Assembly: GCA_016931055.1 (NCBI GenBank)
Contig: JAFGFL010000055.1
Coordinates: forward strand, 69,773-102,656
Reading direction: 5' to 3'
Origin: Candidatus Omnitrophota bacterium
GTDB taxonomy: Bacteria > Omnitrophota > Gorgyraeia > Zapsychrales > Zapsychraceae
Length of the DNA: 32,884 bases
The notes beneath the pieces were generated by a model that saw only the letters and a program-made list of their open reading frames with translations, searched no databases and was not told where the DNA came from. A program made the position numbers and the translations under genes. Shown here piece after piece: positions 1-32,884 of the stretch (positions within the stretch are counted from its first letter, which is position 1; each line of letters begins with the position of its first letter).

Positions 1-637
1 CACCGCCGCGGGGGACAATAAGGTCCACATACCCGTCCTGTTGAAGAAGAATATGGACCGCCGCCCGATCTATCGATGAAACAAGCTGCAGCGCCCCTTC
101 CGGAACAGCGCTTTTTCTTAACGACTTTCTTAAAACGGTATAGATGGCTTTATTCGAATGAAAGGCCTCTTTCCCCCCTTTTAAGATGACAGAATTGCCC
201 GATTTCAGGCACAAACCGATGCAATCACTTGTGACGTTCGGCCTCGATTCATAGATGATTCCGACAACGCCTATGGGCGTGCGCACCTTCTTGATGACAA
301 GGCCGTTGGGCCGCTTGATCACGTCCATCACTTCACCAACAGGGTCCTTTACGGCGGCCGTATCCAAAAGGCATTGAGCCATGCCCTTAACGCGCTTCTC
401 ATCAAGCGTTAAGCGGTCGATAAGGGCTTTGGATAACCTTTGCGCGATCCCCGCCCTGACATCTTTTTTATTCTCTCGTATTATGTAATCTTTATGGGCA
501 ATCAACGCCTTTGCCATCTTCCGCAAAAGTGAATTTTTTACGGAGGCCTTGATAAGGGCCATGGATTGAGACGCGTTCTTCGCCTCTTGAACCATCCTCG
601 TAATTTTAGTTCTCAGACTATCCCTCTTCGTCATCAT
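1..637 (-). CDS. proA: Gamma-glutamyl phosphate reductase, N-terminal part (runs off the window edge)
   Basis: Minus-strand translation from ATG at 637: MMTKRDSLRTKITRMVQEAKNASQSMALIKASVKN...RTPIGVVGIIYESRPNVTSDCIGLCLKSGNSVILKGGKEAFHSN, the typical ProA motif set. Directly follows proB. Open at position 1. Confidence 0.9.
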   Translation of the reverse strand, partial: MMTKRDSLRTKITRMVQEAKNASQSMALIKASVKNSLLRKMAKALIAHKDYIIRENKKDVRAGIAQRLSKALIDRLTLDEKRVKGMAQCLLDTAAVKDPVGEVMDVIKRPNGLVIKKVRTPIGVVGIIYESRPNVTSDCIGLCLKSGNSVILKGGKEAFHSNKAIYTVLRKSLRKSAVPEGALQLVSSIDRAAVHILLQQDGYVDLIVPRGG

Positions 638-646
638 TCGATTTTC

Positions 647-1768
647 CTAACGTTCGCTTAAAACAAGATTGTCGCAATGAATTAACTCCCGCTGACCTTT
701 CTTTTCCTGGACGCCTTGCATCATGGCCGTTGAGTAATTTGTGATTCCGCGGGCGACCTCATGGGATTGTTCATCCCGGACAATGATCACATCACCCTTC
801 TTGAAATGCCCTTCCCAGCTGATAACTCCCGGCAAGAGCAGGCTCCTGCCCCCTTTCAGCAAAGCCTGTTTCGCGCCCTCATCCACGACGACGGCGCCTT
901 TTGGCTTCGCCCCGAAAGAAATCCAATGTTTACGGGCCAGCACTTTCTCTTCGTTCTCCATGAAGAGAGTGCCGATGCGCTCTCCCTTTAAAATCCTTAA
1001 GAGGACATCTTTCGTCTCGCCATTCGCAATAATGCAGGGGATCTTGGCCTGTGTCGCAATCTTGATCGCGTTCAGTTTCGCCGTCATGCCGCCTTTGGAC
1101 ATCTGCTTTTTCGCCTCTTGATCGGTCTCACCTGCGAAACGGGAAGAACTCCCTAAAGCAAATCCTTCAATCTCACGCGTGATTTCTTTGATCTCTTCAA
1201 AAAGCTCTTTTTCCTTTCCGTTGACATGATAAAAACCTTCAACGTCCGAAAGAAGGACCAACAGGTCGGCCTGGACAAGGCTCGCCACTAAGGCAGAAAG
1301 CTTATCATTATCGCCGAACTTGATCTCATCGGTCGATATCGTATCATTCTCATTAACAACAGGAATAACGCCCCATTCCAGCATCGTATGCAAGGTGTTG
1401 CGCGCGTTGTTATGCCGCAATCGGTTGTCAAAATCGTCCCATGTCAAAAGGAGCTGGGCGCATTTTTGATCATTCTTCTTAAACAATTCGTTATATTTTC
1501 TCATCAAAATCGTCTGGCCGATTGCCGCCAAGGCCTGCAGGGAAGCCAAATCCGAGCTGCGGCGCTTGCGATTCAATTCGCCCATTCCGAGCACGATCGC
1601 CCCGGAACTGACAAGAATGACATCGATATCCTGTCGGCGGATCGCCGAGACCTGCCCCACCAGCGAACGCAAATGCGCCATGCGCGGTTTCATTTGGTCG
1701 GTCGCGATCACGCTGGAGCCGACTTTAACGACAATTTTGTTTATTTTTCTGGGGAATTTTCTGAACAT
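647..1768 (-). CDS. proB: Glutamate 5-kinase with C-terminal PUA domain
   Basis: VVKVGSSVIATD, LVSSGAIVLGMGEL, NENDTISTDEIKFGDNDKLSALVA, GGMTAKLNAIKIAT; adjacent to proA. Confidence 0.95.
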   Translation of the reverse strand: MFRKFPRKINKIVVKVGSSVIATDQMKPRMAHLRSLVGQVSAIRRQDIDVILVSSGAIVLGMGELNRKRRSSDLASLQALAAIGQTILMRKYNELFKKNDQKCAQLLLTWDDFDNRLRHNNARNTLHTMLEWGVIPVVNENDTISTDEIKFGDNDKLSALVASLVQADLLVLLSDVEGFYHVNGKEKELFEEIKEITREIEGFALGSSSRFAGETDQEAKKQMSKGGMTAKLNAIKIATQAKIPCIIANGETKDVLLRILKGERIGTLFMENEEKVLARKHWISFGAKPKGAVVVDEGAKQALLKGGRSLLLPGVISWEGHFKKGDVIIVRDEQSHEVARGITNYSTAMMQGVQEKKGQRELIHCDNLVLSER

Positions 1769-2724
1769 AAAACGCTTTTTACGGCTTGGATTAATTCCTC
1801 AAGCCCCTTTTTCTCTAAAGCCGATATGGGAAGAATTTTTTCCTTAATGTCATTCTGAAAACGGGTGAAATGTCCTTTGGCCTCAGGCAGATCCATTTTG
1901 TTGGCAACGACCAATCTGCGTTTGAACGCAAGCACATCGCCATACGATTCCAGCTCGTGATTGAGCTTGCGGAAATCGTCAAGCGGGTCGCGACCATCCG
2001 ATCCTGACATGTCGATGAGATGGATCAGGATCTTTGTGCGTTCGGCATGCCGCAAAAACCGGTCTCCCAAGCCTCTTCCCTGATGGGCGCCTTCAATGAT
2101 TCCGGGGAGGTCGGCAGCGGCAAAACTGAAACCATCTTCATCCTCAACAATGCCCAATATGGGCTGTTTGGTCGTGAACGGATAGCTGGCGATTTTGGAT
2201 TTTACTCTTGAGATGGCCGAAATCAAGGTTGATTTTCCGGCATTAGGAAATCCCACGATACCCACGTCCGCAACAAGCTTGAGTTCAAGGCTGATCGTGC
2301 GCCGTTGCCCTTCTTTAGGTAATGTGCGGATTTTACGCCGAGCGTTTCCGATACCGCCTTCGCCGCCCTGAGCAACAACCACCGACTGTTGATCGGCAGC
2401 AAGATCTTTGATGAGAAGACCCGTGTCCTGGTCACGGATCATCGTGCCGATAGGAACGCGCAAAACAGAATCGATCCCATTCTTTCCTGTTTTGCCTTTG
2501 CTGCTGGCATGACCGCCGCTGTGAGCCTTGTAATGTTGCCGAAACTTGAAATCCAGAAGGGTCCGGATGCCCCGGTCGGCACAAACGACAACGTCTCCGC
2601 CTTTACCGCCATCACCGCCATCGGGCCTCGGATAACGCATGTACTTGTCCCTGTAAAAACTTTCGCAGCCCTGGCCGCCGTCGCCGCCCTGCACATAAAT
2701 TCTCGCTTCATCGACAAATATCAT
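1741..2724 (-). CDS. obgE: Obg GTPase (start moved to MIFVDEARIYVQGG)
   Basis: Obg fold motifs MIFVDEARIYVQGGDGGQGCESFYRDKYMRYPRPDGGDGGKGG; G1 GFPNAGKSTLI; G3 DLPGIIEGAHQGRGLG; NKMD. The ORF-track start at 2844 overlaps rplU; the natural start is the ATG at 2724. Confidence 0.95.
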   Translation of the reverse strand: MIFVDEARIYVQGGDGGQGCESFYRDKYMRYPRPDGGDGGKGGDVVVCADRGIRTLLDFKFRQHYKAHSGGHASSKGKTGKNGIDSVLRVPIGTMIRDQDTGLLIKDLAADQQSVVVAQGGEGGIGNARRKIRTLPKEGQRRTISLELKLVADVGIVGFPNAGKSTLISAISRVKSKIASYPFTTKQPILGIVEDEDGFSFAAADLPGIIEGAHQGRGLGDRFLRHAERTKILIHLIDMSGSDGRDPLDDFRKLNHELESYGDVLAFKRRLVVANKMDLPEAKGHFTRFQNDIKEKILPISALEKKGLEELIQAVKSVLCSENSPEK

Positions 2725-2777
2725 CTCTTCCGCTGAACCTGGAAAGCCATTATAGAAATGGGCCCTCCGCTCCCTTC

Positions 2778-3089
2778 CTAAGCCGATATCTTCGTGATAT
2801 TGAGCGCTGTCAGTTTTTGCCGATGGCCTTTTTTGCGCGCCCAATTCCTGCTGCGACGGTATTTAAAAGCCACAAGCTTTTCACCGAAGTGATGCTTGAT
2901 CACCATCGCCGTTACTTTCACGTCACTGAGATATGGCTGGCCAATGCGAATATCCGCGCCCTTCGCATAAAGCAACACTTTATCCAGAACAATGCTCTTC
3001 CCAGCCTCTTCTTTTATGCGATGGGTATCGACAGTATCACCCTCAGAAACTTTCCATTGTGAAGAACCAAGCTGTATAATGGCGTACAC
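2778..3089 (-). CDS. rplU: 50S ribosomal protein L21 (GTG start)
   Basis: VYAIIQLGSSQWKVSEGDTV...KVLLYAKGADIRIGQPYL...VVAFKYRRSRNWARKKGHRQKLTALNITKI. GTG at 3089 preceded by an AAGGAAGG-like RBS. Confidence 0.93.
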   Translation of the reverse strand: MYAIIQLGSSQWKVSEGDTVDTHRIKEEAGKSIVLDKVLLYAKGADIRIGQPYLSDVKVTAMVIKHHFGEKLVAFKYRRSRNWARKKGHRQKLTALNITKISA

Positions 3090-3133
3090 GTTTAACCTTC
3101 CTTTCCCTTTTCTTAAGAAACTTCCCCTTCCAT

Positions 3134-4462
3134 TCAAGCAAGCTTAACCCGGCCGCGTCCGTCACAAAACGGGCATTTCCCAAAGGAAATCGACTCAATC
3201 GTCTTGCCTGTCCGCGCCCGTGTCATTTCCACAAGCCCCAGAGAAGAAATGCGGTTGCCGACCTCGGTCTTGGCATGGTCCCGGGCCAGGGCTTTTTCAA
3301 GAGCGTCCAGCACTTTGCGCTTATGATCTTCTTTGACCATATCGATAAAATCAATGACGATAATGCCACCCAGATCCCGAAGTCGCAATTGCCGGGCGAT
3401 CTCTGGAACCACTTCCATGTTCACCATGAACGCGGCATCTCCCGGCGACGCCTTGACTCTGAACTTCCCGCTGTTGACATCGACAACGGTCAGCCCTTCC
3501 GTTGGATTAATGACGATATACGCGCCTGATTTACAATAAACATGGGTATCGTAAATGCTCTGAAGGTCTTTGGAAACATGCTTAGCCTCAAACAAAGGGA
3601 CACTGCCTTGATAACATTGTATCTTGTTGACCATTTCTTGGCCGATAAGCGTCTGGACAAACTTGCGGATCCTCTGATATTCTTCTTCGGAATCGATGAT
3701 CAGTTTATCAACCTTTTCCGTGAGATAATCACGGACGATCTTCCACGTCAGCTCTCCTTCCTCATAGATCAGGGCCGGCGCCTTTTGCTGTTCCGCTTTT
3801 TTATAAATCTTGACCCAAATATGATAGAGAAATTTCGCGTCGCGGATAAGTTCTCGTTTTCCCTGCTTTAAGGAGGCCGTGCGGATAATAAACCCCCCGG
3901 TTTTCGCAAAAGTAAAACTTTTGATGACTTCCCGCAGCCGTAGCCGTTCTTCGGCATTCTCGATCTTTTTGGAAATACCTGTCTGCTGATCACAGGGCAT
4001 ATATACAACAAAACGCCCCGGTAAGGTGAGGTGGGTTGTCAGACGTGCGCCTTTTTCCCCAAAAGGGTCCTTGACCACCTGGACAAGGATTTCTTGCCCG
4101 ACTTTTAAGGAAATTTGATTTTTGTTCCTTCTTGCCCGGCGCCTCTGTTTTGGAGAGGGTTCGGTCTCAGCATTTTTGCCTCCAAAGATCTTCTCGATCA
4201 ATCTTTGAGGCACGGAAAGTTCCTCTTCGACCAGTGGATTGACGGCATCCGTTAGGTATAAAAACCCATTGCGCCCCTCGCCGATATTTACGAATGCCGC
4301 ATTAATCGAAGGGAGAATGGACTCCACTTTCCCCTTATAAATATTGCCCAAAAGGGATTGGTAACGGTCAACCTCAATGTAGAAATCATCGACCCGGCCA
4401 TCCTCGATAATGGCGACAAGCCGTTCCTCCTTTTGTGTCTGAATAAGAATTTCTCTAGACAA
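3134..4462 (-). CDS. rng: Ribonuclease E/G family protein (RNase G)
   Basis: MSREILIQTQKEERLVAIIEDGRVDDFYIE, GNIYKGKVESILPSINAAFVNIGEGRNGFLYL, GLTVVDVNSGKF, GGIIVIDFIDM, CPFCDGRGRV. Confidence 0.93.
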   Translation of the reverse strand: MSREILIQTQKEERLVAIIEDGRVDDFYIEVDRYQSLLGNIYKGKVESILPSINAAFVNIGEGRNGFLYLTDAVNPLVEEELSVPQRLIEKIFGGKNAETEPSPKQRRRARRNKNQISLKVGQEILVQVVKDPFGEKGARLTTHLTLPGRFVVYMPCDQQTGISKKIENAEERLRLREVIKSFTFAKTGGFIIRTASLKQGKRELIRDAKFLYHIWVKIYKKAEQQKAPALIYEEGELTWKIVRDYLTEKVDKLIIDSEEEYQRIRKFVQTLIGQEMVNKIQCYQGSVPLFEAKHVSKDLQSIYDTHVYCKSGAYIVINPTEGLTVVDVNSGKFRVKASPGDAAFMVNMEVVPEIARQLRLRDLGGIIVIDFIDMVKEDHKRKVLDALEKALARDHAKTEVGNRISSLGLVEMTRARTGKTIESISFGKCPFCDGRGRVKLA

Positions 4463-4568
4463 AACAACACCTCAAATCTTTCTCTTCCCTTAATAATAGA
4501 GTAAATGGCCATAAACATGCCTTTGGCTTAGGTTTATTATGGGATAATGTCTTTTTTGTTATCCGACC

Positions 4569-5924
4569 TTATGTCTTCGGAATTTCAGGCGTTATAATAT
4601 GCGGCGTCAAAAAGATAATTAGGTCTGTTTTGACGATCGTTTTTTCTGATTTCCGAAAAACAAGACCAAGGACCGGGAGATCTCCCAAAAACGGCACTTT
4701 CTTTTTCACATCGGTTAATTTATCCGTAAGTAACCCGGCAATAACGAGGGTATCCCCGTCTTTGACCATGACGTTGGTCACCACCCGTTCCGTGCCGATT
4801 AACGGGACTTCGGTGCTTTGAATGGTCCGGTTTCCCGCGAATTCCGAAACCTCAGGTTTTATCTCGAGGGTCACATATCCGGCACTGTTCACGTGAGGCG
4901 TCACCTCAAAATTGATGCCGATATTTTGATACTCAATCCCTGTCGTCTGCAATTGGCCTGTTTCTGTATTCGCCCCGAAAGACGGAATCGGATATTCCGT
5001 GCCAACCTGGATCTGGGCCGGCCTATTGTCCAACGTCACGATTTTTGGATTGGACAGGATATTCGTGTCTGTCCGCGATTTTAATAATTCCAGCACGGCC
5101 TGGAATTCGGTGAAACTCAACGTTCCATAACGGGCCGTTTCCTCATAAATATAATCAGCCGTATTAGCAGGATAGCCTGTCGGCGGTTCGAAAAAGCCAG
5201 TCACAAATCTGTCTTGCGTTGGGCCTGTCTTAAACGGCCAACTGATGCCTCGTTCTGCCCCGTTGATCGATGCCTGAACCGTCCAGTCGATCCCCAGATT
5301 CTCCGAATCATTAAGGTCCGTTTCAACAATTTTGGCCTCAATCAATACTTGGGGAGTTGTTTTATCAAGAGTCTCGATGACATTGGCCATCAGAGTGAGC
5401 CTGCTGCTGATATCCGTAACAATGACCGTATTGGTCCTTTCATCAAAGTTGATAGACCCCCTTTCGGACTTCATCTTGCTGATGGATTCGATGATCTCCG
5501 AAGCCTTCCCGAAATTCAGCGTGAAAATCTTTGTCTCCAGGGCTTCCTGCTCAGCGAGAAGCGCCGCATTCTCCCTGCGCTGTTTTAGGTTTGCAATTGT
5601 TGTTACTGAAATAATGTTGCCCTTCTTTTCATAGGCATATCCATACGTCTCTAGGATAACATCCAAGGCCTGCTGCCACGGCACATCGTCCAATTTGATC
5701 GTTACCACCCCGGTGACCTCCGGCCCCGCCACGATATTCACCCCGCTCTTAAACGAAAGGATCCTGAAAACATTCTGAATATCCGCATCGCGAAAGTCAA
5801 AACTGACATTCCCTTCCTGTGTCACTGGCACTTCTTTTGGCTGTGGCGCCGCTTGCTCCTGAGCGCCAACGCTGGCCGCCATGAGACCCACCACCATACT
5901 GAGGACAATCGCTCTTTTGAACAT
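4569..5924 (-). CDS. pilQ: Type IV pilus secretin (PilQ-like)
   Basis: Signal peptide; STN/secretin N-domain (VSFDFRDADIQNVFRILSFKSGVNIVAGPEVTGVVTIKLDDVPWQQALDVIL); secretin core ending VPFLGDLPVLGLVFRKSEKTIVKTDLIIFLTPHII. Confidence 0.92.
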   Translation of the reverse strand: MFKRAIVLSMVVGLMAASVGAQEQAAPQPKEVPVTQEGNVSFDFRDADIQNVFRILSFKSGVNIVAGPEVTGVVTIKLDDVPWQQALDVILETYGYAYEKKGNIISVTTIANLKQRRENAALLAEQEALETKIFTLNFGKASEIIESISKMKSERGSINFDERTNTVIVTDISSRLTLMANVIETLDKTTPQVLIEAKIVETDLNDSENLGIDWTVQASINGAERGISWPFKTGPTQDRFVTGFFEPPTGYPANTADYIYEETARYGTLSFTEFQAVLELLKSRTDTNILSNPKIVTLDNRPAQIQVGTEYPIPSFGANTETGQLQTTGIEYQNIGINFEVTPHVNSAGYVTLEIKPEVSEFAGNRTIQSTEVPLIGTERVVTNVMVKDGDTLVIAGLLTDKLTDVKKKVPFLGDLPVLGLVFRKSEKTIVKTDLIIFLTPHIITPEIPKT

Positions 5925-5925
5925 G

Positions 5926-6288
5926 TCATTCCCCCTTTTTTAGTTTAAGTTCAAATTTCTGTTTACCTTTCATTAAAATTATCGAATCTTCGCCGATCCT
6001 TCCGACGCTGAACTGCCCGATGGTATCGTTCGTTTTGAGAACCCGCCCGTTGATGATAGCCATATTCTTGCCATCGGTACCCGCCATAATGCCTTCCAGA
6101 GCTAGATCCGTGATCAGAAACTCCGATTCGTAATTGAGAATAACCCCGTTGGCATTCACCAGCGGCCAAAACGGGTCCCGCCGGCCATGATCATCGTAGA
6201 CAAACGATGGCGGGACCGGCTGCCCTTCCTGCGCAGCCGCTGTCCCCGCAATCATCAAAGCCATCCATACGGTTATGAAAATCCTCAT
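5926..6288 (-). CDS. PilP-like type IV pilus assembly lipoprotein/periplasmic protein
   Basis: Signal peptide, RRDPFWPLV motif, small β-domain (LALEGIMAG...AIINGRVLKTNDTIGQFSVGRI); position between PilO and the secretin. Confidence 0.75.
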   Translation of the reverse strand: MRIFITVWMALMIAGTAAAQEGQPVPPSFVYDDHGRRDPFWPLVNANGVILNYESEFLITDLALEGIMAGTDGKNMAIINGRVLKTNDTIGQFSVGRIGEDSIILMKGKQKFELKLKKGE

Positions 6289-6299
6289 TATCGCCTATC

Positions 6300-6902
6300 C
6301 TAAGATTTTCTATCCTCGAATATCGTTGCCTTAAAGGTCATCTTGATCGCATGCAATCGCGTATCATTCGTCACAACAATCGAAAACGTCCCGACCCGCA
6401 AGGAAATGTCATTTTGTTCTATCTTGTCGACGAATTTCCCGAATTCATGATAGCTGCTGCGGGCTTCCATATAAATAGGAATATCAATATACCTTCGTTG
6501 ATCATTTTCTGTCAACAATTCCTGGTTAAGCATATCCGGCATAATCTGGTCGATTTTGACCCGGGTTTCATTGGCCACATAAGCAATATATTCAAGGATG
6601 AACGAAACCTCATCCCGCGACTTCACTTTCAGATCGGCCTCAGCCAACTTTTTGCTGATTTCCTCAAGATTCACACGATAGGTGTTGAGTCGATCAATGT
6701 CTTCTTTCGCCTTATTAATATTATCAGAAACCGTCTTTATCTCAGGATTTATTTTCTTTAACGCGGATAATTGCGGACTCATCAAGAGAAAGAAGTCCAG
6801 CAGAAAAACAGCCACAAGGATCCCCACAAAAATATAATAACGGTTTTTGCCATCAACTTTCGAGAATATAGCCGATAATTGTTCCGGGATTTTAACGTTC
6901 AT
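6300..6902 (-). CDS. pilO: PilO-like type IV pilus inner-membrane protein
   Basis: N-terminal TM, coiled coil, C-terminal ferredoxin-like region (YIDIPIYMEARSSYHEFGKFVDKIEQ); located between PilN and PilP. Confidence 0.8.
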   Translation of the reverse strand: MNVKIPEQLSAIFSKVDGKNRYYIFVGILVAVFLLDFFLLMSPQLSALKKINPEIKTVSDNINKAKEDIDRLNTYRVNLEEISKKLAEADLKVKSRDEVSFILEYIAYVANETRVKIDQIMPDMLNQELLTENDQRRYIDIPIYMEARSSYHEFGKFVDKIEQNDISLRVGTFSIVVTNDTRLHAIKMTFKATIFEDRKS

Positions 6903-7480
6903 TTTACCTTCATTGTAATCACAAAATCAGCAATTTCAACATTTTTAATTTTCCGCCTTTGGATCGAGCCAAGTTCAAGATCCGTGAAATGTTCCATAAA
7001 CGAACCGTCTTGTTTCAGGTTCGCTGTGAAATGATGAATGCTGATAATCTCGCTCGTTTCCTTTGAGATCGCGCTGCCTTCGATAAAAAGCGTATCTTCG
7101 CTCAAATCAATCTTCTTCAGCCATACCCCTCTCGGCAAATTGTCGCTTAAAATATTGAGTTTCTGGGCCCAGGACAAGCTGTTTTCTCCGCCAATGTCCT
7201 CGATCGCTTTATATTTCCCTTGGAATTTCCGCATCTCGTTAACAACAGAATCAACGTTTTCCTTCCCAGGCCGCATATTTTCCCATTGTTTTTGAAGGGC
7301 CTTATGCTGAGCGAGCTTCCCGATATTGACAAACAACAACAGGACATGGACAACGCCCAAAAGGACCAACAAGCCCCCGCCGCAGCCGATGATGATCTCT
7401 AACGGAATACTCACCTTTCCCAGGAGCCGGCCTTTTTCCTTCTTTCTTAAATGAGGGGGGATTAAGTTAATGTTAATCAT
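6899..7480 (-). CDS. pilN: PilN-like type IV pilus inner-membrane protein
   Basis: MININLIPPHLRKKEK start typical of PilN/GspL cytoplasmic tail; single TM; position. Confidence 0.85.
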   Translation of the reverse strand: MININLIPPHLRKKEKGRLLGKVSIPLEIIIGCGGGLLVLLGVVHVLLLFVNIGKLAQHKALQKQWENMRPGKENVDSVVNEMRKFQGKYKAIEDIGGENSLSWAQKLNILSDNLPRGVWLKKIDLSEDTLFIEGSAISKETSEIISIHHFTANLKQDGSFMEHFTDLELGSIQRRKIKNVEIADFVITMKVK

Positions 7481-8540
7481 ATTGGTAGAGGGCCAATCCT
7501 AACGCAACACCGAGTTTCAGAGACTTATTTCCCATTTCTTCGGGCGATGCCTCAGGCGCAACCTTTAATGCCCCGACCGGGTCCCATTTTTTGACTTTGA
7601 CCTCAAGGGTTTTTTCAAATCCTTCCGCAATGCCTTGCAGCATGGAGGCGCCTCCGGTCAGAAGCAAAAGGTCAATTTCATGGTTTTTCTCTGTCGCAAA
7701 ATAATCCATCGAAAGGCGCAATTCCTGAGTCATATTCATAATGGCCGTATCACAGGCGCTTATAACCTTTTCCAACTGGTTTTGGGGATCACATTTGAGC
7801 TTTTCCGCATCCTGAAAACTTATGCCGAGACCATTACTGATACTTTTGGTGAAATCTTGCCCGCCAACAAAAATATCCCGTGTAAACCTCGGCAGCTTAT
7901 TGACCAGGATCGTCAGGCTGCTGACGGATTCCCCCATATCCAAAAGAGCGATTGTCAAGTCCTCTTTGGTTTCTTTGGGTTCCTCATCACCGAGTCCCAA
8001 GACATTCAGGACATTAGCCAAGGCAATAGGATTGAGGCCGATAAACTCAGCGGGCATGCCCGCGTCGTTTAACAATTTGACCCGACGGTCAACCAGCTCT
8101 TTCTTCGCGGCAGCCGCCATAACCGACATCATCTTTTCTTTTTGTTTGACATCAAGGATATAACAATCCGTGTAGATCTGGTCTTGGGCAAAAGGGAAAT
8201 ATTTATCCGCCTCAATGTCAAAAGAGCTCTTCAGGTCATCAATGGACATTTGAGGCATATCGATATATCGGATGAGTGTCCCTTTGCCGAAAACAGATGA
8301 ATACAGCGATTTGCAGGGTACAGTTAAACAGCTGAGGACTTGTTTGATCGCAGCGTTGGCATCGCCATTTTTGATCGGCTCAATGGCCCAGTTCACCAAT
8401 TCATATGCGCTTTCTGATTTGGTTAATTCGATAAGCTTACATTCACCGGTGCCAATATCTAACCCTACCGCTGACGTCTTCTGCTCGCTTGGAAGGAATT
8501 TTCTTATCGTGCCAAAATACTGTTCCAGCAGTTTATGCAT
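7473..8540 (-). CDS. pilM: PilM, actin-like type IV pilus ATPase
   Basis: AVGLDIGTGECKLIEL, ALLDMGESVSSLTIL, DLLLLTGGASMLQGIAEGF. Confidence 0.92.
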   Translation of the reverse strand: MHKLLEQYFGTIRKFLPSEQKTSAVGLDIGTGECKLIELTKSESAYELVNWAIEPIKNGDANAAIKQVLSCLTVPCKSLYSSVFGKGTLIRYIDMPQMSIDDLKSSFDIEADKYFPFAQDQIYTDCYILDVKQKEKMMSVMAAAAKKELVDRRVKLLNDAGMPAEFIGLNPIALANVLNVLGLGDEEPKETKEDLTIALLDMGESVSSLTILVNKLPRFTRDIFVGGQDFTKSISNGLGISFQDAEKLKCDPQNQLEKVISACDTAIMNMTQELRLSMDYFATEKNHEIDLLLLTGGASMLQGIAEGFEKTLEVKVKKWDPVGALKVAPEASPEEMGNKSLKLGVALGLALYQYD

Positions 8541-8599
8541 AATTCGTTAATCGGGTGATTATTACTTATAGATATATTTGTTTATAACTATGTGGATGT

Positions 8600-8628
8600 A
8601 TTCTATTGTATTCTTCTTCTATTATCAA
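8600..8628 (-). promoter_or_regulatory. Putative sigma70 promoter for pilMNOPQ
   Basis: Minus strand TTGATA - 17 nt - TAGAAT, upstream of pilM. Confidence 0.6.
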
Positions 8629-8780
8629 GTAGTAATTTTAATTATTGGAAATTTTGAAATTTGATAAAAAAAGTGCGTAAAAAATTCCCAAGAATAAAGT
8701 TGCAAAGCCTTTGGCAGCCATCTAGTAACATGATCTTTAAAAGCCAGTTTTGGTATTCGATGCAGCGCTTGTTTGGGCAC

Positions 8781-8810
8781 AAAAAAAGGGGGCTTTGATA
8801 AGCCCCCTTT
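8781..8810 (-). terminator. Rho-independent terminator downstream of pilin
   Basis: Minus strand AAAGGGGGCTT-ATCA-AAGCCCCCTTTTTTT: perfect 11-bp stem, 4-nt loop, T-tract, just past the pilin stop. Confidence 0.93.
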
Positions 8811-8842
8811 CGGTAAAACCAAACTGCTGTCAAAAACCAGAA

Positions 8843-9238
8843 TTACATTTCCGCCAGAATGCCGCCGACATTCATTGTAAACGTCGTTGTCCCTGTTACG
8901 TTCATATTCGTAACATTGGCCGTGAACGTATAACCGTTTGCCGACATCGTGCAGGTATACCCGAATCCGGCAACCGTTGTATCACAATAGTACGTATTGA
9001 GATACGGCGGTGTCGCACCTGTCAGCGAAGTCATGTCTCCAGGATAAACACCATTGTTGGCTGTTCCGTATGTTTCAGCCGATGTTGACATGCTTCGAAG
9101 TGTGCTCTGAGCTAAAGCGTCATTGGCTGAGATTTTAGCCCTGAGCAGGTTCGGAATGGCGATCGCTGCCAACAAGGCGATAATGGCGACAACGATCATG
9201 ATTTCGACAAGCGTAAAACCTTTTCGATTTCTTCTCAT
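8843..9238 (-). CDS. Type IV pilin with class-I prepilin leader
   Basis: MRRNRKG^FTLVEIMIVVAIIALLAAIAIPNLLRAKISAN; RBS AAGGAGGAT upstream. Confidence 0.93.
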   Translation of the reverse strand: MRRNRKGFTLVEIMIVVAIIALLAAIAIPNLLRAKISANDALAQSTLRSMSTSAETYGTANNGVYPGDMTSLTGATPPYLNTYYCDTTVAGFGYTCTMSANGYTFTANVTNMNVTGTTTFTMNVGGILAEM

Positions 9239-9385
9239 CTTTTCATCCTCCTTCCCTTTTTAAACTGAGCCACCGCTTGCCTGTCCCTTCAAGAAGGAAG
9301 ATAGAACAAGTAAGTATAATGCCGTTGCCTTTTCCCTTCTTTGAAACACCGCAAACAGTTTCATCAGCTTAACTAATTTTATCGG

Positions 9386-9415
9386 ATTATAGCACCTCCT
9401 TTCTATAAGTGTCAA
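9386..9415 (-). promoter_or_regulatory. Strong sigma70-type promoter for the pilin gene
   Basis: Minus strand TTGACA - 18 nt - TATAAT, about 150 nt upstream of the pilin start. Confidence 0.8.
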
Positions 9416-9443
9416 TTGTTTAAACTGGTTTTTCAATGAGCAC

Positions 9444-9640
9444 ATACTTTATGGAGCCCGAAGGACGGCATAAAGTATTGTGAGAATTGACCCCGAGCGT
9501 ATTCGCATAATCGTTGTGCGCGAGGGATCTTATGAACGATTTCATGTGATCCCTCGGTCACTATCGAAATAGATGCCCCCTCGGGATTATTTCGGGCTCT
9601 AATTTATGTTCGCTCGCTAACGCTCGCTCCATAAATTATG
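9444..9640. repeat. Hairpin-rich element bounded by inverted repeats (MITE/REP-like candidate)
   Basis: TTTATGGAGC (9448-9457) and its inverted copy GCTCCATAAA (9626-9635) at the ends; each end is itself a hairpin (ATACTTTATG/CATAAAGTAT 9444-9453 and 9469-9478); internal stem CGAGGGATC/GATCCCTCG (9521-9529 and 9548-9556). Confidence 0.5.
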
Positions 9641-9646
9641 CCCTCA

Positions 9647-9679
9647 ATAAAAAAACCGCTCCATTCTTAAGAAGCGGTT
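9647..9679 (-). terminator. Intrinsic terminator downstream of GEMM-I riboswitch 1
   Basis: Minus strand AACCGCT-TCTTAAGAATGG-AGCGGTTTTTTT; about 20 nt 3' of the aptamer. Confidence 0.8.
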
Positions 9680-9699
9680 CACATAAACTCATAGGTTTT

Positions 9700-9775
9700 A
9701 ACGGCAACTGGCTGCCCTGGAACTATAGGGCCCTTTAGCTTTGTGTCCCATCCTTACGAATGGTTTACCTTTTCG
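9700..9775 (-). ncRNA. GEMM-I cyclic-dinucleotide riboswitch aptamer 1
   Basis: Minus strand AAAAGGTAAACCATTCGTAAGGATGGGACACAAAGCTAAAGGGCCCTATAGTTCCAGGGCAGCCAGTTGCCG. Matches the GEMM-I layout: GGYAAACC, GNRA-capped P1b hairpin (CCATTC-GTAA-GGATGG), GACRCAAAGCY, P2 stem, GGCAGCC-GTTGCC. Confidence 0.85.
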
Positions 9776-9800
9776 ATAAACGAAATGCTCTTTCAAATAA

Positions 9801-9829
9801 AGTATAACATGATTGCCCCGTGTCGTCAA
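9801..9829 (-). promoter_or_regulatory. Putative sigma70 promoter driving riboswitch 1
   Basis: Minus strand TTGACG - 17 nt - TATACT; expected start just upstream of the aptamer. Confidence 0.65.
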
Positions 9830-9855
9830 AAAACAAACAACAAGAGGGCCGTCTC

Positions 9856-12381
9856 CTAATTGCAAATATATATATTTGGAATAAAATCACAACTGCCACT
9901 GCAGCATTCAGCGCAGGAGGAATTAGTGGATTGACCCGTGCCTTTACAACATTTATTATCAGCGCCACATACAAATTGCGGCTGGCAACAAGGAATCACA
10001 GTACAATCATCCCCAAATTCACCGCAATTAGATTTACATTCATAGGAATTCGGCCCCGTGCTATTACATGTCTCATTAAACGAACAAGCTACAGGAGTGT
10101 GGATACATTGATCATTCATTTCATCACAGCTATCGATGGTACATCCATTACCGTCGCTACAATCGAGAGCAGGATGGGGAATTTGGCAAACCCCTGCACT
10201 GCAATTATCCACCGTGCAGAATTTGCCATCATTGCATAATGGCCCAGTTCCGCATTTTCCCGTATTCTCATCACAAGTGCGAATCAGACATGGATCTCCT
10301 GGAACCGGACAGAGACCAGCGTTAGGAATATGGGTGCAGCCATCCGGGAACTTAGGCTTAGGGGCAGGCTTATCCCCGTAACAACCGCAGGAAAGACAAC
10401 TCCCCATGAATGTGCAGATAGGATCACAAGGGCCACTATAATCACGGACACAACCCGTTGGACCGGGCTTCATGTTTGGATCTTCGGCGCAATAATCACC
10501 TTGCGGAGGACCAAGTGTACAAGAATATGTATCCACGCATTCATCATCATGACCATTATAAACACAGCCAGTATTGATATCGCAATAATCGTCGCCTACG
10601 TTCCAAGGGTATGTCACTCCTGTATCAGGATGTGTGTATTGATTACCCGCGAAATCAGCTCCGGTACACGTTTTATTATCTCGAACTTGGCAATACTCAT
10701 GGTCAGGCTGATGCTGGCAATCTGCCGTAACATGGCACCAATCTATTGTACAAGCAATGCTTTCAGGATCGCAATCTGGTGGCACACAACCCATTCCGGC
10801 TTTACACCTCGCATCAAGAGGCAGGTTAAAACAACCACTATCTGGACTCCAATAATCATCCTCCTCCGGGAGTGCTGGATCATACTTGGGATCCTGTTTC
10901 AATGGGTCACACTGGTCATAAGTGCACATGACCGAATCATTACAATCCTCATCGAAAGCAAGGTATATACAGCCTGTAAGATTATTACCTGCCTGCACTC
11001 TTTTACATTCATGTGTCGGGCTATTTGGAAATCTACAATCCGTGTTCTTTCCATCAGGCACCCAACATTTCTGCGGATACTCATTAAACCTAACAAGCGA
11101 ATTCCAGCACGTCGGCACGCAGTAGTCCTGGCCTCTTGTACACGTTAAATCGAGCTGACATTCTGTATCACGGGGATGAAACACGCAACCGGTAGTATAA
11201 ACGCCCTCATGTCCAATATCGTAACCGGACCAAGTATTTCCATTGGGTTCACACCAATCCTCGCCTACTGCGACACCATAAATTTCAACTTCGCCTCCTT
11301 CGGCTTCAGACTTCCAAAGTTCCCCTCCCTTCCAGATTATTCTTTCATCAGGAGCCCCCTGCCTTTCATCAACTTCAGCCCCCGAACAACTGAGGCCATC
11401 ATCACAATAAGAGTGGTTAGGCTGATACACGCATCCATATTTTTCGTGTCTGGAAGGCACACATATATCGACCGTACAATAAATATGATCATCACAGCCA
11501 AAAACAAGGCAGTTATCGTATACATAATTAGGGTCACCTTCCATCACTCCATTGCGGCATAATCTTGCTTCCGGATGGCAAACCGCCCAACATTCTTCTA
11601 GATTATCCAGATAATATACCCGGCTTTCCCCATGCTTTAAAGGAGTGTTTCCTGCAGGATCCAGGCAACCAAGGCAGTTCGCATTCTCGTCACAGCTTGT
11701 CGCTGTATATGATCCGCTTAAAACGCCGTTACTGCATACTCTCGTCTCAGGCTCGCACGGATTCCCGCAGACAGGTGCCGCCTCCTTATAAAATACCTTG
11801 CTGCCGCCATGCGGGATGGTAATCCCGGAAACCACGCAGTTAGCCGGTCCGGAAACTGTGCAACTTGTCGCCTTATATGATCCGCTTAACATCCCGTTAT
11901 TGCAGCAGCGTTCCTCCGATTCGCATTCCATCCCATAAGGCGGGGATGCAAGAAGATAATACGTCGCGCACTCCCCATGAGCAAGAGCCCCGCAATTAGC
12001 ACAAACCAGCCCCCCTGGCTGGCAGGCCCCTGCGACACACGTCTCGACTCCATTGCAGGCTACTCCGTCATTACATTCCGCGTCTGTCGAACAAAGTCCG
12101 CAATCGGCGGCACAGTTCGCAATCGACTCGCCGGGCTCGCAACAATCATTACCGCAAACAGCCGGGCAGCCTTCCGGGTCAAAACACGTCTGTAAAGCCA
12201 CGCATTTGGTGCCGACCATGGCTGTATTCATCGTATCTTGGATTTTCTGCGTGAGAATGCCAGATGGGCCTAAAGCCACGACCAAAAGAGTGACGACTCC
12301 AACCAGGACAAGGATATACTCCGTCATGTTTTGGCCGGATAAAGGATTATTTGTTCTGAAGTTTCTTAGCCGTTTGAGCAT
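9856..12381 (-). CDS. Large (841 aa) Cys-rich protein with pilin-like (class III/Flp/TadE-like) N-terminus
   Basis: MLKRLRNFRTNNPLSGQNMTEYILVLVGVVTLLVVALGPSG, then nearly 100 Cys (by-eye count), including repeats of the type CNDGKFCTVDNCSAGVCQ and CSDGNGCTIDSCDEMNDQCIHTPVAC. Confidence 0.8.
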   Translation of the reverse strand: MLKRLRNFRTNNPLSGQNMTEYILVLVGVVTLLVVALGPSGILTQKIQDTMNTAMVGTKCVALQTCFDPEGCPAVCGNDCCEPGESIANCAADCGLCSTDAECNDGVACNGVETCVAGACQPGGLVCANCGALAHGECATYYLLASPPYGMECESEERCCNNGMLSGSYKATSCTVSGPANCVVSGITIPHGGSKVFYKEAAPVCGNPCEPETRVCSNGVLSGSYTATSCDENANCLGCLDPAGNTPLKHGESRVYYLDNLEECWAVCHPEARLCRNGVMEGDPNYVYDNCLVFGCDDHIYCTVDICVPSRHEKYGCVYQPNHSYCDDGLSCSGAEVDERQGAPDERIIWKGGELWKSEAEGGEVEIYGVAVGEDWCEPNGNTWSGYDIGHEGVYTTGCVFHPRDTECQLDLTCTRGQDYCVPTCWNSLVRFNEYPQKCWVPDGKNTDCRFPNSPTHECKRVQAGNNLTGCIYLAFDEDCNDSVMCTYDQCDPLKQDPKYDPALPEEDDYWSPDSGCFNLPLDARCKAGMGCVPPDCDPESIACTIDWCHVTADCQHQPDHEYCQVRDNKTCTGADFAGNQYTHPDTGVTYPWNVGDDYCDINTGCVYNGHDDECVDTYSCTLGPPQGDYCAEDPNMKPGPTGCVRDYSGPCDPICTFMGSCLSCGCYGDKPAPKPKFPDGCTHIPNAGLCPVPGDPCLIRTCDENTGKCGTGPLCNDGKFCTVDNCSAGVCQIPHPALDCSDGNGCTIDSCDEMNDQCIHTPVACSFNETCNSTGPNSYECKSNCGEFGDDCTVIPCCQPQFVCGADNKCCKGTGQSTNSSCAECCSGSCDFIPNIYICN

Positions 12382-12382
12382 A

Positions 12383-12431
12383 ATAAAAAACCGGATTACC
12401 GTATAAAATTAAAAACATCATGGTAACCCGG
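12383..12431 (-). terminator. Intrinsic terminator overlapping the 3' strand of riboswitch 2
   Basis: Minus strand CCGGGTTACC (12422-12431) pairs with GGTAATCCGG (12391-12400, one G-U), followed by TTTTTTAT directly before the ATG at 12381. Confidence 0.75.
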
Positions 12432-12508
12432 CTGTCAAAATTCTTAGTGAACCATTGACCCGTGGCTTTGCGTCCCTGCCTCACGACAGGTTTGCCTTTT
12501 TCACTATA
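12422..12508 (-). ncRNA. GEMM-I cyclic-dinucleotide riboswitch aptamer 2
   Basis: Minus strand GTGAAAAAGGCAAACCTGTCGTGAGGCAGGGACGCAAAGCCACGGGTCAATGGTTCACTAAGAATTTTGACAGCCGGGTTACC. Near-consensus GEMM-I: GGCAAACC, P1b CCTGTC-GTGA-GGCAGG, GACGCAAAGCC, P2 GGTCAA...TTGACAGCC, GGGTTACC. Confidence 0.92.
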
Positions 12509-12516
12509 AGTATGCC

Positions 12517-12544
12517 ATATTAAGTCAGAAAACTCCATTCAAAA
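12517..12544 (-). promoter_or_regulatory. Weak candidate promoter for riboswitch 2
   Basis: Minus strand TTTTGA - 16 nt - TAATAT; would start transcription at about 12510, at the 5' edge of the aptamer. Confidence 0.35.
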
Positions 12545-12577
12545 TAGGCATTATTATTTAAGAAAAATTAAAAAAGC

Positions 12578-13222
12578 TTAATACACCCCTAATGACCCGC
12601 GGAATCGGCTCTGGATTTCTGAGATCTCACGCATTAAATCATTTTGAATTCTATGTAATTCTTCAATTTCCTTTTCCGGCCCAAGATTCCGTTTTTGGAT
12701 CGATGTTAATTTCTTTTCCGCGTCACGCAGGCTTTTTTCACTTTGTCTTTTTTTCTCTCCAAGTGATTTCCTATATGCGAGAAACCCTTGCTCGCTTAAA
12801 CAGCTTTCCTGGATCTGGACCTTTTCTTCCAAATACTTATTATCACGCAAAAAAATGTCAATGAGCTCCTGTGTCCTTTCTCTTCGTTTGCCATCATCCA
12901 TGCTTTCTGTCATCCGGGTTTCCCCACTGAAATGATCGTCACCGGGCCAGCCGGACAGTTCCTCCCTTTTCATCATCAAGGCCGCCTTTATCCTCTGAAG
13001 GCCCTGAATGCTTTTCTCCAGCATGTCATTCTCAAAGACAAGGCGCTCATTTTTCTGCGCGATCTTCAAAACGCTTTCTTTCAGGCGCGTTAAGCTGAAT
13101 TCCAGCATTTTATTGGTCGGCAAATGCTCCGAAAGGCTTGTTCCCGCCGCCATTGCCAAGGAGACACAGGCAGCGCAGAAGCCCGCTGAACAAAGAAGAG
13201 CAATAAGAAAAGCTTTCCTCAT
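12578..13222 (-). CDS. Secreted coiled-coil protein of unknown function
   Basis: N-terminal signal sequence (MRKAFLIALLCSAGFCAACVSLAMA) then long charged helical region; located between PilC and the Cys-rich protein. Confidence 0.65.
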   Translation of the reverse strand: MRKAFLIALLCSAGFCAACVSLAMAAGTSLSEHLPTNKMLEFSLTRLKESVLKIAQKNERLVFENDMLEKSIQGLQRIKAALMMKREELSGWPGDDHFSGETRMTESMDDGKRRERTQELIDIFLRDNKYLEEKVQIQESCLSEQGFLAYRKSLGEKKRQSEKSLRDAEKKLTSIQKRNLGPEKEIEELHRIQNDLMREISEIQSRFRGSLGVY

Positions 13223-13228
13223 AAGGGA

Positions 13229-14434
13229 CTAAATGATCTGAGTAATATTGATGATCGGCAAGAACAGGGAAACAACAATAAATCCGATCACAATACCTAA
13301 AACGCCGATAATCAACGGCTCAATAACGCTGGTCAGTCCTTCAACAGCCGCATCAACCTGATCGTCATAAAATTCGGAGATCTTAAGAAGCATGGTCTCC
13401 ATCTTTCCCGATTTTTCCCCAACAGCGATCATCCTGGTCACCATTGGGGGGAAAACGCCGCTTTTGACAAGGGGCGCGGCAAGGCTTTCCCCTTCCCGGA
13501 CATTTCCTTTCACATCGCTGACGACCTTTTCCAGGACTCTGTTTCCAATCGTTTTTTCAACAATATCCAGTGACTCCAGAATAGGAACGCCGCTCTGGAC
13601 AAGCGTCGCCAAAGTGCGGCTGAAACGGCTGATCGCCACCTTTCGCAGAAGGTCTCCGAAAATCGGCAATTTTAAGCTCATGCCGTCCAAGACCAAAGCG
13701 CCTTTTTCAGTCTTGTGCCAATGCCGCATTCCGAAGACAAGGGCTACGACCCCTGCGATGTAAAACAATAACTGGTGCCGCAACGCATCGCTAATCGAGA
13801 CCAGAAGCTGCGTCATGGCCGGAAGTTCCTGGTCAAACGAAGAATAGATTTCCGTGAACGTCGGCACAACCTTGACCAAGAGAACCACCGTTATCAGGAT
13901 GGCCATGGACACGACGACGATTGGGTAGATCAAAGCGGATTTTACTTTCCGCTTGAGTTTCAATGTCTTTTCCATATAGGTCGCAATGCGGTCTAGAACA
14001 ATACTGAGAGCCCCGCCGGTTTCGCCAACCTTGACCATGTTTGTAAAAAGCGTATCAAAGACTTGAGGATGCTTCGAAAACGCGACCGACAGGCTGGTGC
14101 CGTGCTCGATATCCTCTTGAACCGTTGTCAGCACTTTTTTAAACATCGGATGGGTCACCTGTTCCCCCAGGGCATCCAATCCCTGGATGATGGGGATCCC
14201 GGCGTCAACCATTGTCGCCAACTGCCTGGCAAAAATAACGATCTCCTCTCCCTTGACCTTTTTACTTTGGAAAGCGGCTTTCTTGGTCACGGTGTCCTTA
14301 ACTTCCAGCACCGAAATGATCGTCAACTTGCGCTTGCGCAATTCTTCAATGACGTTCGCCTTGTTATCCGTTGAAATTTTTCCCGTAACCGTGCGGGACT
14401 CTCTGTTTTTCGCGATATATTTGAATGTGGGCAT
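13229..14434 (-). CDS. pilC: Type IV pilus inner-membrane platform protein PilC (GspF family)
   Basis: MPTFKYIAKNRESRTVTGKI, FARQLATMVDAGIPIIQGLDAL, FSRTLATLVQSGVPILESLDIV, MIAVGEKSGKMETMLLKISEFYDDQVDAAVEGLTSVIEPLIIGVLG. Confidence 0.95.
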   Translation of the reverse strand: MPTFKYIAKNRESRTVTGKISTDNKANVIEELRKRKLTIISVLEVKDTVTKKAAFQSKKVKGEEIVIFARQLATMVDAGIPIIQGLDALGEQVTHPMFKKVLTTVQEDIEHGTSLSVAFSKHPQVFDTLFTNMVKVGETGGALSIVLDRIATYMEKTLKLKRKVKSALIYPIVVVSMAILITVVLLVKVVPTFTEIYSSFDQELPAMTQLLVSISDALRHQLLFYIAGVVALVFGMRHWHKTEKGALVLDGMSLKLPIFGDLLRKVAISRFSRTLATLVQSGVPILESLDIVEKTIGNRVLEKVVSDVKGNVREGESLAAPLVKSGVFPPMVTRMIAVGEKSGKMETMLLKISEFYDDQVDAAVEGLTSVIEPLIIGVLGIVIGFIVVSLFLPIINITQII

Positions 14435-14455
14435 AATTGAAATTGGGCTTAGGGT

Positions 14456-14920
14456 TTATTTTAGGTTTGATGAATCATCGTTGTACCATCGCTGGATCGC
14501 TCTCTTAATCTCGCTTTCCGCCGCAATAAAAGGAACCAGGCGGCAGTTCGTCACGCGCTGTAACTCTGCTTTGGCGGCTTCATCCAAAGGATTGGCCATG
14601 ACAATGCTCAAAATATCATTCACCCGGTCAAGCGGCACCACGCGGTGCTTGCGCGCGATTTCCCCGGGCACAAGCTGAATGATATTCTGGTCGATCTCGT
14701 AACGGTCAATGGCGATGTAAGGGATGTGGCATTGAATAACGAGAGCTGCGACGACATCATGTTCGTTGGCATATCCAAGACTGGTCAAGATCTCTCCAAA
14801 GAAACGGCCCTGTTCTTCCTGGATGGACATGGCGTGCTTTAATTGGTTTTGGTCAATAATATTGCGCTCAAGCAATATCTTCCCTAAAAATTGTTTGTTT
14901 GAAGAAGTTTTTTTCCCCAT
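14456..14920 (-). CDS. Stand-alone MshEN (T2SSE_N) domain protein
   Basis: FLGKILLERNIIDQNQLKHAMSIQEEQGRFFGEILTSLGYANEHDVVAALVIQCHIPYIAIDRYEI...VPLDRVNDILSIVMANPLDEAA; no ATPase domain. Confidence 0.85.
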   Translation of the reverse strand: MGKKTSSNKQFLGKILLERNIIDQNQLKHAMSIQEEQGRFFGEILTSLGYANEHDVVAALVIQCHIPYIAIDRYEIDQNIIQLVPGEIARKHRVVPLDRVNDILSIVMANPLDEAAKAELQRVTNCRLVPFIAAESEIKRAIQRWYNDDSSNLK

Positions 14921-15082
14921 CGAAACAACTCTTTACCTTAAAGCATCCGTTTTTCATTTATGAGAGATCAGCCGGTCCTTGACCTTTACGTTTTACTTGG
15001 TTTATTCTAACAGTCAATAAGCCGTTTGAAAATAAGTAAATAAAAGATTCGTGAAAACAGATTAATCGGGATATGTCTCTGA

Positions 15083-16789
15083 TCAATCAAGGGTGGCAAT
15101 CCTCAAAACTTCCTCCAGAGAGGTTAATCCTGAGGCGCACTTGGTCATGCCGTCATCCCATAACGTTACCATCCCTTTTTCCCGCCGCGCATACTCTTTA
15201 ATGTCATCTGACGATTTCCCTCCGATCAACATGTCCCTTATGGTGTCATCCACTTCCAAAAGTTCCGTTAAGCCCAAGCGCCCCAGATATCCCGTTTGGC
15301 TGCAGGCATCACACCCTTTTCCGCTGTAGAACGTTATTCCGTCGGGAAGCCTGCCTTTTAACCGTTGGCGCATCTCATCGGGGATCGTTAACTTTGCTTT
15401 ACATTTTGTGCATATTTTCCGGCATAGCCTCTGCGCGCTGACTAAAACCAGGCTTGAGGCGACCAAAAACGGCTCGACATTCATATCCACCAGGCGCGTC
15501 AAAGTCCCCGCGGCATCATTGGTATGAAGGGTCGAGAACACCAATTGGCCGGTTAAAGAGGCTTTAATAGCGATATCAGCCGTTTCATTATCGCGGATCT
15601 CCCCCACCATGACAATATCAGGGCTCTGACGCAAGATCGCCCTTAACCCTTCCGCAAATGTCAAGCCGATCTCCGGCCTGGCCTGGATCTGCGTCAGCCC
15701 TTCAATCAGGTATTCGACAGGATCCTCAACCGTAATAATATTTCTCTCCACCGTGTTCAGTTCGCTGATGATCGAATACAAGGTGGTGGATTTCCCGCTT
15801 CCGGTCGGCCCGGTGACCAAGATCATCCCAAACGGCTTCCTGATTGCCTCTTTAAGGATTTTCATGGCCCTCTCCTCAAAGCCAAGCCCGTCAAGGCCAA
15901 CGGCAAGCTTGGCCTTGTCCAGGACGCGCATCACAATTTTCTGCCCGAATGTCGTCGGCAGGATCGAAACGCGGAAATCGACTTCTTGATTATTCATTTT
16001 CAGCTTGAACCTTCCGTCTTGAGGGACCTGATTGGTCGTAATGTCCAAGCGGGACATGATCTTGATGCGGACGACAACCGCATTCTGGTTTTCCTTAGGG
16101 ATATTGAGAATATCGTGCAAAACGCCGTCAATGCGGTAGCGGACGCGCATGCCGTCGATTTCGGGTTCGATGTGAATATCCGAGGCCCGGCGACGCAAGG
16201 CCTCTTTGATCACCAGGTTGATCATGCGGATGATCGGCGCTTTCTCGCTCTCATCCACCGATTCGTCATCGCTTTCCCGCTGCTCGTGATCGGCCACAAT
16301 TTCGAAATCCTCGATCTGGATATCCTTGGTGATCTCATTGACGCTCATTTCCGTCTTGATGCCGTAATAAGCGTTGATCGCCTTGACGATCTCGGAATTC
16401 GTGCTCATGACCACATCAATCTCTTTGCCTGTCAGGTTTTTCAGGTCGTCCATCAAAAAGATATTGAACGGATCGGATAAGGCGATCGTCAGGGTGTAGT
16501 CCAGTTCCGAAATGGGGATAATGTTATATTGACGGGCCGTGCGTTCAGGGATGGCCGATTGAAGCGCGGGATCAATTTTATATTTGCTCAGATTAATAAA
16601 GGGGATGTTTAATTCGCGCACTAAAACAGCCATAAGGTCTTGTTCTTTGATATGGCCGGTCTCAATGAGCGCTTTATCAAGGCCGATTTTTTTCTTCTTT
16701 TGCAGAGCGATGGCCTCGTTGACTTCTTTTTTCGTGAGTTTTTGCGCATCGATCAGTGTCTTTAGAATTTTGTCTTTTATCGTTGCCAC
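15083..16789 (-). CDS. pilB: Type IV pilus assembly ATPase PilB/GspE family (copy 1)
   Basis: MshEN-like N-domain; Walker A GPTGSGKSTTLYS; VEDPVEY; RQSPDIVMVGEIRDNETADIA; CxxC zinc motif CTKCKAKL...CDACSQTGYLGRLGLTELL. Confidence 0.94.
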   Translation of the reverse strand: MATIKDKILKTLIDAQKLTKKEVNEAIALQKKKKIGLDKALIETGHIKEQDLMAVLVRELNIPFINLSKYKIDPALQSAIPERTARQYNIIPISELDYTLTIALSDPFNIFLMDDLKNLTGKEIDVVMSTNSEIVKAINAYYGIKTEMSVNEITKDIQIEDFEIVADHEQRESDDESVDESEKAPIIRMINLVIKEALRRRASDIHIEPEIDGMRVRYRIDGVLHDILNIPKENQNAVVVRIKIMSRLDITTNQVPQDGRFKLKMNNQEVDFRVSILPTTFGQKIVMRVLDKAKLAVGLDGLGFEERAMKILKEAIRKPFGMILVTGPTGSGKSTTLYSIISELNTVERNIITVEDPVEYLIEGLTQIQARPEIGLTFAEGLRAILRQSPDIVMVGEIRDNETADIAIKASLTGQLVFSTLHTNDAAGTLTRLVDMNVEPFLVASSLVLVSAQRLCRKICTKCKAKLTIPDEMRQRLKGRLPDGITFYSGKGCDACSQTGYLGRLGLTELLEVDDTIRDMLIGGKSSDDIKEYARREKGMVTLWDDGMTKCASGLTSLEEVLRIATLD

Positions 16790-16824
16790 TGCGGACCCTC
16801 TTTATGGATACCGGCTCCTCCCGG

Positions 16825-18582
16825 TCAGATTTCATCCTGCGCCGTGACCCGCGTCACTTCCTCGAGCGTCGTTAAACCTTCCACGGCTTTTGCGATTCCG
16901 TCTTCGCGCATGGTCTGCATCCCATCGGCGCGAGCGGTTTCTTTTAATTTGACTTCCCCTGCCCTCGACAGGACCAGCTCGCGGATTTTTGGCGTGAAAA
17001 TAAGGATTTCCGTGATGCCGACGCGCCCTTTGTATCCCGTTTGGAAACACCGCTTGCATCCTTTTCCCCGGAATAACTCGAACTTTTTCGTGTCCTTTGG
17101 AAACACCTTCTTTAAGTTAAACTTATCAACAATCGTTGAAGTAGCCTCATAAGGCTCCTTGCAATACGTGCAGATTCTCCTCAGAAGCCGCTGGGCCACG
17201 ACCGCCAGAACGGAAGAACAAATCAAGAAAGGCTCTACCCCCATGTTCATCATACGGATGACCGACCCTGCCGCTGTCGTGGTATGCAAAGAACTTAAAA
17301 CAAGGTGTCCGGTCAGAGCGGCCTTGACGGCGATATCAAGGGTCTCGGAGTCCCGGATCTCTCCGATCATGATAATGTCAGGGTCTTGTCGGAGAATGGA
17401 CCGCAAACTTACCGGGAACGTTAATCCCATGGCAGGCTTGATATTGACCTGGCTCACCCCCTTCATCTGAAACTCAACAGGGTCCTCAACCGTAACAATA
17501 TTCTTCTCGGGCGAATCCACGTACTTGAGGATGGAGTAGAGCGTGGTCGTTTTCCCGCTTCCTGTCGGGCCGCAAGCCAAAATCATGCCGTGGGGTTGAA
17601 TAGCGCACTCCTTGAGCCTCTCCAGAGATTTTGCCTCGAACCCTAACCGATCGATATTCAAGAACGAGGCATCCTGGTCCAAAATCCTTAAGACAACTTT
17701 TTCGCCAAAGGCCGTCGGCAAAACATTGACGCGGAAGTCCACCGCGTGCTCTCCGGAAATAATGGTCTTAAATCTTCCGTCTTGAGGCAACCGGTGTTCC
17801 GAAATATCAAGGTTTGAAATAACTTTGATCCTGGAAACAATAGGGTAATGAAGGACTTTGGTCATGCGGTCGATCTCACGGACAATCCCGTCAATACGGT
17901 AACGGATACGCATCGTTTTTTCCAAAGGTTCAATAAAAACGTCACTTGCCCGCGAAACGACGGCCTGTTGAATGATCGTGTCCGTCAACTTGATAATGGG
18001 CGCTTCGTCGGTCAAATCTTCGACCGTCGCCTTTTCCCCATCCTCCTGCGCGTCTTTGATGAGTTCGAACTCTCCGGTATCCTGGATATCTTTGATGATC
18101 TCATCAAAGGTTTCGGTGGGATCTTTGACCTCTTCCTGTTTCTTTTCCTCCTCAGGATAATATCTCTCGATCGTTCTGGTGATATCAGCGGGCAAGCCGA
18201 TAACGGGGTTGATCTTATATCCCGTTAAAACCTTGACATTGTCGATGATGAAAATATTAAGAGGGTCCGCCATCGCCAAAGTCAGGTGATCGCCCATTAA
18301 TGACACGGGCATAATCTGGTATCTGCTGGCGGTCTCTTTAGGGATGATTTTCACGATTTCAGGATCGACTTTCAGGCGGTCAATATTGATGGGCGGGAGG
18401 CCCAATCCTTCACTGAGGATCTGAGCCAAGGTCTTCTCGTCTATAAGATCAAGCTTGACAAGAATTTTGCTGAGTTCACCACCAAATTTTTTCTGCTCTT
18501 GAAGGGCGCGTTCAAAATCTTGAGACGAAATATGTTTGTCCCGGATCAATATTTCCTGAAGACGGTCTTTTAACGATGCCAT
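16825..18582 (-). CDS. pilB: Type IV pilus assembly ATPase PilB/GspE family (copy 2)
   Basis: MshEN-like N-domain; GPTGSGKTTTLYS; VEDPVEFQMKGVSQVNIKPAMGLTF; RQDPDIIMIGEIRDSETLDIA; CTYCKEPY...CKRCFQTGYKGRVGITEIL. Confidence 0.94.
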   Translation of the reverse strand: MASLKDRLQEILIRDKHISSQDFERALQEQKKFGGELSKILVKLDLIDEKTLAQILSEGLGLPPINIDRLKVDPEIVKIIPKETASRYQIMPVSLMGDHLTLAMADPLNIFIIDNVKVLTGYKINPVIGLPADITRTIERYYPEEEKKQEEVKDPTETFDEIIKDIQDTGEFELIKDAQEDGEKATVEDLTDEAPIIKLTDTIIQQAVVSRASDVFIEPLEKTMRIRYRIDGIVREIDRMTKVLHYPIVSRIKVISNLDISEHRLPQDGRFKTIISGEHAVDFRVNVLPTAFGEKVVLRILDQDASFLNIDRLGFEAKSLERLKECAIQPHGMILACGPTGSGKTTTLYSILKYVDSPEKNIVTVEDPVEFQMKGVSQVNIKPAMGLTFPVSLRSILRQDPDIIMIGEIRDSETLDIAVKAALTGHLVLSSLHTTTAAGSVIRMMNMGVEPFLICSSVLAVVAQRLLRRICTYCKEPYEATSTIVDKFNLKKVFPKDTKKFELFRGKGCKRCFQTGYKGRVGITEILIFTPKIRELVLSRAGEVKLKETARADGMQTMREDGIAKAVEGLTTLEEVTRVTAQDEI

Positions 18583-19034
18583 TATTGCGCCCTATAATAT
18601 TTATCGATCGATTGCTTGATATCGCTCGCCGTGCTGACAAAAACCTGAACGCTGCAGCCGGTTATAAGTTCAACGTCCTCCAAAGCCTGGAGATTCAGCG
18701 GATTGGACATGGCCACGGTCAGGCTCTTCCCGATCTTATCTATAGGCACAAGGCAAAATTGCCGGCAGATATTTTCAGGCACTGACCGCACAACCTCCCC
18801 GTCAATCTCGTAACTGGAAAGGGGCAGATAAGGAAATCCGTACTGGCAGGTCAGCGCCTGGGCAATGTCTTTTTCAGTCGCGAATTTCAAATCAACCAGC
18901 ACTTCCCCCAGCAATAACTCAGGATTCTTCTTTTTGTGTTGTATCGCGATATCGAGCTGTTCGTGGTTGATGACCCCGCGCTCCACAAGAACCTCGCCAA
19001 GATGTTTATTTGTCGCTCTCTTAAAATCTTTCAT
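18582..19034 (-). CDS. Stand-alone MshEN (T2SSE_N) domain protein
   Basis: HLGEVLVERGVINHEQLDIAIQHKKKNPELLLGEVLVDLKFATEKDIAQAL...VPIDKIGKSLTVAMSNPLNLQALEDVELITGC; stop overlaps the downstream pilB start (TAATG). Confidence 0.87.
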   Translation of the reverse strand: MKDFKRATNKHLGEVLVERGVINHEQLDIAIQHKKKNPELLLGEVLVDLKFATEKDIAQALTCQYGFPYLPLSSYEIDGEVVRSVPENICRQFCLVPIDKIGKSLTVAMSNPLNLQALEDVELITGCSVQVFVSTASDIKQSIDKYYRAQ

Positions 19035-19111
19035 TGTATGACAATCCGGAGATATGAAGCATGCCCTCCGGTTTCATGTACCTTCAGGCGCGCTGTTCAT
19101 ATATATAGAAT

Positions 19112-19163
19112 TGTTTTAGTTTACTATAATTGGGAAAACTACACAATTGAAAAAACTAAAACA
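19112..19163. repeat. AT-rich inverted repeat just after rodA
   Basis: TGTTTTAGTTT (19112-19122) / AAACTAAAACA (19153-19163), perfect 11 bp, with nested AATTG/CAATT (19128-19132 and 19144-19148). Confidence 0.6.
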
Positions 19164-19170
19164 TCCCCCG

Positions 19171-20277
19171 TTAAAATATAGTCCGCCGTTTACTCAAATT
19201 TAACAAAAAACCCATCATAATAACAAAGATCAAGAACGAGGAACGCCCATAGCTGACAAAAGGCAAAGTCAGGCCAACGACCGGGAACAAGCCGGCCACC
19301 ATCCCGATATTAATAACGACCTGTAGCGTCAAAATAGCCACCACTCCGATGGACACAAACATGCCGAATTTATCCTTTACCTGATTGGCAATATCTAAGC
19401 TCGTGTAAATTAAAAGGAAGTAAAGCGTCAATAAGCAGATGGCTCCGACAAGCCCCCACTCCTCCCCGATAACAGAAAATATGAAATCCGTGTGCCGCTC
19501 AGGCAGAAAGTTCAGTTGATTTTGCGTTCCGGACAGCCACCCTTTTCCAAAGATTTGACCTGATCCTATCGCAATCTTTGATTGTATAATCGTGTAGCCC
19601 GCGCCCAGAGGATCGATATTAGGATTGAGGAACACCAGCAATCTGTCCTTTTGGTATGGCTTAAGGACATTCCATGCAAAAGGTGTTGCCGCTAAACATA
19701 CCCCTAACAACCCCCATATATACCGGTACTCCAAGGCCGTCGCAAAAAGCATGCTGAGAAAAATCCCGAATAATAAAATGGATGTGCCCAAATCCGGTTG
19801 TTTGAAAATTAACACCATTGGAACAATCGTAATCCCAAGCGGAATTAATAGATCCCAGAAGATCATCTGCGTCTGGCTGAAGAACCCATAAGGAAGTCTC
19901 GGCCTTCGGTCGCTGAAATAAGCCCCCAGCATGAGGATCAAAGACAATTTCATCAGTTCGGAAGGCTGAAAACTAAAACCCCCGATGTCCAGCCAGCGTC
20001 TCGCGCCAAGAGCATACCTTCCGCTGATAAGTACAAGCACAAGCAAAACAATATTTAGAATGTAGAACGCATGGGCAACGTCATAGAACTTTCTGTAATC
20101 AATTTTCCCTAAAAGATACATAATCATAAATCCCGCCAGGGAAAACACAAGCTGATCATAAAAAATGGTTTGTGGCACGCGCACATTTTTATAGGAAGCG
20201 CTGTAAAGAGCCGCCAGGCCCATAACAACGATCATGACGGTATAGATCCAAATTTTTTTTGCGAGATCTCGTTTCAT
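19171..20277 (-). CDS. rodA: Rod shape-determining SEDS glycosyltransferase RodA (start moved to MKRDLAKK)
   Basis: SEDS motifs: KQPDLGTSILLFGIFLSMLF, GSGQIFGKGWLSGTQNQLNFLPERHTDFIFSVIGEEWG, GLTLPFVSYGRSS; overlaps the PBP2 stop by 4 nt. Confidence 0.95.
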   Translation of the reverse strand: MKRDLAKKIWIYTVMIVVMGLAALYSASYKNVRVPQTIFYDQLVFSLAGFMIMYLLGKIDYRKFYDVAHAFYILNIVLLVLVLISGRYALGARRWLDIGGFSFQPSELMKLSLILMLGAYFSDRRPRLPYGFFSQTQMIFWDLLIPLGITIVPMVLIFKQPDLGTSILLFGIFLSMLFATALEYRYIWGLLGVCLAATPFAWNVLKPYQKDRLLVFLNPNIDPLGAGYTIIQSKIAIGSGQIFGKGWLSGTQNQLNFLPERHTDFIFSVIGEEWGLVGAICLLTLYFLLIYTSLDIANQVKDKFGMFVSIGVVAILTLQVVINIGMVAGLFPVVGLTLPFVSYGRSSFLIFVIMMGFLLNLSKRRTIF

Positions 20278-21989
20278 AACAGATCTTTCGCCTGCATGCC
20301 TAACAGCAATTCTCTGGCAGCCAAACATGCGTTTTGGCTTGAATCCCCATGCTCAAGAAAGACACAGAACGCAATGTTCCTTGCTTCCCCTTTCGCATAG
20401 CCGACAAACCACGCATGACTTAATTGATCGCCAGAAGTTTGGGCAGTTCCCGTCTTGCCCGCGACATACAACTCCGGGAGATCCAAGGCATGGGCGGTTC
20501 CCGAATAATTTGTTACGGCTTCCCGCATGCCTTTTTGAACAGTCTCTAAAGCTTCCCTGCTGATTTTAATATCCCCTTTAAGATCGTATTGATCAACGGT
20601 AATGCCACCGATCGCCTTGATCACATGAGGTTGGAGTTCCATGCCGCTATTGGCAACGGTGGCCATCATACGAATCATCTGCATCGGCGTGACCAGCAAG
20701 CCTCCCTGTCCAATAGAAAGATTCAAGGTATCTCCTGTATACCATTGTTCTTTTTTGCGAAGGGATCTTTGCCGACGGCTTGGCACGTGCCCGCTTTCCT
20801 CATAAGGAAGGTCGATATGCGTCAGGCTGCCGAGACCAAGCTGGCGCGCATACTGCTGGATCATATCCGCCCCCAAGACAAGCCCCAGACGATAATAATA
20901 AATATTGCATGAGTGCGCCAAGGACTCGATAAGATTTTCCGGGCCGTGGGCATGGGTACACCGGAATGTCATTCCGCCCACTTCATAAGATCCGTCACAA
21001 TGGTAAGTCGTATGCATTGTGATTTTGCGGCTGTCCAATCCGCCGATAGCAACCGGAACTTTAAAAACAGATCCGGGCGGGAATAATCCTTTAATGGCGC
21101 GGTTCAGAAGCGGGGCCGATGAATTATTAAAAAGCCTCGCGATCTGTGATTGCTCTTTGACATCGACAAAAACATTCGGGTCATAGGCCGGAACGCTCGT
21201 CATCCCAAGGACCTCGCCGTTTGCCATATCCATGACAATAATTACGCCCGTCTTCCCTTCAAGGACATCCATGGCGATTTGCTGGATATCGCTGTCAATG
21301 GTCAGACGGATGTCCTGTCCCGTTGCCGGTTCTTTTAAACTCAATAACTGGACCTGCTGCCCGCGGCTGTTAACTTCGATCTGCAGACCTCCTTCCTCGC
21401 CCTTGAGATAAGCGTCATAATATTCCTCCACGCCGGAATAGCCGATCATGCTCTGGGGAGAATAACCATATTCTTTAAACTTTTCCTTTTGGACGCGGTT
21501 GATTTTTCCGACATATCCTAAAACATGGGCGCTGTTCTTCCCCAAAGGATAAGACCGCCGGAATCCTTCCTGCACAATCAGGCTGGGATAAAGGTACTTA
21601 TTTTCTTCCAGAATAATGGCTTTATCCCGGCCGATATCCTCAGCGACAACAACGGGGGCAAATAAGGCATGCTTCTTTTGGGCATAGGTTTCTTCGATCT
21701 TTTTCTGATCGACAGACAGAACTTTGGCCAGATAACGGAACAGTTCCTGCTGATCGAGAAGGTCTTGAGGAGCAACCATAACATTGTATGAGACGCGCCT
21801 GTCAGCGAGAATCTTTCCGTTACGATCCTCGATGCGGCCCCGCCATCCTTCCAAAGGGACGATCCGGATACGGTTATTCGTACTTAAATGATAGAAATAT
21901 TGCCCCCGGATCACCTGCACGTAAATCAGATCAACGGCAATAAGCACAAACAGTCCTATAATCGCTAGACGAATAATCTTGATACGCAT
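20274..21989 (-). CDS. mrdA: Penicillin-binding protein 2
   Basis: YFYHLSTNNRIRIVPLEGWRGRIEDRNGKILA; transpeptidase motifs PGSVFKVP (SxxK), SCN, KTGTAQ. Confidence 0.95.
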   Translation of the reverse strand: MRIKIIRLAIIGLFVLIAVDLIYVQVIRGQYFYHLSTNNRIRIVPLEGWRGRIEDRNGKILADRRVSYNVMVAPQDLLDQQELFRYLAKVLSVDQKKIEETYAQKKHALFAPVVVAEDIGRDKAIILEENKYLYPSLIVQEGFRRSYPLGKNSAHVLGYVGKINRVQKEKFKEYGYSPQSMIGYSGVEEYYDAYLKGEEGGLQIEVNSRGQQVQLLSLKEPATGQDIRLTIDSDIQQIAMDVLEGKTGVIIVMDMANGEVLGMTSVPAYDPNVFVDVKEQSQIARLFNNSSAPLLNRAIKGLFPPGSVFKVPVAIGGLDSRKITMHTTYHCDGSYEVGGMTFRCTHAHGPENLIESLAHSCNIYYYRLGLVLGADMIQQYARQLGLGSLTHIDLPYEESGHVPSRRQRSLRKKEQWYTGDTLNLSIGQGGLLVTPMQMIRMMATVANSGMELQPHVIKAIGGITVDQYDLKGDIKISREALETVQKGMREAVTNYSGTAHALDLPELYVAGKTGTAQTSGDQLSHAWFVGYAKGEARNIAFCVFLEHGDSSQNACLAARELLLGMQAKDLL

Positions 21990-22450
21990 TTTTTCAGTTC
22001 GGCAAAGATAAAAGATGTTACAACCAGGGTCATGAGAATTTCAGGGACAAACACAAACTTAAAACACTGGATGGGATCGATCTCCCCGACTATGGAACGA
22101 AGAAGCAATTGGATTAAAAGATTCGTGAGGATGATAAGAAACACCAGCAATAGGCGTGAGCGATGCGACGCGACATAATGGAGATATCTTTTTAATACCG
22201 TTGTTACGTAAGCGCATAAAACAAACGAAAAGATATGGAAGCCGAACATATCCGTGCTGAAACTGCCTTTCATGATTCCGGCAAGGACCGCAGCATAAAT
22301 ACTGTAGCGTATCCCAAAAGCCAGGTTGAAATAAATGATCGCCAGAAGAAGCAGGTCCGGGACGAATATGCGCCCAACCATGTTATAAAGAAAAAATTCC
22401 GCGAGAAAGAAAATGAGAACACAAACAGGGACAAGAATGATTTTACGCAT
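21965..22450 (-). CDS. mreD: Rod shape-determining protein MreD
   Basis: Polytopic ~160-aa membrane protein between mreC and mrdA. Confidence 0.8.
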   Translation of the reverse strand: MRKIILVPVCVLIFFLAEFFLYNMVGRIFVPDLLLLAIIYFNLAFGIRYSIYAAVLAGIMKGSFSTDMFGFHIFSFVLCAYVTTVLKRYLHYVASHRSRLLLVFLIILTNLLIQLLLRSIVGEIDPIQCFKFVFVPEILMTLVVTSFIFAELKKCVSRLFV

Positions 22451-22495
22451 AGACTATTTCATGATGAACATACGTCAACAGCATTATACGCCGCC

Positions 22496-23278
22496 CTAAT
22501 TCAATATCACAAGCACTTCTTCGATCTGTGAAAACGCCACTGACGGTTCAACGAGATATTCAACGGTGGGGTTCTTGGCGCCATCATCAATGGCAGTAAT
22601 CTCTCCGATCAACAACCCTTCCGGAAACGAAGAACTTAACTTCGAGGTGATGACTTTTTCTCCAATATCAATTTTCGCCCCTGGGCGAACATACCTCATG
22701 CGGCATACGCCTTTGAGGGTTCCCGATACCAACCCGCTTTCTCTCGGCCCCTGAACAAGAGCCGCGACAGAGAATTGCGGGTCAGTCAAAAGGATCACTT
22801 TGCTGATATGGGGCCCAACTTCAGCAATTTTTCCAACGACCCCCGCAGCGTTAACAACGGGCATCCCTTGCCGTATGCCATCCTCTCCTCCGCGGTCAAT
22901 GATCATCGACGAATTCCAATAGGAAGGATTGCGGCCTACCACATTGGCAACGACAGACGAATAAACCAGCCTTCGTTTAAATTTCAAAAGATCCTCAAAT
23001 CGTTTATTTTCGCTAATGACTTCTTCCAGACCGACTAACCTCGCCTTTAAAACATCAGTTTCTTCTTTCAATCGCTTATATTCGTCGAAAGTAAGATGAT
23101 AAAAAAGGAGTTTTTTGATTTCGCCCAGCGGAAAGGAAAGAATGCGGATCGGGATTGATGTGATTTTAATGACGCTAAATTTAACAACATGGAAGGATCT
23201 CGCTCCGGTAAAAAGCAAGATAAAAAAAGCCAGAACGAAAAAGAAATAAACTAAATTCTTCCGATGAGCTCTAAACAC
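22496..23278 (-). CDS. mreC: Rod shape-determining protein MreC
   Basis: TM plus coiled coil (LKEETDVLKARLVGLEEVISENKRFEDLLKFK), NPSYWNSSMIIDRGGEDGIRQGMPVVNAAGVVGKIAEVG. Confidence 0.93.
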   Translation of the reverse strand: MFRAHRKNLVYFFFVLAFFILLFTGARSFHVVKFSVIKITSIPIRILSFPLGEIKKLLFYHLTFDEYKRLKEETDVLKARLVGLEEVISENKRFEDLLKFKRRLVYSSVVANVVGRNPSYWNSSMIIDRGGEDGIRQGMPVVNAAGVVGKIAEVGPHISKVILLTDPQFSVAALVQGPRESGLVSGTLKGVCRMRYVRPGAKIDIGEKVITSKLSSSFPEGLLIGEITAIDDGAKNPTVEYLVEPSVAFSQIEEVLVILN

Positions 23279-23364
23279 TCGTCAAATCCGGATAAGGTAA
23301 ATAACAAAACAGGTTCCGCGAATTTTTCGCAAACGTGTTTGAGAAAATTTGACCTCAACAACGC

Positions 23365-23407
23365 AAAAAATCAGAATCCCGTAACTTGACCGCACCGTAC
23401 GGGATTC
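23365..23407 (-). terminator. Intrinsic terminator between mreB and mreC
   Basis: Minus strand GAATCCCGTA-14 nt-TACGGGATTC, then CTGATTTTTTG; perfect 10-bp stem. Confidence 0.7.
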
Positions 23408-23467
23408 ATTATGATCATTCTCAAATTTTTTATGCAGACATGGTCCCAAAACTTGCGCCCGTCCCTA

Positions 23468-24541
23468 TTAGAAATCAAGTCGTGTAGGGACAACGATCCT
23501 CCGTCGCAAGCGGGGGGGCATATTCAACATCTGGCCTGTTCCAAGGACAACGGCCGTCAAGGGATCATTGGCAATATGTACCGGCAGACCAGTTTCTTCA
23601 GCAATGCGTTTATCCAATCCGCGCAATAACGAACCGCCTCCGGCCATCACAATGCCGCGATCGATCAGGTCGGCTGATAATTCCGGCGGCGTTTGTTCTA
23701 ATGTTGTTTTTGAAGCATCCACAATGGCCTGGATGGGATCGTGTAATGCCTCTCTGATTTCAACAGAAGTCACTGAGATCGTCTTTGGCAAACCAGATAT
23801 CAGGTCGCGCCCGCGAACATCCATGCTCAGTTCTTCTTCAAGCGGATACGCGGACCCTATGCGGATCTTGATCTCCTCTGAGGTCCTTTCTCCGATCATA
23901 AGGTTATATGTCTTGCGTAAATATTCGACGATCGCTTCATCCATCTCATCTCCGGCGATCCGGATTGATTTTGCATAAACGATACCGCCCAGGGAGATAA
24001 CGGCGAATTCTGTCGTTCCGCCGCCAATATCAATGATCATATTTCCAGCCGGCTCCTCAACCGGCAATCCGACTCCAACAGCCGCAGCTTTCGGTTCCTC
24101 AATAAGATCGACAGACCTTGCCCCGGCGCGTTCGCCGGAATCCCGGACCGCACGCTTTTCAACAGCCGTAATGCCGGAAGGGATGGCGATCACCATGGCC
24201 GGGCTTAACAGCTTCTTCCGGCCATGAACCTTGCGGATAAAGTATTTTAACATCGCCTCGGTGATCTCAAAGTCCGAAATGACCCCGTCCTTCATCGGCC
24301 TGATGGCAATAATATTTGCAGGAGTGCGTCCCAACATCTTTTTGGCTTCCTCTCCAACCGCAACTACCCGATTGGTGTCTTTTTCAATAGCAACAACAGA
24401 AGGCTCGCAAAGGACAACCCCTTCCCCCTTAACAAACACCAGCGTCGTTGCGGTCCCTAAGTCAATGCCGATGTCGTTTGAAAACAATCCGAGGATGTAA
24501 TTAAGAAATTTTCTGAAGAGTTTAAAAATTTTTTGTAACAT
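23468..24541 (-). CDS. mreB: Rod shape-determining protein MreB
   Basis: [92 protein letters not shown]. Confidence 0.97.
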
Positions 24542-24607
24542 GCGTGTTCCCTTTGGGTTAAATTCGTGAGAAAATTTAGAAGATAAAAGCTAGTAAAGAC
24601 TTGGATA

Positions 24608-24636
24608 ATGATATATGAAAAGGAAATGCCTGTCAA
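24608..24636 (-). promoter_or_regulatory. Putative sigma70 promoter for mreB
   Basis: Minus strand TTGACA - 17 nt - TATCAT, about 70 nt upstream of the mreB start. Confidence 0.7.
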
Positions 24637-24708
24637 ACAATTTCTGACAACCTGATCAGAAGGCAGGTGAAAAAATATTAGGGTTAATATGAGAATATAA
24701 AGAAGATG

Positions 24709-26007
24709 TTATTGACTCATGCAAAACATAGCACCGATAGCCTTAAAATCCCTGACAAAGTCCGGATAAGACTTATGGGTGCATTCTATATCCTTAACAC
24801 GCACACCAAGTTTTAATCCTAAAACACAAAATGCCATGGCCAGTCGGTGGTCTTTGTGAGGATCTAATAATCGGCCTCTCTTGTACTTGTCATGAGGATG
24901 GACAATAAGTTCGTCTTTTTTTTCTTCTATCTTCGCCCCCACTTTGATGAGCTCTTTTCGTAAATCAGTAATACGGTCAGATTCTTTACTCCGCACATGG
25001 CCGATATTGAATAACCGTGTTTGTCCCCGCGCGAAAAGGGCTAGAACGATCATGATCGGGACCAAATCAGGGCAATTTTTCAAAGAGAAATTGCCGCCGT
25101 TCAACTCAAACGGTCCCTTAATCTGTATGGCCCCGGGAATTTTTTGAATGTTAACACCCATCCGATCGAGAAAAGGAATGATATGGCTATCAGCTTGAAC
25201 CAACTCGCCTCTGAGATTCCCGCTCAGTGTAACTTCAGAACCAATCAGAGCAGCGGCAGCCATAAGAAATGCCGCCAGGCCATAATCGCAAGGGACAATA
25301 AAATCTTTCAAGCCTTTAAATGTTTGTTTCCCTTTGATCTGATAGCACCGCTCTTCTTTTTTAACGATTTCGATACCGCTTCGTTCAAGGACCTGACGGG
25401 TCATGGTGATATAATCGGTGGAAACTAAACGTTTGCCGCGTAACATCAAACGGGTATCCTGGGCAAGTTGCGGACAAGCGATTAACAGAGACGAAACAAA
25501 TTGAGAGCTTAAACTCCCGTCTATGGCAATATCCCCTCCGCGCATGCCGCCCCCTTTAAGATGAATCGGGACACTTTCGTTTGTTCCCTGTCCCTTAATA
25601 TCGATTCCCATCGCGCGCAAAGTTTCCAACAAGAATGAATTCGGGCGCCCGCGCAAGGTCCCTTCTCCGATGACAGTTGTTTTCTTGCCGCGCAAAGCAA
25701 GTAACGGGAGAAGAAACCGCAAGACCGTTCCTGATTCTCCAACATTGATTCTTGGGCATTGGGACTTGTTCTTATTGGCAACAATTTTCCAACACGACAA
25801 TGGCCCCCGTCTGACCTCTTTAACTTGAGCTCCCAAAGACTTTATAACGCGTATCGCAACTTTGGCATCATCGCTGCGGGAAGGATTGGTGATCGTGGAT
25901 TTTCCGCCGCACGCGGCGATCATAAAGGCGCGGATCGAATAGGATTTCGATGCCGGCAGCTGGACTTTCCCTTTCAAAAAAATCGCGGGCTTAATGGTCA
26001 GGATCAT
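24709..26007 (-). CDS. aroA: 3-phosphoshikimate 1-carboxyvinyltransferase (EPSP synthase)
   Basis: LPASKSYSIRAFMIAACGGKSTI, NVGESGTVLRFLLPLLAL, GSLSSQFVSSLLIACP, RSKESDRI, DHRLAMAFCVLGL. Confidence 0.94.
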   Translation of the reverse strand: MILTIKPAIFLKGKVQLPASKSYSIRAFMIAACGGKSTITNPSRSDDAKVAIRVIKSLGAQVKEVRRGPLSCWKIVANKNKSQCPRINVGESGTVLRFLLPLLALRGKKTTVIGEGTLRGRPNSFLLETLRAMGIDIKGQGTNESVPIHLKGGGMRGGDIAIDGSLSSQFVSSLLIACPQLAQDTRLMLRGKRLVSTDYITMTRQVLERSGIEIVKKEERCYQIKGKQTFKGLKDFIVPCDYGLAAFLMAAAALIGSEVTLSGNLRGELVQADSHIIPFLDRMGVNIQKIPGAIQIKGPFELNGGNFSLKNCPDLVPIMIVLALFARGQTRLFNIGHVRSKESDRITDLRKELIKVGAKIEEKKDELIVHPHDKYKRGRLLDPHKDHRLAMAFCVLGLKLGVRVKDIECTHKSYPDFVRDFKAIGAMFCMSQ

Positions 26008-26996
26008 TATTTTGCTTTGACTTGATCGTTCTTCTTGACACTCTTGACCGATAACGGCGGGACGAGATCCGCGGCAGACATTTCGGGTTGAAGCCGTGTA
26101 ATTTTAATATCACCTAAATAATTATCATTTCGATAGACGGACAAAATATCTCCAACGTCAATGCCATCCATTCCCCCGAGGCTGATAATCACAAATTCCG
26201 TCTCGATATCAACGCTCAAGATGCGCCCTTCTTTAGACCTGTCGAATGCCACCGTTGGCTCTCCCGTCAAAACATCCTCCTGGATATCAGGGATTTCTTC
26301 GGCGTCAATGGTCTCTCCAGGAACAACAACAATTTCTCCCAATTCAACGCCAAGACTTGTTAGCCGTCCGTTGTCCGAGTTCCCTTCAAGCGCATAATCC
26401 TTTGGCTCCTGAGAAATGGCCCCATAAGAGGAATTTTTGTTCGCGGCCTCCTGCGCGACAGATGCCGCTTTTTCTAATTCCGTCATTTTCTCCTGATTCT
26501 GTTCATAAAGCTGTCCCAACTTTTTGGTGCGCTCTCGTTCAGCCTCTAATTGGGCTTCCAATTCCTTGATCTTTTGGTTGGAGACTTCAATATCCGCCGT
26601 CAATCTTTCCTGCACCTCTTCTTTAGCCTTAATCTCACCTGCGAGCCCTTGTTTTGTCGCATTGGCTTCTTCAATTTGTTTCTTTAACGCCACTGTTTCA
26701 ATCTTCATTTCTTCCCGCAGGCCTTTTTCCAGCTCCAACTCATCAGAAAGATCATTAATCCGCCCGTCAGCTTCTTTGTTTTTTTCCTGAAGAAGAAAGT
26801 TTTGTTTCTTCGCTTCATTCAACTGTTCTTCCAATTTTGTTCTTTCGGATTGAAATTCCTCCAATGTGGCTTCGGCCAACTTTCGGCGTTCCGTCTCCTT
26901 TTGGAAGAAAAACAATGAAATGGCAGTCAATGAAATAAGCAGGATGGCTATAATAACGACGAATATCGCCAAGACTTTTCCGGAAGAATTCATCAT
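26007..26996 (-). CDS. TM-anchored coiled-coil protein with C-terminal FlgT-C-like β domain
   Basis: N-terminal TM, long coiled coil, then GRILSVDIETEFVIISLGGMDGIDVGDILSVYRNDNYLGDIKITRLQPEMSAADLV. Start moved to the ATG preceded by an AGGAAA RBS. Confidence 0.65.
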   Translation of the reverse strand: MMNSSGKVLAIFVVIIAILLISLTAISLFFFQKETERRKLAEATLEEFQSERTKLEEQLNEAKKQNFLLQEKNKEADGRINDLSDELELEKGLREEMKIETVALKKQIEEANATKQGLAGEIKAKEEVQERLTADIEVSNQKIKELEAQLEAERERTKKLGQLYEQNQEKMTELEKAASVAQEAANKNSSYGAISQEPKDYALEGNSDNGRLTSLGVELGEIVVVPGETIDAEEIPDIQEDVLTGEPTVAFDRSKEGRILSVDIETEFVIISLGGMDGIDVGDILSVYRNDNYLGDIKITRLQPEMSAADLVPPLSVKSVKKNDQVKAK

Positions 26997-27097
26997 GGTT
27001 TCCTGGAATGAGATGTTTAAGATTGCTAGTAACGTAAATATTATATGGGAAATCAGAAACAAGTAAAGCTTCTTATGTTATTTCTTGGCGTTCAAAA

Positions 27098-27117
27098 GCG
27101 ACGGCAAAGGCTGTCGC
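27098..27117 (-). terminator. Weak candidate hairpin terminator after rluD
   Basis: Minus strand GCGACAGCCTTTGCCGTCGC followed by TTTTG; stem with one mismatch and a short T-run. Confidence 0.35.
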
Positions 27118-27138
27118 CGCCCATAAGAAAAAATCATT

Positions 27139-28044
27139 CTATGGGCCCATCTTTAAGAGAAATTCTTCCGGTGGCCGCGAAGAAAATTCCAGATATTTTT
27201 TTGTCTGCGGGTGGATAAAACCGATCGATTGCGCGTGCAAGGCAAGCCTGGGAAAGCTTTTTGCCTTTCCGTATTTATCGTCGCCTAATATCGGATGCTT
27301 CAGATAGGCCATGTGGACGCGCAATTGATGCGTCCGTCCGGTTTTCGGGAACAGAGAAACAAGCGTAACCCCCTTCTTCCGCTTGATAACGCGATAATAC
27401 GTCACCGATTCTTTGGCATCATCATCGTATTGTACAGACTTTTTCTCCCTATACCGCGGGTGCCGCCCGATCGGGGCATCGACCATTCCCTCATCAAATT
27501 CCATTTCGCCTTCGACCAAAGCCATGTACCGCTTCTTGATCACATGACGTTGAAATTGCTTGGCTAACTTCGTGTGCGTAATGTTGTCTTTCGCAATCAA
27601 CAATAGTCCGGATGTTTCTTTATCTAACCGATGAACGATCCCCGGGCGCATGTCCGTATTGACCTGCGACAACTGAACGGAATGATGAAGCAAGGCGTTG
27701 ACCAAGGTGCCGGAATAACAGCCTTGAGCCGGATGTACGATCATGCCTTTAGGCTTATTGATCACCATCAGATAATCATCTTCATAAAAAATATCTAAAG
27801 GGATGTTCTCCGGTTCGACGTATTGGGGCGTTCTGAAATCCTTGGGGATCTCGACAGAAACATCATCCCCAAATGCAACTTTATGATGCGCCTTAACTAC
27901 GGTCTCGTTGACGCGGACATGGCCGAATTCAATGAGTTTTTGGACGAACGTCCGGGAAGGGGCCTCGGGAAGGACCTGCGTAAGAAAAACATCTAAGCGT
28001 AAATAATCATGCGCTTCATCGACTTTTAGAATATGTATTGCCAT
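27139..28044 (-). CDS. rluD: RluD-family 23S rRNA pseudouridine synthase
   Basis: S4 domain; GIVHRLDKETSGLLLIAKDN; GRTHQLRVHMAYLKHPILGDDKYG. Confidence 0.93.
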   Translation of the reverse strand: MAIHILKVDEAHDYLRLDVFLTQVLPEAPSRTFVQKLIEFGHVRVNETVVKAHHKVAFGDDVSVEIPKDFRTPQYVEPENIPLDIFYEDDYLMVINKPKGMIVHPAQGCYSGTLVNALLHHSVQLSQVNTDMRPGIVHRLDKETSGLLLIAKDNITHTKLAKQFQRHVIKKRYMALVEGEMEFDEGMVDAPIGRHPRYREKKSVQYDDDAKESVTYYRVIKRKKGVTLVSLFPKTGRTHQLRVHMAYLKHPILGDDKYGKAKSFPRLALHAQSIGFIHPQTKKYLEFSSRPPEEFLLKMGP

Positions 28045-28052
28045 AAACATCC

Positions 28053-28082
28053 TGTAGGGACAGGCCTAGAACTGTCCCTACA
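28053..28082. repeat. Intergenic palindrome TGTAGGGACAG...CTGTCCCTACA
   Basis: Perfect 11-bp arms (28053-28063 and 28072-28082), 8-nt loop, between rluD and lgt. Confidence 0.85.
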
Positions 28083-28097
28083 TTTCATCTCACAATC

Positions 28098-29015
28098 TTA
28101 AAGCGAATCTTCCGGATTGGAATGCTTGATCAGCATGACATAGGCAAACCCAAACGCAAATAATAAAATGCCTACACTGACGAATTGAAAAACGCTCAAT
28201 CCGAAAAATATTATGTCATGATCCGCTCGGTAAAATTCCACCCCGAACCTCAAGACCGATGTCAAGATGAGATACGACGCAAACACAAGCCCGGGAATCG
28301 TTGAAGACTCCTGGTACCGTTTAAGCACGATAAAAATCATGAGCAGCCCGGCGGTAAGATAAAGTTGGGTCGGATGTAAATAGGCATCGTGCACAGGAAA
28401 GTAAACGCCTCCGGCAACTTCTTTGCCGTAACAACATCCGTTTAAAAAACACCCGATCCTTCCGATCGACTGGCCGAGAGCAAGATACGGCGCGCACAGA
28501 TCCAAGACCTTCGGAAGAAACAATTTTCTTCTTTTGACTAACGATGCCCCCGTCATGCCGCCAAAGATCAATCCTCCTTGCCAGGCCAGGCCGCCCTTCT
28601 GGATCATGATCATTTCATACGGATGATCGATAAAAACCTGATAATTCAGGAGGATATAAAAAATGCGCGCTCCGACGATCCCGCCCACCACAGTCCAAAA
28701 CACAAGATCAAGAATGTTATCGGCTTTGATGCCCTTTCGGCCGGCCTCGCTGACCAGCATCGACGTGCATATCACAACCGCAAGCGCCAGCATTAACCCG
28801 TATGAATAAATCGTAATAGGCGTAAGAATAAGAATCATGGCCGCGACAGCAAGAAATAAAACCCAGAAAAGAACCGTTGTGATCACTTCCCTTTTAATGC
28901 GGCCCAGGCAAGCCATCACGAAGAGAACCGCAATACCTGTTCCTGCGATAATCGCAACGGTCACAAGATACGCGGGGAAATCGATGGGGCCTATTTTGCA
29001 GATAACCGGAAACAT
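28098..29015 (-). CDS. lgt: Prolipoprotein diacylglyceryl transferase with an N-terminal insertion/duplication
   Basis: ITIYSYGLMLALAVV, GARIFYILLN, GGLAWQGGLIFGG, GQSIGRIGCFLNGCCYG, HPTQLYLTAGL, LRFGVEFYR. Confidence 0.92.
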   Translation of the reverse strand: MFPVICKIGPIDFPAYLVTVAIIAGTGIAVLFVMACLGRIKREVITTVLFWVLFLAVAAMILILTPITIYSYGLMLALAVVICTSMLVSEAGRKGIKADNILDLVFWTVVGGIVGARIFYILLNYQVFIDHPYEMIMIQKGGLAWQGGLIFGGMTGASLVKRRKLFLPKVLDLCAPYLALGQSIGRIGCFLNGCCYGKEVAGGVYFPVHDAYLHPTQLYLTAGLLMIFIVLKRYQESSTIPGLVFASYLILTSVLRFGVEFYRADHDIIFFGLSVFQFVSVGILLFAFGFAYVMLIKHSNPEDSL

Positions 29016-29473
29016 TTCACAGCAATCAGTATGGCGCCGATCGTGATCGCACTATCGGCGACGTTAAACACCGGCCAGACGCGAAGGTCTATGAAATCAA
29101 TAACATAGCCATAGACAATGCGGTCAATGAGATTTCCTATCGCGCCGCCCAATATAAGAGAAAACGCCAGAATATAAACACGGCTTAAAGCTTCGTTGTT
29201 CTGCCGGTAGTAATAAATATTGAAGATCAAAAGGAAGATCGCGATAATCGGGATCACAATAAAAACAATTCCCTGGTCCTTAAAAAACCCGAACGCGATG
29301 CCCGTATTGTGCACCAGCGTCATGTGCAGGATATTGCGGATAACGGGCAGGGATTCCCGATAACCAAGCAGCTCAGAAAAGAACAATTTTGTGACACGGT
29401 CAATAATAACGACGGAAAATGTAGTAATGAGGGTAAAAAGAATGTTGAACTGCGACCGTGTCAGATCCTTCAT
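28991..29473 (-). CDS. lspA: Lipoprotein signal peptidase
   Basis: VHNTGIAFGFF, LILGGAIGNLIDRIVYGYVIDFIDLRVWPVFNVADSAITIG (catalytic Asp motifs). Confidence 0.95.
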   Translation of the reverse strand: MKDLTRSQFNILFTLITTFSVVIIDRVTKLFFSELLGYRESLPVIRNILHMTLVHNTGIAFGFFKDQGIVFIVIPIIAIFLLIFNIYYYRQNNEALSRVYILAFSLILGGAIGNLIDRIVYGYVIDFIDLRVWPVFNVADSAITIGAILIAVKCFRLSAK

Positions 29474-29853
29474 CTTTTGGTTTCAATCTTCTCCTGGCAC
29501 CTGAGGCAGGTTTCGGTGTACGGAATGGCTTTAAGACGCGCCGCGGGAATGGGTTTCTTACATTCAATACACGCGCCGAAGGTTTTATCGTCAATGCGTT
29601 TGAGGGCCTGTTCAATCCTGTTCAAAACTTCCCGTTCGCTGGAAGCAAGGCCTAAATTAAATTCGCGGTCATACATGTCCGTCGCTACGTCGGCCATATG
29701 CAAAACATGCCCCGAGACATCCCCGGAATCACCATTTTGCGCGCCGGGGTCTTTGGACATGTTGGTAATATCACGCATAAAATTTTCTTTCAGCTTCATC
29801 AAACGCTTCTTGTAGTAATCAATTTTTTTCTTGTCTAGATTATTTTCAGGCAT
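29470..29853 (-). CDS. DksA/TraR-family zinc-finger protein
   Basis: DMYDREFNLGLASSEREVLNRIEQALKRIDDKTFGACIECKKPIPAARLKAIPYTETCLRCQ; start ATG overlaps the ileS stop (TAATG). Confidence 0.88.
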   Translation of the reverse strand: MPENNLDKKKIDYYKKRLMKLKENFMRDITNMSKDPGAQNGDSGDVSGHVLHMADVATDMYDREFNLGLASSEREVLNRIEQALKRIDDKTFGACIECKKPIPAARLKAIPYTETCLRCQEKIETKR

Positions 29854-32675
29854 TAACCAAGCTCCTTTACAATTGCCGTGCAGCGTTGACACAGTGTTTG
29901 ATGTTCCTGATCCTGCCCTACATCTGTTTTATAATTCCAACACCGGCCGCATTTTCGGCCGTCCGCTTTTTCGATCATGATTTCGGTCTTGGCAAATTCC
30001 TCGTTTAATCCCCGGCCAACTTGATCAACCTGATGGATCTCGACCTGGGAAACGATAAAGGCGGCTGGAAGCCCATCCGCGTTTTGTTTCAAGTACTGCA
30101 AATCCCGCGGGCTCGCCGTGTTAAAGATGACCTTTGCTTCCAAAGAGCTTCCAATCTCTCCGGTCCTGCGCTTTTCCTCCAGGGCCTTTAAAACGTGCGG
30201 GCGAAGCGACACCAAAAGATCAAATTTTTCTCTGATGGTATCCTTCCCCCACTCCTGCGGGCAGTCCAGCCATGGCAAGAGATGAACGCTTTGGATGCCG
30301 CGCATCGACGCGCCTTTCGGCATGGCCATAAAGACCTCTTCGGCCGTAAAACAGAAAATGGGAGCGATGATTCTCACCAGATGATTGAGGACATGAAAAA
30401 GAACTGTTTGCGCAGACCTTCTTTCCCGTGAATTGGATTCAAAAGTATACAGCCGATCTTTTAGGATGTCAAGATAAAAACTGGACAAATCCTCATTACA
30501 GAAGGAATAAATACACTTATATACTTTAGCAAATTCATATTTATCAAAATTGTCTTTGGCTTGATCAACAACCGCTTTTAAACGGTGCAAAGTCCAGCGG
30601 TCGATGTCCAGAAGATCTTCAAAAGAGAGCCTATTTTGTTCCGGATCAAAGCCGTTGAGGTTGCCCAGAAGGAACCTCATTGTATTTCGGACCTTGCGAT
30701 AAGCATCGCTCAGGCGGTCTAATGTCTCTTTGGAGATCCGGATATCCTCATTGAAGAGACTGGAAGCTACCCAGGACCTTAAGATATCGGCCCCGCTGTT
30801 TTTGATGATATCCTGAGGAGAGATCACATTGCCCAGGGACTTGGACATCTTGCGCCCTTCCCCATCCACAACGAACCCATGCGTCAATACAGCCTTAAAC
30901 GGCGGTTTATCCTCAATGGCAATAGCCGGGATCAATGAAGATTGGAACCATCCGCGGTGCTGGTCTGATCCCTCTAAATAAAGCTCGATCGGCAATTGAT
31001 CCCGAAGCCTGATTTTTACAACGGCTTGATGGCTGACCCCCGAATCAAACCAGACATCCAGGATATCTTTTGTCTTCTGAAATTCCGTTTTTCCACAGTC
31101 GGGGCACGTGAAGCCTTTTGGGATTAAATCCTTTACATCTTTCTGGAACCATACATCGGTCCCTTCCTTTTTAACTATTTCGGCAAATTGATCAATGACT
31201 TCAGAGAACAATTTATGCTGGCCGCCGCACCCCTTGCATTCCAGTGCAGGGATCGGGACCCCCCAGTGACGCTGACGCGACAGGCACCAGTCGGGACGGG
31301 TCGCCACCATGCCCGAAATGCGTTCTTCACCCGTCGGAGGGATCCACTGCACCTTGTTTTGGATTGCGTCTTTCAGCCTGCCCCTTAAACCCTGATGATC
31401 AATCTTAAGGAACCATTGTTCGGTCGCCCGGAAGATGATCGGGGACTTGCACCGCCAGCAATGGGGATAAGAATGGGTGACATTTTCCGACGCGAACAAG
31501 ACCCCTTCGCGGCGCAAGTCTTCAACAATCTTGTCGTTCGCCTTTAAGACATGTTCTCCTCTGTATTTGCTCGCGGCCTCCGTATAGATGCCCCGGCTGT
31601 CCACGGGCATAAGAACATCCAAGTTATGCCTTAATCCCGTCTCAAAGTCTTCCTGCCCGTGGCCGGGCGCCGTGTGGACCAATCCTGTCCCGTCTTCCCT
31701 GGTCACGTAATCCGCAATCACAACACGGCAATCATTCTTTAAACCGAACGGATGACGATAGCGCAGGCCGGTCAAATCTTCGCCGGAGAATTTCTTTAAA
31801 ACAGCGAACCTTTCGATGCCTGCCTTGCTTAAAATATGTTCCAGCAGAGAACTCTCAACGATCAAGGCCTCGGCCCCAAGATCAACCAGCGCATATTGGA
31901 ATGCTGCATGGACGGCAACGGCAACATTGGCCATCAGGGTCCAAGGCGTCGTTGTCCAGATCAACAGCGACACTTTTTTATTTTCAATTTCTTTGACTTT
32001 AAGAAGATTTTTGTTCCCAACCTCGAATTTGACATAAACCGACGGCGAGGTATGGTCCTCATATTCCACCTCCGCCTCGGCCAGAGCCGTCTCGCAGCGG
32101 AAACACCAGTTGACCGGCTTCAAGCCCCGATAAATATACCCTTTTTTGTTTAATTCTCCCAACGACCTTAAGATCCAATACTCGTATTCAGGGTCCAATG
32201 TCAGATAGGGATTTCCCCAATCCCCGAAAACTCCCAAGCGCTTGAACTGTTCCCGTTGGATACCGACATACTTCATCGCGTACTGATGTGCCTTTTTCCG
32301 GAAATCAACACAATCTACATCCGATTTGCTCAGTTTTAATTCCTTCATAAGTTTGTGTTCAATCGGAAGCCCGTGGCAATCCCAACCCGGAACGTAAAGG
32401 CTGTCAAACCCTTGCATGGTCCTGAACTTAACGGTAATGTCTTTGAGGATTTTGTTTAAGGCATGGCCGATATGGATATCGCCGTTCGCGTATGGCGGCC
32501 CGTCGTGCAGGATGAACGATGGTTTGCCCTCAGCCTGCTTCCTCAGTTTGGCATAGAGGTCTTCCTCGTCCCACTTCTTTAAGAGGGCGGGTTCCTTTTG
32601 GGTCAGGCTGGCACGCATCCCGAATTCGGTTTTCGGCAGGTTCAGCGTTTTTTGATAGTCGACTGTTTTGGTCAT
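29853..32675 (-). CDS. ileS: Isoleucyl-tRNA synthetase
   Basis: [23 protein letters not shown] (HIGH), [12 protein letters not shown] (KMSKS), C-terminal Zn motif [24 protein letters not shown]. Confidence 0.97.
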
Positions 32676-32765
32676 AATGAAAACGTTAATGGTAAATAGT
32701 TAATGATTAATGGTGCCAGGCCAATCGGCAACCAAAATAACCAGGCTGCTATCAACCCTCCATTT

Positions 32766-32800
32766 TTACTATTTACTATTTACTATTTACTATTTACTAT
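32766..32800. repeat. Heptanucleotide tandem repeat (TTACTAT)x5 upstream of ileS
   Basis: Five perfect copies of TTACTAT in 35 nt. Confidence 0.95.
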
Positions 32801-32884
32801 CATGTATGTCTAAATTAAGATTAAAAAAAGCCTAACACATCCTATAATGGTGTGAGCGATCAACTCATAACCATCACAAAACAA

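Follow-up and report, generated by a model that had tools for sequence, protein, structure and literature searches.

The closest described counterpart of the RNA reported here is the pilM switch of Geobacter metallireducens, in which aptamer and terminator are mutually exclusive, the terminator captures the ligand-pairing C75 and the switch is ON (PMC9262584). In C. difficile, class I c-di-GMP riboswitches are uniformly OFF and class II riboswitches ON, and the class II ON riboswitch Cdi-2-4 precedes the pilin gene pilA1 (PMC6366702).

We analysed 32,884 nucleotides of contig JAFGFL010000055.1 (hereafter the window) from an uncultured Omnitrophota bacterium represented by a 2.2-Mb metagenome bin. 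Two GEMM-I elements, which we call GEMM-a and GEMM-b, flank a gene for a cysteine-rich pilin-like protein. Window features are given on the minus strand, read 5' to 3'.

Results

GEMM-a is a full-length c-di-GMP-I (GEMM-I) aptamer at 12505-12418(-). A sequence-only reading of this stretch had described a near-consensus GEMM-I aptamer on the minus strand and proposed an Infernal search as a check; the search returned significant matches to RF03167 (cmscan, 73.3 bits, E 9e-16, 12505-12418(-)) and to RF01051 (81.1 bits, gathering cut-off 35). We assigned ligand-contact residues by Vc2 numbering, in which G20, A47 and C92 are the named contacts (PMC4744006), and counted window positions along the sequence. 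All three contacts are canonical (12496, 12469 and 12423, respectively), as is the interhelical pair between C44 (12472) and G83 (12432); P1 is short, with about 3 pairs. Riboswitches for cGAMP (GEMM-Ib) carry an A at position 20. GEMM-a has a G there, as the sequence-only reading had suggested from an alignment that it did not consider secure. On this residue we rejected the cGAMP subclass, and we predict c-di-GMP, favoured over cGAMP, as the ligand of GEMM-a.

By E-value, the best Rfam label for the window aptamers is RF03167 (c-di-GMP-I-GGC), which could point to another ligand for GEMM-a, either cGAMP or that of the GGC variant. We regard this as very improbable. Position 20 is not the A of cGAMP types, RF01051 outscores RF03167 in bits, and the cmscan alignment places a G at position 47 of the RF03167 consensus where both GEMM-a and GEMM-b have an A, although both pass the model score. 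We read the 'GGC' in the model name as positions 20, 47 and 92, and with an A at residue 47 the label was rejected at face value. Because of A47, and because RF01051 gives GEMM-a more bits, we treated both aptamers as ordinary c-di-GMP-I RNAs.

Upstream of GEMM-a is a probable extended -10 promoter element, ATATGGCATACT (12520-12509), identified by its match to the consensus; the promoter-like ATATGGCATACTT is identical in three genomes (G000, G001 and G003). The predicted transcription start lies near 12505-12500, so that the RNA would begin at the aptamer. At the other end, the aptamer 3' strand, GCCGGGTTACC (12432-12422), is shared with an intrinsic terminator hairpin (12432-12390, -16.5 kcal/mol), of which it forms the 5' arm. 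Within this hairpin, CCGGGTTACC (12431-12422) pairs with GGTAATCCGG (12400-12391), capturing the ligand-pairing C92, and the T-tract TTTTTTATT (12390-12382) follows and ends at the ATG (12381-12379) of an 841-amino-acid cysteine-rich protein. None of 200 shuffles was as stable as the terminator fold (z = -3.3), and 1 of 5,000 dinucleotide shuffles produced a 3' arm with equal complementarity to the aptamer strand. Among the 57 T6 runs in the window, only that of GEMM-a is preceded by such an arm. For the full RNA, the terminator fold reached -38.4 kcal/mol, compared with -30.0 kcal/mol when the aptamer helices were enforced, a difference that ligand binding could plausibly bridge. On these predicted pairings the two folds are mutually exclusive.

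This arrangement, in which the aptamer 3' strand including the ligand-pairing C doubles as the terminator 5' arm and a T-tract follows, is that of the pilM switch, another GEMM-I RNA of ON layout with pilus genes downstream (PMC9262584). The pilM RNA senses cGAMP (PMC9262584), whereas GEMM-a has a G at position 20 and is predicted to bind c-di-GMP; its target also differs, being an Omnitrophota cysteine-rich pilin-like gene whose ATG abuts the T-tract. We conclude that 12505-12382(-) is very likely a c-di-GMP-I riboswitch that acts as a pilM-type transcriptional ON switch. Without ligand, the newly made GGTAATCCGG arm would capture the aptamer 3' strand, C92 included, and transcription would end just before the ATG. 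If c-di-GMP were bound before this arm was made, no terminator would form and the cysteine-rich pilin gene would be transcribed. The gap between the aptamer and the capturing arm is about 20 nt long, which makes a kinetic choice of fold likely. The genome has 13 GGDEF matches. These results confirm what the sequence-only reading had observed, namely an aptamer strand shared with the terminator and a T-tract running into the ATG of the cysteine-rich gene, and they support its interpretation of exclusive folds with ON logic, to which the pilM-like architecture and the retention of the overlap in two congeners both lend weight.

In these congeners, G003 (L070 1977-1810(-)) and G001 (L069 439-597(+)), a homologous pilin gene again follows the ATATGGCATACTT promoter-like element, a GEMM aptamer and a terminator that overlaps this aptamer. 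The terminator 5' arm CCGGGTTACC, fixed by the aptamer, is invariant across the three species, whereas the 3' arm has drifted and differs at 4 of 10 positions. By hand count, standard pairing is kept in 28 of 30 pair cells, and the duplex energies in the two congeners are -13.5 and -19.2. The changes in the 3' arm are one-sided, with no double compensatory changes among the three species; they thus support the pairing yet provide no compensatory covariation.

Carriage of the element is limited to these three species. In a fourth congener, G004 (L071), a homologous pilin gene is present at the locus with no GEMM detected, and no GEMM was found near Cys-rich or Flp-like pilin homologues among the further homologues examined outside the genus. 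This patchiness, together with inserts of about 76-83 nt that interrupt the aptamer in G001 and G003, could indicate that GEMM-a has decayed to a leftover aptamer and a constitutive terminator that no longer switches. The near-consensus aptamer with every contact intact, and the promoter element and overlap preserved in three species, make decay the least probable of the alternatives that we considered.

We also examined the translation start. As the sequence-only reading had stated, the 841-amino-acid gene is preceded by no Shine-Dalgarno sequence (-3.1 kcal/mol). Its suggestion that initiation may therefore be unusual did not hold up: 8 of 28 other window open reading frames, with starts set mechanically, have a Shine-Dalgarno weaker than -1 kcal/mol, and both congener homologues (G001 and G003) have a good one. 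A special translation start was rejected on these grounds. A leaderless start from a promoter-like site at 12407-12380 was also rejected, as its start point would sit inside the gene.

The same RNA might instead act partly or mainly on translation, its formed stem also barring ribosomes from transcripts that escape termination. The stem (12432-12391) ends only 9 nt from the ATG at 12381, the gene lacks a Shine-Dalgarno sequence, and a mixture of transcriptional and translational control has been reported for Bc1 (PMC11218506). In the congeners, however, the gene starts about 45 to 110 nt past the terminator with a Shine-Dalgarno of its own, so that the conserved part is the terminator and not its proximity to the ATG. 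We therefore consider a translational role unlikely, if less so than decay or a different ligand, and retain transcriptional control as the preferred reading.

The gene downstream of GEMM-a (12381-9856) encodes 841 amino acids, 98 of them cysteines, and agrees with the pilin-like, cysteine-rich target that had been proposed. Its N-terminus (MLKR...GQNMTEY) has homologous counterparts in congeners and resembles Flp or class III pilins over MLKR...GQNMTEYILVLVGV; the G003 homologue shows a weak Class_IIIsignal match. The protein also has five stretches of Dicty_CTDC repeats, with a whole-protein score of 25.6, just below the Pfam cut-off of 27. The homologues are 729 (G001) and 126 (G003) amino acids long, and a contig search with the 841-amino-acid protein as the query returned no match. 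We infer that the protein is a fibre or tip subunit, or an adhesin. Its gene is part of a type IV pilus locus that also encodes PilB-like ATPases, a PilC-like protein, PilM, PilN, PilO and a secretin. MshEN is a known c-di-GMP-binding domain. Four consecutive MshEN-domain proteins, two of them PilB-like ATPases, are encoded at 14456-19034(-), with an LG-type motif that is only partial. Downstream of the cysteine-rich gene is a pilA-like type IV pilin gene (N_methyl domain match, 9238-8843) with a promoter of its own, TTGACA-18-TATAAT (9415-9386), that matches the consensus at 12 of 12 positions. The spacer of this promoter contains a perfect AAGGAGGTG (9401-9393) with no start codon directly after it, and several relatives have comparable GGAGGTG spacers.

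The interval between the cysteine-rich gene and pilA holds GEMM-b (9778-9699; RF03167, 61.2 bits, E 2.7e-12), a second c-di-GMP-I aptamer that the sequence-only reading did not include. A promoter-like TTGACG-17-TATACT sequence lies ahead of it (9829-9801), identified by consensus match, and in relatives, too, a TATACT-type element lies upstream of GEMM-b. The predicted terminator (9680-9653) begins 18 nt past the aptamer. We predict that an antiterminator likely forms between GGATGGGACACAAAGC of the aptamer (9756-9737, comprising the P2 3' strand, J2/1 and A47) and TTTGTG..CCTATTCC on the terminator side (9689-9669), with a duplex energy of -13.3 kcal/mol (p 0.007, mononucleotide shuffle, window). 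The region from the GEMM-b terminator to the pilA promoter (9650-9430) is rich in repeats (GGAGCGAGCGTTAGCGAGCG and others).

Since aptamer and terminator are separate in GEMM-b, the terminator is compatible with a ligand-bound aptamer, as in the C. difficile Cd1 OFF riboswitch, which has a separate terminator and an antiterminator that uses an aptamer strand (PMC9262584, PMC6366702). GEMM-b is predicted to have an OFF (Cd1-like) layout in which ligand should cause termination. Unlike Cd1, it precedes a pilA gene with its own promoter, and its predicted antiterminator is built on the P2 3' strand and J2/1. Given that perfect promoter, GEMM-b can control only read-through into pilA.

The terminator lies outside the aptamer in all 17 loci tested, and the antiterminator reached a shuffle p of 0.05 or below in 13 of them. 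Swapping partners between species gave no covariation signal (own pairs -14.15 kcal/mol, swapped pairs -13.88 kcal/mol), as both strands are nearly invariant; support for the antiterminator therefore comes from conserved complementarity, not covariation. A GEMM precedes pilA in nearly all family loci examined that had enough sequence, including L103-L111, L113, L114, L116-L120 and L033. Homologues of the window PilM come mostly from Candidatus Omnitrophota, the closest with 85% identity; most close PilM relatives (named Omnitrophota records) have a GEMM ahead of pilA, and more distant relatives have none.

The genome of the window contains nine RF01051 matches, eight of them above the cut-off, and each of the 55 searched genomes from the order has GEMM-I elements. 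Terminator 5' arms overlap the aptamer 3' end at L017 1501-1626(-), L012 1501-1595(-) and L022 696-839(+), which indicates ON-type layouts elsewhere in the order. Two same-order elements, L027 1501-1593(+) and L028 1501-1587(+), carry an A at the selectivity position, comparable to cGAMP-type riboswitches. Inserts of about 40-85 nt that form two adjacent hairpins between C44 and position 45 occur at the same site in four elements (L069 439-597(+), L069 2937-3063(+), L070 1977-1810(-) and L120 4739-4615(-)). A scripted search for aptamers with inserts used overly strict criteria and undercounted them. A different, multi-hairpin insert within P3 is present at L118 5707-5846(+), L113 1396-1478(+) and L009 1501-1583(+).

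Discussion

Taken together, the predicted layouts suggest that this locus probably carries c-di-GMP switches of opposite sign, ON for the cysteine-rich pilin and OFF for read-through into pilA. At high c-di-GMP, GEMM-a would be open and GEMM-b closed, raising the cysteine-rich pilin and lowering pilA read-through; transcripts of the cysteine-rich gene would likewise end at the closed GEMM-b terminator. At low c-di-GMP the reverse would apply, with GEMM-a closed and GEMM-b open.

Blocking of a terminator by c-di-GMP (predicted for GEMM-a) to turn on a pilin gene has a parallel in Cdi-2-4, which belongs to a different aptamer class (PMC6366702). Opposite signs in C. difficile are divided between classes (PMC6366702), whereas the window pair, placed around one gene, is entirely class I. 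In the literature library searched, we found no report of a class I pair of opposite sign flanking one gene, and no riboswitch paper on Omnitrophota. The type of sensor was already known; its use as two opposed elements around a single pilin gene appears new. This pair and the two-hairpin inserts in the aptamers of relatives are the newer points of our analysis. As a tentative proposal, to which we give somewhat less than even weight, the two flanking switches exchange one pilin for another, the OFF half being family-wide in Omnitrophota and the ON half an addition of the genus.

The occurrence of GEMM-I in all 55 genomes suggests that RNA-based control by c-di-GMP is common in these bacteria. 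With GEMM-a, ON switches of the pilM type would reach into an uncultured phylum, and this RNA would tie c-di-GMP to the choice of pilin in Omnitrophota. If the exchange proposed here is correct, a single signal would replace surface fibres or tips, trading the large cysteine-rich pilin against the major pilin pilA.
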